64,000 nt of DNA, taken from assembly GCF_034343125.1 (NCBI RefSeq), contig NZ_CP139957.1, forward strand, positions 2,412,001 to 2,476,000. The letters are read 5' to 3'. Position numbers and translations under genes: made by a program. The stretch comes from Caldicellulosiruptor danielii. Lineage in GTDB: Bacteria; Bacillota; Thermoanaerobacteria; Caldicellulosiruptorales; Caldicellulosiruptoraceae. Each line of letters starts with the position of its first letter. The stretch's first letter is position 1. Positions 1 to 64,000 of the stretch are shown here, in pieces. The notes beneath the pieces are model-generated. The model was not told the origin of the DNA. It worked only from the letters and a program-made list of their open reading frames with translations, and made no database searches.

Positions 1-406
1 CTACTACCTCAAGATCAGCCCATTCAATGTACATCTTAACATCACAGCAGCCACAAAAGCTTTTGTGAGTTTCTTCCAAGCATTTGATGTTTATAAAAGC
101 ATCAACATCGTGGCACAAATGTACATTGTGAACAGACTGCTGAGGGTTTGCAGCTGTGTACATCACATTTAAGTTTATTGTACCTGAGACAACTATTTTG
201 TCACCAAGTGGTCCACAAATTAGCTTACATTTTTTTCTTGTAATCTGCATCACAATGGACGAAAAATCTTCTATCTCTGGCTTTGACTCTGGAATTTCAA
301 ACTCGGCCTTTGTCAGCACTTGTTTATAAACATGTGTCTTTTTTACATCGTCATACTCATGTGGCTCAATTATCCCTAAGTATGCACAACCTTTTTGTAT
401 TTCCAT
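1..406 (-). CDS. SPOCS (DUF3794) domain protein, 3' end cut by window
   Basis: The frame is open from ATG at 404-406 to the window edge, giving 135 codons. An AGGA-type ribosome site lies just upstream of the ATG. It shares with the next two genes the family pattern of a GxKIVVxG strand, then a VMYTAxxPxQSVHN segment. Unlike them it is Cys-rich near its visible end (FCGCCDVK). The SPOCS/DUF3794 family is common in Clostridia, including spore-associated proteins, but its biochemical role is not defined. This is the last member of a three-gene minus-strand tandem. The C-terminus lies outside the window. Confidence 0.75.
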   Translation of the reverse strand, partial: MEIQKGCAYLGIIEPHEYDDVKKTHVYKQVLTKAEFEIPESKPEIEDFSSIVMQITRKKCKLICGPLGDKIVVSGTINLNVMYTAANPQQSVHNVHLCHDVDAFINIKCLEETHKSFCGCCDVKMYIEWADLEVV

Positions 407-481
407 CTTTTCCTATAGACCTTTTTAACATTGTTCTAATGTTGATTTTATGGCAACTTCTCCTATTTTATGATACTAAAT

Positions 482-1003
482 TTAGCCAAGTACAGTTGAT
501 AGCGCAGCATTTAATGTTGCCCAGATGAAAAGGACTGTGCATTTTTCAATTGTTCTTGGATCAAGAAGTGATACTGTCACATCTTCAATCAGCACGTTGG
601 GTTTTCCAACCAAAACATCGTTTAAAGTGATACCTAATGTCTGCAAAAGCTGCAATGTGTTTGTACCAGCAGGAAGCTTAAGTGGCACTTCAATGAATGT
701 GCAAAATGGCTCTGTGTACAAAACAGAGTGAACAGACTGCTCAGGGACATTGGCTGTGTATATGATCTTTTGTTTTAGCTCCCCATCAACAACAATTTTT
801 AGTCCAACGGGTGTAGGAATTACTCTTGAGTCTGTCACCTTTGCTTCAATCAAAACTGTGTTTATTTGCTCAACATCAGGCTTTTCTTGAGGAATCGTGA
901 GCTTTTCTTCTACAATATATTCTGTGTTAGGATTTGTCGGAAGTAAAGTCGGAAAGCTTGATGGGTCTGCAATTCCGATTATGTCAACAAAATTTCTAAG
1001 CAT
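482..1003 (-). CDS. SPOCS (DUF3794) domain protein
   Basis: This 173-residue protein has one SPOCS/DUF3794 domain spanning most of its length. It shows the characteristic TPVGLKIVVDGELKQKI and QSVHSVLYTEPFCTFIEVPL stretches, with no signal peptide or membrane helix. The start is well fixed: GGAGGTG sits 7 bases before the ATG at 1001-1003. It is about 50% like its 1035-1559 neighbour over the domain by eye, so the pair arose by tandem duplication. Function is unknown beyond the family's link to clostridial spore or surface proteins. Confidence 0.8.
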   Translation of the reverse strand: MLRNFVDIIGIADPSSFPTLLPTNPNTEYIVEEKLTIPQEKPDVEQINTVLIEAKVTDSRVIPTPVGLKIVVDGELKQKIIYTANVPEQSVHSVLYTEPFCTFIEVPLKLPAGTNTLQLLQTLGITLNDVLVGKPNVLIEDVTVSLLDPRTIEKCTVLFIWATLNAALSTVLG

Positions 1004-1034
1004 TCTTACTCACACCTCCATAAAATCAATTGTT

Positions 1035-1559
1035 CTAAGCTGGTAAGTAGGTTGCCAATAACGCGTTTACTCTTACCCATGCAAAGAGTATTGTACATTT
1101 TTTGGCTTTTCTTGTGTCAATCTGGGATATAGAAAAGTCTTCTATAATGATATTAGGTGGTACGCTGATTACATCATCTAAGGTAATTCCAAGAGTTTGC
1201 AAAAGGTTTAGTACATTCTGACCAGATGGAAGATTGAGCGGTATATCTATAAAGTTGCAAAAGTCTGTTATAAACATTGCTGAGTGAATAGACTGTGTAG
1301 GTTCATTTGCAACATATGTTATCTTTTGCTTAAGTTCACCTTCGATAATTACTTTCAGTCCAGTTGGTGTTGCAATTGCATAGTAGTTTTTTATGCTTGC
1401 CTCTACCATAACAGATACAATTTGCTCCATCTCAGGCTTTTCTGCAGGTATTGTAACTTGTTCTTCAACCTCAAACTGATTGTATCTATCAAGAGTTGTA
1501 AGTGTGGGAAATTCAGATACATTTGCAACCCCTTCAATACTGACAAAGTTTTTGAGCAT
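1035..1559 (-). CDS. SPOCS (DUF3794) domain protein
   Basis: This is a 174-residue SPOCS/DUF3794 protein and the first gene of the tandem. I place the start at ATG 1557-1559 (MLKNFVSIEGV), because this aligns with the N-terminus of the next gene and GGAG lies about 11 bases upstream. A TTG one codon earlier is equally possible. The frame remains open further upstream, but that extension is hydrophobic, low-complexity and has no family similarity. Domain features match the neighbour: TPTGLKVIIEGELKQKI followed by QSIHSAMFITDFCNFIDIPL. No enzymatic residues are recognised. Confidence 0.8.
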   Translation of the reverse strand: MLKNFVSIEGVANVSEFPTLTTLDRYNQFEVEEQVTIPAEKPEMEQIVSVMVEASIKNYYAIATPTGLKVIIEGELKQKITYVANEPTQSIHSAMFITDFCNFIDIPLNLPSGQNVLNLLQTLGITLDDVISVPPNIIIEDFSISQIDTRKAKKCTILFAWVRVNALLATYLPA

Positions 1560-1622
1560 CAAACCATCATCTCCGTTTTTATTGTGTTTACATAAGCATA
1601 ATATGAAATGAAGCAAAAATGT

Positions 1623-1739
1623 GTGATAGGAATTTTTGGAAAGAAAAAAGATAATGTAAAATGGCATAAAAAAATGAAGGGGTTAGAGAGGTTAAAAGAT
1701 TTGAAAAATGAGTATAAATTGCTAAAAGAAGACGAATAA
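1623..1739 (+). CDS. Possible small basic protein, 38 residues
   Basis: A GTG-initiated frame in the 300-base gap between the SPOCS and VanZ genes encodes a strongly charged peptide (MIGIFGKKKDNVKWHKKMKG then LERLKDLKNEYKLLKEDE). The composition looks like a real small helical protein. However, there is no convincing ribosome site and no recognised family. Treat it as a candidate only. The rest of the gap to 1858 shows nothing I can support. Confidence 0.25.
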   Translation: MIGIFGKKKDNVKWHKKMKGLERLKDLKNEYKLLKEDE

Positions 1740-1858
1740 TATGTATTAAAGAAAAGTAAAAGGAACAATCTAAGTGATGCCATCGCCCAATTTTTTTAGA
1801 GGGTTAAAAAATGGACTTGTGATAAGCATTTTGTTGTGGGTGGTTATAATCGTTTTGG

Positions 1859-2293
1859 TTAGGGTTTTGGTTTTAGTGTGTGGTATATTTTAAAGATGAA
1901 TTTGTAAAGTCCAATTCCTATCAAAGCTCCAATACCATCAATTAAAACATCATAAACCTCTGTACCTCTGCCTGGTACGAATAGCTGGTGTATTTCATCA
2001 GTTATGGCATAAAGTATGCAAAATAGAAGAAAAAATAAAAAGGATTTAGAACCTTTAATTCCACTTACCACAAATGCATTCGCCACCAATATGCCCAATA
2101 CCAAATAAACCATGGCATGGGCATATTCCCTTACAACATCATTGAGTTTGTTTATTATGTTTTTTCTTGGTTCAATTTGAACGTTAGGAACACCTACCTT
2201 TTGCGTTGCTTTGATAATTTGCTTGGTTACACTTTTGCTAAGCTCATTAGATTCTTTTGCAGGTTGGGAAGATAAAGAGAAAATAATGAGCAA
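1859..2293 (-). CDS. VanZ-like membrane protein, start uncertain
   Basis: This VanZ-family protein has the diagnostic N-terminal LIIFSLSSQPA motif and a late DEIHQLFVPGRG motif. Hydrophobic helices lie at about residues 58-75 and 85-100, with another near the C-terminus. VanZ-like proteins are small membrane proteins, some linked to glycopeptide resistance, but most are uncharacterised. The only usable start is TTG at 2291-2293. Four upstream codons (L-I-L-W) still match the family but follow an in-frame TGA. The first membrane helix may therefore be truncated, and no ribosome site is visible. Confidence 0.6.
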   Translation of the reverse strand: MLIIFSLSSQPAKESNELSKSVTKQIIKATQKVGVPNVQIEPRKNIINKLNDVVREYAHAMVYLVLGILVANAFVVSGIKGSKSFLFFLLFCILYAITDEIHQLFVPGRGTEVYDVLIDGIGALIGIGLYKFIFKIYHTLKPKP

Positions 2294-2345
2294 CCATAGG
2301 ATTAGTCAAAAGCTTTTATCTTAACTCCTCGAGATCGCAAGACAT

Positions 2346-2575
2346 TTATTTTATATCATGAGCAGGGCTTAGTCTATCGTCTGAAGAGTAACCCTTCATA
2401 GCAATTCCTAAAACTGCTATCATCTTTGGAACACTATATTTTCCAATTGCCTTCATTACAAGATTTGAGATATACAAAGGAATCCCTTCATTGAACATTC
2501 TTGCCGTTTTTGAAAACTTCAAATTAACACCAAGTTTCTCTGCTTTTATTTTACAAAATTTGATTAGAATGAGAA
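2346..2575 (-). pseudogene. Nucleotide-sugar dehydrogenase fragment
   Basis: An open minus-strand stretch of about 75 codons has no start codon but reads as the central-to-C-terminal part of a UDP-sugar dehydrogenase. It contains KAEKLGVNLKFSKTARMFNE, then IPLYISNLVMKAIGK, then a degraded VLGIAMKGYSSDDRLSPA. The last matches the family motif VLGLAYKxxTDDxRxSPA, where the nucleotide-binding domain begins. It stops seven codons later, so both the N-terminal Rossmann domain and the C-terminal domain are missing. It is one of several relics of a polysaccharide cluster here. Confidence 0.6.
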
Positions 2576-2629
2576 ATATTTTTCTTTTATGCTTACTATG
2601 TAAAAAACTCCAATTACCAACATTATATG

Positions 2630-3286
2630 TTAAAACATTCTACAAAAAGCTTCAACATCATAAAACATATGAATATTTTCCTTTATTCTCTCTTCAGACC
2701 AATCCCACCATTTAATTTTTAGAAGCTTTTCTCTAATCTCTGGAGGAAACCTCCATTTGATTAGCCGCGCAGGAACACCGCCAACAATCGAATATGGCTC
2801 CACATCCTTAGTTACTACAGCCCCTGCATCTATTATAGCACCATCTCCAATTTTTACACCTCTCAAAATAATCACATTTGATCCTATCCGAACATTATTA
2901 CCAATAATGGGTACTTCTTTATTTATTTCCAATTTACTTATAATTTCTGAATCTGAAATAAATTTTAACTTTCTTTCGTACAAAAATGGATGTGTCGAAA
3001 CCAAATGATATGGATGCTCTGATATCCCTATTTTTACGTTGGGTCCAATTGAGCAAAATTTTCAAATTATACCGCTTTCCATGACCGAACCACAATTTAC
3101 ATACGTATAATCGCCAATAATAACATCCTTACCTATGTATACATCTTTATAAACCATTGTATTTTTCGATAATTTGCATTTTATGTCAACATTCACTGAA
3201 TAAATTTTTGCCCTAAATTTTTTATAAAAATAAATTTGTTTAATCTTCAGCTTTATAAATCTTGGTAGCAAAACTTTAATGTTCAT
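2630..3286 (-). pseudogene. Hexapeptide-repeat acyltransferase with one in-frame TGA
   Basis: Reading straight through a single TGA (plus positions 3062-3064) gives a full 218-residue left-handed beta-helix acyltransferase of the CatB/VatD/maltose-acetyltransferase type. Hexapeptide repeats include IGKDVIIGDYTYV, then [12 protein letters not shown], then [20 protein letters not shown]. The catalytic-type His region ([12 protein letters not shown]) and the C-terminal [12 protein letters not shown] motif are present. The stop falls in SGII-stop-KFCSIG, where relatives normally have Gly, so GGA to TGA is one substitution. Such enzymes acetylate sugars of surface polysaccharides. The gene may be recently inactivated, or the stop may be a sequence error. 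Confidence 0.7.
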
Positions 3287-3361
3287 TTATAAAGCGGTCA
3301 CCCCTTTTTGGTACATTTTTATTCGATTGTTCTATCAAATTAGAAAATAATTAAACTTCGT

Positions 3362-3781
3362 CTATCGAGTGAAAATCTTTAATATTTTATATCTCACCCA
3401 ACTCAAAATTAATTTAATGTTCCCCAGAATATTATTTTCTTGCAACCTCATTGCGCTTTTTAATAATTTTTTAAAATAGTCTTTATCAACGTATTTAAAA
3501 CCTAACATATTCAGCTTAGCAAATAACTCATTGTAACCATATTTTTTTTCATATGGTAAATGTAATATGTGTAGATCTATATCACCTTCCGTAAAATTGT
3601 AACATTTTGGAGATGTCCAAATCCTTTTTATAAACTTATTTGCTTCGTTGTTTTCAAACCCCAGTTTGTAGTATAAAAAACTGAGTGTTTGAGCTTCTTC
3701 GTTAAACTTTAGTTTCTTCTGTTTATTTCTCTCTAACATGATGGGAAATAGATTTGTAAATTCTTTATATACCTCTCTCAA
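3362..3781 (-). CDS. Hypothetical protein, probable C-terminal remnant
   Basis: This is a 139-residue minus-strand frame with TTG as the only plausible start. The frame stays open for about 20 more codons upstream (EKFKEIRRYFKKIKDI) without ATG or GTG. An AAGGAG lies 24 bases before the TTG, too far to use. The protein is basic at its end and has no membrane helix. I recognise no family; the stretch TEGDIDLHILHLPYEKKYGY recalls uncharacterised glycosyltransferase-like proteins of polysaccharide loci. Its neighbours are broken sugar-modification genes, so it may also be truncated. Confidence 0.4.
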   Translation of the reverse strand: MREVYKEFTNLFPIMLERNKQKKLKFNEEAQTLSFLYYKLGFENNEANKFIKRIWTSPKCYNFTEGDIDLHILHLPYEKKYGYNELFAKLNMLGFKYVDKDYFKKLLKSAMRLQENNILGNIKLILSWVRYKILKIFTR

Positions 3782-3839
3782 TATATCTTTGATTTTCTTA
3801 AAATATCTCCTTATTTCTTTAAATTTCTCTGTCGAAATG

Positions 3840-4179
3840 AATAATTATATTCTTATTATTACTATTATTGCTTTATTCTACCATGCAAAGCTTAAACTCA
3901 ACCTATTTCATGTATTTATCTTATTATTCTACCATATTACGGCGGGTTTCTATCCACTAAAACCATGGTGTTTACCCTCTCATGTCTCTCAGGGTCTTAT
4001 TATTTTGCCCTCAATTCCCTCGTCCTATCTACCATGGCGTGGACGTCAGTTATGCTCGTATGCTCTCTTCTTCGCCCGTATGGGGGATGTACTCTGACCA
4101 CCCGCTCTATCTTTCTATCTGCTGTCAATAAATTGTTAAAAAATTTCTTCTTCTGCTTACTATCAATTCATCTTTAAGA
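3840..4179. other. Gene-free interval with GC-richer core and ACCAT repeats
   Basis: There is no credible coding frame in this interval. The motif (T/A)TCTACCAT occurs at 3876-3884, 3927-3935 and 4027-4035, and ACCATGG occurs at 3962 and 4031. The core, roughly 3945-4115, is clearly richer in G+C than the flanks, which is unusual for intergenic DNA here. The arms ACCCT and AGGGT near 3972-3994 can pair. It could be a degraded mobile-element end or a structured RNA gene. I cannot decide which. Confidence 0.3.
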
Positions 4180-4202
4180 TTTGAGCTTGTCTTAAAAGGG
4201 AC

Positions 4203-4239
4203 GCTTTGCTATCCGAAAGGTCTCAATCCCCAGCAAAGC
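4203..4239 (-). ncRNA. Hairpin in the IS110 3' flank, bridge-RNA candidate
   Basis: The perfect 8-bp arms GCTTTGCT (4203-4210) and AGCAAAGC (4232-4239) enclose a 21-base loop. They lie about 100 bases beyond the transposase stop. In IS1111-type members of the IS110 family the bridge RNA is encoded downstream of the transposase, so a structured RNA here would fit. Only this stem is obvious. A donor or target loop cannot be assigned without the exact element ends. Confidence 0.3.
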
Positions 4240-4339
4240 TAAGAAATATTTCACCCCTTACAGTTATGAGATCTATTTACACCCTAACTTTATACCTTAT
4301 CTAATACAATAAACACGACTGTAAATCCTTCATAATAAA

Positions 4340-5626
4340 CTATACCGCCTTTGCTAATGCCGATCTTTTTATATCACTTAACATTTTGCTACCATCATAT
4401 TTTACGCCCTTCTTCAAAATTGCATAAAATATCCTTATCAACTTACAACATAGCGCTATCAACGATTGCTTCTTCTTTAGCGCATTAGTCTCTCGTGTCG
4501 TGTAATACCTATGCAACTCTTTAAATTCTTCATTCTTTGCTACTATCGTAATCATAGCCCTAAACAATACGCTCCTCAACCTTCCTCGCCCTCTTTTGCT
4601 TATACACGTCTGTCCCTTATGCTTCCCAGAACTATTCTCAACTATATTAAGTCCTGCTAATTTCTGAATTTGCTTCGCATCCTCATACTTTTTTATATCC
4701 CCAACTTCAGAAATAAAACCTACTGCTGTTTTCACCCCCACTCCCTTGATATTAAGTAATTCCTCACCATTTGGCACTTCCTTCAATAATTCTGCCATCT
4801 CAGCTTCTATCTCCTCTATTTGTTTCCTCAAAAGCTCATATTCCTCAATTAAATATCTCATCTCTTGTCTTGCCAGCTTTCTACCTTCTCTTTTACCTAT
4901 ACTCCTCTTCGCTACTTCTACTAATTCAGCTGCTTTTCTTCTACTCATAGCTCTTTTATCTACTTTTCCTGCCCATGTGGCTAAAATCCCTTCCAATCCT
5001 TTTTCTACCACCTCACAAGGCAATGGCATCTCTTTTAGTGTCAACAGCGCAACTTTGCCTTCCCAATCACAAAATACTTCTAAAAACTCTGGAAAATAAA
5101 TATCCAGCCAGTTGATTATTTGATTCTTTAAAACGTTTATTCGTTTTTGAAGCCTTTCATATATATTCATTGCTACTCTCATCTCAGCATATATGCCCTC
5201 AGGTATATTTGGCTGTGTGTATCTACCATCTTTCACAAGCATCGCTATCGTTTTTGGGTTCTTTATATCACTCTTACTTTGGGTATTATCATCAAGCTCT
5301 TTACTCCTCTTCACGTGAAAAGGATTCACTAAAACTACTTTTATGCCTCTTTCTCTCAAATACTGTTCAAAACACAACCAGTAATGCCCTGTAGGTTCTA
5401 TCCCTACTATTACATCATTCTTGCCATTGGCTTTCATTATCTTATCTGCCCAATCCAAAAATTTCTCTATACCTTCGTTATTGTTTTCAAACTCTATTCT
5501 CTTGCCAAGCTCCACTCCTCTAAAGTCAAATGCTCTACCAACATGTCTTTCCTTTGCTATATCTACTCCTACAACCAAAGTCCTTTCTGTGACTTGTAAT
5601 ATCTTCTCATTTTGTGTATACTTCAA
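4340..5626 (-). CDS. IS110-family transposase (429 residues)
   Basis: This is a DEDD-type recombinase. The N-terminal RuvC-like domain shows the first Asp in VVGVDIAKE and the Glu in VGIEPTGHYW. The third Asp is in SKSD, but the expected fourth position reads Asn (KSDIKNPKTIAML). A coiled-coil middle leads to the C-terminal Tnp2 domain (LLNIKGVGVKTAVGFISEVG, then NSSGKHKGQTCISKRGRGRL) with its candidate catalytic Ser. I choose TTG at 5624-5626 because GGAGG lies 8 bases upstream; the frame runs 14 codons further without such support. Known relatives use a bridge RNA to pair donor and target. The Asn may impair catalysis. Confidence 0.85.
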   Translation of the reverse strand: MKYTQNEKILQVTERTLVVGVDIAKERHVGRAFDFRGVELGKRIEFENNNEGIEKFLDWADKIMKANGKNDVIVGIEPTGHYWLCFEQYLRERGIKVVLVNPFHVKRSKELDDNTQSKSDIKNPKTIAMLVKDGRYTQPNIPEGIYAEMRVAMNIYERLQKRINVLKNQIINWLDIYFPEFLEVFCDWEGKVALLTLKEMPLPCEVVEKGLEGILATWAGKVDKRAMSRRKAAELVEVAKRSIGKREGRKLARQEMRYLIEEYELLRKQIEEIEAEMAELLKEVPNGEELLNIKGVGVKTAVGFISEVGDIKKYEDAKQIQKLAGLNIVENSSGKHKGQTCISKRGRGRLRSVLFRAMITIVAKNEEFKELHRYYTTRETNALKKKQSLIALCCKLIRIFYAILKKGVKYDGSKMLSDIKRSALAKAV

Positions 5627-5629
5627 GGT

Positions 5630-5699
5630 AGGTACCTCCTTTATTGTGTTTTGTCGTAAGTTGTACAACTTACTTTATTAATTTTATCAGGAGGTACCT
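5630..5699 (-). promoter_or_regulatory. Anti-Shine-Dalgarno inverted repeat with nested palindrome
   Basis: In the transposase leader, AGGTACCTCCT precedes the exactly complementary AGGAGGTACCT, which contains the ribosome site (11 bp; plus positions 5689-5699 and 5630-5640). Between them sits the perfect 18-base palindrome GTAAGTTGTACAACTTAC (5656-5673). A transcript entering from outside would fold and hide the ribosome site. A transcript starting inside the repeat would not. This type of control is known from IS10 and IS200; applying it here is inference. Confidence 0.6.
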
Positions 5700-5939
5700 T
5701 ATCTTTTCAAATCTCATTTCAGCTCATTTTTCCTCATTTTCGTTCATTACAGGAATGCTTGTATAATTAATTTTCGTAAGACACATCAAAAAAACTCTAA
5801 TAAAATAACAACCATAGTTTCGGTTAACATAAGATTTTGAGTCTCATCATTAAAATAACATCTCAGATACTTCCTCTTTGAGAGGAAAGCAGCACAAAGT
5901 CTCTTCCTGCTGCTTGTGGCTTCTAATCTTTAGCCACTT

Positions 5940-6225
5940 TAACGCTGGCCTCTTGCCAGCCATACTAACTTTGATATAATTCTTTGATATAATTCTTTCT
6001 ATCTGGGCATGGAATTTACCTGTAATCGCCCCCTGGGAACGGAAATATATTTCCGTATACCCGCAGAAAAGACTATTATTCCATTCCAGGTAAGTCTAAA
6101 CTATTTGGCTGGTTGAGGCCAGCTTAAATCTTAGTTTAAGCTGGTTCCTCGTATCACTTGCAAGGTTGTATACTTACCTTTGCTCGGAATGGAAAACTCA
6201 TGCCCTAATTCAATTTTAAAATCAC
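5940..6225 (+). ncRNA. Bridge-RNA-like structured region upstream of the transposase
   Basis: Several strong stems lie in the non-coding left flank. GCTGGC/GCCAGC (5944-5960) is the first. ACGGAAATATATTTCCGT (6039-6056) is a perfect palindrome. TTCCATTCC (6079-6087) pairs with GGAATGGAA (6186-6194), and AGGTAAGT (6088-6095) with ACTTACCT (6172-6179). These enclose CCAGCTTAAA/TTTAAGCTGG (6119-6144) with a 6-base loop. A duplicated ATCACTTGCA occurs at about 6153 and 6221. A multi-branched RNA immediately 5' of an IS110 transposase is the known place and shape of a bridge RNA. Confidence 0.55.
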
Positions 6226-6246
6226 TTGCAGGGAGGTTTAATTGCT

Positions 6247-7543
6247 ATGAACCTAAAACCTATTGCCGGGATTGATGTAGCCAAGTATTTCAGCGAAATG
6301 GTGATTATCTCTCCTACAAATGAAATAATCGCTCGCTTGACTATCCGTCACAATAATCCCTCTGACTTTGATAGAGCTATTGAAATCCTTAAAAAAGTTG
6401 AAGAGGATTTCGCAGCTCGCCCTATCATCGTCATCTCAAGCCACAGGGCATTACCACAAAATCCTCTCCCGCTTCTTTACTTCTAATGGCTGGGATGTTT
6501 CAATTATCAATCCCATCCAATTCTGCCTCTATCAAAAATGCGGGAACAAGTCAAAGTAAAAAATGATAAAACCGATGCCCTGTGGATTGCCTTAACTTTC
6601 AGACTTACTAACTCTACTGTAGTACAACCTTCATCTGAAATCCTCGACTGCTTGAAAAACCTATGCCGTCAGTATTACAACCTCAGCGATGAATTAACCT
6701 CTTACAAATATAGACTTACTTCTGTCGTCGACCAAATTATGCTCAATTTTAAAGAGGTCTTCCCTGACATTTGCTTCTTGTACATCCTTGGCTATACTTG
6801 AAAACTACCCCACTCCAAATGATATCTTAAACGCTGACAGCGAAAAACTTATTTCCATCATTCAGCTAACCTCTAAAAAAAGCTATCAATGGGCCAAAGA
6901 AAAATACGAATTACTTATCGCAAAAGCTAAACAGTTTCAACCTTTTTCTATATCAGACTTAGCAACTGTTACTATGCTTAAAGTCCATATTAACATGGTC
7001 TTGACTTTACAGCAGAACATCGACAAAATTTTTGAAGCCATAAATCAACTTGTTCAGCAATCTTCACAGTCTCAGCCTTCACTCATGGAAAATATTAACC
7101 TCCTTCAATCTATCCCTGGCATAGGTTTTCTATCCGCTGCAACTATCCTTGCTGAAATAGGTGATTTCGAAAAATTTTCAAAACCCAACAAACTTGTTGC
7201 TTTCTTTGGCATTGATCCTTCCGTAAATCAATCAGGGCAATTTGTTGGCACAAAAAACAAAATGTCTAAACGTGGTTCTAAAATCTTGCGAAGAATCTTA
7301 TTTACAATTGCTCTTGCCAATATCAGAGCCAAAAGAGATTCTAAACCTTGTAATCCTGTACTATTCGAATACTATCAGAAAAAGTGCCAACAAAAGCCTA
7401 AAAAAGTTGCATTAGGTGCTGTTATGAGAAAAATTATTTGTATTATCTTTGCTGTTATGCGCGATAAAAAACCTTTTGAACTTAGAACTCCGGAGGAACA
7501 TATTCAAAAATGCTTTAATAAGACTGCTGTTTATTGGGTATAA
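6247..7543 (+). pseudogene. IS110-family transposase, at least three frameshifts
   Basis: The start is clear: GGGAGG precedes ATG 6247-6249 (MNLKPIAGIDVAK). The reading frame changes near 6435 (just before ATGHYHKIL, destroying the catalytic Glu), near 6525 (before VKVKNDKTDALWIAL) and near 6775 (before LAILENYPTP). The remaining frame to 7543 is an intact Tnp2 domain (LLQSIPGIGFLSAATILAEI, then FFGIDPSVNQSGQ, then KMSKRGSKILRRIL). It belongs to a different IS110 subgroup from the 4340-5626 transposase. It is inactive unless supplied in trans. Confidence 0.8.
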
Positions 7544-7576
7544 ATAATTGTTCTCTTAATTAAACATTGGTTAACA

Positions 7577-7829
7577 ATAATACTACCCAGCCTCTATATG
7601 TTATGTCAACTTCTAATGGATGGCTTACCTTTTTGCGCCCTTTTTAAAGAACCTTATACCATAAAATGGCATCAAAATTTTTAAAAAAACTCTTGACTTT
7701 AATTAGCTGGTCTCTTTTTAAAATTATTAATTTCAGCTCATAAAAACTCAAAAGGAGTTAAACCTATATAATCTACATTGTCACTAATTACAATATACGC
7801 AAGTTGCTAAATTTGTCTACAACACATTC
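7577..7829. other. Gene-free interval after the IS relic
   Basis: This is AT-rich sequence between the proposed IS right end and the glycosyltransferase remnant. I see no coding frame, hairpin terminator or promoter that I can defend. Confidence 0.4.
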
Positions 7830-8952
7830 CTACTCCCCCAATATATTTATATTAATAATCCCCTTTACAAATCTCTCAACAAATTTTTCGAATAAAATTT
7901 CTTTCTCAAATAAAATACTCAACGAATTTTTCCCCATTTTTTCTATTCCTATTTTTTTAATTTCCTCAACATATGTCACTATCTTGTCTGGAGTCAAATT
8001 CTCATCTCTAAATCCATTATATCCATTTATTACTAAATCGTATTCGCTCCCATCTGCTTTACCGCAAATTATGGGTTTTTGATGAATCATGGCTTGGTTC
8101 AATGCTAAACCACCCTGACAAGGCATAATAAATATATCGGCAACTTGGTAATAACAGTCTACATTTTCAATTACTCTACCAACAAATATTACATTATCTA
8201 ACTTCTTATCAGTTGCATATTTCTTGTAATAATACATGTCATTACCATCGCCTACAATAATCAGAATGCAATCAGAAAGTTTTTTCATGGAATCTAATAG
8301 AATTTCTATTTTTTTTCTCTGATCACAGCTCCACAATAGAGTAAAACTATTCTTTCGCCTAAATTCATCTTTTTCTTTATTTCTCCTGCTTGTTGTTTTA
8401 TCTTTTCTATGTTTTTTAATATATTATGTTCATTTATAGTGTTATAAAGTACTACAATCTTATCATCCCTCACACCCAATTTATTTAAATATTTTTTAGA
8501 CGATGTATTATAAGCGAAGAAAACATCTACATTTTTATATAACACCTTTAATAGCAATCTTCTTGTAAAACTTCTTTTCCCTTCCCAGCCCAGAACCCAT
8601 GCAACAATTTTTATTTTTAAGACTTTGGAAAGTAATACAATTACCCAATTACTAATATTACTCACTATACCCTCAAATATTACAACATCAGGCTTTATTT
8701 TGAATATGACGGAAATAACTCTTTTATTTAGCCTTATATTTCTATTAAATAGACTTATTTCAACATATGGGCAATATATCTTATTTTCTAATTCAACACT
8801 ATTAAACTTTTTTCCGGTTCTACCAACTTGTTGTTTTGTTTCCCCAAAAGCAAAAAATACTTCAATGTTCTTTTTTTCAATTCAATTTGAATTCTTTTAA
8901 AAAATTCTTCTCTGTAAAATGGAATAAAACGTTGAAAAATTAAACATTTCAT
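7830..8952 (-). pseudogene. GT4 glycosyltransferase with two homopolymer frameshifts
   Basis: AGGAGT sits 8 bases before ATG 8950-8952 (MKCLIFQRFIPFYREEFFKR). Adding one A to the coding-strand A7 run (plus T7, 8871-8877) and one A to the A8 run (plus T8, 8309-8316) restores one frame of about 374 codons. It then reads through KPDVVIFEGIVSNISNW, AWVLGWEGKRSF, LLYCGAVIREKKIEILLDSM and VGDGNDMYYYKKYA to the donor-binding region, MPCQGGLALNQAMIHQKPII. The family transfers nucleotide sugars to growing polysaccharide. As written, only fragments would be made. The two lesions may be mutations, phase-variable slippage or base-calling errors. Confidence 0.7.
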
Positions 8953-9512
8953 CTTATCACTCCTGTTTATTAAACTGTACAAACCATCGTAGAATATTAG
9001 CATTACCTTTTTTGAAAGAACATAAAGAATATTTATTACAAAATTTAACTGTCTTTCGTACTTTTTATATAGTTGATAACTTTTAAAACTTGTTACAGAC
9101 CTCATTAAATATAATTTTATTTGGTCTTTTAAAGTATTTAACCTTTTCTATCATATAAAATGCTACTAACCTCTGTAATAATACTCTCTACCTCAGTAGA
9201 TTTATATAAACAAAAGACTATTAATTTATTGTGCTTTAATGGAAATTACAGAATATTTTATCAACTATTAGGTTAACAGTTGGACCTGCATTAATAATCC
9301 TTCCAAAAGCAATCTTCTAAGTACGATACTACTTCCAACTATTATACCATAATTACTATATATGGGGAATTCCTTGTTTGCTTGCTGTATTTTTATTGAT
9401 AACTTGCCTTAATAGAAATTGTTTTTACTTATTTTGTCTGCTATTTCATTAATGCTCTAATTTAATAAATCTATGAAGTTATATACTTTAAAATTTTTTA
9501 ACACATAAATAA
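8953..9512. other. Gene-poor interval with short coding relics
   Basis: This AT-rich interval holds only scraps. One is an open minus-strand stretch in frame with the downstream gene (8953-9105). Another is a roughly 30-codon minus-strand scrap near 9160-9260 (HNKLIVFCLYKSTEVESIIT) that could be the tail of a lost polysaccharide gene. Neither has a start or a complete domain. No promoter or terminator is evident. Confidence 0.3.
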
Positions 9513-10700
9513 CTACACCTTCACAAAACGGCCAATTATCATTTTTAGTGTATCTGGCAATAAATCAAATATAGTGTTTTTCATTATTTTTACTCTTCTT
9601 GCTACAATTTCTTTTTCAAGTAATTCTAGTTCTTGTTTATTCATCTTCATTATATAGGTACTTTCAAAAATATCCATTATTTGTCTTTTTCTATCTTCGA
9701 TATTTAACTCTTGCTCAGCGTATCTTCTCGCCTTTTCTTTAAATATCTTTAACATTTCGAAGTTGTCAACATAGAACATCATTGCTTTTGCTAATTCTTC
9801 TTCATCGCATATAGTTAAAGGCCAATAATATCCATCAGCTCTACAATATATTTTTTTAACTTTCACTAACTTACCAACTTCATCATTTATTATCTCGTTC
9901 ATTGGAGCATAATCAGTGGCAATTACTGGTAGTCCACATGCTAAAGCCTCGTAAATCGTTAAGCCCAATCCATCAAGATACGTAGGATATACATAGACAT
10001 CGCCTAAATAATATAATCCTGGAGCTGTTACAGTTTTATTAATTATCTCAATATTGTAGTCATTAATATTTGCCGGCAAAAAATCTAAATCACGTTGTGT
10101 ATGTACTATTAATTTTGATTTTTCATAAAGTCTATATTTGATAAAAGTCCTTATTAAAAGATCTGTTCCTTTTCTATTGGACATACCTGCAGAGTGAAAA
10201 AATACTAATTCATTGTTTTCCTTTTTCTCAATAGGCCGAAATAGTTTACAATCAACGCCCCACTTGACATAAAAAGCTTGAGGATGGTTACTGAAAACTT
10301 CGTAATGCCTTTTTGTATTGCAAATCAAAAAGTCATATAAGTAAAACTCATGCACGCTGTCTTCCTTATAATAATCTACATATGTTCCTATTTTTATTTC
10401 AGGAAAAAATTTTTTTAACTTAGTAACTACATCTACTTCTCTCTGTTCATTAAAAAACACCAACTCGATTTTATTTTTTAACAACCACTTTTTAAAATGC
10501 TCCCATATTATACGGGTACCACCCACTCGATAGCCCCATGTAACATTGTAATTAGCCCATGGTAACATTTCTTTTTCGTATTTTTCGCCACCTCTTCCAT
10601 ATACATACACATTATGTTTTTCTTTGAGAATATCTATATATGTCTTAGTTACATATGCCGCTCCCCTTTCCATCCACACTGATACAAATCCAATATTCAT
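9513..10700 (-). CDS. GT4-type glycosyltransferase
   Basis: This is a 395-residue GT-B fold glycosyltransferase. The N-terminal Rossmann strand begins NIGFVSVWMERGAAYVTKTY. The C-terminal donor domain has FFHSAGMSNRKGTDLLIRTF and the signature YPTYLDGLGLTIYEALACGLPVIATDYAPMNE with its E-x7-E-like pattern (residues about 255-285). I choose ATG 10698-10700 because AGGAGA lies 7 bases upstream; an earlier in-frame ATG lies inside that ribosome site. It is one of the few intact glycosyltransferases in the distal part of the locus and presumably builds the repeat unit. Acceptor and sugar are unknown. Confidence 0.8.
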   Translation of the reverse strand: MNIGFVSVWMERGAAYVTKTYIDILKEKHNVYVYGRGGEKYEKEMLPWANYNVTWGYRVGGTRIIWEHFKKWLLKNKIELVFFNEQREVDVVTKLKKFFPEIKIGTYVDYYKEDSVHEFYLYDFLICNTKRHYEVFSNHPQAFYVKWGVDCKLFRPIEKKENNELVFFHSAGMSNRKGTDLLIRTFIKYRLYEKSKLIVHTQRDLDFLPANINDYNIEIINKTVTAPGLYYLGDVYVYPTYLDGLGLTIYEALACGLPVIATDYAPMNEIINDEVGKLVKVKKIYCRADGYYWPLTICDEEELAKAMMFYVDNFEMLKIFKEKARRYAEQELNIEDRKRQIMDIFESTYIMKMNKQELELLEKEIVARRVKIMKNTIFDLLPDTLKMIIGRFVKV

Positions 10701-10788
10701 TGTTTTTTCTCCTTTCATTTTTGCAATATTGTAAAGGCAAATTTACAAAATTTTGTTGATTTACGTAACTTTATTTGGATTTACAAAT

Positions 10789-11820
10789 CTATTTTACTAT
10801 TTCAATCCATTCATACAAATCACTCTTTCCATTTTGAATTATCTCTAATATCAACTTGCATATCTTTGTATTGTTGTATTCCTCTAATAATTTGCTTTTT
10901 AAATTATTTGCTATTGTTTCTCTTTCTTCGTCATTATGCAAGTAATAGTTAATAAATTTATCAAGTTCATCTATGTTCCTATATACAACAATATCTCTTC
11001 CTATTTCAAATAAATGCTCTATACCTGGAAAATAATTGCTAATAAAAAATGTTCCAAATGTACCATAATGCATTAATCTATCGCTAAAGTAACCTTCTAC
11101 ATTAAAGAAATTATTTGCTCCAACACCAATTTTTGCCCTTTTTATTATATTAATGTATTCGGTTCCTCTTACACAAGGATGAAACCTTCGTTCCAAATAT
11201 TTTTTTTTCAAAAACATTAAAAACCTTTTATCCCAGAGTAAGAGTTTTTCAAGTGTTCCGAAAAAACTTACATCTTTTCTATTCAGAAGATAATAAATAA
11301 CTTCTCTTCTTTCAGATGATATTTGCTTGTAAAAATTCCCAGTAAAAATAATATCAAGATCTTTTGTGACTTTTAAATTATATTTATACGCTAAGTCTGG
11401 ATCTACTGGGTTGATAATATAAGATCCAACCTTTGGTCTACAAATAGAATAATATTTTCGCAACATTCTACCTTTCGAAGTCATAAAGAAAAAATCTACG
11501 TATGGTAATAAGTATTTTAAAAATTCAGGAGGATTAACACATATATCACCAAACCACAGAGAAGTAACTAATCGTTTTCTTTTAATTTCTCTTAAAGTAT
11601 CTGGTAAAATCAGTTCACCTTTTCCGATAAACACTATATCGAAATTATCAGTGCATCTTTCTAAAATTTCTTTATTCATTCTTTGCAGACCATACTTTTT
11701 CGCATAACTTCTATAATCAAAATTCACGACTTCTACTCCATTTCTGATAAATCCTTTATTAAAAATAATATCGCCACCCAATTCATGATCCTCAAATATC
11801 CCAATATGAAAAATTCTCAC
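10789..11820 (-). CDS. CgeB-like glycosyltransferase
   Basis: This 343-residue protein starts at GTG 11818-11820, which overlaps the upstream stop in a GTGA arrangement, so the two are translationally coupled. The architecture matches the CgeB/PF13524 GT-B group: an N-terminal MRIFHIGIFEDHELGGDIIF and LDIIFTGNFYKQISSERREVI. The C-terminal half has the typical INIIKRAKIGVGANNFF, then GYFSDRLMHYGTFGTFFISN, then PGIEHLFEIGRDIVVYRN. Known CgeB acts in spore-coat maturation, but relatives are common in polysaccharide clusters. The sugar is not predictable. Confidence 0.75.
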   Translation of the reverse strand: MRIFHIGIFEDHELGGDIIFNKGFIRNGVEVVNFDYRSYAKKYGLQRMNKEILERCTDNFDIVFIGKGELILPDTLREIKRKRLVTSLWFGDICVNPPEFLKYLLPYVDFFFMTSKGRMLRKYYSICRPKVGSYIINPVDPDLAYKYNLKVTKDLDIIFTGNFYKQISSERREVIYYLLNRKDVSFFGTLEKLLLWDKRFLMFLKKKYLERRFHPCVRGTEYINIIKRAKIGVGANNFFNVEGYFSDRLMHYGTFGTFFISNYFPGIEHLFEIGRDIVVYRNIDELDKFINYYLHNDEERETIANNLKSKLLEEYNNTKICKLILEIIQNGKSDLYEWIEIVK

Positions 11821-13078
11821 TGATTTAGTTGCCTCCTTTCAGTATCTGCATTAACTCTTTCTTTATTAATCAACCCTATCAAAAACATCAGATATGCATA
11901 ACCTATTCTCTGTATAAAAAATGGTTGAAACAATGCTGTCACACAAGAATTAATTAGTGCCACAATATAAGGTAATGTTTCATGGTTAAAGTTATATTCA
12001 AAAGTGTTTGAACTTTTGCTTCGCAAAAATCTACTGACTGCGAAATATATCATCAGTAAAAACAAAGTAAACCCAATTAATCCTGTATCCCTCAATATCT
12101 GAACAAAATCATTATGGACAGTAAATAAGTCAAATGGATTTTGATATCCTATTCCTGCTCCAAATAAAGGGAATTTTTTAAAAATATAAATTGAAGAACT
12201 TAATAAAATTTTTCGCGTTTCAAACGCTATCATTAATCCTTCATTTTTTAGTTTTATACCATAAACTTTTTGGTAATTGAAATAATTAATAAGTATTTCT
12301 AAGGAGAAAAAAGAAGCAAACCTAATACAAAAACATTTTTTATTACTCTCAAGCTCTCTTTCGTATATCTAATATAAATGATGAACCAAATAAGAATTGT
12401 CATCAACAGATTTAACCATATTGTTCTATAATTTGATATGATGATAGCAATTGTTAACGTTCCAAACAAGAAAATATGCTTCTTTTTTGTTTTATTATGT
12501 ATAACTTCCCATAATAACAGATTAAAAGGTAAAAAAAGAATTGTTCCATATACGTAGGAAATATATCTTTTAGTGTCTAAATATTGATTAATCGTGAATA
12601 TGTCATCTCTGTAACCTTTTCCCATTACTAAATTAAATATAGCATAAAAGCTAATCAAAAAACCGCTTGCAAAAATTAAAAATTTTTCAATTTTTGAATT
12701 ATCAAAATTTGAAATAATTATAAATAATAGCGAATAATATATATACGTCCTGAGATAACCAAACACAGCATTTCTTTCGTTACCTTGCCACATAATTGAA
12801 TATAAGGCATTGAATGTTATGTACAAAACCCACAAATTTAACCCAATCTTGTACGTATTATTTTCTTTAAAATTCAAATAATTGAACAACATCTTCAATC
12901 CAATCGGATTCAAAAAATATAGTAACAATAGAACATCCAAAATATATATGTCAATTCCTCTTACTGTCATTATTATGTAGTCATTAACCACATGAGGAAA
13001 CACAAGTATAAGTGTAATTATAATAGTTGATAGAACCACATTATAGTTTATATGCTTTAAAGTTTTGTTTCTTATCAT
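11817..13078 (-). pseudogene. O-antigen-polymerase/ligase-like membrane protein, one frameshift
   Basis: The N-terminal half (12299-13078) has about seven hydrophobic helices and stops after LGLLLFSP. The second half (frame open from about 12300 to 11817) continues LEILINYFNYQKVYGIKLKN, then FPLFGAGIGYQNPFDLFTVH, where the GxGxGxxxxxxxxxxH pattern is typical of Wzy/WaaL proteins. Adding one T in the coding T6 run (plus A6, 12307-12312) joins them into about 420 residues. Such proteins polymerise or ligate lipid-linked repeat units. It is upstream of and coupled to the CgeB-like gene. AGGAGG lies 12 bases before the ATG. Confidence 0.7.
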
Positions 13079-13282
13079 TTCCGTTAATTTCCTCCTAATT
13101 TTACTTATTACATGGATTTATGCATTTGAATTCACAACTTAACTTTAAAATTTCGTTGTTTTTATTAATCATAAAGGTTTTAATTGTTTAATCACTGTAA
13201 AATGAAAGAAAAACATACAAAAATAGCAATAATACGGAAAACTAATGTATATTCTATTCCAATTAATTATCTTATCCTAATG
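13079..13282. other. Short AT-rich spacer
   Basis: This is about 200 bases of very AT-rich DNA between two damaged polysaccharide genes. The polymerase ribosome site (AGGAGG) lies at its proximal edge. I see no further feature. Confidence 0.4.
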
Positions 13283-14211
13283 TTAAGCCCACCAATTCCT
13301 TATTCTTTTTTTAAGCTGTCGCATTTTCTTTTGCCATGGATAAACTATGTCTTTAAGACTATATCGGTAATTAAGATATTCATTTATTTTATCATCATCA
13401 AATTCAATAAACTCGTCCTCCTTTATAACAAATCTTTCACAATTCTTGGGTAATTTATGTGGCTTATAATCTCTTTTCTGAAGATGAATATACGCAAATT
13501 CTCTCTTTTTGACTTCTGATCGCTCAATAAAATATTGATATATTTTTCTCCTATCATATACGAAAAACTGATAGCGATAATTTCTTTCTTTGATTGTTAA
13601 TGTCAATTTTCTTTTTTCTGGATCAATGTCAGCAATAAATTCATCATGAAATTGTGGAATTTTATTGAACTGCAATATTTTATAGATACCATTCCACTCA
13701 TCAAAACCTATTGTTTTTTATCAGAGAAGACATCTTTGTATGACATTGAGGGATGATACAATCGAAAATAGTTGTTAACTTCTTCTATGTTTCTATAAAT
13801 TGTTAAATGCCCTCTACATAGCACTTTAGTATATTCGTTAAGAATCTCTACTGTTATAAATTTATTTAAATCACCAAAAATAACATCAATGTCGCAATAT
13901 CCCCACCAATCGTACTCCTTTAAAAACTCATTAAAGATATATCCATAAGCTGGTTTAAAATCACATAACTTGTATGGATATCTCAACTGTATTTTTAAAT
14001 CTCTAAATTTACTTTTAACAAACTTTACTAATTCATCGAATGATAAATAGTAATAAATTACATTTGGAGGCAATTTGTAAACATCTTCAATTTTTCTATC
14101 AGTAAAAAAAATGAAATAAAAGTTTTGTTGGTTACTCATAGACTTAAGAACTAAATCAAAATAGCTTGGAAATTTGCCATAATAAGGTATAATCATTCCT
14201 ATTTTCAACAT
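13283..14211 (-). pseudogene. DUF6625-like putative glycosyltransferase, one frameshift
   Basis: The first part (13708-14211) begins MLKIGMIIPYYGKFPSYFDL and contains a DxD-like YCDIDVIFGD. It ends in SYKDVFSDKKQ-stop. The second frame picks up immediately as IGFDEWNGIYKILQFNKIPQ and runs to 13283. Adding one A in the coding A6 run (plus T6, 13714-13719) joins them into about 309 residues. This resembles DUF6625 proteins that I associate with sugar transfer in polysaccharide loci; the family assignment is from memory. A C-terminal basic tail (KKMRQLKKRIRNWWA) may touch the membrane. Confidence 0.6.
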
Positions 14212-14615
14212 ACAACTCCCCTCTCTATTAGAACAATTCCTATATTATAGAAGACAAGTGAAAAGACCAATATTCCATCTATTCTGTAATTTTCATAATT
14301 TGCTAATATCCAATCTTTTCCTTTTATTCTTTTTCGTATCTATCAATCAAACTACTTACTAATACCTTTCAGATATAACTATATCAAATGTTTTATAACA
14401 AACAATTAAACATCTGCTTCTTTGCTACTTATCCTCAATTTCTCGTTTTTTTTAACTAACCCTTCATGCTTAGCAAAGTACAACCATTGATGAAAATAAA
14501 ATTAATCTATTTTCGTGCTAAAACATTTCGAATTATCATATTATGTGTTACTTAAACGACAATTTTATTATTTTTTGATATAATTGCATTTTCTTTAGAT
14601 CACAAATAGTAAAAC
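14212..14615. other. Gene-free interval with one coding scrap
   Basis: No full gene is present. On the minus strand a startless stretch of about 30 codons around 14400-14500 (FHQWLYFAKHEGLVKKNEKL) looks like a piece of a lost polysaccharide gene. The remainder is AT-rich with no recognised signal. Confidence 0.3.
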
Positions 14616-15767
14616 TCAAAAATTATATCCTAAGATACTTCTATATATTTCCAAGTTGTATTTCTCCAGCCATATATTTTTTATCTGTACAGTACTTTTA
14701 TATACTATTTCATAAACCATAGTTAATTTATCTATGATATGAGTAATATTATCTTTTTCATACGGATCAAACAACCACCCATTTACACCCTCTTCTACAA
14801 TCTCAGGTATTCCACCAAGATTACTTGCCAAAACTGGGGTTCCTACACTAAACGCCTCTAATAAAACCATTGGAAATCCCTCGAACCACAAACTTGGAAA
14901 AACTAAAAATCTTGCTTTTCCAATCAGTTCTAGAACCTTTTCTCGCCTTTGTGGTCCCAAATATTTTGTATTTTTCAGGTTATTTTTTTGAATAAACTTT
15001 ATTACCTCATCTTTTAATGGTCCATCACCTACTATTAAAAGTTTTATCTTATCATCCAATTCTTTTATTGCTTTCAGCAAGTTCATTATTCCTTTTTCAT
15101 ATGAAAGCCGCCCAACAAAAATAATGTAATCTTCTTTTTCATAAACTGGTTTTATATCTTTTTCAAAAATAAAATTTGGCTTCACCACAATCTTTTCAGC
15201 AGGGATTCCAAATTTAATGAATATATTTCTTGAAAAGTTAGTTAGTGCAATAAATTTATCTACATAATCAAATATATTTTTTTTCTTATAAATTGTATTT
15301 ACCAAAGCAAGAATAATGTTTCGCATCCAACTATAGGAGCAATTAGACGTTACTGCATTTATTATGCCCTTATCAAGACACTTTGTACATATCTTATTTT
15401 TCTTATAATCGTAAAACGTAGCATTGGGACATATAAATCTATAGTTGTGTAATGTTTGTATAACCTTAGCACCACTTTCTTTTGCTGCAACATACACAGA
15501 AGGAGATATATATGGAAAAATATTATGACAATGAACTACGTCAATTTCATTTTCTCTAACTATCCTTTTCACATCGTTATAAGTTTTTCTGTTAAATATC
15601 ATATTTTTCACTAAAAAAGGCAACTGAAAAAGAGAAATATCTGAGTTATGAAATGTGTATTCATAGACCTCAATTCCATTCTCTCGCAGTAATTTTCTTT
15701 CTTGTTCAAATACTCTATCTTCACCACCATATTGACGGTAGAATTCATGCACAAGTAAAACCCTCAT
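14616..15767 (-). CDS. GT4 glycosyltransferase
   Basis: This is an intact 383-residue GT-B enzyme. The N-terminal acceptor domain begins MRVLLVHEFYRQYGGEDRVF, the usual start of the GT4 group that carries a Cys cluster; here that cluster is ICTKCLDKGIINAVTSNC (residues about 126-143). The donor domain has FVGRLSYEKGIMNLLKAI, LLIVGDGPLKDE and the E-x7-E signature in WFEGFPMVLLEAFSVGTPVL, then IPEIVEEGVNGWLFD. It is likely cytoplasmic or membrane-peripheral and adds one sugar to the undecaprenyl-linked repeat. It follows the tagA-like gene by 26 bases in the same operon. Confidence 0.85.
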   Translation of the reverse strand: MRVLLVHEFYRQYGGEDRVFEQERKLLRENGIEVYEYTFHNSDISLFQLPFLVKNMIFNRKTYNDVKRIVRENEIDVVHCHNIFPYISPSVYVAAKESGAKVIQTLHNYRFICPNATFYDYKKNKICTKCLDKGIINAVTSNCSYSWMRNIILALVNTIYKKKNIFDYVDKFIALTNFSRNIFIKFGIPAEKIVVKPNFIFEKDIKPVYEKEDYIIFVGRLSYEKGIMNLLKAIKELDDKIKLLIVGDGPLKDEVIKFIQKNNLKNTKYLGPQRREKVLELIGKARFLVFPSLWFEGFPMVLLEAFSVGTPVLASNLGGIPEIVEEGVNGWLFDPYEKDNITHIIDKLTMVYEIVYKSTVQIKNIWLEKYNLEIYRSILGYNF

Positions 15768-15793
15768 TTGAATTTATCTCACCTTTCAAATCT

Positions 15794-16525
15794 TCATTTT
15801 TTGGCAGCTAAAAGTTTGATAAACTTAAAGTTTGTATATAAATACCTTCTCCACAATCTCCTGGGCTCTTTCATAAGCCTATATAACCATTCAAGCCCCA
15901 TCCTTTGCATCCACAATGGAGCTCTTTTAATTTTACCAGCATGCATATTAAACGCTGCACCAACTCCTAACATTACAGCATTGATTTTTCCTTTATTCTT
16001 GCTCATCCAAATTTCCTGCTTTGGACAACCAAGGCCAACGAATAATATCTGTACCCCGCTCTGATTTATCTCTTCTATAATCCTTTCTTCCTCTTCTGGT
16101 GTGAGGTCCCTAAATGGTGGAGAATATGAATAACTAATCTTTAAATCGTTGAACATTTTTTTTAGATTATCTATAAGTGCACTCAAAACATCCTTTTCAC
16201 TTCCGTAAAGCCCTATCTTCAAATTATTTTCCTGAGCATATTTACAAATATCTAACATCATAGACGGTCCGTCAAGTCTCTCCTGGTTATACTCTCCTTT
16301 CCTTTTTAGCCACCATACTAATGGCATTCCATCCGGGCATACTATATCTGCTGAATTTACAGCTTCTTTCACCCTTTCTGATTCAACACACTCTATATTC
16401 ATATGGACGTTTGCAAAACAAATAACTCTGCTTTCATTTTTTTTCGCCCAATTACCTATTTCTTCTAATAGTTCTTCTTTACTTATCGAGTGCAATTTCA
16501 TATTGTTAAGCAAATATTCTTTCAT
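15794..16525 (-). CDS. WecG/TagA/CpsF family glycosyltransferase (GT26)
   Basis: This 243-residue enzyme matches the GT26 fold from end to end. The conserved Asn region reads CFANVHMNIECVES, the catalytic Asp region reads IVCPDGMPLVWWLK, and the family signature reads FVGLGCPKQEIWMSKN. The C-terminal EWLYRLMKEPRRLWRRYLYT segment is the basic, membrane-docking appendage. Characterised members add N-acetylmannosamine or a uronic acid to undecaprenyl-PP-GlcNAc as the second step of wall polymer synthesis. It sits directly after the priming transferase gene, consistent with being the second enzyme of the pathway. Confidence 0.85.
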   Translation of the reverse strand: MKEYLLNNMKLHSISKEELLEEIGNWAKKNESRVICFANVHMNIECVESERVKEAVNSADIVCPDGMPLVWWLKRKGEYNQERLDGPSMMLDICKYAQENNLKIGLYGSEKDVLSALIDNLKKMFNDLKISYSYSPPFRDLTPEEEERIIEEINQSGVQILFVGLGCPKQEIWMSKNKGKINAVMLGVGAAFNMHAGKIKRAPLWMQRMGLEWLYRLMKEPRRLWRRYLYTNFKFIKLLAAKK

Positions 16526-16557
16526 AGTATTGATTCACCTTTAAAAAAGTATTTATT

Positions 16558-17991
16558 CTACTTTCCATTTAGTTTTATTATTGCTAAAAAAGTTTTAAAT
16601 ATTAAGTACAAGTCTAAAAGCAGATTCTTTTTAGTTATATATTCATAATCCATCCTCATCCACTCATTATACCCAACATCATTTCTATTGTGAGTGGTCT
16701 GCCAAATACATGTAAGGCCTGGTTTTACTGAATGCCTTATATGATGCTCAAATTCACAACCGAGAGCTTCTTTTGTCTCTAAAGGTCTTGGTCCTACTAT
16801 GCTCATCTCTCCTTTTAAAACATTTATAAGCTGCGGTAATTCGTCAAGGTTTAACTTCCTTAAAATTTTACCAACTCTTGTTATGCGAGGATCATTAGTC
16901 ATTTTAAATACTGGTCCATCCATTTCGTTATACTGTTTTAGTTTTTCTTTTAACTCTTCTGCATTAGGCACCATAGTTCTAAACTTGATTAACTTAAACC
17001 TTCGTCCATTTAGTCCCACACGTTCTTGAACAAAAAATACTGGTCCTCCCGGTGAGTCAAGTTTTATTAATATTGCTATCAGCAAAAAAAGCGGCGCTGT
17101 AAGCATAAGAGCTATTAATGAGATCACAATATCCAGTAGACGCTTGACAAACACATAAGCAAAACTTGTTTCGACTGGCTTAAAATCAAATATGATATTA
17201 TTTTCATCAACACTTAACTGAGCTTTTCCAACACCTAATTCATTTCTATAAATAATCTTCAATCTTCGCCCACTTGCTTTACAGATTTCAATAACTTTCT
17301 TTAAAAATAGGGTACTTAATTCGAACTCTGACAAAAGAATAACAACCTCATCAACTATAGAATATTTTATTAAATGGTAGAGACCCTCAATTGTATATGA
17401 AATCGAGTTTTCATTCTTAGGATTTACTTCAATTATGGTTATATTGCTATTCTTTTTATAACAATCAAGCAAATTGATTTCTCTTTCCAATTCAATAGCT
17501 TCCTTCGTTCCGATAATTACAAAGTGATAGTCTTTTAGTAAAGATTTAAATAATATTCCCTCAATCTTCATTAGAATAATTTTTAGTACAATTCCTACTA
17601 AAAGGTATATCAAAATAAATGTACCTATAACAATCCTACTTAAGCCAAGCTTTGCGACAAAATCTATACATGATATATAGATGAATATCGCTATCGCCCT
17701 TTTCAATGTATTTAAAACAATCTCTTTTACTCCAATTTTGTTTAAATTCAACTCTTTTGAAACTTTGATTACTAATATAAGCCAAAACAATACAATAAGA
17801 CCATATGTTAAAAAATACAACTTCTCCTCAAAGAAATAAATTTTGTCAAACCTAAATCGATAAGCAGCAAAATATGCCAAAGTTAAGGCAATAAACCCCG
17901 CTAAATTATAAAGTAGTTTTCTCCATATTTTCAATTCATCAGGCACTTGAGGTCTCTCCCTTTTATCTATAATTCTCAACGTACCATTCAT
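16558..17991 (-). CDS. Undecaprenyl-phosphate sugar phosphotransferase (priming enzyme)
   Basis: This 477-residue polyprenyl glycosylphosphotransferase has four or five hydrophobic helices in the first 150 residues, a Rossmann-like middle, and one helix (about residues 290-315) leading into the catalytic domain. That domain has [20 protein letters not shown], then [16 protein letters not shown], then [20 protein letters not shown] and SIVGPRP. This is the WbaP/WcaJ/EpsL family, which loads the first sugar phosphate onto undecaprenyl phosphate at the inner membrane face. Its start overlaps the end of the fucose-synthase gene by 29 bases. Confidence 0.88.
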
Positions 17992-18892
17992 ATGTCGACC
18001 TCAAACCATCATATAAACTAATTTTTCTCTCCCAACCAAGGCTTTTAAGTCTGCTGATGTCAAGTAGTTTCCTTGGTGTCCCGTCCGGCATTTCAGGGTT
18101 GAATACTATTTCACCTTTATACCCCACAATTTCTTTTATCATCTCAGCCAATTGTGCAATAGAGACCTCTTCGCCACTTCCGACGTTTATCCATAATTCA
18201 TCATCATAATTCTTCATCAAAAATACACAAGCATCTGCTAAATCATCTACATGCAAAAATTCCCTTAGTGGCTTCCCTGTTCCCCATACTTCAACATAGG
18301 GCTTGTCCTGAATTTTAGCTTCGTGAAACTTTCGAATCAAAGCAGGTATCACATGCGATGTATTCAAATCAAAATTGTCATTTGGTCCGTACAAGTTCGT
18401 GGGCATACAGCTTATAAAATTTGCACCATATTGCCTTTTGTAATACTGACACAGTTTAAGCCCTGCAATTTTAGCTACTGCATATGCTTCGTTTGTGGGT
18501 TCCAAATACCCAGAGAGTAAATATTCCTCCTTCATCGGCTGAGGACATTCTCTTGGATAAATACAAGAGCTTCCCAAGAACAATAATTTTTTTACGCCGT
18601 ACTTGTAAGCACTGTGTATTACATTGCATTCAATCATTAAATTCTGATATATAAAATCTGCAGGGTACGTTCTGTTTGCGTGAATTCCACCTACTTTTGC
18701 AGCAGCCAGAAAAACATATTCTGGTCTTTCCTTTTCAAAAAATTTTTCAACCTCTTCCTGGCGAGTTAAATCAACCTCTTCTCTGCCCTTTAAAATGAGG
18801 TTTGTAAAACCTTCTTTTTTAAGCCTCCTTACTATTGCAGAACCAACCAACCCTCTGTGCCCTGCAACAAATATTCTGCTATTCTTATCCAT
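17963..18892 (-). CDS. fcl: GDP-L-fucose synthase
   Basis: This 309-residue short-chain dehydrogenase/epimerase has the NADP-binding [18 protein letters not shown], the catalytic Ser in [15 protein letters not shown], and the Tyr-x3-Lys pair in [16 protein letters not shown]. The family motif [12 protein letters not shown] is present, as is the C-terminal [20 protein letters not shown]. It converts GDP-4-keto-6-deoxy-mannose to GDP-L-fucose by epimerisation and reduction. The neighbouring GDP-mannose dehydratase gene, 12 bases upstream, supplies its substrate. Together they indicate that fucose or a related deoxy-sugar is part of this polysaccharide. Confidence 0.93.
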
Positions 18893-18904
18893 TTCTTAGC
18901 ACCC

Positions 18905-19993
18905 TCATTCTATGTATGTTTGCTGATATGCAAATCCATTTTCTCTGTTAAAATACTCTTTTTCAGCTTCTTTTAAATCGCTTTCCATCATAATTTTTAC
19001 AAGCTCATCAAATGTAACTGTTGGCTGCCATCCAAGAACTTGTCTTGCTTTTGTTGCATCACCAACTAATATATCAACTTCAGTCGGTCTGAAATATCTT
19101 GGGTCAACCTCAACCAAAACTTTTCCTGTATTTGCGTCAATACCTCTTTCGTCTACGCCTTTGCCAACCCATTCTATTTCTATTCCTACATATTTAAAAG
19201 CTTTTTCAACAAATTCTCTAACGCTATGTGTCTCACCAGTTGCAATGACATAGTCGTCAGGCTTGTCATGATTTAATATCATCCACATAGCTCTTACGTA
19301 GTCTTTTGCGTAGCCCCAATCTCTTTTAGCATCAAGATTACCGAGGTAGAGCTTGTCCTGCAGCCCATATTTTATTCGAGCAACTGCCCGGGTGATTTTT
19401 CTTGTTACAAACGTTTCTCCTCTTATAGGTGATTCGTGATTGAACAGTATCCCATTGCATGCGAATATTCCATACGCTTCACGGTAATTAACAGTGATCC
19501 AGTAAGCATACAGCTTTGCAACCGCATATGGGCTTCGTGGATAAAATGGCGTTGTTTCTTTTTGAGGAATCTCCTGAACTTTGCCAAAAAGCTCGCTTGT
19601 TGATGCTTGATAAAAGCGTGTTTTGTTTTCGAGCTTCAATATTCTAATTGCCTCAAGGAGTCTAAGTGTCCCCAAAGCATCAGCATTTGCTGTATATTCC
19701 GGTGACTCAAAAGAAACTTTTACATGGCTCTGAGCAGCCAAATTGTATATCTCATCTGGTTGAACTTCCTGAATTATTCTTATAAGATTTGTTGAATCAG
19801 TTAAATCGCCATAATGAAGATAAAATCTCCTATTTTCTTTGTGAGGGTCCTCATAAATGTGGTCAATTCGCTGTGTGTTGATCAGCGAACTTCTTCGTTT
19901 TATGCCATGCACTTCATATCCTTTTTCAAGCAAAAATTCTGCTAAATATGCGCCATCTTGACCTGTGATGCCAGTAATTAAAGCTCTTTTCAT
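18905..19993 (-). CDS. gmd: GDP-mannose 4,6-dehydratase
   Basis: This 362-residue protein opens with the NADP-binding [20 protein letters not shown] and the Gmd-specific [20 protein letters not shown]. The catalytic triad region reads [20 protein letters not shown], with the Tyr and Lys in [32 protein letters not shown] is also diagnostic. The enzyme makes GDP-4-keto-6-deoxy-D-mannose for the Fcl product encoded next. Length is normal for the family. The gene sits early in the locus, after the regulatory and S-layer genes. Confidence 0.95.
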
Positions 19994-20018
19994 AAAAGAA
20001 CACCTTCTTTTAAAAAAA

Positions 20019-20687
20019 TCATCTATACTTGAAATACAGCTCTTTCAACCTTTTCTTCTGCTCGGGCGAAAGTCTACTTTTCAAAATCCCAATCCCTCTT
20101 TGTATAGCCTCAGTCTTCTTGCCTGATTTGTATAGGCTTACAAGCTCTTTTATCTCACCTATAGACATAACAGAAAGAACAATTTTAGCAGCTTCTAATT
20201 GGTCAGCGGTTGAAATATTCAATTTGTCTTGTTTTGATGAAGAAGATGTTTGGTCTTCATTGTCAGCTATTTTTTTGTTCAAGCTGCTCTGAGAATTATT
20301 ATTTGCGCTCGAGCTACTTGATAGCTCTTGTTCTTTAGAATCCTGGTTGTTAGTTTTGTCTTTTTGATCATTATTTGCTGCTAAGCTGCTTTCCGAAGAA
20401 GCGTTTAAAGCGTTGGCTTGCTCGCTATCACCCTTAGCTTGTTCCAAATCCTTTTTTAGCTGGTCTTGATCATAAACAACGCTTTGAACATCTTTGGCAA
20501 TGTTCTCATCGTTTATTAGACTGCTAAGTTCTTTATTCAGGCTTTTGTCATTTAAAAGTTGTTTTACCATCTCAGGTGGCAAAACTGAGTTTAAAGCTTT
20601 TTCAAAAGCTATTGCCAAAATTATTGCAATTAAAATAAGTGTAATGCCCACTATCAAAAGTGTTTTTCTTCGTTTTTTCAAGCACAC
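20019..20687 (-). CDS. Membrane-anchored Ser/Asn-rich protein of unknown function
   Basis: This 222-residue protein starts at GTG 20685-20687, with AAAGGTG a few bases upstream. A short basic N-terminus (KKRRK) and one helix (about residues 10-30) place it as a type II membrane protein with the bulk outside. The outside part has a charged helix, then a low-complexity Ser/Asn/Gln linker (about 95-155), and a conserved-looking C-terminal helical region ending [17 protein letters not shown] recognise no family. It lies between the SLH gene and gmd, so a role in polysaccharide or S-layer assembly is plausible but unproven. Confidence 0.65.
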
Positions 20688-20712
20688 TCACACCTTTTAA
20701 AACTTTTTAAAG

Positions 20713-20749
20713 AAGCCTTGAGGCCTCTAATTTTGAGACCTCAAGGCTT
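20713..20749 (-). terminator. Intrinsic terminator-like hairpin after the SLH gene
   Basis: AAGCCTTGAGG and CCTCAAGGCTT form an 11-bp stem, extended inward by CTC/GAG, with a TAATTTT loop. It lies 46 bases beyond the SLH gene stop. On the minus strand the following tract is only TTCTTT, so it may attenuate rather than stop transcription into the downstream polysaccharide genes. Confidence 0.6.
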
Positions 20750-20794
20750 ATTCTGTTTTTTCCTAATTTTTTTGCTATAATCTACTTCTGGTCT

Positions 20795-23170
20795 TTATTT
20801 TACCAATGCTCTTACAACAACTGTTGCAACCTCAGCTCTTGTTGCGTTTGCCTTTGGTGCAAAAGTAGAGCTGCCTCTTCCTTCCATAATTCCGTTTTCA
20901 ACAACTATTGCAACATACTGTTTTGCCCAAGCAGAAATCTGTGCTGAATCATTGAAGGTGTAAGTTGGTATAGCTCCTGCTGAGATCTTGCCTGCCTTGA
21001 CAAGAGCAAGAGATATCATCTTTGCCATCTCTTCTCTTGTAACAGGTGCGTTTGGTGCAAATTTTGTCTCACTTCTGCCATTGATGATTCCTAAATTGTA
21101 CAGTGTTGCAACATATGAATAGAACCAGTCTGACTCTTTTACATCTTCAAATTTAGATACAGCTTGTCCTGTAGTATCAAACTGGAATGTCTCAACAACC
21201 ATCTTTGCAAACTCTGCTCTTGTAACATTGTTGTTTGGTCTGAATGTGCCATCCGGATAGCCATCTGTTATGCCCTTTGCAGATATAAGTTGAACATTCT
21301 TATAATACCATGCTTTTGAGTCTACATCTGAATATGTCTTGTTATAGTCACCCACGTAGTATGTGCTAAGTGACTTTCTTTCAACCAAGAAGCTATTTGT
21401 TGTTGATACATATATACCAGGAACAATTTCTGTTTTGCCATCTGATACTCTATAAACAGCCACTTTTGACTCATCTGAAATTTTGTTGTTGAGCTTGAGC
21501 AGTAGCACAACTGCCTTATCAAATTTTTCTTGAACCTTGTCTCCAACAACAACATTCACATCTACTGCTTGAGAAAGTGCGTTTGATACCTGCTTAGGTG
21601 TAACCTTTATCTCAACTTTGTCCGCGCTTATAACTGATGTTGGAACTGCAATGTTTGCAGCTGGAGTCACTACCAATACATTTGTTACTTTGCTATCACT
21701 CTTTATCTTATCAACTGCATCTTTTTCTAATACAATGGATGTATCTTTATTTGCCGGAGCGTTTATTGCAACAGAAACACCTGCAAGGTTCAAAGATTTC
21801 TTGATAGCTGAATTTGTAACAGCTTGTGCACCAGATATAACCTCGCTTGCCTTTGAAATTGCTGAAGTTATGTCATTTGCAGATATCTTAAATGTTACCT
21901 TGTTTGCTTCCTCAGTCTTTTGCGGTGTTACTGCAACTGCTTCATAGGCCTTCAAAAGTAAGCCTGCTGTTTCAAACTTGAGGCTTTCAAGCTGGAGTGT
22001 CTTTTCAACAGTAGATAGTGATTGTTTTTGAATGTTTGTTGCAACTGTGTTTATAGCATTTGCCAAACCACTTACAACAGATTTTACTTCAGAGACATTA
22101 GAAACTTTGCTTAAAACCGCTGCAACTTTCCCAGTGACTTCTTTCAAGCTTGATACTGCTTTATTGATATCCTTTTCAGTTGTCAATACTGAAGGCAGAG
22201 CTTTTACCACATCGTCTATCTGATCAAACTTGCCCTGAGAAATTACATCATCAAGTTGTTTGCTAATCTCTGAAACTGTTGTTGGGGTGGTCGGCTGTGT
22301 TGGCTGGGTTGGTTGAGTCGGCTGAGTCGGCTGTGTTGGTTGTGTTGTAGTAGGTGCTGTGGTACCACCTGTGCTTGGTACAGTTCCGCCACCTGTTGAT
22401 GGTGCGCTTTCTACATACAAAAGCCCAAGTGCTTGCAAAAGTGCTTTTGCGCCAAGTTTTTCATCTGTGTTTGCAATAGAGTTGACTGCATCTACTATGC
22501 TTTGGAATGCTGCTTTGATATTCTCAGTGTTTTGCTGGTTTTGAACAGGATTACCCAGCACACCATTCAAAAGATTAATTAGATTGTTCAACCCTGTAGT
22601 ATTTACATCAAACTGATTTGTTGCCTCGACATATTTGAGAGGTTTGTAATCTCCAGAAGTAGCTCTAAATGCTAAAATTGCAGCATTAATCTTATCAAGT
22701 TGATACTCTGCCTTATAAACATCACCTACTGTTGTGACATATTTGGTTGCAAAATCAGTTGCAGCATTTGTCAAAGCCGCATCTGTTCCAGAAGTTACAA
22801 GATTTACAAACCAGCTTTTACCCGAACCATCCTGATAGCCTGCCATCCAGTCAAGAAGTGAAGAGAGTGTTGTTGTATCAAGCCCGAGTGTGTCTTTGAG
22901 TCTTTGAGCAGCACCTGGTCCTTGTGAAATTTGATTGAATGCATTAATTAAAGCAGTTCTTCCACTTCCGCTTATAAACTTGCTGATTACCTCTGCAGTT
23001 TGAGTAGCTGAGCCTGAGTTTTTAACATATGTGACAAGCTGCTGCAAAAGGTTTTTTGCAGTATCAATACACTTTTGTGAAGGTTGAAGAGACTGCCCAA
23101 ATGCGAAAATGGTGCTTACCAGAAACATAGCTACAATAGCTAAACTTAAAAACCTTCTCAAATTTTTCAT
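20795..23170 (-). CDS. Secreted SLH-domain protein with Pro/Thr linker
   Basis: This 791-residue protein has a signal peptide (MKNLRRFLSLAIVAMFLVST, cleavage probably after the following Ala-rich stretch). A large helical region follows. A spacer of repeated TQP units lies near residues 270-300, then a second mixed domain. Three C-terminal SLH modules begin at YSDVDSKAWYYKNV, KFEDVKESDWFYSY and TFNDSAQISAWAKQ. SLH modules bind pyruvylated wall polysaccharide, so the protein is displayed on the cell surface. The start is set by AAAGGAGG upstream, and it follows cpsB by 16 bases. Its place inside the polysaccharide operon suggests coordinated synthesis of a surface protein and its polymer. Confidence 0.85.
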   Translation of the reverse strand: MKNLRRFLSLAIVAMFLVSTIFAFGQSLQPSQKCIDTAKNLLQQLVTYVKNSGSATQTAEVISKFISGSGRTALINAFNQISQGPGAAQRLKDTLGLDTTTLSSLLDWMAGYQDGSGKSWFVNLVTSGTDAALTNAATDFATKYVTTVGDVYKAEYQLDKINAAILAFRATSGDYKPLKYVEATNQFDVNTTGLNNLINLLNGVLGNPVQNQQNTENIKAAFQSIVDAVNSIANTDEKLGAKALLQALGLLYVESAPSTGGGTVPSTGGTTAPTTTQPTQPTQPTQPTQPTQPTTPTTVSEISKQLDDVISQGKFDQIDDVVKALPSVLTTEKDINKAVSSLKEVTGKVAAVLSKVSNVSEVKSVVSGLANAINTVATNIQKQSLSTVEKTLQLESLKFETAGLLLKAYEAVAVTPQKTEEANKVTFKISANDITSAISKASEVISGAQAVTNSAIKKSLNLAGVSVAINAPANKDTSIVLEKDAVDKIKSDSKVTNVLVVTPAANIAVPTSVISADKVEIKVTPKQVSNALSQAVDVNVVVGDKVQEKFDKAVVLLLKLNNKISDESKVAVYRVSDGKTEIVPGIYVSTTNSFLVERKSLSTYYVGDYNKTYSDVDSKAWYYKNVQLISAKGITDGYPDGTFRPNNNVTRAEFAKMVVETFQFDTTGQAVSKFEDVKESDWFYSYVATLYNLGIINGRSETKFAPNAPVTREEMAKMISLALVKAGKISAGAIPTYTFNDSAQISAWAKQYVAIVVENGIMEGRGSSTFAPKANATRAEVATVVVRALVK

Positions 23171-23186
23171 ATCATTTTAACCTCCT

Positions 23187-23930
23187 TTACCTATTAAACA
23201 TTCGTTCAAAAAGATTTTTCTTTGATGTAGTGAAAATGTTAATTATCTCTGAATTTTTTAAGATGCTTTGAGCATTTTGAAATAGCAAAACGTCAGAAAG
23301 TTCTTTTTCCCTGTAATTACTTAGAAGATATCTTTTTACCTCTTTAAGGTAAAACTTTCTTGCACTGCTGTCATGTGCATCTGAAGCAATGAAATGACAA
23401 AGTCCTCTTTCAAGCAATTCCTCAGAAAATTTCTGAACCCTTCTGCCAAATAGTCCTACAAAGCTTCCTGCTGTCAGCTGAAAATACACATTCATATCCC
23501 TTAGCCTTATTAACTTTTCCACATCCTTCTTCTCAAATGACCTTTCAGGATGAGCAATTATCACTTCATAGCCACAAAGTTTTAGCTGGTAAACCTGATT
23601 TAAAACATACTCTGCCAAAATCCCTGATGCTATCTCTACCAAGACGTAATCAGAACCAGCCAGAGTTATAATGTCATTTTTTTGTGAAATAGCATCTTGT
23701 AATTTGTATTCACAACCTCGATAAAGCATCACCCCTTCCTCAAGGGCTATTTTTTGAATCTCTTCAAATTTGGTGTGGTATAAAGACTTTAGCCTCGATG
23801 TAAAATGCGGTGTGACTATTATTTCATTTATACCCTCTTTTTTGGCAAGTTTAATCATCTCTTTTGCTTCATCCAAGTCCTTAGCACCGTCGTCAACGCC
23901 CACCATCAGATGGCAGTGTATATCTGTCAT
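23187..23930 (-). CDS. CpsB/YwqE-type tyrosine-protein phosphatase (PHP family)
   Basis: This 247-residue PHP-fold phosphatase has the metal-binding DIHCHLMVGVDDGAKDLDEA at the N-terminus. The His clusters VTPHFTSRL and IAHPERS are present, and the final FIASDAHDSSARKF supplies the last metal ligands. In Gram-positive capsule systems this manganese-dependent enzyme removes phosphate from the Tyr-rich tail of the CpsD kinase, tuning polymer length and export. Here it overlaps the 3' end of the kinase gene by 38 bases, so kinase and phosphatase are translationally linked. Confidence 0.9.
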   Translation of the reverse strand: MTDIHCHLMVGVDDGAKDLDEAKEMIKLAKKEGINEIIVTPHFTSRLKSLYHTKFEEIQKIALEEGVMLYRGCEYKLQDAISQKNDIITLAGSDYVLVEIASGILAEYVLNQVYQLKLCGYEVIIAHPERSFEKKDVEKLIRLRDMNVYFQLTAGSFVGLFGRRVQKFSEELLERGLCHFIASDAHDSSARKFYLKEVKRYLLSNYREKELSDVLLFQNAQSILKNSEIINIFTTSKKNLFERMFNR

Positions 23931-24666
23931 CTTTATTTCTTCTCCTACCTATCTTCTTTTTCTTTGTAACCTCACCATTTTCATCATGGTAGTAATAGTA
24001 GTAGTAATAATAGTAATAATAACTTGATGTTTGTCGTTTCACTTTATTTAGCACAACACCTATAATATTAGCATTGACCTTTTGCAAGTTCTCCTTCGCC
24101 TGCTGGATTGCTTCAATCTGAACCTCACCTGCAGCTGCTACCAAAATTACACCATCTACAATTCTACCAATTATAGCTGCATCTGTTAAGCTTCCACAGG
24201 GCGGTGTATCTATAATTATGTAATCGTAGCTTTGGCTAATCGTATTTAAGAAATTTTCGAATTTTTTGGAACCAAGAAGTTCTGCTGGATTTGGTGGAAT
24301 AGGGCCCGATGTTATCAAATCCAGCCCTTCAACGTCATCTTTTTGAACTATCTCTTCAAAACTCTTGTTTTCAACAAGAAGATTTGTAAGCCCAACTTTG
24401 TTGCTAACTCCAAACACTTTATGTACTGCAGGGCGTCTTAAATCTGCGTCTATTACAAGAACTTTGCTTCCCGCTTGGGCCATTACAACTGCCAAATTTG
24501 CGCATGTAACTGTTTTCCCTTCTGAGGGGCCTGTGCTTGTGACCACTATGGTCTTTATGGGCCTGTCCAGACTTGAATACTGGATATTGGTTCGAAGCAT
24601 CCTGTAGCTTTCTGTGATGGGCGAGCGAGGATTATATAATGCTATGACTTCTTTGACGGCATTCAT
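23893..24666 (-). CDS. Tyrosine kinase of the CpsD/CapB (BY-kinase) type
   Basis: This 257-residue ATPase has Walker A in VTSTGPSEGKTVTCANLAVV, Walker A' in VLVIDADLRRPAVH and Walker B in YDYIIIDTPPCGSLTD. The C-terminus carries eleven consecutive Tyr residues (plus 23989-24021), the autophosphorylation cluster expected of this family, followed by an extra basic stretch (KKKKIGRRRNKDDRYTLP). It acts with the membrane protein encoded just upstream (stop and start abut) to control polymerisation and export. The uninterrupted Tyr run is unusual; most relatives have Tyr residues separated by other residues. Confidence 0.9.
   Translation of the reverse strand: MNAVKEVIALYNPRSPITESYRMLRTNIQYSSLDRPIKTIVVTSTGPSEGKTVTCANLAVVMAQAGSKVLVIDADLRRPAVHKVFGVSNKVGLTNLLVENKSFEEIVQKDDVEGLDLITSGPIPPNPAELLGSKKFENFLNTISQSYDYIIIDTPPCGSLTDAAIIGRIVDGVILVAAAGEVQIEAIQQAKENLQKVNANIIGVVLNKVKRQTSSYYYYYYYYYYYHDENGEVTKKKKIGRRRNKDDRYTLPSDGGR
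23989..24021 (-). repeat. TAY triplet repeat encoding eleven tyrosines
   Basis: Eleven consecutive TAT/TAC codons form a near-perfect trinucleotide repeat inside the kinase gene. Such tracts can gain or lose whole codons by slippage, which would change the number of phosphorylatable Tyr residues without a frameshift. Confidence 0.85.
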
Positions 24667-25359
24667 TTAATTTTTGCCCCCTTCATCAAGATCAGGAATG
24701 ACAGCTAATACAGGCAGCTGCAAGTACTTTTCAACATCGTCTGGTGTTTTGATAGTATTGTCCAAGTACTCAATAAAAAATGCAATCCCTACACCTACCA
24801 TTAAACCCAATACAAACGCCACTGCTGTGTTCAAAAGTTTTTTTGGTTTTTCTGGCTTATCGGGAATCACTGCATTGTCAACTATTTGAACATTTTCTAT
24901 CTTCATAATCCTTTGGACAGCTTCAATAAACACCTCTGCGAGCTTATTTGCAACAGTTGCAGCAAACTTTGGGTCTTTGCTTTCAATATTTATCATCAAG
25001 ATGCGGGTATCATTCTTCAGCTGCACAGATACCATACTACCTAATTGTTCTGGTGTCATTTTTAAATTAAGTTCTTTAATCACTCTTTCTAAAACAGTGC
25101 GGCTGACAGCAATTTCTCTATAGTCTTTTACAAGTTGCTGTCCAAGCAAAACATCGCTGTACAGTACTTGAATATTGTCATTTGAACCATTGCTGTTAGT
25201 TGAACGCCCCGCAAAAAGTGTAACAGTGGCTTTATAAACTGGTGGGAGAATGTAAAAGCTTAAGATTGCAGCAATAAGAGTGGATATTAAGGTGGTTGCT
25301 ATTATAAGTGGGAGCCTTTTTCTGATTATAAGCATATATTCTTTGATTTCCAATCTCAA
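24667..25359 (-). CDS. Chain-length determinant/kinase modulator (Wzz/CpsC family)
   Basis: This 230-residue membrane protein has helices near residues 18-38 (LIIATTLISTLIAAILSFYI) and 178-198 (AFVLGLMVGVGIAFFIEYL). The long extracytoplasmic loop carries the Wzz-typical VYKATVTLFAGR. The last residues (DDVEKYLQLPVLAVIPDLDE) are the cytoplasmic segment that contacts the kinase. CpsC proteins activate CpsD and set chain length. It is the first gene after the strong promoter. The start is TTG with AGGAGAGGA just upstream; another TTG two codons later is possible. Confidence 0.87.
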   Translation of the reverse strand: MRLEIKEYMLIIRKRLPLIIATTLISTLIAAILSFYILPPVYKATVTLFAGRSTNSNGSNDNIQVLYSDVLLGQQLVKDYREIAVSRTVLERVIKELNLKMTPEQLGSMVSVQLKNDTRILMINIESKDPKFAATVANKLAEVFIEAVQRIMKIENVQIVDNAVIPDKPEKPKKLLNTAVAFVLGLMVGVGIAFFIEYLDNTIKTPDDVEKYLQLPVLAVIPDLDEGGKN

Positions 25360-25426
25360 TCCTCTCCTGTTTTAGTAATTCGTATCAAAAAAAAATGCCA
25401 CCTTTTTATGGAATATAACTGTTAAT

Positions 25427-25456
25427 ATTATACTCCACTTGGTGGTTTTTTTTCAA
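25427..25456 (-). promoter_or_regulatory. Sigma-A-type promoter of the polysaccharide operon
   Basis: On the minus strand TTGAAA (plus 25451-25456) and TATAAT (plus 25427-25432) are separated by 18 bases. The leader to the cpsC start is about 60 bases. The spacer contains CCACCAAGTGG, a small inverted repeat that could be an operator. No other equally good promoter was seen inside the first several genes. Confidence 0.7.
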
Positions 25457-25557
25457 CCTTATACATTGCTTTTCATGCTAATCTTACAAAGTTTGCAATT
25501 AAATTTTCATATTTTAGTAACAGTATTGTAATATTTTTAACACAAAATTACAAATTT

Positions 25558-26781
25558 CTATTCATTCTCAACCTCAAAAACCTCACCTTCCCAATTTCTA
25601 AACACAACTTTGTCTTTGCCAAAGTACAGAAGATAATTGGGCATGATTGGGGTTTTGCCTTTGCCCTTTGGTGCATTTATGATATATGTTGGCACTGCCA
25701 TACCAGATGTCCTTCCTCTTAGACTTTCAATTATCTCCATACCTTCTTCAATTGTTACCCAAAAATGTGATGTTCCTTTTACTCTTTTTGGATGAAAGAT
25801 GTAATATGGCTTTACTCGGATTTTCAAAAGCTGTTGATTGAGCTTTCTCACAACGTATTTGTCGTTATTGACTCCATTTAGCAGTACCATCTGGTTGCCA
25901 AGTGGCACTCCAGCGTCTGCAAGCATCTCGCAAGCTCTTTTTGATTCTTTTGTAATCTCACGTGGGTGGTTAAAATGAGTGTTTATATAAATAGGATGAT
26001 ATTTCTTTAGCATGTTAACAAGGTCTTTTGTTATTCTTTGTGGCAACGTTACAGGTGCTCGTGTGCCAATTCGGATTATCTCAACATGAGGAATCTGCCT
26101 GAGTGACCTTAAAATCCACTCTAAAATCTCATCAGAAAGCATCAGGGCATCGCCACCTGTGATTAGAACATCTCGAATGTTTGAATTTTGTGCTACATAC
26201 TCTATTGCGTCTGTAATGTCATCCAGCGATGCGTGAGTGTCAGTCTCGCCAATCAGCCTTCTTCTTTGGCAGAACCTGCAAAACATCCCACATATGTTTG
26301 TAACCTTTATTATAAGCCTGTCTGGATAGCGCTGTGTAATAATCTTTGTAGGTGATGTATGCTCTTCGTCCATTGGGTCAAGCTCACCTTTTTCTATCAG
26401 CTCCAAACTGCTTGGAACTGATTGCTTTTTTATTGGGCAGTGAGGGTCACTTGGGTCAATCAAAGAGAGATAATAAGGTGAGATTGCAAAACGATAAACC
26501 TTGCCAATCTCTGCTATTTGTTCTGCTTCTTTCTCATCAAGATTTAAAAGTTCTTTGAGTTGCTTTGCACTTGTTATTCTATTTTTTAGCTGCCATTTGT
26601 AGTTTTCCCAATCATTCTCTGTACCACCAAGGTAGGAAAGTATCTTTTTCTTCTGCTGCTCAATCCTTTCCTCATCCTCTATGCCAGTTTTGATTGTGTC
26701 TTTGACATCCAAGTAGTCTTGAATTGCTTCTTTTAACTTTTCGAATCTTTCTCTGTTGTTAATAACATTCAATTTTTCCAT
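25558..26781 (-). CDS. Lysine/glutamate 2,3-aminomutase family enzyme, probably glutamate-type
   Basis: This 407-residue radical-SAM, PLP-dependent aminomutase has the iron-sulfur motif CGMFCRFCQRRRLIGETD (CxxxCxxC), the N-terminal EHTSPTKIITQRYPDRL, and the C-terminal KGKTPIMPNYLLYFGKD with the PLP-Lys region. Characterised lysine 2,3-aminomutases have an Asp near YYIYQCD that contacts lysine; here that segment reads YYIFHPKRVKGTSHF. Glutamate 2,3-aminomutase, which makes the osmolyte beta-glutamate, is therefore likelier, though the substrate is not proven. AAAGGAGG lies 10 bases before ATG 26779-26781; an ATG 21 bases upstream overlaps the ribosome site. A c-di-AMP riboswitch precedes it. 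Confidence 0.85.
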   Translation of the reverse strand: MEKLNVINNRERFEKLKEAIQDYLDVKDTIKTGIEDEERIEQQKKKILSYLGGTENDWENYKWQLKNRITSAKQLKELLNLDEKEAEQIAEIGKVYRFAISPYYLSLIDPSDPHCPIKKQSVPSSLELIEKGELDPMDEEHTSPTKIITQRYPDRLIIKVTNICGMFCRFCQRRRLIGETDTHASLDDITDAIEYVAQNSNIRDVLITGGDALMLSDEILEWILRSLRQIPHVEIIRIGTRAPVTLPQRITKDLVNMLKKYHPIYINTHFNHPREITKESKRACEMLADAGVPLGNQMVLLNGVNNDKYVVRKLNQQLLKIRVKPYYIFHPKRVKGTSHFWVTIEEGMEIIESLRGRTSGMAVPTYIINAPKGKGKTPIMPNYLLYFGKDKVVFRNWEGEVFEVENE

Positions 26782-26819
26782 TTGCTTGATACCTCCTTTC
26801 AAAATTTAACGCCAGGTAT

Positions 26820-26873
26820 TTTACAAAAATAAAAGCAGCCAAACTCCTCGTAACCTCGGAATTTGGCTGCTTT
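26820..26873 (-). terminator. Riboswitch-controlled terminator
   Basis: The 12-bp perfect stem AAAGCAGCCAAA/TTTGGCTGCTTT (plus 26832-26843 and 26862-26873) is followed on the minus strand by TTTTATTTTTG. Its loop contains TTCCGAGGTTA. That is exactly complementary to TAACCTCGGAA in the 3' part of the riboswitch, a mutually exclusive pairing typical of expression platforms. Confidence 0.85.
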
Positions 26874-26944
26874 GAAATCAAAGGCAAAAGAACGCCTTCT
26901 TTGCGCCTATTAAAAGGCGTAAAACTCCTTTTGCCTCCCCTTTC

Positions 26945-27076
26945 AAAGCTTCCGAGGTTAGCTGACGGGTTCGGGCCGAAAGGGTTAGCCCTACAGAAGC
27001 TTTTTTGCTTCTGATTCACCCCAAGAAAAATTGGGTCCCCCGTATCCCAGGTCTTTTCCCCTGGGAATTCAGCTTT
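26945..27076 (-). ncRNA. Cyclic-di-AMP riboswitch (ydaO-yuaA type)
   Basis: Read on the minus strand, the conserved blocks of the ydaO-yuaA aptamer appear in order. GGGGGACCC comes first, then GGGGTGAATC, AGGGCTAACCC, CGAACCCGTCAGCTAACC and TCGGAAGC. The closing helix can form between AAAGCT (plus 27071-27076) and AGCTTT (plus 26945-26950). The family senses c-di-AMP and usually turns genes off when it is bound. Here it precedes an aminomutase likely to make a compatible solute, in line with the osmotic and potassium roles of c-di-AMP. Confidence 0.9.
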
Positions 27077-27123
27077 TCAAAAGGAGTGCTAAGATTTTAT
27101 ATTTATTTTTATATTTTTGGTCT

Positions 27124-27405
27124 TTACTTTTTATAAATATCCCCTCTTGGGCCGATCTCATAGATGTAAACTGTAAGCTGCTCTTTTTCCACCTTATATA
27201 TTATCCTCAAATCGCCTTCTTTGTATCTACAAAAACCTTCTAATTTGCCATGTAATGGTTTAATTTTAGAGGAGGAAAATGGGTTTTGTGATAATTCTTC
27301 TTCTAAAATATTCGCAATCCTCTTTTTGATATTTTGGGGTAACCTCTGCAGATATTTATATGCATTTTTGGAAAGTATTATGTCGAATTTGTCGGATGTT
27401 CCCAT
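27124..27405 (-). CDS. RelE/ParE-type toxin
   Basis: This 93-residue protein matches the RelE/YoeB/ParE fold. It has an N-terminal helix hairpin (KNAYKYLQRLPQNIKKRIAN), the central strand region (PLHGKLEGFCRYKEGDLRII) and the final strand (YKVEKEQLTVYIYEIGPRGD). Toxins of this group are ribosome-dependent mRNA nucleases or gyrase poisons; the exact class cannot be told. The start overlaps the preceding antitoxin-like gene by 28 bases, the usual toxin-antitoxin layout. The minus-strand promoter lies before the antitoxin gene (TATAAT near 27745). Confidence 0.8.
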   Translation of the reverse strand: MGTSDKFDIILSKNAYKYLQRLPQNIKKRIANILEEELSQNPFSSSKIKPLHGKLEGFCRYKEGDLRIIYKVEKEQLTVYIYEIGPRGDIYKK

Positions 27406-27698
27406 TTAATACCGCCACCCGATTTAAACTCTTCCTCTGCTTCTTTCAATCTATCCATAAGCTCATCATCAAGACAGATTTCAGCTGTTTCTGCCCATTC
27501 AACTAATATATCTTTCAATCTTGCAGAGAGTAAATCAAAAGGTATATCCTTTAAAGCATCTAATAAAGAAATAGTAAAAGAGAGGAGATTTTCCCTTGTT
27601 TCAGTTTCTAAATATTTTTTAATTAACTCTATTTTCGCTTCCATATTCGGCACGTCTGATTCTGCAATGTGTATTTTCGCTTTTTTTCTTGAAATCAA
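27378..27698 (-). CDS. Putative antitoxin partner of RelE-like toxin
   Basis: This is an acidic, helical protein of about 106 residues (ETRENLLSFTISLLDALKDI, then EWAETAEICLDDELMDRLKE). It overlaps the toxin start. I place the start at TTG 27696-27698 because GAGGTG lies 7 bases upstream; a TTG five codons earlier overlaps that site. No ribbon-helix-helix or helix-turn-helix motif is obvious, so the antitoxin role rests on position, size and charge. Confidence 0.55.
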   Translation of the reverse strand: MISRKKAKIHIAESDVPNMEAKIELIKKYLETETRENLLSFTISLLDALKDIPFDLLSARLKDILVEWAETAEICLDDELMDRLKEAEEEFKSGGGIKWEHPTNST

Positions 27699-27885
27699 TT
27701 TTACACACCTCAAAAAACTAAAATTAAACTCTTTTAATTTTAATTATACCACATTTGAAGCTCTATTAACAATCCTCTGCAAAACATGTAGTTTTTGAAT
27801 AATAACCGGCCTGTCAATATCTTGTAACGCACAATTTTTTCATGGTATCATTAAATTAAGATTTTTTAAATGGAGTTGAACTAGT

Positions 27886-28269
27886 GTGTTAAACGTAGAT
27901 AATAAACTCCCTGATCTTATTAATTTTTTCAAGGCACGCGACGATGTGGTCGCTGTTTGGATAGTAGGTTCATACGGTACAAAATATCAAACAGAAAATA
28001 GTGATATTGACCTTGCGATTTTATTTTCTAAAGAAATTAGCTTTTTTGATGAACTGGATTTAGAAGTGCAGATATCTGACATTCTTCAAACAGACAAAGT
28101 GGACATTATAAACCTCAACAAAGCACCGCTAACCTTACAGTTTAAAACCATCAGTGAAGGAAAAGAAATAATTAAAAAAGACCCCATCAAAGTAGCAGAT
28201 TTTGAGGAGATAGTTTTGGATTTGTATCAAGATCATGAGTACTTTTACAGGTCATTAAACTTAATATAG
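27886..28269 (+). CDS. MNT-type nucleotidyltransferase (MntA antitoxin-like)
   Basis: This 127-residue minimal nucleotidyltransferase has the motif VGSYGTKYQTENSDIDLAIL (GSxG then DxD) and a third carboxylate in DIINLNKAP. In HEPN-MNT modules the MNT protein AMPylates and silences the HEPN RNase encoded beside it. The start is GTG with GGAG about 10 bases upstream, and a TTGTAA-N18-TATCAT promoter is plausible. The partner gene downstream is only a fragment, so this antitoxin seems orphaned. Confidence 0.8.
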   Translation: MLNVDNKLPDLINFFKARDDVVAVWIVGSYGTKYQTENSDIDLAILFSKEISFFDELDLEVQISDILQTDKVDIINLNKAPLTLQFKTISEGKEIIKKDPIKVADFEEIVLDLYQDHEYFYRSLNLI

Positions 28270-28367
28270 ATTATGATAAAGCATTTCAAAAAATAGAATT
28301 TATTAAGGGAAATCTTGCAAAGTTGAATCAAAATTGTAGTTTACTAAATGTCGACAGAATAGTTTAA
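28254..28367 (+). pseudogene. HEPN (DUF86-like) toxin fragment
   Basis: Overlapping the MNT stop in another frame is a startless stretch (KLNIDYDKAFQKIEFIKGNL, then AKLNQNCSLLNVDRIV-stop). It resembles the first helix of HEPN/DUF86 proteins. The catalytic RxxxxH motif would come later and is absent, so the RNase is lost. Confidence 0.4.
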
Positions 28368-28372
28368 AAAAC

Positions 28373-28400
28373 ATAGAGGCTGGTAATATCCAGCCTCTAT
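28373..28400 (-). terminator. Intrinsic terminator of the copper operon
   Basis: The perfect 11-bp stem ATAGAGGCTGG/CCAGCCTCTAT with a six-base loop is followed on the minus strand by GTTTTTTAAAC. It overlaps the stop of the last HMA gene and also faces the MNT/HEPN genes. Confidence 0.85.
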
Positions 28401-28606
28401 TCTATTCTCGCAACCTCATATCCTGCATCATCAATTGCTCGAACAAATTTGTCGTCGTTCACATCTTTGTGAAGTTCAACAGTGGCAACCTTTTCTTTCA
28501 GATCCACTTTAACAGAATGAACGCCATCTAAGGATTTTAAAGTGCTCTCAACTATTTTTGCACAGTGCTCACTTTCCATCCCTTTGATATAAATCTTTTT
28601 TGTCAT
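28397..28606 (-). CDS. HMA-domain copper chaperone paralogue lacking CxxC
   Basis: This 69-residue HMA fold begins MTKKIYIKGMESEHCAKIVE. The sister gene has GMTCNHC at this point; here T-C-N-H-C has become E-S-E-H-C, so only the second Cys remains. The rest of the fold is well conserved (VKVDLKEKVATVELH, then IDDAGYEVARIE). AAAGGAG lies 10 bases before ATG 28604-28606. With one thiol it is unlikely to bind Cu(I) like CopZ. It may bind another metal, act as a decoy, or be decaying. It is the last gene of the copA operon. Confidence 0.8.
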   Translation of the reverse strand: MTKKIYIKGMESEHCAKIVESTLKSLDGVHSVKVDLKEKVATVELHKDVNDDKFVRAIDDAGYEVARIE

Positions 28607-28717
28607 CTGAAAATAACTCCTTTCTCCTAAATTTTTATTTTCTGATAGCTCGTCACAGATACAACCAAAGTCCTTTAGCTCATATGCCCTGATTTGCTGA
28701 TAAATTGGATAGGTAAA

Positions 28718-28747
28718 GAGACTGCTGCTTTTTTGTACAGCAGTCTC
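28718..28747 (-). terminator. Hairpin between the two HMA genes
   Basis: GAGACTGCTG and CAGCAGTCTC form a perfect 10-bp stem eight bases after the copZ-like stop. The downstream minus-strand tract is TTTACC, a weak run, so partial termination or mRNA protection is likeliest. Confidence 0.55.
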
Positions 28748-28754
28748 CACCTTT

Positions 28755-28964
28755 TTACTCAATCTTTACTACTTTATAACCTGCATCATCCACAGCAGCA
28801 ATAAATTTTTCATCTTCGATGGGGTGGTGAAGTTCAACAATTGCATATTTTTCTGCCAGGTTTACACTTGCTGACATTACCCCATGAAGTTCCTTGAGAG
28901 CATTCTCCACAGCTTTTGCACAGTGGTTACATGTCATCCCTTCAATATAAATCTTTTTTGTCAT
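28755..28964 (-). CDS. copZ: CopZ-like copper chaperone (HMA domain)
   Basis: This 69-residue HMA protein starts at MTKKIYIEGMTCNHCAKAVE with the intact CxxC. The ATG at 28962-28964 follows GAGGAGGA by 6 bases; the frame is open for 25 codons upstream but lies within the copA 3' end. It delivers Cu(I) to the CopA pump in known systems. It overlaps nothing and follows copA closely, so the two are co-transcribed. Confidence 0.85.
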   Translation of the reverse strand: MTKKIYIEGMTCNHCAKAVENALKELHGVMSASVNLAEKYAIVELHHPIEDEKFIAAVDDAGYKVVKIE

Positions 28965-28992
28965 GTAAAATCCTCCTCTCCAAATAAATTTT

Positions 28993-31453
28993 TTATTTTG
29001 CAGGTCTATACCTTCGCAAACGCAGAGCGTTTGTGACAACTGACACAGATGAGAATGCCATTGCCAAAGCTGCTATTACTGGGTTCAAAAGCGGACCACC
29101 AAATATGTGCAAAACTCCAGCAGCAATCGGAATACCAGCAGTGTTGTAGAAAAATGCCCAGAAGAGATTTTGTTTTATGTTCCTTATTGCTTTCTTGCTA
29201 AGGTCAATAGCTGTCACCACATCCATTATGTCACTCTTCATGAGCACAACATCAGCAGACTCAATTGCAACATCTGTTCCAGACCCAATTGCAATTCCAA
29301 CGTCAGCCTGAGTCAATGCTGGAGCATCATTAATACCATCGCCAACCATTACAACCTTTTTCCCTTCTGCCTGGAGCTTTTTTACTTCCTCAGCTTTATT
29401 TTGAGGCAAAACTTCAGCAACAACTTTATCTATGCCGACTTGCTTTGCTATTGCCAGAGCAGTTTGCCTGTTGTCACCTGTTAACATAACAGTGTTAATT
29501 CCCATCTTATGCAATTTCTCTATTGCTTTTTTACTTGTAGGTTTGATAACATCGGCAACAGCAATTATTCCAGCAAACTTGCCATCAATTGCAATAAACA
29601 TAGCAGTTTTCCCTTCTTGTGACAATCTTTGAACCTCATCTGTCAACCAAACGTTTACGTTTCTCTGTTCCATCAATCTCTGATTGCCAAGCAAGATATT
29701 TTTACCATCCACTGTAGCTTCAATTCCAAACCCGGGAATAGCCTCAAACTCTTGTGCATCAACAAGGTCTAAATTCTTTTCTTTTGAATAGTTTACTATT
29801 GCTTCAGCCAGAGGATGTTCTGATGTTTTTTCTGCCGAGGCAGCCAGTCTTAAGACTTCTAATTCATCAAACCCTTCGGCAGTTATGATGTCTGTAACTT
29901 TTGGTTTTCCTTCGGTAATTGTTCCTGTCTTATCGAAAACAATAGTATCGATTTTATGCAATGTCTCAAGTGCTTCACCGCTTTTGAACAGCACTCCAAA
30001 TTCAGCACCCTTACCTGTTGCAACCATTACTGCAGTTGGTGTTGCTAACCCCAGTGCGCATGGGCACGCAATGATGAGCACAGTTATGAATATCTTCAAG
30101 GCAAAGCTACCGGGTTTGCCCCATACATACCAAAGCGTTCCTGAGATTATTGCAATTGCTATGACCGTAGGGACAAAATAGCCAGAAATGATGTCAGCAA
30201 GTCGTGCAATTGGTGGTTTTGAAGCTTGCGCTTCCTCTATTAGCTTTATTATCTGCGACAACACAGTATCTTTACCAACTTTTGTTGCTCTGACTTTTAT
30301 AGTACCGTTTTTGTTGATTGTGCCACCATATACAGAGCTTCCAACCGTTTTTTCAACTGGAATGCTTTCACCTGTTAGCATTGACTCATCAACAGAAGTT
30401 CTTCCATCTATTACCTCACCATCAGTTGGGATTTTCTCACCAGGTTTTATTATCAAAATATCTCCTACTTCTATCTCTTCAATTGGGATAACCTTTTCCT
30501 GGCCGTCATGCAGAATAGTTGCCGTCTTTGGGCGCAAGTCCCATCAGTTTTTTGATTGCATCAGATGCTCTTCCTTTTGAAACCACCTCAAAGTATCTGC
30601 CAAGAAGAATAAGTGTAATTATTACTCCTGCTGTCTCAAAATACGACTCTTCAACAAAGCTTGTATCCCCAGCGGCAATTTTAAACATTCCATAGATTCC
30701 ATATATATATGCTGCAGCAGTACCAATAGCAATCAACGAATCCATGTTTGGGTGGCGTTGTATAAGCCTACTAAATCCCACTGTGTAAAATCGTATACCT
30801 GCTATAAAAATTGGTATTGATAAAATCAACTGAATAAAAACAAAGTTGAAAGGATTTTTAGCAGGGTCAATTATCTGAGGAAGGGGCAAACCGATAATAT
30901 TGCCCATCGCAATATATAGTACTGGTACAGCAAAAATAGCTGAAATTACAAATCTCTTGAACCAGTATTGTTCTTCAAGTTTCTTACGATCTTTTTGGCT
31001 GTCTGCAACAGTACTTTCTTCTACCTCAAGCGGAGTATAACCTGCCTTTCTGATTGCCTCTTTAATCTCTGAAAGTCTTACTTTGGAAGGGTCATAAACA
31101 ACTCTTGCTTTTTCTGTTGCAAAATTAACACTTACTTCTTTTATTCCCGGCAATTTCGAGATAGATTTTTCAATGGCCCTTGCGCACGATGCACAGGACA
31201 TACCACCAATTGGTATTATAACATCTTTTGTTGTCTCATCAGGAACGTCTTTTACATCATAACCTGCCTTCTTTACAGCTTCTTTTATTTTTTCCAGGTT
31301 AGTTTTGGTTTCATCATACTCTACAACAAGCTTTTCTGTGGCAAAATTTACAGAAGCTGAGCTTACCCCTTCTACCTTACTAACACTCTTTTCAATAGCT
31401 CGTGCACATGAAGCACAACTCATACCCATAACATCTAATATTTTTCTTTCCAT
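28993..31453 (-). pseudogene. copA: Cu(I)-translocating P-type ATPase, one frameshift
   Basis: The gene has two N-terminal HMA domains (each GMSCASCARAIEK), transmembrane helices and the A domain ([20 protein letters not shown]). The membrane CPC motif ([15 protein letters not shown]), phosphorylation site ([10 protein letters not shown]) and hinge ([20 protein letters not shown]) follow. It lines copper export at the inner membrane. The frame is broken after [11 protein letters not shown]: removing one base from the CCC or AAA run (plus GGG 30530-30532, TTT 30527-30529) restores a protein of about 820 residues. As written the first product ends after about four helices. The operator and promoter lie just upstream. 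Confidence 0.85.
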
Positions 31454-31470
31454 TTTGTTTCATCCCCCTT

Positions 31471-31524
31471 TTGGCATATGCCATTTTCAACTATATTATA
31501 TACTCTACTATTCCTATATGTCAA
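31471..31524 (-). promoter_or_regulatory. copA promoter with CATATG operator
   Basis: On the minus strand TTGACA (plus 31519-31524) and TATAAT (plus 31495-31500) lie 18 bases apart. Just downstream is the palindrome TTGGCATATGCC (plus 31471-31482), placed between the -10 element and the ribosome site. The same palindrome recurs at two nearby promoters (33701-33747 and 34709-34722), suggesting one shared repressor. Confidence 0.7.
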
Positions 31525-31610
31525 GTAGGAATTGTTTAAAAAATAAATTTTTGCTTTTGCTTTTATTATACCCAGCAATTTAAAAGTACTATCAAATCTC
31601 TTTGCCTCTA

Positions 31611-32033
31611 TCAGTCACTGCCGTGGTGTCTAAAGCAGTGACCTCTTCCTTTTCCTTTGTGACATACAACACGAGCAGAGTGGCATTCAGGACATTCGCA
31701 CTTTTCTGATTCAAAAATTTTTCCGCAATTTAAGCAGGTATACTTGCAATTTCCAAAAACATAGTTCCCACCTTCAATTCTTATAGCTTTGCCGTTGATC
31801 AGGGCATCTGCAATCTTTTTTCTTGCTTCTTCTAATATAAGCTGAAATGTCTGGCGGGAAACTTGCATCTTTTGTGCACATTCTTCCTGCATAAGCCCTT
31901 CTAAGTCCTTAAGTCTTATTGCCTCAAGCTCTTCTACTTTTAGCAGAACCTCATCGTTTGAACCCTCAAGCGGCGAAAAATATTTGAATCTTGGTAAAAA
32001 CTCAACCCTTCTGCATCTTATTGGTCGTGGCAA
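31611..32033 (-). CDS. DUF134-family DNA-binding protein
   Basis: This 140-residue protein has the family start PRPIRCRRVEFLPRFKYFSP and a sigma-like helix-turn-helix (LEAIRLKDLEGLMQEECAQK then MQVSRQTFQLILEEARKKIA). A C-terminal zinc-ribbon-like Cys cluster (CKYTCLNCGKIFESEKCECP) ends His-rich. I start it at TTG 32031-32033, since AAGGAGG is 8 bases upstream and the result matches family N-termini; the frame runs 7 codons further. DUF134 proteins often sit beside NifX-like and Mrp-like genes, as here. It is a candidate regulator of the CATATG operators. Confidence 0.8.
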   Translation of the reverse strand: MPRPIRCRRVEFLPRFKYFSPLEGSNDEVLLKVEELEAIRLKDLEGLMQEECAQKMQVSRQTFQLILEEARKKIADALINGKAIRIEGGNYVFGNCKYTCLNCGKIFESEKCECPECHSARVVCHKGKGRGHCFRHHGSD

Positions 32034-32073
32034 TTTGAATGCCTCCTTTGTCAAAAATTATGATGAACAAAAA

Positions 32074-32093
32074 GGCAGGACTTTTCTCCTGCC
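32074..32093 (-). terminator. Intrinsic terminator before DUF134
   Basis: The 7-bp stem GGCAGGA/TCCTGCC with a six-base loop is followed on the minus strand by TTTTTGTTC. It begins immediately after the stop of the 32094-32336 frame. Confidence 0.75.
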
Positions 32094-32336
32094 TTAATTT
32101 TTGTGTTTTATTCTTAGCTCTTTTATCTTTTCAATATCAAGTCCTGTGAGCTCTTGGATTTGATCATCGCTGTAGCCTTTAATTATCATTTTTTCTGCTA
32201 TTTCTATTGCTTTCCTTTGAATCCCTTCTTGAATACCTTCTTCATACCCTTTCAGTTTGCCTTTTTCCTCAGCTTCTTGATAATACTGTTGGATTATTTG
32301 CTGGACATTTGAAATAAATTCACCCACCTTGGCCAT
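32094..32336 (-). pseudogene. Rpn-family nuclease, C-terminal fragment
   Basis: This 80-codon frame (KVGEFISNVQQIIQQYYQEA, then GYEEGIQEGIQRK, then ITGLDIEKI-type tail) matches only the last quarter of the full Rpn protein at 56679-57638. The PD-(D/E)XK nuclease core is absent. There is no ribosome site before the ATG, yet two TATAAT-like boxes lie upstream near 32360 and 32385 and a terminator follows. It is probably the remnant of an internally deleted gene. Confidence 0.7.
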
Positions 32337-32452
32337 TCTTTCAGAGGAGTTGTTTAATTATATCATACGATTAAATTATATCATAAACTAAGGTGGTTAT
32401 GTTTTTAATTTTTTCTCATTCGTACTCAAAATGTCTATCACGATAATTTATG

Positions 32453-32854
32453 TTAACCATGGTTATGATGGTGTCCGCGAGAATGCCCATGCGAATTATG
32501 ATGCATTCCTTCTTCTTTTTCATGAATTTCATTTGCAAGTGCTTCATCGGATTTTAGCTCACCTTTTAATAGCTTTTCAACTGCTTCATCTGGAGAGCCT
32601 AAAACACCGATGAAATACTTAATGCCAAGACTATCGAATATATATCTTGCCCTCTCGCCCATTGACCCTGCAATTACAACGTCTGCACCTTTTTGTTTTA
32701 TAAACTTTGCAAAAAGGCCAGCCCTATGCTCTGGCATGTCAAAATATTCTTTTTCTACAATAGCACCATTTTCAACTGTATATATGCAAACCTTTTCGCT
32801 ACCACCAAAGTGAGGGCTTATTTTGTCACCTATTAGCATAACTGCTATTTTCAT
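32453..32854 (-). CDS. NifX/NafY-like iron-molybdenum-cofactor domain protein
   Basis: This 133-residue protein has the PF02579 fold: KIAVMLIGDKISPHFGGSEK, then the glycine-rich AGSMGERARYIFDSLGIKYF and GVLGSPDEAVEKLLKG. The tail is strikingly His-rich (HHNSHGHSRGHHHNHG), a likely metal-binding sponge. The start is firm (AGGAGG, 9 bases before ATG 32852-32854) and overlaps the Fur-like gene by 29 bases. No nitrogenase genes are present, so a general metal- or cluster-handling role with the Mrp-like ATPase is more likely than cofactor assembly. Confidence 0.85.
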   Translation of the reverse strand: MKIAVMLIGDKISPHFGGSEKVCIYTVENGAIVEKEYFDMPEHRAGLFAKFIKQKGADVVIAGSMGERARYIFDSLGIKYFIGVLGSPDEAVEKLLKGELKSDEALANEIHEKEEGMHHNSHGHSRGHHHNHG

Positions 32855-33308
32855 GATTTATTTCCTCCTTTTTTAAATTTAATGAATTTGATTTTTTGGA
32901 CAGCAAGCAACTTTTGCAAACTCCGTGAAATTCGTACAATACAAATTTTGAATCAAAATCATAAAGTTTTTTTATCTCTCTTTTAATCTTCTCAAGCGTT
33001 GTGTTGCTCAGCTTTAGCCAGAATCTCTGATGACAAACATCACATACAAAGAAAGCTAAATCTAAGCTCTTATTGGACCTGTCACCGATATAGGCAATAT
33101 ATTTATCATTGGCTGCATCAAATGCTACTATCAATCCTTTTTTCTCTAATCTACTTATGCCTCTATAGATAGTGCTCAAACTTGCCCAGTTTATTAGTCT
33201 TTTAACCAAGTCTTCTTTTTTCACAATGTTGTCATTTTCTTTTAAATTGTCAAGTATTATTTCACATATTTGATTATTTCTTAGAATCCTCTTTTTATAC
33301 ACTACCAT
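32826..33308 (-). CDS. Fur-family metal-dependent regulator
   Basis: This 160-residue protein has an N-terminal winged helix (LVKRLINWASLSTIYRGISR then LEKKGLIVAFD). The C-terminal half has two CxxC pairs (FVCDVCHQRFW and HGVCKSC), typical structural-zinc ligands of Fur/Zur/PerR proteins. A histidine-rich regulatory metal motif is not obvious, so the sensed signal is unclear. It may control this metal cluster. The ribosome site is weak and the ATG at 33306-33308 is tentative; a GTG two codons on is possible. Confidence 0.75.
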   Translation of the reverse strand: MVVYKKRILRNNQICEIILDNLKENDNIVKKEDLVKRLINWASLSTIYRGISRLEKKGLIVAFDAANDKYIAYIGDRSNKSLDLAFFVCDVCHQRFWLKLSNTTLEKIKREIKKLYDFDSKFVLYEFHGVCKSCLLSKKSNSLNLKKEEINHENSSYANR

Positions 33309-33371
33309 ACCATTTCACCATATTCTAAAATTGAAACTCATTCCTTTTCAATCTACACCTAAAAAGCATTC

Positions 33372-33406
33372 GGGGGGCATGAGAATCTGTTTCTTGAAAG
33401 CCCCCC
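33372..33406 (-). terminator. Terminator after the DUF5320 gene
   Basis: The 7-bp GC-only stem GGGGGGC/GCCCCCC with a 21-base loop is followed on the minus strand by GAATGCTTTTT. It lies about 20 bases after the small-gene stop and about 65 bases before the Fur-like gene. Confidence 0.65.
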
Positions 33407-33425
33407 TTCAAAGCAATTTCAGCTT

Positions 33426-33662
33426 TTACTCTTGTTTTTGCTCCTTTGAAAGAAGTTTGTCAATTAACTTTAACCTTTGCTCTAAAATCTGCTTTTCATA
33501 CTCCAAAGCCTCTTTAGCAAAAGGAACCTCACTTGAAGTGCTCAAATACAGCCATTTGCAAATTCCAAGGCCTCTGCCAAAACCAAAACCACCACCAAAA
33601 CCTCTGCCAAAGCCTCTTGCAAATCCTTTTCCTGCCCATGCAGGTCCAAAACCCCAAGGCAT
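33426..33662 (-). CDS. DUF5320-like Gly/Phe-rich small protein
   Basis: This 78-residue protein starts MPWGFGPAWAGKGFARGFGR at ATG 33660-33662. GGAGGTG lies 8 bases upstream; the frame is open 15 codons further but that part includes the ribosome site. A Gly-Phe-Arg-rich first half is followed by a coiled-coil helix (EALEYEKQILEQRLKLIDKL). DUF5320 proteins usually neighbour NifX-like and MinD/Mrp-like genes; their function is unknown. The promoter carries two copies of the CATATG operator. Confidence 0.75.
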   Translation of the reverse strand: MPWGFGPAWAGKGFARGFGRGFGGGFGFGRGLGICKWLYLSTSSEVPFAKEALEYEKQILEQRLKLIDKLLSKEQKQE

Positions 33663-33700
33663 CGCTTCTTCACCTCCGAAGCCGTTTTTATTTTTTATTA

Positions 33701-33747
33701 TTGGCATATGCTAATTATAATTATACTCTGTTTTTGGCATATGTCAA
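33701..33747 (-). promoter_or_regulatory. Promoter with two CATATG operators (DUF5320 gene)
   Basis: On the minus strand TTGACA (plus 33742-33747) and TATAAT (plus 33720-33725) are 16 bases apart. TTGGCATATGTCAA (33734-33747) overlaps the -35 element, and TTGGCATATGCTAA (33701-33714) lies downstream of the -10. A bound repressor at either site would block initiation. Confidence 0.7.
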
Positions 33748-33768
33748 TAACTTTTTTGAAAAAATTTT

Positions 33769-33790
33769 ACCCTTGTTTTTTCACAAGGGT
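33769..33790 (-). terminator. Terminator after the Mrp-like gene
   Basis: The 7-bp stem ACCCTTG/CAAGGGT with an A-rich loop is followed on the minus strand by AAAATTTTTTC. It separates the Mrp-like transcript from the DUF5320 promoter. Confidence 0.7.
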
Positions 33791-33871
33791 ACTGACCAGC
33801 CAAGATAAATAGTTTCGACGCTTAAAAAGTTCTCAAGTTTTTAAAACCTAAAAGCTACTCAAAAGCCTTTT

Positions 33872-34660
33872 TTAATCTTCTGCAATCTCCTTTTTCAAAA
33901 CTTCTATACAAGAATCCAAATACAAATTCCTTGCCTTTTCAATTTCACCTTCATCACAAAGTTTGGTAAGCTCTGGGTCTATTGGGACCTTGCCTAAAAT
34001 CTTCAAATCTAACTGCTGGGCTATGCTTTCCAATTTGCTTTTGCCAAAGATATCAATCTCTTTTCCGCAATGAGGGCATATCGCATAGCTCATATTCTCT
34101 ACAATTCCTACAATTGGTATATCCATCTGTTTTGCCATGTTATAGGCTTTTTTGACTATTAAAGATACAAGGTCTTGAGGGGATGTTACAATTATTATTC
34201 CATCGATTGGAATTGACTGAAAAACTGTAAGAACAACATCACCCGTACCAGGTGGCATGTCAATAAGAAGATAGTCCAGTACACCCCAGCCAACCTCTGT
34301 CCAAAACTGCTCTATTGTCTTTGCAATGAGTGGTCCTCTCCAAATAACAGGAGCATCCTCTTTATTCAAAAGCAGATTCATTGACATTATTCTTATATCA
34401 TTATGTGTTCTCACAGGATAGATTGCCTTTGAGTCTGAATTAATCTTAGCACCACTTACGCCAAATATTTTTGGAATAGATGACCCGGTAATGTCCGCAT
34501 CAAGAATTCCAACTTCAAATCCATTTCTTCTCAAACCCACGGCAAGCAAAGAAGTAACCAAGCTTTTTCCTACTCCACCCTTGCCACTGACAATGCCATA
34601 CATCTTTTTTACATCTGTAAATTCATTTTTGGGGATTGGATGCATTGTATTTTGTCTCAA
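33872..34660 (-). CDS. Mrp/NBP35-family P-loop ATPase
   Basis: This 262-residue SIMIBI-class ATPase has the deviant Walker A in YGIVSGKGGVGKSLVTSLLA and the LDADITGSSIPKIFGV switch. Walker B reads YLLIDMPPGTGDVVLTV, and a CxxC sits in NMSYAICPHCGKEIDIFGKS. Known members carry or transfer Fe-S clusters. TTG at 34658-34660 is the likely start (AAGGAGAG about 9 bases upstream). With NifX-like, DUF5320 and DUF134 neighbours it forms a recurring metal-handling set. The promoter overlaps a CATATG operator. Confidence 0.88.
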   Translation of the reverse strand: MRQNTMHPIPKNEFTDVKKMYGIVSGKGGVGKSLVTSLLAVGLRRNGFEVGILDADITGSSIPKIFGVSGAKINSDSKAIYPVRTHNDIRIMSMNLLLNKEDAPVIWRGPLIAKTIEQFWTEVGWGVLDYLLIDMPPGTGDVVLTVFQSIPIDGIIIVTSPQDLVSLIVKKAYNMAKQMDIPIVGIVENMSYAICPHCGKEIDIFGKSKLESIAQQLDLKILGKVPIDPELTKLCDEGEIEKARNLYLDSCIEVLKKEIAED

Positions 34661-34693
34661 TTTTTCTCTCTCCTTTATTAATTTTTTCTCTTT

Positions 34694-34722
34694 ATTTTAC
34701 TCTCGTTTTTGGCATATGTCAA
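34694..34722 (-). promoter_or_regulatory. Promoter with CATATG operator (Mrp-like gene)
   Basis: TTGACA (plus 34717-34722) and TAAAAT (plus 34694-34699) are 17 bases apart on the minus strand. The palindrome TTGGCATATGTCAA (34709-34722) covers the -35 element, exactly as at the DUF5320 promoter. Confidence 0.7.
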
Positions 34723-34845
34723 TAATAACTGTCTCTTTTTATGATTGGGTAAATTTTTTGTGTTTCGAAATAAATTTGGGTATATAATTTATAGCAGGAT
34801 AAAAAATTTTTAGGAAATAATATATCAAATTTGGAGGAGAAAAAG

Positions 34846-35217
34846 ATGCTTTCAAACATCATCAACCATGATTTTATAAAACTTTTGCCGACTGATACAG
34901 TCGGGTTTGCACTTGAGCAAATGCAAAAAAGAAAAAAGAGCGTGGCAGTTGTTGTGGATGAGAATGATTTTCTCAAAGGAATCATTGTAAAGGTAGATAT
35001 TTACATGTTTTTGAGTCAACCAGGCCATTTTGAAACATACCCTGTTGAGCTTGCCATGACAAAGGCAGTTATAACAGCTGATAAAAATGATGATATTAAA
35101 GACGTTGCAAAACTCTTGCGTCAGCATGATATCTCTGCTGTTCCTGTTCTTGACAATGGAAAGGTAGTTGGTCTTGTTGGACTTGAGGATATTGTTGATT
35201 ATTTTATAAAGATGTAG
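34846..35217 (+). CDS. CBS-pair protein
   Basis: This 123-residue protein consists of two CBS motifs (LLPTDTVGFALEQMQKRKKS then VVVDENDFLKGIIVKVDIYM; and ITADKNDDIKDVAKLLRQHD then VPVLDNGKVVGLVGLEDIVD). Such stand-alone pairs bind adenosyl ligands and regulate partner proteins. The ATG at 34846-34848 follows GGAGGA; a TTG 15 bases upstream overlaps that site. A TATAAT box lies at 34783-34788. It is divergent from the Mrp-like gene, and its partner is not evident. Confidence 0.85.
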   Translation: MLSNIINHDFIKLLPTDTVGFALEQMQKRKKSVAVVVDENDFLKGIIVKVDIYMFLSQPGHFETYPVELAMTKAVITADKNDDIKDVAKLLRQHDISAVPVLDNGKVVGLVGLEDIVDYFIKM

Positions 35218-35289
35218 TATTAAATATTCTCAGAAAACATTGCAAATTCAAGAATAATATATTGCAAATTTTAATAAAGGAGGAAAAAG

Positions 35290-36054
35290 ATGGAGCAATC
35301 GTTTGATACAAAGAGAGTAATCATTGGTCCAGAAGGATTCAAAAAGGTTGTTGACATATCAGTGCCAAAAAGAGTTAATCTTCCAACAGGGTATATTGAA
35401 ACAGACAAGCTTGCAAAAATTTCTCCAGGCGGAAGCTTTTTTGCAAATGATGTTGAGTATTACGTCTTCCCGTGTGACACGTTCGACTATGTCATGCACT
35501 TTTTGAAAAGACACACACAGATAGTCTATCCAAAAGACGGAGCATATATTTTAATGAGACTTGACATACACCCTGGAAAAAGAGTTGGTGAGGCTGGCAC
35601 AGGTTCTGGTGCGTTTACACTTTGCCTTTCGATGGCGGTTGGCCCGGAAGGAAAAGTGTATACATATGAGCAAAGAGAAGAGTTTTACAAAATGGCTGAG
35701 AAGAATATAAAAAATTTTTCAAAGTTTGACAATGTGGTTATGCACAACAAATCAATTGTTGAAGGAATTGAAGAAAAGGAATTGGATGCATTCTTTTTAG
35801 ATATTAGAGAACCTGAAGTGGCAATTAGCGTTGTGAGAGAGGCTCTAAAGCCTGCAGGACACTTAGGAATTTTGGTTCCAACAACAAATCAAGTGTCAGA
35901 GACGCTCACTGCCTTGCAAGCGCACAGATTTTATGTCTCCGAAGTTGTTGAAATAATGATGCGTCAATACAAACCTGTGCCAGAACGTCTGCGACCCGAT
36001 GATAGAATGATAGGGCACACCGCATATATGATTTTTGCAAGGAAGATTTTGTGA
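35290..36054 (+). CDS. trmI: tRNA (adenine-58-N1)-methyltransferase
   Basis: This 254-residue Rossmann methyltransferase has the SAM-binding GKRVGEAGTGSGAFTLCLSM, the family IYPKDGAYILMRLDIHPG-type lead and the FLDIREPEVAI motif. The terminal YKPVPERLRPDDRMIGHTAY is diagnostic of TrmI. The enzyme makes m1A58 in the T-loop of tRNA, which supports growth at high temperature in thermophiles. AAAGGAGG lies about 8 bases before the ATG, and a strong terminator follows. The small N-terminal beta domain is present, so the gene is full length. Confidence 0.9.
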   Translation: MEQSFDTKRVIIGPEGFKKVVDISVPKRVNLPTGYIETDKLAKISPGGSFFANDVEYYVFPCDTFDYVMHFLKRHTQIVYPKDGAYILMRLDIHPGKRVGEAGTGSGAFTLCLSMAVGPEGKVYTYEQREEFYKMAEKNIKNFSKFDNVVMHNKSIVEGIEEKELDAFFLDIREPEVAISVVREALKPAGHLGILVPTTNQVSETLTALQAHRFYVSEVVEIMMRQYKPVPERLRPDDRMIGHTAYMIFARKIL

Positions 36055-36071
36055 TATGGCAAAAAAATAAA

Positions 36072-36119
36072 AGCCACAGATAGTTTTGTCTGTATAGACT
36101 ATCTGTGGCTAATTTTTTT
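36072..36119 (+). terminator. Strong intrinsic terminator after trmI
   Basis: The perfect 13-bp stem AGCCACAGATAGT/ACTATCTGTGGCT is followed by AATTTTTTTG. It begins about 18 bases after the trmI stop and runs into the 3' end of the convergent Rpn relic. Confidence 0.9.
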
Positions 36120-36120
36120 G

Positions 36121-36360
36121 TCAGAATTGTTCAAATTCTTTATCTGTCTTGTTTTGCCTCAATCCCTTTATTTTCTCAATATCAAGTCCTGTAATTTTTG
36201 AAATAAAACTGTCTTCTGCTCCTGCCAATATCATTTTTCTTGCTATTCTGATTATAGTTTCAACAAACCTATCTTTTACAAAGCTTCTGTCCAAAAACTC
36301 AAGGCTCCGCAAGTCTATTTTATCAACCCATGGTCTTTTTAAAGACTTTTTGAAAACCTT
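36121..36360 (-). pseudogene. Rpn-family nuclease with large internal deletion
   Basis: An N-terminal piece (KRPWVDKIDLRSLEFLDRSF, then VKDRFVE) is joined directly to the C-terminal tail (IIRIARKMILAGAEDSFISK, then ITGLDIEKIKGLRQ). Comparison with the full copy at 56679-57638 shows that about 200 central residues, including most of the PD-(D/E)XK core, are gone while the frame is kept. No start with a ribosome site remains. Confidence 0.7.
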
Positions 36361-36462
36361 ACATATTGCCTATTTTTCTAATGTGGTAAAGAGCGAAAAG
36401 TTTGTGGTACAATTATAAAAGAGAAAAGTCTTGTGTTTTGAGCAAAGATGGTATAAGTTGGA

Positions 36463-36900
36463 AGTAGGGTAAAGAGCAAAATCGCAACAGCGTTTATAAA
36501 TCATCTTGGATTTGGTGGTATGTGTGAAGTTTTCACAAGCGATATTGCTGTTGTTTTTGAAAATCAAAATGAAATTTACGAATTTCAGCCAGATATAATG
36601 GTGTGTTGTAACTCTGAACTTTTTCACGGGCATAAATACAAGGGAATCCCGCGCCTTGTTGTTGAAATAATATCATATTCGACTGAACACCGTGACAGAA
36701 CAATTAAACTGTCTGTGTATGAGAAATTTCAAGTGCCTGAATACTGGATAGTTGATATTTCAAATGAGTGCATTGAAGTTTACAGCAATAACGTCAATGG
36801 AAAGTACTGCTCCATAAATAAATACAGGAGAGGTATGAGAATAAAGGTATTTGATGAACTCGTTTTAGATGTTGATGAAATATTTAGCGTGATAAAATAA
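36463..36900 (+). pseudogene. Uma2-family endonuclease, N-terminally truncated
   Basis: The frame runs from an in-frame stop near 36455 and reads SRVKSKIATAFINHLGFGGM before the first ATG at 36520. The body matches Uma2/DUF820: CEVFTSDIAVVFE, FQPDIMVCC, the PD-(D/E)XK core LVVEIISYSTEHRDRTIKLS and VPEYWIVDI. About 50 N-terminal residues of the usual 180-190 are missing. A TACAAT-type box lies upstream near 36408, so a short product from ATG 36520 is conceivable. Confidence 0.65.
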
Positions 36901-36912
36901 TATAAAAAAAAC

Positions 36913-36947
36913 AAGGGACTGTGCCAAAAAATTGAGGCCAGTCCCTT
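36913..36947 (-). terminator. Terminator shared by SLH repeat gene and Uma2 relic
   Basis: AAGGGACTG and CAGTCCCTT form a 9-bp stem. On the minus strand GTTTTTTTT follows. It lies 31 bases after the SLH-gene stop and just beyond the convergent Uma2 relic. Confidence 0.85.
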
Positions 36948-36977
36948 TTAGTTATTGAGCCAATTGAAAGTCACTTT

Positions 36978-39900
36978 TTACGGATTTACCATACTCACAA
37001 CCTTGCCGTCATACCCCAAGATGAGATACACTCTCTGACCAACTTTAAACGTATCTGCCAAAAGCACAGATGGGTCAAAATCTTCGCTCACTTCATACGT
37101 CTTGTCTACAAGCTTTCCTGATGCCTGGTCATATACGCTCACAACAATAGACTTTGGTGTGAACCTTGTTGGCTGGTAGCTTTTGATATAACCTTCAACC
37201 TTATCATCTACAACAAGTATGAACTTGTTGCCACCCCAGATGTCTGTCACAGCATAGACAACATCATTTTTCTGAATAGAACTGTAACTTACACTATCTC
37301 CATCTTTTATAACCAGATTACTGCCACTCAAATCCAAATCACCTGCTTTCAAAGTAAAATACGTCTGCTCGTTTGCAAGGTAGGGTTTGCTGTATACCGG
37401 GTCAAATATCACACAGTAGTCATAGCTGCCCTGCTTTTGTGTTGACATTCCAAACACAAGCGATGTTGCCCTTTGCATCTTCTGGAGAGCTGTTGAGTAG
37501 TCAATCTTTGTGCCGTTATAATAGTAGGTTATGTTCTGCGGCAGGTTCATCTCAACCTGTGTTCCGCCCTTATCAACTGTTACCTTGCTTCCAAGAGCAT
37601 ATACAACTGTCATGCCATCCGTTGAGTTGAACTTTTTGTATATAAACGTTATATTGTTATTTGAGTCAACATAAAGTCCGTATCTTGCGCCAAGCTCTAA
37701 GCTTGTGTTCTGGTTTGATGGCAGGGTCAAAATGCCCTTGTCTGTCAAAACTTCATCCTCTGCAAGACCTTTTGTTACCTTGCTTGTGCCCATCACAATA
37801 ACTTCCATGTATGTTCCGTATTCATCATAGTATGGGTCCTGGATGATTGCGTACTCATAAGAATTCCCTGACTGGTTGTAACCAAAGTAGATCTTCTGAC
37901 CTGTCTTGAGAATACTCTTTAGCTGGTCATAGCTAAGCTTATTGCCATTGTAATAATACGTGGGTTTTTGAGGAAGAAACATCGTGTTTTCAGTGCTGCC
38001 TCTTTTGAGCCTTACATTTGTATCACTAACAACTGCCGTGATCTCTGCTTGATCGCTATTATTGAGCTTTTTCACAACCTTAGTAATTGTATCATTTTTG
38101 ATATACACACCATACTTTGCTCCAACAGAAAGCTTTCCTGCACTTCTGCTCACAACATATATGCCCTTATCAGTCAGAACCTCACCTGCTGCAAGCTTGC
38201 TCGACGAAATGCTATCAGCCATTACTATGACTTCTGTATATGTGCCATACTCAGAAGAATATGGGTCTTGGATTACAACATATTCGCATGTCCTGCCATC
38301 CTTTGCATAGCCAAAGTAGATTTTTTGCCCAACTTTTAGCACATCTTTAAGCTCGGTGTAGTTTGTCTTTGCTCCATTGTAATAGTAAGTTGGCTTTTGA
38401 GGTAGAATAATGTTCTCCTGACCTTTAGCACCTTTTAGCTTGACGTTAGTATCGCTGACAACATCTGTTACCTCATACTGCAAAGTGTTATTCAATTTCT
38501 TTACAACAAGAGTTATTTTATCGTCTTTAACATAAAGTCCGTACTTTGCACCTATTTCAAGCTTTGTATCTTCAGATGGAAGGTAAAAGATACCTTTGTC
38601 GGTAAGTACCTGGTTGTTCTCAAGGCTTGAATTTAAAAGTGCATCTTGCAAAACTATTGCCTCAATGTAGTTTCCATACTGACTGCCGTATGGGTCTTGA
38701 ATAACATATGCCATAACCTTGCCTGTATCAGGGTCTTTTGATACATAGAGTATCTGACCTTCTTTTAAAATGTTTGGTAGATTCTCATAGTTTTGTTTTG
38801 TCCCTTGATAGTAATACAAAGGCTTGCTTGTCAGCTGAATCTTTTGTGTTTTGTCGTTTTGAGCAGCATCAAGTGTGTAATCATCTATACTCGTGATTGT
38901 AAACTTGTCGGATACCCACACTTTTTGTAAAGCTACTGTGATTGTGTCATCTTTTATATACACTCCATACTTTGTACCAATTTCAAGGCTCTCAGGTTTT
39001 ATAGAAGGTGCAACAAAATATATTCCCTTGTCTGTCTGAACCTGGTTTGCATCCAGTGCCGATGATGTTTTAGGAGTCGCCAAAATCAGTACCTCATCGT
39101 AGTTTCCATAAACTTCTGGTGCATATATGTCTTTAATTACAATATAGTCTACTTTGCTTCTATCTTCAGAATATATAAAGCTTATTTTCTGGTTCGGTTT
39201 TAGAACATTTTCTATTGCATCGTAGCTTTGTTTTGAGCCATTGTAATAGTATGTTGCTGAAGATGGCAAAGTTATTGATTTTGTCTTTCCACTTTCTTTG
39301 TAATATACAGTCTTTCCATCAACCTTTGTACTGATAATCCGGAAAGAGTCGGTCTCAACGCCAAACAACTTTGTGATTTTGTTGCTATCAACCTGAAGCA
39401 TATACTTTTTCCCAACTTCAAGCTGGGTTTTTGTTGTGTTCACAAGCACACCGCCATCTGTCAAAACCTCATTTGAAAGAAGCTTTGATGATGTTTTGCC
39501 AGTATCAAGCACAACATACGATTTGTAAAGCCCAACATATTCAGAAAATTTTATACCACTGCTATTTTGGTTTGATGCTGATACTCCACTTAAAGCTGAC
39601 TGGCCAGATTGAGCTTGACTCCCACCAGTTTTGACCTCCGTGTCAAGAAGCCTTGATAGCATCAAGGCAAGAGCCCAGCGCGGAACCTTTTGAGAAGCAG
39701 AAAGGTTTATTCCTTTTATAAGTCCAAGTTCAGATGCCTTGTCGATATAGTTTTGTGGCCAGATGCCAGAAAGGTCTGAGTCAGAGTACCCAAGCATTCT
39801 AACAATCGCAGTTGTCGCCTGGGCAAAGGTTAGCGGGCCGTTTGGATTAAATTTGCCGTCTGCCATTGGTGTCATGTATTTTTTCTTCACAGCCCAGTTG

Positions 39901-40208
39901 ACAAATCCACAGAGAGCTGTGTTTGGTTTTATGTCGGGATACTGCGAATAACCTTTTAACAGGTTTGCCTCATCCTCTGCGTTTGAAATCTTGACAATCG
40001 CAGCTACAAACTCACCGCGTGTTACATTGGCACTTGGCTTGAAATAGTCCTTGTAAACAAGAATTCCAAGCTTATTTAGCTTTTCTACAGCCTGTTTGTA
40101 GCTCGCATTTGATGGAATGTCCTTGTATGCAGCAAAAGTAGCAAAAACACCAGTGTTAACAATCACAAAACAAAGCATCACGAAAGCTGTTATCAACTTC
40201 TTTTTCAT
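36978..40208 (-). CDS. Secreted SLH protein with five ~140-residue repeats
   Basis: This 1076-residue protein has a signal peptide (MKKKLITAFVMLCFVIVNTG) and three N-terminal SLH modules (about residues 27-195: YKDIPSNASYKQAV, YPDIKPNTALCGFV, IWPQNYIDKASEL). Then come five tandem repeats of about 140 residues. Each has EVLTDKGI, a (L)xxGxKYGVYIKDDTIT unit, LPQKPTYYYNGxK, LKxGQKIYFGY and EYVVIQDPYxxxYG. Copies 3 and 4 are closest, copy 5 is diverged, and a distinct C-terminal domain ends the protein. No catalytic motif is recognised. It is the last gene of an operon with a MacAB-like exporter, 21 bases after the permease. Confidence 0.85.
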   Translation of the reverse strand: MKKKLITAFVMLCFVIVNTGVFATFAAYKDIPSNASYKQAVEKLNKLGILVYKDYFKPSANVTRGEFVAAIVKISNAEDEANLLKGYSQYPDIKPNTALCGFVNWAVKKKYMTPMADGKFNPNGPLTFAQATTAIVRMLGYSDSDLSGIWPQNYIDKASELGLIKGINLSASQKVPRWALALMLSRLLDTEVKTGGSQAQSGQSALSGVSASNQNSSGIKFSEYVGLYKSYVVLDTGKTSSKLLSNEVLTDGGVLVNTTKTQLEVGKKYMLQVDSNKITKLFGVETDSFRIISTKVDGKTVYYKESGKTKSITLPSSATYYYNGSKQSYDAIENVLKPNQKISFIYSEDRSKVDYIVIKDIYAPEVYGNYDEVLILATPKTSSALDANQVQTDKGIYFVAPSIKPESLEIGTKYGVYIKDDTITVALQKVWVSDKFTITSIDDYTLDAAQNDKTQKIQLTSKPLYYYQGTKQNYENLPNILKEGQILYVSKDPDTGKVMAYVIQDPYGSQYGNYIEAIVLQDALLNSSLENNQVLTDKGIFYLPSEDTKLEIGAKYGLYVKDDKITLVVKKLNNTLQYEVTDVVSDTNVKLKGAKGQENIILPQKPTYYYNGAKTNYTELKDVLKVGQKIYFGYAKDGRTCEYVVIQDPYSSEYGTYTEVIVMADSISSSKLAAGEVLTDKGIYVVSRSAGKLSVGAKYGVYIKNDTITKVVKKLNNSDQAEITAVVSDTNVRLKRGSTENTMFLPQKPTYYYNGNKLSYDQLKSILKTGQKIYFGYNQSGNSYEYAIIQDPYYDEYGTYMEVIVMGTSKVTKGLAEDEVLTDKGILTLPSNQNTSLELGARYGLYVDSNNNITFIYKKFNSTDGMTVVYALGSKVTVDKGGTQVEMNLPQNITYYYNGTKIDYSTALQKMQRATSLVFGMSTQKQGSYDYCVIFDPVYSKPYLANEQTYFTLKAGDLDLSGSNLVIKDGDSVSYSSIQKNDVVYAVTDIWGGNKFILVVDDKVEGYIKSYQPTRFTPKSIVVSVYDQASGKLVDKTYEVSEDFDPSVLLADTFKVGQRVYLILGYDGKVVSMVNP

Positions 40209-40229
40209 CTTTCAAATCCCCTCCAGGTT

Positions 40230-41408
40230 TTATTCGTATCTTAGCGCTTCAATTGGATTTAGTCTGGATGCCTTTGAAGCCGGGAACAGCCCAAAGACTA
40301 TCCCAATCGCAAGTGAAATGGTAAATGCTAAAATTGCCCATGGTACTGAGAATATTGCCGTTGCAACATTTAGCTTTGACATCAAATTGATTGTTACATA
40401 ACCTAAAATAATCCCAATTATTCCTCCAAGTCCTGTCACAACAGATGCCTCTATCAAAAACTGAACAAGAATATTTCTTCTCTTTGCGCCAATTGCTTTT
40501 CTGATTCCTATTTCTCTTGTTCTCTCAGTCACAGACACAAGCATGATATTCATGATTCCAATTCCGCCAACAATTAGCGAAATTGCGGCAATTCCTGCAA
40601 GCATGAGCGTAAGTGTCTGCGTTACGCTGTTTAAGGTGTCAAGTAGCTGGGCTGTGTTAAATACCCTGTATGCTGTTGTGTCGTTGTAGATTTTGTATAG
40701 AAAATCATTCAGGTAGTTCATTACAGCCTCACTTTTGTTACCGTCTGTGATTTTTATCGCAAAGTTTCGAATGATTGCGTTTCGTGTGAGTCTTTGCGCA
40801 ACTGTTACAGGAACTATCACCTGGTCGTCGTCTGACTGCTCCTGTGAATTTGCACGCTCCTCCAAAACACCAACAACTGTGAATATCTGCCCGTTTATCT
40901 TTATCTTTTTTCCTATTGGATTTTCACCATTGAACAAATCTTTCACAATGTAGGTACCAACAAGTGCAACTTTTTGGCGATAGTCTACATCAATAGGCAA
41001 TATAAACCTTCCACTGCTGACATTTACATCTCTGACTGTGCTGTAGTCTGCAGTTGTCCCGATAAGAGTGGTGTCGTGTGTGGTTGTTCCATACTTTAGT
41101 GTAACAGAGCTTGACACAGTCGGTGCAATTGCTTCTATATCATCTGCATGCTGGTCGGCAAACTGCTGAAGTTCCTCATACGTGACGTTTCTGTTGCTGT
41201 TTCTTCCTGTGATATTTATCTGTATTAGATTTGTCCCAAGCCTTTGAAGCCTGTCTGTTATGCTTTTTGTACTCCCCTGCGCAAGACCAACAACTGCAAT
41301 CACTGCCCAGATGCCAATGATAACACCAAGCATAGTTAAAAAAGACCTTAGCTTATTTGAAAGGATACTCTTTATTGCCATCTTGAAAGCCAAAGCAAAC
41401 TGAGCCAC
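40230..41408 (-). CDS. MacB-type ABC transporter permease
   Basis: This 392-residue FtsX-like permease has a first helix near residues 20-40 (NKLRSFLTMLGVIIGIWAVI). A large extracytoplasmic MacB_PCD domain follows, with three C-terminal helices (near 270-290, 325-345, 360-380). The cytoplasmic RTREIGIRKAIGAKRRNILV is diagnostic and the final motif is NPIEALRYE. MacB-type systems export peptides or lipids, or transmit mechanical force across the membrane. It partners with the ATPase and adaptor upstream, three bases apart. Confidence 0.9.
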   Translation of the reverse strand: MAQFALAFKMAIKSILSNKLRSFLTMLGVIIGIWAVIAVVGLAQGSTKSITDRLQRLGTNLIQINITGRNSNRNVTYEELQQFADQHADDIEAIAPTVSSSVTLKYGTTTHDTTLIGTTADYSTVRDVNVSSGRFILPIDVDYRQKVALVGTYIVKDLFNGENPIGKKIKINGQIFTVVGVLEERANSQEQSDDDQVIVPVTVAQRLTRNAIIRNFAIKITDGNKSEAVMNYLNDFLYKIYNDTTAYRVFNTAQLLDTLNSVTQTLTLMLAGIAAISLIVGGIGIMNIMLVSVTERTREIGIRKAIGAKRRNILVQFLIEASVVTGLGGIIGIILGYVTINLMSKLNVATAIFSVPWAILAFTISLAIGIVFGLFPASKASRLNPIEALRYE

Positions 41409-41411
41409 CCT

Positions 41412-42089
41412 TCAGTTCACCTCCTTGTCTTCTATTATTTGACCGTCCTGAATCCGCACAATCCTTCTTGCTTGCATAGCAATATTGTTGTCATGCGTGA
41501 TTAAAACAATTGTATTTCCTTGAGCGTGTAGATCTTTAAAAATCTGTATAATTTCAGCACCAGATTTTGAATCCAGGTTCCCTGTTGGCTCGTCAGCCAA
41601 TATTATTGGCGGGCTTGTGACAAGCGCCCTTGCAATTGCAACTCTCTGCTGCTGACCGCCAGATAGTTCTCTTGGTCTGTGATGCATTCTTTGCTCCAAA
41701 CCAACCCTTGCCAAGGCTTCTTTTGCAAGCCTGTGACGTGTTGATGCTGAAACACCTTTGTAAATCAAAGGAAGCTCAACATTTTCAAGAGCTGTAAGCT
41801 GTGGTATTAAGTTAAAGTTTTGAAACACAAAGCCTATCTTGCTGTTCCGAATCTCGGCAAGCTGGTTGTCATTGAGTCTGCTTACTTCATGACCATCCAG
41901 TATGTAAGTTCCAGATGTTGGTGTGTCAAGACAGCCTATTATATTCATCAGGGTTGATTTTCCTGAACCGGATGGCCCCACTATGGCAACAAACTCGTGA
42001 GCATTGATTTTTAAACTCACACCATTTAAGGCGTACACCTCGTTCTCGCCCATCTTGTAGATTTTGTAGATATCATAAAGTTCAATCAT
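41412..42089 (-). CDS. MacB/LolD-type ABC transporter ATPase
   Basis: This 225-residue ATPase has Walker A ([20 protein letters not shown]), Q-loop ([20 protein letters not shown]), signature [16 protein letters not shown], Walker B ([18 protein letters not shown]) and the switch His ([14 protein letters not shown]). It powers the permease encoded next. Its length and motifs are complete. The ABC module lies between the adaptor and permease genes, as in macA-macB operons. Confidence 0.93.
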
Positions 42090-42114
42090 AGCAAGCTTTC
42101 ACCTTCTTTTTTTA

Positions 42115-44115
42115 TTACCTGTTTGTGTTACTCCCCTGAGAGCCAGACGACTGATTCCTTGTGCCGGTGCCGCCTTGGTTTTGCCTGAACTGTCTAAACT
42201 CGCCTGGCATTCCACCACCTGGTCCACCAAACCCGCCCATTATGTTAAATCCCTGCTGAGTTTGCGTCTGTGTGCTTGTTGAGCCTGTTGAAAGTGGTGG
42301 CAGCACAACAATATCCCCTTCGCTAAGGCCACTTACAATTTCAATGTAAGAATCATTGTTGATTCCTACCTCAACCGGTCGTAAAACCGCACCTTTGTAG
42401 TAGCTACTACTCAGCAAACTTGACATCCTTCTTGCTCGCTGCTGTGAAAAGCTGCCTGTGCCCTGGCTATTTTGTAACCATGAACCTTTTGACTGGCCAT
42501 TTGACCACTGCTGTGCTTTCTGTGTACTGCTACCTTCTTGCTGCTGCCATCTTCGTGACCGGTTTTGTGAGCCTTGGGTTGAGCCCTGGCTTTGCTGACT
42601 GCTGTCAAAGCCTCCCTGCGGGAAAAATCCGCCAGTTTGACTTTCTTGAGAGCTATTTTGCTCTGATGATTTTACAAACACAAAGTATCTGTTGCCAAAT
42701 TTCTGCACAGCTTCAAGCGGCACCATCAAAACATTCTGTTTCTGGTTTACAATTATCTCTGCGTTTGCATTCATGCCAATTTTGAGGTCTTTTGGATTGT
42801 CAATCGAGATTGTAACAGAATATGTTGTAACACCGTTTTGTGTTGTACCAACAAGCGGGATTTTAGCTACTTTCCCTGTCAGCGGGTTTGTCTGTGTCTC
42901 TAACAAGGCATCAACTGTTATATTTACCTTTTGCCCTACTTTTATTTTAGCAATATCAAGTTCATCTATGTCAACTTTAAATACCAAATTTTTGTCGTCA
43001 AATACAGTTGCAAGTACCTCTCCTGCTTTTATGTTATCACCTTTTTTGAAGTTGATATTTGTCACAACTCCGTCAAATGGAGCTTTGATGTAGTAGTTTT
43101 CTAAATTGTCCTCTGCCTCTTTCAGCTGCTCCTGTAAGTTTTTAAGCTGTGTCTGATAGTTCTTGAGCTGTTTTGACAGGTCATCGTTTGAAAGCTTTAA
43201 TAGCACCGCACCTTTTTCAACAAACTGGTTATTTTTTGCAAAAATCTCTTCAACCTCACCATCAACCTTTGCTTTGATATTTTCTTTGTTTACATACTCC
43301 ATGGCTGCATCCTGTGTGCTAAGATATACATCATTTCCTGCCTTTATCTCAGCACTTGCTTTCATGCCTTCCTGCAGAGCACCTGGGTTTGAAATTGTTA
43401 TCTCAACATCAAAAACTTTGCCACCGTAGTCATTTGTGTAAGTTTTGTTCCCAAGATAGCTAACTGTCCCTTGGACTGACTGTGATATGTCAGGAATATA
43501 AACCACTGCTGACGTGCCTATCTTGATCTTGCCGAAAAGGGCGGCTGAAAATGGCAAGGTTACCTTTAACTTTGATGTATCTATTATTGTAAGTAAACTT
43601 GACCCTTTTGAGACCCTGTCGCCTTCTGTAAGGTTTAGATTTTTCACATACCCGGAAATTGGTGCTGTGACATTGAGGTTTTTGATGCTATCCTCAACAT
43701 CTGTAATTGAAGACTGAACATCGTCTATCTGGCTCTTTATTGAGTCGATCTTGTCCTGTGCATCCTGGTTTTCAAGCTCAAAAATTACATCTCCTTTTTT
43801 AACCCTGTCGCCATCGTTAAAGTTGACTTTTGTTATTGTTGAGCTGACAGTAGATGTCAAATCAATGCTCTGGGCAGACTCAATCGGACCGGAGCCTGTA
43901 ACACTGACGGTAATATCGCCCCGGGTTACCCTTGCAGTCCGCTGCTGAACAGTCTGGTTTTGATTTTTCCTTCCCTGGACAAACCTGTATACCCCAAACC
44001 CTGCTCCTGCCAAAATTGCAACAATTACTATGGATATTACAACTCTCTTTAAAGCCTTGCTTTTTAAGCTGAACTTAAACCTGGGAGTTTTTAGAGGTTT
44101 TACTTTCTCTGTCAT
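42115..44115 (-). CDS. MacA/HlyD-type membrane-fusion adaptor, extended
   Basis: This 666-residue adaptor starts at ATG 44113-44115 (AGGAAGG about 8 bases upstream). It has one N-terminal helix (ALKRVVISIVIVAILAGAGF) and two lipoyl-like hairpins (INFNDGDRVKKG-type KVNFNDGDRVKKGDVIFELE and EIFAKNNQFVEKGAVLLKLS). A coiled coil and beta-barrel follow. It is far longer than the usual 350-400 residues because the coiled-coil/barrel unit is partly duplicated and a Gln/Ser/Gly-rich low-complexity segment (about 490-580) precedes the last domain. It should reach through the thick wall toward the S-layer. Confidence 0.85.
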   Translation of the reverse strand: MTEKVKPLKTPRFKFSLKSKALKRVVISIVIVAILAGAGFGVYRFVQGRKNQNQTVQQRTARVTRGDITVSVTGSGPIESAQSIDLTSTVSSTITKVNFNDGDRVKKGDVIFELENQDAQDKIDSIKSQIDDVQSSITDVEDSIKNLNVTAPISGYVKNLNLTEGDRVSKGSSLLTIIDTSKLKVTLPFSAALFGKIKIGTSAVVYIPDISQSVQGTVSYLGNKTYTNDYGGKVFDVEITISNPGALQEGMKASAEIKAGNDVYLSTQDAAMEYVNKENIKAKVDGEVEEIFAKNNQFVEKGAVLLKLSNDDLSKQLKNYQTQLKNLQEQLKEAEDNLENYYIKAPFDGVVTNINFKKGDNIKAGEVLATVFDDKNLVFKVDIDELDIAKIKVGQKVNITVDALLETQTNPLTGKVAKIPLVGTTQNGVTTYSVTISIDNPKDLKIGMNANAEIIVNQKQNVLMVPLEAVQKFGNRYFVFVKSSEQNSSQESQTGGFFPQGGFDSSQQSQGSTQGSQNRSRRWQQQEGSSTQKAQQWSNGQSKGSWLQNSQGTGSFSQQRARRMSSLLSSSYYKGAVLRPVEVGINNDSYIEIVSGLSEGDIVVLPPLSTGSTSTQTQTQQGFNIMGGFGGPGGGMPGEFRQFRQNQGGTGTRNQSSGSQGSNTNR

Positions 44116-44148
44116 ATGCACACCCTTCCTTTCACACTTTTCTGCTTT

Positions 44149-44970
44149 TTATTTTGAACTGTTCTGGCTATACGTTCCCATCACCATAATCCTCTTTGCA
44201 GTTGTTTTTTTACTGTCAGAATACCAGATGTACACTATGTTGTTTGCTTTTAAATCCTTTACTGTCAGCTTCTTTTCTGTCATCTGACCGTTTTGAAAAC
44301 TTCTTGTTACAATTTCTGTTGATTTTGAAATTGCTATTGTCTTTGTCTGACTTGATAGCTTCAAATTCATCATGCCTCTGTTAAATCTACCTTGTGGCGG
44401 CTGAGGATTTGTTTTTTGCTGAGATTGATTGTTTGATGTGTTTAGCCTTTGCTGTGGTCTTTCGATTGTTGCAACTGTTATTGTGATTTTGCTTGACTCA
44501 ACTTTTTTAATAACACCAATCAGCTCCGGCGTCTGATATGGGTCGTATGTGCCCTGGACAAGTATTTTTGAGATGGTTTTCTTTTTGCTATCTGCATACC
44601 AGATGTACAGGATATTGTTTGCCTTTAAATCCTTTGTTGATAGCTTCTTTTCAACCACCTGATCGTTTTGAAATGATCTTGTTACAATTGATGTTTTGCT
44701 TGAAACTGTAATTGTTTGTGTTTTGCTTGTAAGCTCAATTCTACCTCTTCCAAAACCTCTGCCATCGCTCTGGGATGAGAGCTTTGCAATGTAGATTGTA
44801 ATTTTACTGCCTGATAAACTCTTTACAACACCAATTAAATCTGGCTGGGAATTTTGAGTGCTGTTCGATTGGGCATGCGATATATTCCACGGTAAAAATA
44901 ATACTGCAGTTACAAAAGTTAATAATAACATAAGGCATGTGTTAACTTTTGGGGTTTTTGTTATTTTCAT
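44149..44970 (-). CDS. Secreted two-repeat protein of unknown function
   Basis: This 273-residue protein has a signal peptide (residues 1-33, ending SHAQS) and two tandem copies of a roughly 110-residue unit. Each unit has LIGVxK, a KITI strand, TSK(T)xTIxxSxxTxIVTRSFQN and a KKLxxKDLKANNIxYIWYxDS segment. The copies are separated by a Pro/Gln/Asn linker. The pattern recalls small OB-like DUF5666 domains but I am not certain. As first gene of the exporter operon it may be cargo or an accessory protein outside the membrane. Confidence 0.7.
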   Translation of the reverse strand: MKITKTPKVNTCLMLLLTFVTAVLFLPWNISHAQSNSTQNSQPDLIGVVKSLSGSKITIYIAKLSSQSDGRGFGRGRIELTSKTQTITVSSKTSIVTRSFQNDQVVEKKLSTKDLKANNILYIWYADSKKKTISKILVQGTYDPYQTPELIGVIKKVESSKITITVATIERPQQRLNTSNNQSQQKTNPQPPQGRFNRGMMNLKLSSQTKTIAISKSTEIVTRSFQNGQMTEKKLTVKDLKANNIVYIWYSDSKKTTAKRIMVMGTYSQNSSK

Positions 44971-45517
44971 TTTCTGATTTTTGCCTCCTTATATGAAGAT
45001 TTTTCCTCTTTAAAATATATTAGCAGTAATTTGTGAATAAATTTTTAAATTTTTATAAACAAATTTTAATGAAATGTGAAAATTGTGAATTTAGGAAAAA
45101 TAAAAAAGGTGGGAATAATGCCCACCTTGCTTTTTGCCATAGAACCAGAAAAATTTATAAGAAATAGTATTATCTTTTTCATGGAAGCATCCAATATAAT
45201 TGTTTAATTTTAATTATATCATCGAACTTTTGAAATAAAAAGATGTTACCCTTTTACTTGATAATTGAAATTGGAGTAATCAAAAACTAAGAAGTGAATA
45301 TTTATAACCCGCCGAAGTAGCAGGGAAAGGTGGCATTGAATTTTTAAAATTGCTTTCCTATAAGAGGCATATGCGACATTAAATGTATGCTTGATAAAAC
45401 TAAAGAGGTGGGCACTTAGAATACCCACCCCAACTCTTGACAAAGAACCAAAAATAAAAGGGCACAGCTGAAAATTCTTCAGCCGTGCCCTTTATTTTAA
45501 GCATTTGTTTCAAATCA
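44971..45517. other. Long intergenic region with three terminator-like stems
   Basis: No supported gene is present. AAGGTGGG/CCCACCTT (45106-45128, followed on the minus strand by TTTTTTATTTTT) and GGTGGG/CCCACC (45407-45429) are related stems. They are each followed on the plus strand by a similar AGAACCA sequence, so the block seems duplicated. A TATAAT-like box with the AATTAAAATTAAAC context near 45215 resembles those before the Rpn-type gene at 32336. The 45240-45400 stretch holds nothing I recognise. Confidence 0.45.
45457..45493 (-). terminator. Terminator of the S-layer gene
   Basis: AAAGGGCACAGCTGAA and TTCAGCCGTGCCCTTT form a 16-position stem with one wobble. The minus-strand continuation is TATTTTTGG. 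It lies about 25 bases after the S-layer gene stop. Confidence 0.85.
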
Positions 45518-48436
45518 TCATTGTACGCTTATTGTACCAGAAGTATAATCAGCAGACATCGCATTTTGTGCTGGGCTTATATCTTTAACTTGTGAAGCAC
45601 TTACTGTTACAGTATAGCTACCCTTTGCTAATCCAGTTATCAATATACCTACTGTGTTAGAACCACTTGTAATAGCTGTCTTTGTTGCAGTTGTTATCAC
45701 GTTACCTGCTGAATCTTTAACTGTAACAGCTGCATTGATATCTGCAATATTAACTGCTTCGCTGAATGCAATTGTTATTGTACCGACCCCACCAGTTACA
45801 CTTGATACAGTTGGTGCTATGCCATCACCTATAGGTGAAAATGCAGTACCGCTTGTTGTTAATGTTCTTTCATATATGCTCTTTATCGTTGTTCCTGTTG
45901 CAACAAGTGTATAAGTACCGCCGACATTTGATGGAACACTTAAATTAGCCAATGTAAATGTTACTGTTGTATCACCAACACTGTAAGATGCTGAGCTAAA
46001 GTAATAGTTGGAAGTACCATTTGTTACATAGAATGCATTCGGTGCTATTGAATAAATTCCTTGATTGAATGTTACAGCTATCTGGTTAGATGCTGTAAAC
46101 TTAACATCTGTTATAAACAAGTTCTGAACAGCTGTGTTCAATGGCTGGCTTGTTAGGATGATTTCATTTCCTGCAAGATCTTTCACACCATAAACAACTA
46201 AGTTTTGTCCAGTTACATCGCTGCTGAATGTAAGTTTTACTATCTTATCACTAACAACTGTAATAGATGTTGGATTGTTGCCGTTTACAATATAATTTGA
46301 TGCCTTGCTGAGTGATGTTGTGTCCATAGATTCACTGAATACAACATAAACATTGTATACATTTGCGGCTACAATGTCATATGCTGTTGCCTTAACTGTT
46401 GGTCTCATTATATCAGGCAATGTTACTGTGAATGACAAATCAGCAACTTTCAATTGTAGTGGTGTTGCTTCATAGAATCCTGTCAATACAACTGTGCAGC
46501 TGCCGCTGTAGCTTGCTGCAGGAATTACAATCTTGTTATTTGCAGTATCTACTGTGTAGCTTACTGATGTTCCATTAATCTTAACAGCCGCATTACCATC
46601 CTTGTTATATATTGGCTTGCTGAGTGTAACTGTTATGTTATTGTTGCTGTCATAACTTGTTCCTGTAATTGTTACAGCTGATGTATCAAGTGTCAGTGTC
46701 TTTGCTACACCAGTTACACTTGCAGTATTTCCTGCTAAGTCTGCAACTGTGTAGTCAATTGTAACAACTCCAACCAGACCAAGACTAATATTCACTGTTG
46801 CTGTTACTGTTGAACCGCTGATAGATAGTGTGGCACTATTACCATTTACTTTAACACTGCTTACACTACCAATATCTTCGTCAAAGATAAGTTGAACAAC
46901 TGCCTTTGAATTATCAGTATAAACAAGCTTAACATCTTTTAATTGTGGTGCTGTTGTATCAGCAGTTACTGCAACATCACCACTGAATGCTACTGTGTTG
47001 TAACCTGCAAAGTCCTTTACTTCAGTTGTAACCTCAACTTTGTGGTTACCTGCGCTGAGTGCGTTTGTTAAAACAACCTTTAATGCATTATTTACATAAT
47101 CTGCAGTAACACTATTTGCAACTTGATTAATACCATCAACTTTTAACCAAGTTAAGTAACCAGCTGTTGATGGTGGTATTACTGGTTCACTAAATGTAAT
47201 GTTAATTATATTTTGCTTGAGTGCTTCTACTTTTGTTACAGTTGGTTGCTTTGTGTCTTGAACTGTAATTGAAGCACTATAATCAGATGCAAGTGCCTTT
47301 CCATATTTTGATTTTATTGTGTTAGCCAATACTGTAACTTTTACTGATGCAAACTGGGAAACAGGTGTATCGAGAATAATTACAGCACTCTTTTTATCAG
47401 CTGTATAACCAACTGCGAAACCACTTGTTGAATCATTTACTTTGAATGCACTTGCTGTAACTGTGTTTGTATCCAACTCATCATTGAATGTAACTGTTAT
47501 TGTCTTCAAATTGTCAGTTGCAACTTTTGTAACTTGGAGATTTGCTGGCACTCCAACAAATGTCTTACCTGTATCCTGACCTTTGTAGAATACTTTATAA
47601 GTTGCATTTGGTGTCTGAGCCTGTGTCTTCAATACAAGCTTTCCTGCACCAAAGTCAGATGCCTGAGTATCAATTAATGTTACAGCAATTGTTTTTGATG
47701 GATCAGATGCATCCTTGATTTCGAAATCAAGAGGAATTACATCTCCATCCTCAAGTGTTGCTGTCTCATTTCCAAGATATGCATCTACATAAACTTCAAT
47801 TGTGTCATTTGCAACTGCTTTAACATCCTTAACCACTATTGTTTTTTCTGGTTGGAAGAATGCATTTGCAAATGCTACTGCTGCCTGACCTCTGATTACA
47901 ACATCACCAATTCCAACTTCGTCTTCGATTCCATTGAAAAGACCAAGGTCAAGAGCTTTTCTTACATAGTTGAGAGGCCATTTTCCTGCTGCTGGGCTTT
48001 CACCCTTTGCTGCAACAAGCATTTTAGCAAGTTCTTCAAATTTAACCGGTTTGTCTGGTTTGAATGTTCCATCCGGATAACCATTTACATAGCCGAGGTC
48101 CTTTCCTGCCTCAACATATGCAAATGCCCAGTGATCCTTTGAAACATCTGTGAATGATGGCTCTACATCCTTGTAGTCATTGATGACATCTTCCTGACCT
48201 GTTGCCCTGATAATCATTGCAAGAATTTCTGCTCTTGTGAGTGACTTGTCGAGCATCAAATTGCCGCTCTCGTCACCTTTCAAGATGCCCTTCTCAACAA
48301 GTACCTTTGCTGCCTGGTCATACACAGAACCTGTCTCTTCTGTTGTAGCTTCGTCCTGTGCAAACGCAGGCGCAATTATTGAGAGGGCAAAGAGTAATAC
48401 TGTTACGATAGCGATAAGTCTTTTAAACTTTTTCAT
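45518..48436 (-). CDS. Probable major S-layer protein
   Basis: This 972-residue protein has a signal peptide ending APAFAQDE. Three N-terminal SLH modules (about residues 35-205) include SFTDVSKDHWAFAYVEAGKD and YVNGYPDGTFKPDKPVKFEE. Then come many Ig-like beta-sandwich units of the bacterial surface type, with recurring VTFxxxxxxxxxTxxSxYxV and DLAGN motifs. The composition is Thr/Val/Ser-rich with few basic residues, as in S-layer subunits. A strong promoter, a long 5' stem-loop, AAGGAGG and a strong terminator all suggest high expression. It is monocistronic. Confidence 0.85.
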   Translation of the reverse strand: MKKFKRLIAIVTVLLFALSIIAPAFAQDEATTEETGSVYDQAAKVLVEKGILKGDESGNLMLDKSLTRAEILAMIIRATGQEDVINDYKDVEPSFTDVSKDHWAFAYVEAGKDLGYVNGYPDGTFKPDKPVKFEELAKMLVAAKGESPAAGKWPLNYVRKALDLGLFNGIEDEVGIGDVVIRGQAAVAFANAFFQPEKTIVVKDVKAVANDTIEVYVDAYLGNETATLEDGDVIPLDFEIKDASDPSKTIAVTLIDTQASDFGAGKLVLKTQAQTPNATYKVFYKGQDTGKTFVGVPANLQVTKVATDNLKTITVTFNDELDTNTVTASAFKVNDSTSGFAVGYTADKKSAVIILDTPVSQFASVKVTVLANTIKSKYGKALASDYSASITVQDTKQPTVTKVEALKQNIINITFSEPVIPPSTAGYLTWLKVDGINQVANSVTADYVNNALKVVLTNALSAGNHKVEVTTEVKDFAGYNTVAFSGDVAVTADTTAPQLKDVKLVYTDNSKAVVQLIFDEDIGSVSSVKVNGNSATLSISGSTVTATVNISLGLVGVVTIDYTVADLAGNTASVTGVAKTLTLDTSAVTITGTSYDSNNNITVTLSKPIYNKDGNAAVKINGTSVSYTVDTANNKIVIPAASYSGSCTVVLTGFYEATPLQLKVADLSFTVTLPDIMRPTVKATAYDIVAANVYNVYVVFSESMDTTSLSKASNYIVNGNNPTSITVVSDKIVKLTFSSDVTGQNLVVYGVKDLAGNEIILTSQPLNTAVQNLFITDVKFTASNQIAVTFNQGIYSIAPNAFYVTNGTSNYYFSSASYSVGDTTVTFTLANLSVPSNVGGTYTLVATGTTIKSIYERTLTTSGTAFSPIGDGIAPTVSSVTGGVGTITIAFSEAVNIADINAAVTVKDSAGNVITTATKTAITSGSNTVGILITGLAKGSYTVTVSASQVKDISPAQNAMSADYTSGTISVQ

Positions 48437-48469
48437 AATTACTCACCAAACCTCCTTGTATGATTTTTT

Positions 48470-48545
48470 AGTGATGAGGCTATTGATTTTTTATAGCCTC
48501 ATCACTTACAGCTAAAATTTTATCAAGCGGTTTTTTAATAGTCAA
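48470..48545 (-). promoter_or_regulatory. S-layer gene promoter and 5' stem-loop
   Basis: TTGACT (plus 48540-48545) and TAAAAT (plus 48517-48522) are 17 bases apart. The leader then has a perfect 14-bp hairpin AGTGATGAGGCTAT/ATAGCCTCATCACT (plus 48470-48506) with no following T-run on this strand, and AAGGAGG. A hairpin near the 5' end of an abundant mRNA commonly blocks decay. Confidence 0.7.
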
Positions 48546-48595
48546 TAGCTTAGCCTCATCTGTAACCAAACTGTAAAATTGGTGAAACAATTTTA

Positions 48596-50704
48596 TTACA
48601 CTTTGAACACTTGCATAGCCTCTTTTAAGTCCTGTGCAAGCTTATTTAAGCTTTCTGCCATAGCTCTGAGCTCTTCAATTGCTGCGAGCTGCTCCTCGGT
48701 TGATGCAGAAACCTCTTCAGATGATGCAGCAGTCTCTTGTGATACAGCTGAAATGTTCTCAATGCTCTGAACAATTGTATTTTTCTCTTTATCAATTGCC
48801 ATAATAGACTGATTTATGTTTTCTATACCACCAATCAGTTCATCCATTGCAGATTTTATACTTGAAAATGCCAGAGAAACATTTTTTATAGCTTCATTTT
48901 GCTTTTCAATAACCTCTTCTACTTTATCAGCAACATCCTGAGCAGCTCTTGTCTGGCTGACAATTCTCTTTATCATATCTTCAACTTCTCTTGTTGACTC
49001 TTTTGACTGGTCAGCAAGCTTTCTAATCTCGCTTGCAACAACAGCAAAACCACGCCCTGCCTCGCCTGCTTTTGCCGCCTCAATTGAAGCATTTAGAGCT
49101 AAAAGCTTTGTTTGCTCTGAAATGCTGCTGAGTACCTGAATAATTTTCCCAATTGATCTCGAATATTCTGCAAGCTGGTTGATTGTTGAAATCATTGTAT
49201 CTGTAATTTGCATAGTGTCGTGTGAAACAGAATCTAAGGTTGTAACAGTATTTTCTCCTTTTGTTGAAAGTTCAGCTACATTCTTTGAAAGCTTCTCCAT
49301 CTTGTTTGAAGCCTCAACAATTGTTTCAATCCTCTCGCCAAACTTAGAAACTATCTCAACAACGCTGCCCGCTTCTTTTGCCTGATTTGACGCACCTTCT
49401 GCAATCTCTGAGATTGCTTTTGCAACCTCGTTTGATGCTGCAGCAGTCTCACTGGCAATGGTCGAAAGAGTAGAAATAGAACCTGTTACCTGGTCGCTAA
49501 GTTTTACACCTTTTTCAATGAGTCCTTTTATGTTCTTGAGCATGTTATTGAAGCTATGTGATAAAAGCCCTATTTCATCATTTCTATTTATCTCAAGGGA
49601 AACTGTTAAATCACCTTTTTCAGCAACTGCAAAGGTTTTTGTAACCTTCTCTACATCTTTTACTATTCTTAGAGCATAATAAATACCTATAACAAGTGCT
49701 GCAAGTGTAAATACAATTGTCAAAAGGATAATAACCAACTCTAATTTTTTAGCTGCCTCTGTCAAATGGGAAAGGGGCACCATCCCAACAATAGTCCAGT
49801 TGTAATCCGGAATCTGGGAATATGTAACCAAAAACTTACTTCTGTTAAATACAGTATCAAAAGCTCCATTTGTCTTATTAGCTTTTATTGATTGTAAAAT
49901 CTTTGAGACAAAAGGAGTATTTTTGTCTGGGCTTATTTTCATGTTAAGTTCCCATTCAGTTGGCAAAACAACTTTCCCCTCAGAGGAAATTGCAAGCATG
50001 TACCCGCCTTGCTGTGAAATCTGAGTATTTTGTAAAGTATCTCTCATCCATTGTTTGCTGATATCAAGCAGCATGACTCCAAGAACTTCATTTGTTGCTA
50101 TGTCCTTAAAAGGCATACCTATTGAACATACATATTCTGGCATGTTAACATTAGCTTTTTGTGCAACAACGTCAAACTCTTCATTATGAGAATCAAGTAA
50201 AATTGGAATACCTACATCTATAATCTTCTTATACCATGGAGCTGTTTTTAACTTATTGTAGTCTATATCAAACACAATAGCAGGATTGAATAACGACTTT
50301 TCTTTATCAACTAAAATATAAACAGCTGAAAACATATTGTTTGTTATGAGAGTGTTTTGAACAGCTTTATCAGCATCTTGTTTCAATCTAAATTTCTCAT
50401 AATCTTCGAGCGCTGTTTGTTTCGCTTCAGAATATAACCTCTGTATAAGTTCATTTGACATAAGCTGGGTACCATTATTCTGGGCTGTTTTGAAAGCAAG
50501 CTGAAAATATCGAGCTGTTGAATCGGTTGCAGCAAGATATGACTTTTTACTTTCATGCACTACAGAATTTACAGAAGTTGTTACTGCAATAACATCGATG
50601 ATAAAAATTGGTACGATCAAAATAAGCAAAATCAGGAGACCTAACTTCTGGGCAAGACCACCGCGTCTAAATACATTTTTAAACCACGAAATGTTAACAC
50701 CCAA
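48596..50704 (-). CDS. Methyl-accepting chemotaxis protein
   Basis: This 702-residue receptor has an N-terminal helix (about 19-42) and an extracytoplasmic double-Cache sensor (about 45-310, with [20 protein letters not shown] and [13 protein letters not shown]). A second helix (about 318-340), a HAMP domain and the signalling hairpin follow. The tip sequence is [40 protein letters not shown]. It senses small extracellular molecules and signals to CheA. The TTG at 50702-50704 lacks a good ribosome site, so the start is uncertain by a few codons. It ends 160 bases before the S-layer gene. Confidence 0.9.
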
Positions 50705-50784
50705 ATTGTTAGATTTACTTTTTTTGACCCTTCTTTTTTCACCAACTCTCCCACCCTTTTCCCCAAAGTACTTTGTTACTTTTG

Positions 50785-50813
50785 ATTATACCTCAATTTG
50801 GAGAGGGGTACAA
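50785..50813 (-). promoter_or_regulatory. Chemoreceptor promoter
   Basis: TTGTAC (plus 50808-50813) and TATAAT (plus 50785-50790) are 17 bases apart on the minus strand. The perfect palindrome CAAAGTACTTTG (50764-50775) lies close to the expected transcript start and could be an operator. Confidence 0.6.
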
Positions 50814-50854
50814 TACTGAGCTTAAATTTTGCTGATTTATACAATTTTTTTTGC

Positions 50855-51448
50855 TCATTTTATAACAGTTGCAATTAACAGAAAGATTTCACTGTTATCC
50901 TCATTTAAAGCTAATTGAAACCCTGAAGCCTCACACCATTTTATAATTTTTCTCATCTCGGGCAGAAAATGAGAGTTTATTGGTTCTGGCAGTTTTTTGT
51001 GAAGCTCATTTATAGCCTGCCGTGACTGTGAGTGAGCTATTACAAGTTTGCCGGTTTTTTTCAGCATCTTAGCAAACTTTTTTATTGCCTTTTCTTTATC
51101 GTCAATGTGAGGAAAGACAGAATAGCAAAAGACTACATCAAAATACTCTTCAAACTCAAGGCTTACTACATCAGCGCACAAAAAAGTTATGTTAGATGCG
51201 TGTTTAAACTTCTCCTTAGCTTTTTCTATCATTTTCTCAGAAATGTCAACTGCAATAATCTTCCCGCTTTTGCCAACTTCCTTTAAAAGATAGTCTTCCA
51301 AGACACCTGTACCACAGCCAACATCCAAAACTGTGTCCCCTTCTTTTAAACCTGCTGTTTCTATTATTCTTTTAACTTTTTGAGGGTCATGATGTACAAT
51401 GCTATCCCACTTGTCAGCAAGAAGGTCAAAATATTCTTTTGTGTTCAT
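50855..51448 (-). CDS. Class I SAM-dependent methyltransferase
   Basis: This 197-residue methyltransferase has motif I in TVLDVGCGTGVLEDYLLKEV, motif II in IIAVDISEKMIEKAKEKFKH and post-motifs FLCADVVSLEFE and DVVFCYSVFPHIDDKEKAIK. The length suits a small-molecule or quinone-type enzyme. The exact substrate cannot be told. AAGGAG lies about 10 bases before ATG 51446-51448. It follows the oad operon terminator and probably has its own transcript or read-through. Confidence 0.85.
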   Translation of the reverse strand: MNTKEYFDLLADKWDSIVHHDPQKVKRIIETAGLKEGDTVLDVGCGTGVLEDYLLKEVGKSGKIIAVDISEKMIEKAKEKFKHASNITFLCADVVSLEFEEYFDVVFCYSVFPHIDDKEKAIKKFAKMLKKTGKLVIAHSQSRQAINELHKKLPEPINSHFLPEMRKIIKWCEASGFQLALNEDNSEIFLLIATVIK

Positions 51449-51494
51449 ATTTTCCCCACTCCTTTTTTAATAGTAAAGTTATAATGACAAACAA

Positions 51495-51538
51495 AAACCC
51501 ACAAAGAGGAAAATTCTTACCTTCCCCTTCGTGGGTTT
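51495..51538 (-). terminator. Terminator of the oad operon
   Basis: AAACCCAC and GTGGGTTT close a long imperfect stem with inner AAGGGGAA/TTTTCCTC pairing. The minus-strand continuation is TTGTTTGTC. It begins within 25 bases of the oadB stop. Confidence 0.75.
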
Positions 51539-51559
51539 ACAAGTCTTTATTCGATTGAG

Positions 51560-52697
51560 CTATTTGAACAGCGTCAACAGAACGCCTGCAGCAACTGCAG
51601 ATCCAATAACCCCTGCAACGTTTGGACCCATTGCGTGCATCAAAAGAAAGTTTGATGGGTTTTCCTTTTGCCCAACAACTTGAGATACTCTTGCTGCCAT
51701 AGGAACAGCTGAAACTCCTGCAGAACCAATCAGAGGATTGATTTTTCCACCAGAGAGTTTGTACATTATCTTTCCAAATACAACTCCGCCCAACTGTTGC
51801 AAATATGAATGCCAAAAGACCCAAAAAGATTATCGCAAGCGTCTTTGGATTTAGGAACCTGTCAGCTGTTGCAGTTGCCCCAACAGAAAGACCTAAAAAG
51901 ATTGTAATGATGTTAATCAGAGCATTTTGGGCAGTATCAGATAACCTTTCAACAACTCCGCATTCTCTAAAAAGATTGCCAAGCATAAGCATACCAATCA
52001 GTGGTGCAACAGATGGTAAAAGTAGAGATACAATTATTGTAACTGCAATAGGAAAAACTATCTTTTCAAGCTTTGAAACCTCTCGAAGCTGCTCCATCTT
52101 GACCATTCGCTCTTCTTTTGTTGTCAAAAGCCTCATTATAGGCGGCTGAATAAGAGGAATCAAAGCCATGTACGAATATGCAGCAATGGCAATTGCCCCA
52201 AGAAGGTGTGGTGCAAGCTTAGTGGTGAGGAAAATTGCAGTTGGACCATCAGCACCACCAATTATGCCAATAGATGCTGCTTCCTGCGGTGTAAAGCCGA
52301 TAAGAAGCGCTACCATAAAAGCAAAATAAATTCCAAACTGGGCAGCAGCACCAAGAAAAAGACTACTTGGCCGTGCAATAAGTGGCCCAAAGTCTGTCAT
52401 CGCCCCAACGCCAAGGAAAATAAGCGGTGGGTAAATGCCAAGTTTTACCCCTTGATAAAGATAGTACACAAGGCCGCCCTTTTCGTGGCTGGATAAAAAC
52501 GAAAGTGGCAAATTTGCAAGCATCATACCAAATGCAATGGGAAGCAGCAAAAGCGGTTCAAATTTTTTGCCAATTGCAAGGTACATCAAAATGCATGATA
52601 TCCCAAGCATTATGGCCTGACCTACGGTTATCTTTGCAAACCCTGAGGTTATAAGTATATCAGAGATTGCTTTTGTTATCATATTGAAAAATTCCAT
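51560..52697 (-). pseudogene. oadB: Na+-translocating decarboxylase beta subunit, one frameshift
   Basis: This multi-helix membrane protein has [16 protein letters not shown], the ion-path [20 protein letters not shown] and, after the break, [20 protein letters not shown] and [20 protein letters not shown]. These are hallmark OadB/GcdB/MmdB motifs. The subunit couples decarboxylation of the biotin-bound carboxyl group to Na+ export. The frame breaks at FIFATVG: removing one G from GGG (plus CCC 51789-51791) restores about 378 residues. GGGGAG lies 8 bases before the ATG. Without correction the last 80 residues are lost. Confidence 0.85.
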
Positions 52698-52722
52698 CCC
52701 TGCTTCTCCCCTTCTTTGGTAG

Positions 52723-53073
52723 TTACTTTAAGATTGCTAAAATATCACCACTTGCAACCTGAGATCCTTTTGATACTAAAACCTTTTCGACTGTTCCATC
52801 TTCTGGAGCCATAATCTCATTTTCCATCTTCATTGCCTCTAAGATGAAAAGAACATCGCCTCTTTTGACCTTTTGTCCCTCTTGCACGTTGACAGATAGA
52901 ATCTTTCCCGGCATCGGAGCAGAAACTTTTATTCCGCCAGAGACAGCTTTTGAAATCTCATCGCTTGAAACTTTTCTGGAAGCTGTAGAAACATCAACCT
53001 GATCATTTCCATTTGAAACTCTCTCAACCTCAACCTCAAACTTTTTGCCGTTGATTGTTACAATGTACTTCAT
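52723..53073 (-). CDS. Biotin carboxyl-carrier protein
   Basis: This 116-residue protein ends in a biotinyl domain with the biotinylation motif [11 protein letters not shown] (Lys in MKM) and the symmetrical [20 protein letters not shown] and [20 protein letters not shown] halves. An N-terminal beta strand and a flexible linker precede it. The start is ATG 53071-53073 with GGAGGG upstream. It carries the carboxyl group between the OadA-type carboxyltransferase and the OadB-type pump; here it is separate from the alpha subunit. Confidence 0.9.
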
Positions 53074-53106
53074 AATTAAAATCACCCTCCGCAAAAAAAT
53101 TGTTTT

Positions 53107-53464
53107 TTATTCTTTTACCGGCCTTATCGATTTTATTCTCAGCTCAGAAAGTGGAATGTCAGAATCAAATGCAACTGCAGCCAAGATTGCTGCAATTTCT
53201 TCGTCCTCGGCATCCAATACATTCACCTCGCCCAGAGGTAAAACCTGTCTTTTCAACGGGCTTGTACTCCTGCGTTTCGTCTATTTCAAGAGAGGAAAGC
53301 TCGCTTTTGGCAGCCTTCTTTGGCTTTTCGAATCTCTGCAAAACCTCTGATAAAAGGCTTATAATTCCGCACAAAAGCGCAAGCACAGCAAAGACAATAA
53401 GCATTCCGATAACTGTCACTTCAAGACCAAGGATGAATCTTTGACCCAAGGTAGAGTATTCCAT
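53107..53464 (-). pseudogene. oadG: Oxaloacetate decarboxylase gamma-type subunit, one frameshift
   Basis: A single helix (TVIGMLIVFAVLALLCGIIS) is followed by a short cytoplasmic tail. The frame shifts after EKTGFTSG: removing one G of GGG (plus CCC 53231-53233) lets it continue EVNVLDAEDEEIAAILAAVA to FDSDIPLSELRIKSIRPVKE-stop. This conserved C-terminal Ala/Glu segment is typical of OadG-like subunits. The gamma subunit assembles alpha and beta. As written the protein ends in an unrelated Cys-rich tail. Confidence 0.75.
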
Positions 53465-53492
53465 TTATTTCACCTTCTTGCTCAGAAAATTT

Positions 53493-54884
53493 TTATGATA
53501 TTCCTTCTATTGTATATTCAATCTTTCTTTCTCTTGGCTCTTTCTTTTTGCCTCTGTTTCTCAAAAACTCCTCAGCAACCTGAGGGAAGAGAATGTAAGA
53601 CAAAACATCTTCATCAGTCTTTGCAAAATCTTTTACCTTCTCTTTTGTCTTCTCAAAAATAGGCTCTAATGTGTCTGCAAATCTTCCCTCAATTGGCTTT
53701 TCGCTGCCAAGCACCTTTTTTACAAGATCAGGGTTTATCTTTCCAGGCGGTCTGCCATACTCCCCTCTTATATATGCCTTTACTTCTTTTAAGATTACTT
53801 TGTATCTCTCACCAGAGAGCACGTTCGCAGCAGCCTGCGTCCCAACTATCTGGCTCATTGGAGTCACAAGCGGCGGATACCCTAAATCCTCTCTTACCCT
53901 TGGCACCTCCATCAAAACCTCATCAAGCTTATCCAAAGCATTTTGCTGTTTTAGCTGAGCAATGAGGTTTGAAAGCATGCCACCCGGAATCTGATAAATG
54001 AGTGCATCTGTGTCTGTTGACAAAACAAAAGGATTGAGCAGTCCATTTTTGATAAACTTGTCTTTCACAGGCTTGAAAAAGTCATTTATCTCTTTTAAGA
54101 CTTTGCTATTTAGCCCCGTGTCAAAGCCCATTTGCTTGAGTGCATAGTCCAAAGTCTCTGTTGGCGGCTGTGATGTACCACCTGAAAAGCTCGAGATGGC
54201 TGTGTCAATGCCATCAACACCGGCTTCTACTGCTTTTAGGTATGTGAGAATTCCAAGCCCTGTTGTTGAGTGTGTGTGAAGGAAAACTGGTACCTTTACG
54301 TTTTCTTTTAGTGCTTTCACAAGATCATAAGCTTCTTTTGGGCTCATGATTCCTGCCATGTCTTTTATGCAGATGGAATGAACACCCATACTTTCAAGAT
54401 CCTTGCCAATCTTTACGTACATCTCAAGGCTGTGGATTGGGCTTATAGTATACACAATTGTGCCCTGGGCATGTCCGCCTGCTTTGATTGTCTCATCGAC
54501 TGCAACTTCAATGTTTCGCAGATCATTTAAAGCATCAAATATCCTTATTATATCCATTCCATTTTCAATAGATTTCCGAACAAACATCCTGACAACATCG
54601 TCTGAGTAATGCTTGTAGCCCAAAAGATTTTGTCCGCGAAGAAGCATCTGAAGCTTTGTGTTTTTCACTTTTGACTTTATTTTTCTCAAGCGCTCCCAAG
54701 GATCTTCGTTTAAGTATCTGAGGCACGAATCAAATGTTGCACCGCCCCAGCACTCAATTGAATAATACCCTGCAGAGTCTATTCTGTCTAAAATTCCTTC
54801 AAAATCTTCAAAAGGCATTCTTGTTGCAATCAGTGATTGCTGGGCATCCCTTAAAACGGTTTCTGTAATGAAGATTCTCTTCAT
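53493..54884 (-). CDS. oadA: Oxaloacetate decarboxylase/pyruvate carboxylase-type carboxyltransferase
   Basis: This 463-residue HMGL-type carboxyltransferase has the opening ETVLRDAQQSLIATRMPFED with the metal-binding Asp, the substrate region CWGGATFDSCLRYLNEDPWE and HTHSTTGLGILTYLKAVEAG with the metal His pair. The PYC-OADA tail domain (SQIVGTQAAANVLSGERYKV) follows. The biotinyl domain is not fused and is encoded two genes downstream. With beta, gamma and carrier genes it forms a Na+-pumping decarboxylase, most likely for oxaloacetate; methylmalonyl-CoA is less likely given the sequence. Spacing is 28 bases to oadG. Confidence 0.9.
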   Translation of the reverse strand: MKRIFITETVLRDAQQSLIATRMPFEDFEGILDRIDSAGYYSIECWGGATFDSCLRYLNEDPWERLRKIKSKVKNTKLQMLLRGQNLLGYKHYSDDVVRMFVRKSIENGMDIIRIFDALNDLRNIEVAVDETIKAGGHAQGTIVYTISPIHSLEMYVKIGKDLESMGVHSICIKDMAGIMSPKEAYDLVKALKENVKVPVFLHTHSTTGLGILTYLKAVEAGVDGIDTAISSFSGGTSQPPTETLDYALKQMGFDTGLNSKVLKEINDFFKPVKDKFIKNGLLNPFVLSTDTDALIYQIPGGMLSNLIAQLKQQNALDKLDEVLMEVPRVREDLGYPPLVTPMSQIVGTQAAANVLSGERYKVILKEVKAYIRGEYGRPPGKINPDLVKKVLGSEKPIEGRFADTLEPIFEKTKEKVKDFAKTDEDVLSYILFPQVAEEFLRNRGKKKEPRERKIEYTIEGIS

Positions 54885-55041
54885 TTTTATTCAACCCCTT
54901 CTACCACCTGCTTTGAATTTTGCTGCCAATTTCATTGATTGGTCAAATTTTTAACAAAAAGCGCACTGCATTTATTGTACCATCTTTCCTTAAATTTTTC
55001 TACATCAAACCTCACAAACCTGTTTGTAAACATTTCACTAT

Positions 55042-56571
55042 TTACAGCTTTATATCTGCGCCTATCACACCCAAAAGCTTACCATAGTTGTCATATACAG
55101 GCATAGAAATTGTGATGCAGTAGTTTCTTGTGATGGCTGAGATGTAAGCTGAAGATACATATGTGTGACCTGCCACTGCTTTTGTAAACCATTCCCTGAC
55201 CTTTGCATTTTCTATACCCTCTGGCGGATTTGAATATATAAAGGTTCCATCAGGGTTGTTTGTCCACAGAGCCTCAAATATATTAGAAAACTCTTGAAGA
55301 CTCTGGTCTATAACCTCTTTGTGATTGAACTCCTTTTGCCAGCTTGAAACAAGCTGTGGAATCACTTCATTTTCAATTATTTCAATAGCCTCTGCAATGC
55401 GCTGCTGGTTTACTTCTATTTCTACTCTCTTTGTAATTTTTGCTGAAATGTCATTTCTGACAGACTCAAACTCCTTGCACATGTCAACAAGCCTGTTCAT
55501 AAGCCGCATAAGCCTTGCTGCAGTTTTTTGGCTCACCTCTACAGAACTCAAAATTTTGCTTGTGCTACTATCCACAGCGATGTAGTCATTTTCAAGCCTT
55601 GATACATAGTGTTTAAGGTCATTCACAATAGAGTACTGCACAGAGAGTCTTTCTGATGCCTGAGAAATCTTTTTGTTTATGTAGTCAACAAGGTGAGATA
55701 CCTGATTTAGTTTCTGAAAGGTAGTTCTGCCATACTCTATCTGTCTTGATATAATATCCTTGCTTTTCTCACTCAGAGTTGAAATGCTATCGGCTATGCC
55801 AGAAATCTCAATTATAAAGTCTCCAATCTCGTCTGCAGTTGATTTTGTATCATTTGAAAGCCTTCGGATTTGGTCGGCAATTACATGAAAGCCTGTTTTA
55901 AAATTCTCACCCAGTACATTTTCAAGCTTTGCAGATTCAATTGAAGCGTTCAGTGCAAGAATGTTTATCTGCTCTGAAATTTTCACAATTGTACCAAGGA
56001 AATCTTCTACCTTTTTGAAAACAGCCTTAAGCTTGTTTATTTGGTCAGCCATTTTCTGAGTATACGCTGTATTTTCAGAAACCATATTTTCTAAACCACT
56101 GGATACCTCTGCAAGCAGCTTTTGGATGTCTTCTTGAATATTCTGGTTTTTTTCTTTGAAATGAGTCATAAATTCTTCAAGGCTTGAGACATTTTCATAG
56201 GCGCTCTCAATGTGTTGAAGAACAAGCTTTAAGCCTACCAAAAGTCCTGAAATAGAATTTTGAATCTCCTTGCTATTTGTTAGCACAAGATTAGACTGCT
56301 GCTGGTTCTTTTCTGCGCTTGATTCAATGTCATAAGCAACTGACAAGATTTTGTTGTATGCAAGGTCGATCTCTTTGAATATGTCACTTAGAAAACCTTG
56401 AAAAGATGCTGCCCAGTCTTTCACAGGTGTCAAAAATAGCTTTTCAATTGCGTTGAGGTTGTTCTTTCCCTGCAAAATTGAAAGTGTCTTGTCAACAAAA
56501 ATTTTTAAAATTAGAACCGAAAACACAACTGATAGCACAAGCGCACCCAAGATAGTCAATACAACCTGCAT
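55042..56571 (-). CDS. Chemoreceptor-like protein with C-terminal Cache-type domain
   Basis: This 509-residue protein starts at ATG 56569-56571 with GGGGGG 9 bases upstream (the frame is open 29 codons further). One N-terminal helix (VVLTILGALVLSVVFSVLIL) leads directly into the MCP coiled coil with tip region [20 protein letters not shown]. The C-terminus carries a sensor-like fold (NNPDGTFIYSNPPEGIENAK, then AISMPVYDNYGKLLGVIGAD-type ending). The usual order, sensor then signalling domain, is inverted, so the Cache-like domain should be cytoplasmic. A leader hairpin precedes it. Confidence 0.85.
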   Translation of the reverse strand: MQVVLTILGALVLSVVFSVLILKIFVDKTLSILQGKNNLNAIEKLFLTPVKDWAASFQGFLSDIFKEIDLAYNKILSVAYDIESSAEKNQQQSNLVLTNSKEIQNSISGLLVGLKLVLQHIESAYENVSSLEEFMTHFKEKNQNIQEDIQKLLAEVSSGLENMVSENTAYTQKMADQINKLKAVFKKVEDFLGTIVKISEQINILALNASIESAKLENVLGENFKTGFHVIADQIRRLSNDTKSTADEIGDFIIEISGIADSISTLSEKSKDIISRQIEYGRTTFQKLNQVSHLVDYINKKISQASERLSVQYSIVNDLKHYVSRLENDYIAVDSSTSKILSSVEVSQKTAARLMRLMNRLVDMCKEFESVRNDISAKITKRVEIEVNQQRIAEAIEIIENEVIPQLVSSWQKEFNHKEVIDQSLQEFSNIFEALWTNNPDGTFIYSNPPEGIENAKVREWFTKAVAGHTYVSSAYISAITRNYCITISMPVYDNYGKLLGVIGADIKL

Positions 56572-56611
56572 CTTGCAAAACCCCCCTGAAAAAAGTTTTA
56601 CAAAAAATAAA

Positions 56612-56644
56612 AGGCGCTTTGAAGCACATCGCCCCAAAACGCCT
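56612..56644 (-). promoter_or_regulatory. Leader hairpin with T-run before the chemoreceptor
   Basis: AGGCGTTTTG pairs with CAAAGCGCCT (one G-U), loop of 13 bases, followed on the minus strand by TTTATTTTTTG. It lies between a TATAAT box near 56690 and the start codon. It could be the terminator of the upstream Rpn gene or a leader attenuator. A near-identical copy exists at 57862-57894. Confidence 0.6.
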
Positions 56645-56678
56645 TTGTTTTGGTGCAAGTATGAATTTGTTATTTTTA

Positions 56679-57638
56679 TTATAACACAAATTCTTCTCTT
56701 ATCTTCTTTATCCTCTCAATTTCAACCCCGGTTGCCTCAGCTATGAAATTATCATCAAACCCTTTTTGTATAAGCCTTCTCACAATTTCCTCTTCTTTTC
56801 GTTGTATACCTTCCTGTATACCTTCCTCATAGCCCTTTTCTTTGCCTTTTTCTTCTGCCTCTCTGTAATACTCCTGTATCAGCTGCTGAACATTGAATAT
56901 AAACTCACCCACATCTTCCACCCCCTCAGCTTCTATCTTCTCCAATAATTCATCTATTCTGCTTCTCATCTCCTCTCTCACCTGCGGTCTTACTATCCGC
57001 AACAACCATGAACAAAACACTTTTACCTGCGCCTGTGGTAACTTACTAACATATCCCGACACTTCTCTGAGCTTTCCTATAAACTCCTCTGCATTTCTTC
57101 TTGACTTTTCTAAATACAAAATAATACTTAAAATGTCTAACCTGCTTTTTAGCTTCTCATCATCAAGCCTGTTTACATCAACCAGAACATAGTTAAACAT
57201 ATCATCCTTGAATATATCAAAACCTTTAAATATCTGGGTCGGCATGTTCCAGCTACTTTTGCCATTGTACAGCACTATCGGAACAATTGGCGGAAATAAC
57301 TCATCTGCCTTCTCTTCCATGTGTCTTTTCCATATAAGGCTCATATACTCAAATAATCTCCTTGGCATACTTCTGTCTGCAGTGGATTGCGGTTCTATTA
57401 ACACATAAAAGTATATGTCCGTATCTTCTAATCTCGCTCTATATATCACATCTGCCTCTTTCTCTACAAATTCGTCCTTTATAAAACTTCTGTCTACAAA
57501 CTCTAAACTCTCAGTATCTATTTTATTTACCCATTCTCTATTTATATTGCTCCTTATAAAGTTTAAAAATACTTCCTTGAATTGAAATAATCTCTTGAAT
57601 GTCAAATCATACTGGTTATGCGGTACTCTTTGTTCCAT
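56679..57638 (-). CDS. Rpn-family recombination-promoting nuclease/putative transposase
   Basis: This 319-residue protein has the Rpn/PD-(D/E)XK-type layout: HNQYDLTFKRLFQFKEVFLN at the start, then EADVIYRARLEDTDIYFYVL (catalytic Asp, then the ExQ-type LIEPQSTADRSMPRRLFEYM). A long C-terminal charged helix bears EEGIQEGIQRKEEEIVRRLI and a final EATGVEIERIKKIREE. E. coli RpnA is a DNA endonuclease that promotes RecA-independent recombination. This is the intact relative of two fragments in the window (32094 and 36121). Its stop TAA overlaps a TATAAT box shared with the duplicated leader. Confidence 0.85.
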   Translation of the reverse strand: MEQRVPHNQYDLTFKRLFQFKEVFLNFIRSNINREWVNKIDTESLEFVDRSFIKDEFVEKEADVIYRARLEDTDIYFYVLIEPQSTADRSMPRRLFEYMSLIWKRHMEEKADELFPPIVPIVLYNGKSSWNMPTQIFKGFDIFKDDMFNYVLVDVNRLDDEKLKSRLDILSIILYLEKSRRNAEEFIGKLREVSGYVSKLPQAQVKVFCSWLLRIVRPQVREEMRSRIDELLEKIEAEGVEDVGEFIFNVQQLIQEYYREAEEKGKEKGYEEGIQEGIQRKEEEIVRRLIQKGFDDNFIAEATGVEIERIKKIREEFVL

Positions 57639-57773
57639 CTACTTCATCCTTATAATTAATTTTTCTCCAGCTATAGCTTTTTCTTCTGTCTAAAATTATA
57701 CCACAAAGACAAAGAGCATACAATCTGCATATCACTATTATTAGTTAACCTTACAAACCTGTTTGTAAACATC

Positions 57774-57850
57774 TCATAATGATAGCTTTATATCAGCACC
57801 TATCACTCCCAAAAGCTTGCCATAGCCGTCATATACAGGAATGGGAATTT
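57774..57850 (-). pseudogene. C-terminal relic of a second chemoreceptor gene
   Basis: About 24 codons read IPVYDGYGKLLGVIGADIKL and end SL-stop, nearly identical to the last residues of the 55042-56571 receptor. The downstream flank is also shared (ACAAACCTGTTTGTAAAC, also at about 55014). Directly upstream is a copy of that gene's leader and promoter, so the body of a tandem duplicate has been deleted. Confidence 0.75.
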
Positions 57851-57861
57851 ACAAAAATTAA

Positions 57862-57953
57862 AGGCGCTTTGAAGCACATCGCCCCAAAACGCCTTTGTTT
57901 TGGACGCTATATTCTTTGTTTGTTATTATAACACAGGTTTTTGAAAATGACAA
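57862..57953 (-). promoter_or_regulatory. Duplicated chemoreceptor leader: promoter plus hairpin
   Basis: TTGTCA (plus 57948-57953) and TATAAT (plus 57925-57930) are 17 bases apart. The hairpin AGGCGTTTTG/CAAAGCGCCT (57862-57894) follows about 30 bases later, with loop GGGGCGATGTGCTT and a TTTAATTTTTG tail. Both the hairpin and its loop match 56612-56644, supporting a conserved leader element. Confidence 0.65.
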
Positions 57954-57963
57954 GTAGAAATTC

Positions 57964-58812
57964 CTATTCTTTCACAGCCCCCGCAGTAAGACCAGATACA
58001 ATTCTTTGCTGGAATACAAATACCATTAGCACAAGCGGAATCATAACCACAATTGCTGCAGCTGAAATCTCATCCCAAGGAATTGTGAATCGTCCCTGGA
58101 ACATGACTATACCAACAGAAACTGTTCTCCAAATATCATCAGTGTTTATGACCAAAGCAAACAGAAATTCATTCCAGACCGAAATAAATATCAGTATAGC
58201 TGCCGTAAAAATACCAGGTGCTATAAGAGGTGTTATTATTTTGTAAAATATTTGAAACGTGTTGCACCCATCAATTTTTGCTGCTTCATCAATTTCATGA
58301 GAGATACCTTGATAAAATGTTGTCAGATACCAAATGGCAAGTGGCAGTGAAAATGTGGTGTATGGAATTAAAAGCCCAAAGAAGCTATTTCTTAAACCAA
58401 GGTTTTTTACAATAACGTAAATAGGAGATACAATTGTAATTTGTGGAAACATTGAAACAGCTAATGAAAGACTCAAAACAAGGTTTTTAACCTTGGGTGA
58501 AATATTTGTTTTAGCAATAGCATATGCTGCAAAACTTGCTATTACAATGGATATAATAGTGGTCTCAAGACCAATTACAAAGCTGTTTAAAATGTATCTG
58601 GCAAATGGTCTTTCAGTAAACACCATCTTGTAATTTCCAAAATGAGGTTTTAAGGTTATCAAAGATGAAATATTGAATATCTCACTCTTTGGCCTTATTG
58701 ATGTTATAAATAACCAGTAAAAGGGAAATAAAATTACAATCAATGCAAGAACAATTACCGTACTCATTGCAATTTTCGCAATCTTTTCGCCTGTCAATTT
58801 CTTTTTCTTCAT
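57964..58812 (-). CDS. Carbohydrate ABC transporter permease (MalG type)
   Basis: This 282-residue permease has six hydrophobic helices and the cytoplasmic EAA loop EIDEAAKIDGCNTFQIFYKI, then ITPLIAPGIFTAAILIF, which docks to the ATPase. The C-terminal RIVSGLTAGAVKE ending is characteristic of MalG-type sugar permeases. It completes the translocation pore with the permease encoded 9 bases upstream. No ATPase gene lies nearby, so a shared MsmK-type ATPase encoded elsewhere probably powers it. Confidence 0.92.
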   Translation of the reverse strand: MKKKKLTGEKIAKIAMSTVIVLALIVILFPFYWLFITSIRPKSEIFNISSLITLKPHFGNYKMVFTERPFARYILNSFVIGLETTIISIVIASFAAYAIAKTNISPKVKNLVLSLSLAVSMFPQITIVSPIYVIVKNLGLRNSFFGLLIPYTTFSLPLAIWYLTTFYQGISHEIDEAAKIDGCNTFQIFYKIITPLIAPGIFTAAILIFISVWNEFLFALVINTDDIWRTVSVGIVMFQGRFTIPWDEISAAAIVVMIPLVLMVFVFQQRIVSGLTAGAVKE

Positions 58813-58821
58813 ATTACACCA

Positions 58822-60105
58822 TCACCTCTTTTGATGTGAAAATACCTCAGCACCAAGGATTTTTATATAGATAAAGCTTATAATTGTTACCATTATAAAA
58901 ATCAGCACAGCTAAGGTTGAACCCCTTCCAAAGTCAAGCTGGTTAAACAAAGTCTTGTATGTATAGATAGAAACTGTCTCAGTTGAGTTTGCAGGCCCGC
59001 CACCTGTTAAAACATAAATTAGGTCAAATACTCTAAATGCATCCAGTGTTCTAAAAAGCAGGGCAACAAGTATGGTTGGTTTTAACATTGGCAATGTAAT
59101 CCTGAAAAATTGATAAACTGCATTTGCGCCATCCACTTTTGCTGCTTCGTACAAAGAATCAGGTATTGTTTGAAGTCCTGCAACAAGCAAAATAGCAATA
59201 TAAGGTGTCGTTTTCCAGATATCAGCGGTCATTGCGGCTATCATTGCATTTGTGGTATTTGACAAAAGGTCCGCCGGACTTTTTATAAGTCCAATGTCTG
59301 CAAAAAACTTCGCTAAAATACCAACCTGACCATCATACATAAACTTCCACATCAAAGCTGATATAACAGTAGGGATTGCCCAGGGCAAAAGAACAATGCT
59401 TTTGAAAATATTTTTAAGGTTTGTTACTTTGTGCATAATAACTGCAAGCATCAGGCCAAATACGAGTTCAAAAAATACAGTTACAACTGTGAACAAAAGT
59501 GTATTTTTTATGGCCGACAAAAGCCTTGAATCTTTTAGATAGTAGCTATAGTTCTGAAAACCAACAAAGTTTGGTTTTACTATAACCTGGTCAAGCGCTA
59601 AAAGTGCCTGTTTTAAATCATTGGTCTCTTGCATGCTTGGCAATGAATTTGCAAGTACTATGAGTTTTTTGACATACTCATTGTATTGATTTATCTCTTT
59701 TTTTGAAACAGATAGATACTTGAGCTTTACATCAACTGGCTGAAAGTTGTTCAAAAGGTCATTTACTTTGTTGAGCCGGGATATCTTATCATTGGTATTG
59801 AATATGCTCTTTTCCATTTCGGGTAATAAAGATTTTATTTGAACTATTATCTTCTTTTGTTTATTATCCAAATTTTGGCTATTAATACTTTCAAGTATTG
59901 ATGATACTGTAAAGAGCGTATTTGCATAGTTCTCAACATCTATCTTATATGATAAAGACACCTCGCTTTTTGTCGGGTTGTTGAGCTGAATGTCAAATAA
60001 GCTAAACACAAAAACCTGAACCAGTGGAATCACTGCAACAAAGATGAATATCAAAACTGCAGGTAGTAAAAATAAATATCCAAACAGTTTTTCCTTTCTG
60101 TCCAT
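58822..60105 (-). CDS. Carbohydrate ABC transporter permease (MalF type) with large insert
   Basis: This 427-residue permease has a first helix near residues 10-32, then an extracytoplasmic insert of about 150 residues that is helical and charged (NSQNLDNKQKKIIVQIKSLL). A canonical five-helix permease part follows, with the EAA loop LYEAAKVDGANAVYQFFRIT and ending VTIISFIYIKILGAEVF. Typical MalF-like Firmicutes proteins are about 290-310 residues, so the insert is unusual, though E. coli MalF also has a large P2 loop. It may interact with the binding protein. Confidence 0.9.
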   Translation of the reverse strand: MDRKEKLFGYLFLLPAVLIFIFVAVIPLVQVFVFSLFDIQLNNPTKSEVSLSYKIDVENYANTLFTVSSILESINSQNLDNKQKKIIVQIKSLLPEMEKSIFNTNDKISRLNKVNDLLNNFQPVDVKLKYLSVSKKEINQYNEYVKKLIVLANSLPSMQETNDLKQALLALDQVIVKPNFVGFQNYSYYLKDSRLLSAIKNTLLFTVVTVFFELVFGLMLAVIMHKVTNLKNIFKSIVLLPWAIPTVISALMWKFMYDGQVGILAKFFADIGLIKSPADLLSNTTNAMIAAMTADIWKTTPYIAILLVAGLQTIPDSLYEAAKVDGANAVYQFFRITLPMLKPTILVALLFRTLDAFRVFDLIYVLTGGGPANSTETVSIYTYKTLFNQLDFGRGSTLAVLIFIMVTIISFIYIKILGAEVFSHQKR

Positions 60106-60129
60106 CTTTTCCCTCCCCTTTAAACTTTA

Positions 60130-60161
60130 TTGGCAGGCTTAAAAGTTTTTAAGCCTGCCAA
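60130..60161 (-). promoter_or_regulatory. Intercistronic palindrome between binding-protein and permease genes
   Basis: TTGGCAGGCTTAAAA and TTTTAAGCCTGCCAA are perfect 15-base arms separated by two bases. This sits just after the binding-protein stop. Such hairpins often protect the upstream mRNA and reduce read-through, giving more binding protein than permease. Confidence 0.75.
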
Positions 60162-60182
60162 CCTCTATTGTTGATTATTTTC

Positions 60183-61460
60183 TTACTTTTGAGTTTTAAC
60201 AAGCTCTTTCAGCTTTTTGTCCAAATCAAGAACAGCTGTTTTTACATCCTTCTTGCCATTTACGATGTTAGAAAACTCAATCTGCATAGCATCTGAAAGC
60301 TTTGGATAAATTGGTGATACAGGTCTTGGAACAGCCGCTAAAATAGCTTCAATAAACTTCTTGTCGCCTATTAGAGGATTTGCTTTTATAACATCTTTGT
60401 CGTTAAAAAGTGGCTTGTAAACAGGAACATTTCCGTTATAAATAGCCATAAGTTTTTGTCCTTCTCTTTGTACAAGGAACTTTAAAAGTCTCCATGAAGC
60501 TTCAGGATTCTTTGTGTATTTGTTTATACCAACCATCCAGCCACCAAGTGCTGCAGCTGAACCTTTTGAACCTTTTGGAAGTGGCAAGATTCCTACTTTT
60601 CCTTTTACCTTTGATTGTGGACTGTTTACCATTGCCCACATGTAAGGCCAGTTTCTTGCAAATACTGCAAGACCGTTTATGAAAGCTGTATGTGTTTCAA
60701 TCTCTGTAAATGTGTTGACGTTTGGTGGAACAATCCCAGATGTTATAACCTTTCTCATCATGGTAAGTCCATCAATTGTTCCTTTGTTATTAACTACTAT
60801 ATTTCCACTCTCATCAACAACTCTGCCGCCATATGAAGCAATATACTCTATCGCATCACAAACAAGACCCTCATATTGTTTTGCTTGCATCAAAAATCCA
60901 TATTTTGTACCCTTTTTACCCTTGTACTTTTTAGCAACTCTAATCAAATCATCCCATGTCTTTGGAAGTTCATTTTGAGGAACAATGTCTTTTCTGTAAT
61001 AAAGAAGTCCTGCGTCAATAAACCTTGGAAATGCCCACATCTGGCCTTTGAACCTTGCAGCATCAATTGTTCCTTTGATATAATCGTTTAAATTAATTTT
61101 GTCTCTCTTTATAAACCTGTCAAGCGGAAGTGTGTAACCTGCTTGAGCAAACTCAGCTGGCCAGATAACATCCATGTCAAACACATCAATGTCAGAACCA
61201 CCTGCGCTCAGCACTGTCACAAGCTGGTCATGGTTTTGACCTGTGTCAGATGGGTTTTCTTTGTAGATAACCTTGATGTTGGGGTTTTTCTTCATAAACT
61301 CTTTGATAATCTTTTCTGTTGCATGAGTTTCGTCTTTGCCACGTACATAGGTGATTGTGACTTGCTTTTTCGAAGCGGCATTAGAATCAGTAGGTCCAAA
61401 GGCTAAAAATAAGCCTGCACTCAACGCAATCAAAATTAGCACAGCAATAAATCTTTTCAT
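60183..61460 (-). CDS. Sugar ABC transporter substrate-binding protein
   Basis: This 425-residue family-1 solute-binding protein has VTITYVRGKDETHATEKIIK, the family signature DVFDMDVIWPAEFAQAGYTL, and mature-domain motifs YYRKDIVPQNELPKTWDDLI and AALGGWMVGINKYTKNPEAS. The N-terminus is a Sec signal, but the expected lipobox Cys is absent: LFLAFGPTDSN reads Phe (TTT) where Cys (TGT) would be typical. The substrate is probably a trehalose/maltose-like oligosaccharide, not determinable here. It heads the operon controlled by the LacI-type repressor upstream. Confidence 0.9.
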   Translation of the reverse strand: MKRFIAVLILIALSAGLFLAFGPTDSNAASKKQVTITYVRGKDETHATEKIIKEFMKKNPNIKVIYKENPSDTGQNHDQLVTVLSAGGSDIDVFDMDVIWPAEFAQAGYTLPLDRFIKRDKINLNDYIKGTIDAARFKGQMWAFPRFIDAGLLYYRKDIVPQNELPKTWDDLIRVAKKYKGKKGTKYGFLMQAKQYEGLVCDAIEYIASYGGRVVDESGNIVVNNKGTIDGLTMMRKVITSGIVPPNVNTFTEIETHTAFINGLAVFARNWPYMWAMVNSPQSKVKGKVGILPLPKGSKGSAAALGGWMVGINKYTKNPEASWRLLKFLVQREGQKLMAIYNGNVPVYKPLFNDKDVIKANPLIGDKKFIEAILAAVPRPVSPIYPKLSDAMQIEFSNIVNGKKDVKTAVLDLDKKLKELVKTQK

Positions 61461-61515
61461 TTAAAAATACCTCCTTTTAGTAAGTTTATGGTATAATATA
61501 GAGTGGGGAGTTGTA

Positions 61516-61589
61516 TATTATCCCAGATTATGGGATAATACCATTTCTGTGCCTGGTCTGAGCTCAAAATACTTTTTTTAGACCAGGCA
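61516..61589 (-). promoter_or_regulatory. Two leader hairpins of the sugar transporter operon
   Basis: TATTATCCCA/TGGGATAATA (61516-61540) and TGCCTGGTCT/AGACCAGGCA (61550-61589) are perfect 10-bp stems between promoter and ribosome site. Neither is followed by a T-run on the minus strand, so mRNA stability or a translational role is likelier than termination. Confidence 0.5.
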
Positions 61590-61607
61590 GCTATTTTTAT
61601 TGTCTAT

Positions 61608-61658
61608 CGTAATCGTTTACGCTAAATAGAATATATTATATCTTGTTCAATTTGTCAA
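61608..61658 (-). promoter_or_regulatory. Promoter and LacI-type operator of the sugar transporter
   Basis: TTGACA (plus 61653-61658) and TATATT (plus 61630-61635) are 17 bases apart on the minus strand. The near-perfect palindrome CGTAATCGTTTACG (61608-61621), with the central CG typical of LacI-family operators, lies at the expected transcript start. A related site is at 62724-62737. Confidence 0.75.
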
Positions 61659-61679
61659 TAGGTTTTTAAAAAAGGCTAC

Positions 61680-62687
61680 TTATTTTGTGATATTTGCATT
61701 TCTGGTTGAATCTCTTGGAACTATTGAGGCGTCAAGGATGTATTTACCTTTTGATACTTCTTTTCCAGTTAAAATGTTTATCAAAAGTTGTGCAGCCAAC
61801 CTTCCCATTTCATATCGTGGTTGATGAACTGTGGTAATTTTAGGTGTGACCATCGATGAAAGCTCAATGTCGTCAAATCCCATAACTCCAAGTTCATCAG
61901 GAATTGAAAAACCAAGCTCTTTTGCAGCATCACATGCCCCAATTGCCATTTCATCGTTTGAGCAAAAGATGGCATCTGGATAAGACTTGGCACTTAAAAG
62001 TTCTTTTGCAAGCTTGTAGCCACTTTCGTACTTGAAGTCACCATATTTTATGTATTTTTCATCGCAGTTTAGTCCTAAATTCTCAAGTGCCATTTTATAT
62101 CCTTTTAATCTATCTTGAGACAGCATCGCTCCAATTTTTCCAGTTATTTTGGCAATTCTTCGATATCCACATTTATATAAAAACATTGTAGCATCATATG
62201 CAGCTTTGAAATTGTCAACGCACACAGTCACAAGCTCGTCAGAAAAATAGTCAGAAATCACAACCATAGGAAACTGTCTTGATATTTCAACAATCCTTTG
62301 AGGCTCACTCAAACTTCCCACAATCAAAATCCCATCTGCTATCTGTCCTTTCATCATCCTGTAATACTCTTCTTCAATTTCCTGAGAATCTGAAAAATCA
62401 CCAAGGATGATGTTATAACCTTTTTCGCGAGCTTCCTTCTCGATACCTTTTATTAACTTATTGAAAAAGTAGTTCTCTATATCAGGTATCATCACCAGAA
62501 TATTTTTTGTCTCTTTACTTCTGAGCCTTCTTGCGCTTTGGTTCGGAATATATCCAAGCTGATCTATAATTCTCAAGATTTCTTTTCTCTTTTCCTCACT
62601 TACTCCATCTTTGCCGCTAAGCGCCCTTGAAATTGTAGCAACAGAATAGCCTGTTATCTTTGCTATGTCTTTTATTGTGTATCTCAT
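61680..62687 (-). CDS. LacI-family transcriptional repressor
   Basis: This 335-residue regulator has the helix-turn-helix YTIKDIAKITGYSVATISRA, then the hinge NQSARRLRSKETKNILVMIP. A periplasmic-binding-protein-like effector domain follows, with GDFSDSQEIEEEYYRMM, SNDEMAIGACDAAKELGF and VMGFDDIELSSMVTPKITTV. It should bind the CGTAA-type palindromes before the ABC operon and release on sugar binding. I choose ATG 62685-62687, nine bases after GG; an ATG 9 bases earlier is too close to the ribosome site. The product represses in the same orientation, directly upstream. Confidence 0.9.
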   Translation of the reverse strand: MRYTIKDIAKITGYSVATISRALSGKDGVSEEKRKEILRIIDQLGYIPNQSARRLRSKETKNILVMIPDIENYFFNKLIKGIEKEAREKGYNIILGDFSDSQEIEEEYYRMMKGQIADGILIVGSLSEPQRIVEISRQFPMVVISDYFSDELVTVCVDNFKAAYDATMFLYKCGYRRIAKITGKIGAMLSQDRLKGYKMALENLGLNCDEKYIKYGDFKYESGYKLAKELLSAKSYPDAIFCSNDEMAIGACDAAKELGFSIPDELGVMGFDDIELSSMVTPKITTVHQPRYEMGRLAAQLLINILTGKEVSKGKYILDASIVPRDSTRNANITK

Positions 62688-62723
62688 CTTTCTCATCCTT
62701 TTCTTCTTTGATTTATATTGGTA

Positions 62724-62737
62724 CGTAATCGATTTCG
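62724..62737 (-). promoter_or_regulatory. Probable autoregulatory LacI-type operator
   Basis: CGTAATCGATTTCG matches the operator at 61608-61621 at 12 of 14 positions, keeps the central CG and lies about 37 bases before the repressor start. It probably mediates autoregulation. Confidence 0.5.
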
Positions 62738-62912
62738 GCTTTAAATAAAAATATAGCAGTATCTTTAGGCAAAATCAATACATATTTTGTATAAAATGTG
62801 CGAAATCTTGTTGAACAAAGACAACAAAAAACTCTGTCTTTTTTTATTAAGCTATTCCCTGCAACTGCTCTTGTCATGCTCTTAATTCCCTTTTATTTTC
62901 TTTAAACTTCCA

Positions 62913-62963
62913 TTTACCAAACAAATTTTCGATGGTATAATATGAATATACAAACTTATGTTC
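62913..62963 (+). promoter_or_regulatory. dinB promoter with SOS-box-like site
   Basis: TATAAT (62936-62941) has a weak TTTACC -35 at 17 bases. AAACTTATGTTC (62952-62963) differs by one base from the Gram-positive LexA pattern GAAC-N4-GTTC and would overlap the transcript start. Confidence 0.5.
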
Positions 62964-62978
62964 TATGGGTGAGAAAAA

Positions 62979-64000
62979 GTGGGCAGGGTGATTTTGCACT
63001 GTGACCTCAATAACTTCTATGCGTCTGTTGAATGCCTTTATCGTCCTGAGCTGAAAAACAAACCTGTTGCTGTTTGTGGTGAAAGTGAGCTTCGACATGG
63101 AATAGTTCTTGCAAAAAACCAGATTGCAAAATCATATGGTATTCAAACAGGTGATGTTATATGGCAGGCACTTAAAAAATGTCCAAACCTTGTAATTTTA
63201 AAACCTAATTTCCCACTTTATATCCGATTTTCAAAGCTTGTGCAACAAGTTTACTCTGAGTATACAGATTTGATAGAGCCTTTTGGAATTGACGAGTGTT
63301 GGCTTGATGTGACAGAGTCTACAAAAATCTTAGGAAGTGGCAGAAAGATTGCTTATGAAATCAAAGAAAGAATAAAAACTGAGCTTGGTCTGACGGTATC
63401 TGTTGGAGTATCATTTAACAAAGTATTTGCAAAGCTTGGAAGCGACTATAAAAAACCCGATGCTGTAACAGTTATCACAAAAGAAAACTTTAAACAAATT
63501 GTCTGGCCGCTGCCTGCAAAAGATCTTTTGTATGTCGGTAGCGCAACAGAAAAGAAGCTCAGTTCAAGAGCAATTTACACAATAGGTGATATAGCCAAAA
63601 GTTCACCTGAATATCTTAAAAGAATCCTTGGCAAATGGGGTGAGGTGCTCTGGATATTTGCAAACGGGCTTGACACAACACCAGTTACTCCCCCACTTTT
63701 TGAAGACAACATCAAAGGAATTGGCAATAGCGTCACACTGCCAAGAGATTTGACTTGTTATGAAGATGCAGAATATGTTATTAGAATGCTTTCTGAGTCT
63801 GTTGCGCAGAGGCTTCGTCAGCAGTATTTAAAATGTTATACAGTCCAAGTTTGGATAAGGGACAGCTTCCTTTTTTCAATAACAAGGCAGGAAAAACTCA
63901 AAAATCCTACTTTTTTAGCAAGAGAAATCTCTCAAAAAGCTTTTGAAATATTCAAAAAACATTGGAACTTCAAAAATAGCATAAGGTCGCTTGGCGTAAG
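62979..64000 (+). CDS. dinB: DNA polymerase IV (Y family), 3' end cut by window
   Basis: The frame is open to the window end (340 codons). It has the catalytic DLNNFYASVE, VAVCGESELRHGIVLAKNQI and the second carboxylate motif GIDECWLDVT, usually SIDE. The little-finger region begins near GIGNSVTLPRDLTCY. Y-family polymerases copy across damaged DNA. An in-frame TGA at 62970-62972 limits the start to GTG 62979 or GTG 62988. I prefer 62979, with GGTGAG about 6 bases upstream. The protein lacks only its last 50-80 residues. Confidence 0.9.
   Translation, partial: MGRVILHCDLNNFYASVECLYRPELKNKPVAVCGESELRHGIVLAKNQIAKSYGIQTGDVIWQALKKCPNLVILKPNFPLYIRFSKLVQQVYSEYTDLIEPFGIDECWLDVTESTKILGSGRKIAYEIKERIKTELGLTVSVGVSFNKVFAKLGSDYKKPDAVTVITKENFKQIVWPLPAKDLLYVGSATEKKLSSRAIYTIGDIAKSSPEYLKRILGKWGEVLWIFANGLDTTPVTPPLFEDNIKGIGNSVTLPRDLTCYEDAEYVIRMLSESVAQRLRQQYLKCYTVQVWIRDSFLFSITRQEKLKNPTFLAREISQKAFEIFKKHWNFKNSIRSLGV

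Follow-up and report, generated by a model that had tools for sequence, protein, structure and literature searches.

A c-di-AMP (ydaO/yuaA) riboswitch was found in front of eam, a gene predicted to encode glutamate 2,3-aminomutase (EAM), in the 64-kb stretch of DNA analyzed here (the window). The best explanation, to which a probability of about 0.7 is assigned, is that it acts as a transcriptional OFF switch on eam and that c-di-AMP would gate the supply of an osmolyte, beta-glutamate. The riboswitch motif, the mutually exclusive RNA pairings, the enzyme class, and the conserved linkage of eam to a citrate synthase-type gene were established by computation. The source organism is a heat-loving anaerobe, and its genome (2.82 Mb, one contig) carries c-di-AMP riboswitches at three places and encodes a single diadenylate cyclase. 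The messenger c-di-AMP is best known for the control of K+ and osmolyte uptake; beta-glutamate is a metabolically inert anionic osmolyte. The features of the locus are listed in Table 1.

Table 1. Positions of the riboswitch, expression platform, and eam features in the window.
Feature	Positions	Strand	Basis or remark
c-di-AMP (ydaO/yuaA) riboswitch aptamer	26932..27084	-	Rfam RF00379, full length
Aptamer pseudoknot, loop strand CCCTTTC	26978..26984	-	Complementary to GAAAGGG 26944-26938
Aptamer pseudoknot, tail strand GAAAGGG	26938..26944	-	Partly common to antiterminator 5' strand
Antiterminator 5' strand, TAACCTCGGAA+GCTTTGAAA	26941..26960	-	20 bp to 26877-26869 and 26861-26851
Central hairpin inside antiterminator	26880..26938	-	Fold and alignment; sequence variable between species
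Antiterminator 3' strand, TTTCAAAGC-agccaaa-TTCCGAGGTTA	26851..26877	-	Fold and conservation
Intrinsic terminator, AAAGCAGCCAAA / TTTGGCTGCTTT and T-rich tract	26825..26873	-	Hairpin fold -27.5 kcal/mol
eam ribosome-binding site, AAAGGAGGT	26791..26799	-	Sequence
eam, glutamate 2,3-aminomutase (radical SAM/PLP), 407 aa	25558..26781	-	TIGR04368 above cutoff; 2a5h homologue

Aptamer and Expression Platform

The aptamer (27084-26932, minus strand) matched the complete Rfam covariance model RF00379 (model 1-134/134) with 99.5 bits and an E value of 2e-22, the gathering score being 38 bits, which bears out the ydaO-yuaA aptamer recognized on this strand in a preliminary description of the DNA. It was the sole Rfam match in the 64-kb window, and a Na+ riboswitch was matched nowhere in it. 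The pseudoknot pairing was present in all c-di-AMP switches examined, and its strands covary between paralogous switches (CCCTTTC/GAAAGGG versus CCTTCTT/AAGAAGG in the switch of an NlpC/P60 gene); the L098 sequence carries the same CCCTTTC and GAAAGGG strands. No promoter was detected directly 5' of the aptamer by a consensus scan. The region immediately upstream of the riboswitch (27124-27713, minus strand) holds a small gene for a ParE/RelE-type toxin and, before it, a small ORF, which has no Pfam match and likely encodes the antitoxin; the context upstream of the eam riboswitch varies among congeners. An ORF for a polymerase-beta-type nucleotidyltransferase (MNT-like), possibly half of a HEPN/MNT pair, is located at 27886-28269 on the plus strand.

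On the minus strand, TAACCTCGGAA (26960-26950) and TTCCGAGGTTA (26861-26851) are perfectly complementary over 11 bp, confirming the previously noted pairing of the aptamer 3' part with the terminator loop. Past a 7-nt bulge, the pairing resumes without mismatch for another 9 bp, GCTTTGAAA (26949-26941) with TTTCAAAGC (26877-26869), a continuation that had been overlooked; the 11 bp make up the outer segment of an antiterminator of 20 bp (11 + 9 bp) enclosing a central hairpin. On its 5' side, the antiterminator uses the 3' part of the aptamer (its P1 strand, core, and some of the pseudoknot tail); on its 3' side, it shares sequence with the 5' arm and the loop of the terminator. The 12-bp terminator stem, AAAGCAGCCAAA (26873-26862) with TTTGGCTGCTTT (26843-26832), precedes a T-rich tract and has TTCCGAGGTTA between its arms. 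Perfect complements of at least 11 to the aptamer tail occurred in 4 of 2000 dinucleotide shuffles, a count that includes neither the collinear 9 bp nor conservation, and a chance origin of the 11-bp match was rejected. The whole platform folds at -58.9 kcal/mol (z -6.4 versus shuffles).

In 12/12 congeneric genomes, the antiterminator retained its full 11 + 9 pairs and the terminator its full 12, while the central hairpin drifts among them; a loop A-to-G change in two species and a stem change in one are kept as G-U pairs. The leaders of the sister genus (G012) and of Thermoclostridium caenicola have a terminator and are devoid of the 11-bp loop segment, which, judging from the leaders compared, is an elaboration specific to the genus. 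Since the antiterminator shares strands with both the aptamer and the terminator, the latter two can form together, and neither can coexist with the antiterminator. At the level of base pairing, such strand sharing is the arrangement expected of an OFF switch. The mutually exclusive arrangements proposed in the preliminary description hold in this form, as antiterminator versus aptamer and terminator.

According to this scheme, the aptamer 3' strand would pair with 26877-26851 at low c-di-AMP (osmotic stress or low K+), and the resulting 20-bp antiterminator would occupy the terminator 5' arm and allow eam to be transcribed. At high c-di-AMP, the ligand would hold P1, the pseudoknot, and the aptamer core, leaving the 3' strand unavailable; the terminator would then form and eam would be shut off. 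That the riboswitch is instead an ON switch or inactive is very improbable. This alternative may draw on the near-equal minimum free energies computed for the antiterminated (-110.8 kcal/mol) and terminated (-110.0 kcal/mol) states, values that refer to 37 °C for a thermophile and to folds without pseudoknot, ligand, or co-transcriptional order. Because the two folds lie within 1 kcal/mol in a 37 °C model, the energies are uninformative on switch direction, and their comparison was discarded as a guide to the switch state. Against an ON or inactive switch stand the formation of the antiterminator from the aptamer 3' strand, as in the tested OFF switch of Dehalobacter (PMC9337991), and the conservation of both pairings around a drifting hairpin.

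Class of the Aminomutase

The eam translation scored 679.1 bits against the glutamate 2,3-aminomutase model TIGR04368 (cutoff 650), 482.3 bits against the lysine 2,3-aminomutase model TIGR03820 (cutoff 525.4), and 382.3 bits against the arginine aminomutase model (cutoff 600), so that only the first cutoff was exceeded. It contains the radical SAM CxxxCxxC motif as CGMFCRFC. The eam gene is the only KamA-family gene of the genome (one match to the family model at E <= 0.001), and it has a good ribosome-binding site, the AGGAGG core of which is conserved in the 12 aligned congeners. Alignment to lysine aminomutase (KAM, 2a5h) revealed the replacements D293K and D330N; Asp293 and Asp330 of KAM are the residues which, from the KAM structure, we take to bind the epsilon-amino group of lysine. 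Among 80 homologues with both sites covered, the pair was K/N in 27 (the window protein included), D/D in 53, and mixed in none, and the EAM and KAM groups were split in the tree with 100/100 support. The assignment to glutamate rather than lysine 2,3-aminomutase, already suggested from the sequence, is supported by these model scores, the site pair, and the tree. In both the model cutoff and the K/N substrate-site pair, the window protein is like other TIGR04368 glutamate 2,3-aminomutases, with no notable difference.

A lysine or mixed-specificity 2,3-aminomutase, with beta-lysine as the osmolyte, would fit the 50-odd percent identity to lysine aminomutases and the best PDB match, KAM 2a5h. 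It is nevertheless highly unlikely, given the missed lysine and arginine cutoffs alongside the exceeded glutamate cutoff, the replacement of both carboxylates for the epsilon-amino group, and the linked citrate synthase, which would supply glutamate, not lysine. Lysine was rejected as the substrate on the model cutoffs and the K/N residues.

A Putative Second Citrate Synthase Gene Linked to eam

The second c-di-AMP riboswitch of the genome (G000:C1:2368205-2368359) precedes a gene whose 452-aa product belongs to the isopropylmalate/homocitrate synthase family (switch and gene together at G000:C1:2368205-2369720; L084:3206-4724). Its homologues with 60-72% identity adjoin aconitase (L156, L194, and L198) or isocitrate dehydrogenase (L192 and L197), and Si-citrate synthase is absent from 13/13 family genomes and present in 13/14 control genomes. 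Therefore, this HMGL-like family member, which is closely related to copies found beside aconitase or isocitrate dehydrogenase, is most likely a Re-citrate synthase (Re-CS), here termed putative. Annotations often mistake Re-citrate synthase for homocitrate or isopropylmalate synthase (PMC12016533). The enzyme linked to eam could, against the supply-line reading, use a different acyl-CoA or keto-acid. Homocitrate synthase or another acyltransferase is an unlikely identity for the eam-linked gene product, under which the supply-line idea would be wrong and the eam switch would stand. It is favored by the lack of any NCBIfam equivalog model reached and by a 46% identical relative in the nif cluster at the place expected for NifV; it is countered by the 71-72% identity to aconitase-adjacent copies (including L156), by the aconitase or isocitrate dehydrogenase neighbors of the 60-64% homologues, and by the absence of Si-citrate synthase from every family genome. 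The relative in the nif/mod cluster (348 aa; G000:C1:540433-541479; L143:14934-15980) may be a homocitrate synthase with an origin inside the Re-citrate synthase family.

In the genus, the Shine-Dalgarno sequence AAAGGGAGG of the putative Re-citrate synthase gene shares nucleotides with the GAAAGGG strand of the pseudoknot, the start codon follows about 12 nt later, and the aptamer and this gene have no terminator between them. Translational shut-off by the ligand-bound aptamer is therefore likely. In the 12 congeners, the Re-citrate synthase gene has its own c-di-AMP riboswitch. The orthologue in G012, from the sister genus, is 83% identical and begins about 40 bp after eam, with a single c-di-AMP riboswitch in front of both. 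The same order, eam and then Re-citrate synthase behind one c-di-AMP riboswitch, was found in T. caenicola (L005) and a Clostridiaceae MAG (L006). These two, both riboswitch-bearing, were the only ones of the 80 fetched homologue loci with a Re-CS partner adjoining the aminomutase; the Rfam scan covered 40 of these 80 loci, the remaining loci being lysine-type. In G007, one of the 12 congeners (G007:C1:501100-504341; L109), the second riboswitch and the citrate synthase gene are separated by a transposase-like frame, the gene being found about 1.7 kb further on; such an insertion would uncouple the gene from the riboswitch. A transporter gene of the CitMHS family (Pfam: citrate transporter; L168:3258-4559, minus strand) is divergent from the riboswitch-eam-citrate synthase operon of the sister genus.

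The family genomes carry another Re-type paralogue, 71-72% identical, which adjoins aconitase in G012 and has no c-di-AMP riboswitch, as none of the three maps there. T. caenicola and the Clostridiaceae MAG encode a separate Si-citrate synthase besides the linked copy. An additional citrate synthase was thus present in every examined genome with the eam/Re-CS link, and the linked copy therefore looks like a dedicated feeder of a route from acetyl-CoA and oxaloacetate to citrate and on, via glutamate, to beta-glutamate.

Predicted Osmolyte Route and Relation to Known Systems

The predicted activity of EAM is the conversion of L-glutamate to beta-glutamate, and the second riboswitch would act on the second Re-citrate synthase, likely at translation. 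In this way, two points would be gated by c-di-AMP, the entry of carbon (from citrate through 2-oxoglutarate to glutamate) and the formation of the osmolyte, and the data suggest that the messenger gates the whole osmolyte supply line. We infer the ligand response and its direction, the enzyme activities, the osmolyte role in vivo, and the pathway flux. Independent support for synthesis of beta-glutamate de novo comes from the second citrate synthase gene, which is linked to eam and stands behind the same class of riboswitch. With somewhat better than even odds, eam and a second, dedicated citrate synthase gene are jointly controlled by c-di-AMP riboswitches, either within a single operon or through a separate switch for each gene; a complete de novo route from acetyl-CoA to beta-glutamate would then be opened and closed by the messenger, with transcriptional control of one gene and translational control of the other in the same cell.

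The switch and EAM may also work as proposed with beta-glutamate serving mainly as a counter-ion buffer for K+ at low salt, as a nitrogen/carbon overflow product, or as a precursor (e.g., of beta-glutamine), a reading with a small but appreciable chance of being correct. It is in keeping with the weak osmotolerance of the genus (PMC4187192), and neither a report nor a measurement of beta-glutamate in the genus was found in the literature retrieved. Conversely, eam stands behind a riboswitch class of osmotic and K+ control, its operon is free of degradation genes, and the partner gene is biosynthetic, which argues for the osmolyte role. A study of osmotolerance in C. bescii (PMC7071700) makes no mention of an aminomutase or c-di-AMP. 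In methanogens, beta-glutamate forms a static osmolyte pool and is made without an aminomutase, and it has been seen in a few bacteria (PMC1224877).

Control of a lysine aminomutase by c-di-AMP and of eam by Na+ riboswitches is already published. The ablA gene of Dehalobacter sp. CF has a tandem Na+/c-di-AMP riboswitch at which c-di-AMP terminates transcription in vitro, and eam was named among the Na+-riboswitch genes (PMC9337991). The predicted OFF direction of the eam switch agrees with the tested Dehalobacter riboswitch, and both share a c-di-AMP aptamer, an antiterminator formed from the P1/pseudoknot strand, an intrinsic terminator, and an osmolyte-pathway aminomutase, the OFF response in vitro being the Dehalobacter result. 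They differ in that ablA encodes lysine 2,3-aminomutase and is also preceded by a Na+ riboswitch, whereas eam encodes a glutamate 2,3-aminomutase without a Na+ riboswitch match, and its antiterminator is longer (20 bp), with the 11-bp segment in the terminator loop. The Na+ riboswitches upstream of eam (PMC9337991) likewise represent riboswitch control of this gene in an osmotic context, with another ligand and RNA class. The putative Re-citrate synthase resembles those of C. kluyveri, H. modesticaldum, and C. thermocellum (PMC12016533, PMC6115520) in its HMGL-like family and in the aconitase or isocitrate dehydrogenase neighbors of close homologues, but differs in being a second citrate synthase, eam-linked, with a c-di-AMP riboswitch in front. 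In B. subtilis (DarB), Listeria, and Lactococcus, c-di-AMP restrains pyruvate carboxylase allosterically or via a protein (PMC8822347); the control proposed here would likewise restrain the oxaloacetate/citrate/glutamate branch, but at the RNA level and on citrate synthase.

These comparisons suggest that the second c-di-AMP riboswitch before a Re-citrate synthase paralogue and the eam-citrate synthase linkage are new. The link under a c-di-AMP riboswitch was not found in the open-access literature, and older regulon gene tables might list eam or Re-CS. If the proposed supply line holds, c-di-AMP would control osmolyte synthesis and its carbon supply at the RNA level, besides uptake, and the locus offers a directly testable case. 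It may also answer the question left open in PMC6115520 of why some clostridia have two citrate synthases, and may provide a route to better osmotolerance, the lack of which limits biomass fermenters of the Caldicellulosiruptor type.

Distribution of the Riboswitches

A c-di-AMP riboswitch was located upstream of eam in 13/13 family genomes, and 22 of the 27 EAM loci in the tree had none in front. The link is therefore not universal; as far as these loci indicate, c-di-AMP control of eam is a trait of few lineages, largely of one EAM clade. Four of the five riboswitch-bearing EAM rows formed a single clade with Herbinix, and the tree did not establish a repeated independent origin of the link. 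Herbinix itself has neither the riboswitch nor a linked Re-CS. The fifth row, the riboswitch-eam locus of Syntrophomonas zehnderi, is the only one placed outside this clade, on a long branch, with no Re-citrate synthase-type partner nearby. In a class survey of 37 genomes, no EAM was detected outside the family at E <= 1e-165.

The third c-di-AMP riboswitch of the genome (G000:C1:1941098-1941260; L085:5099-5261, minus strand) is located directly before a gene for an SH3-NlpC/P60 wall hydrolase. Wall hydrolases of the NlpC/P60 type are classical targets of c-di-AMP riboswitches. Its pseudoknot strand AAGAAGG overlaps the Shine-Dalgarno sequence, and this switch is therefore probably translational.
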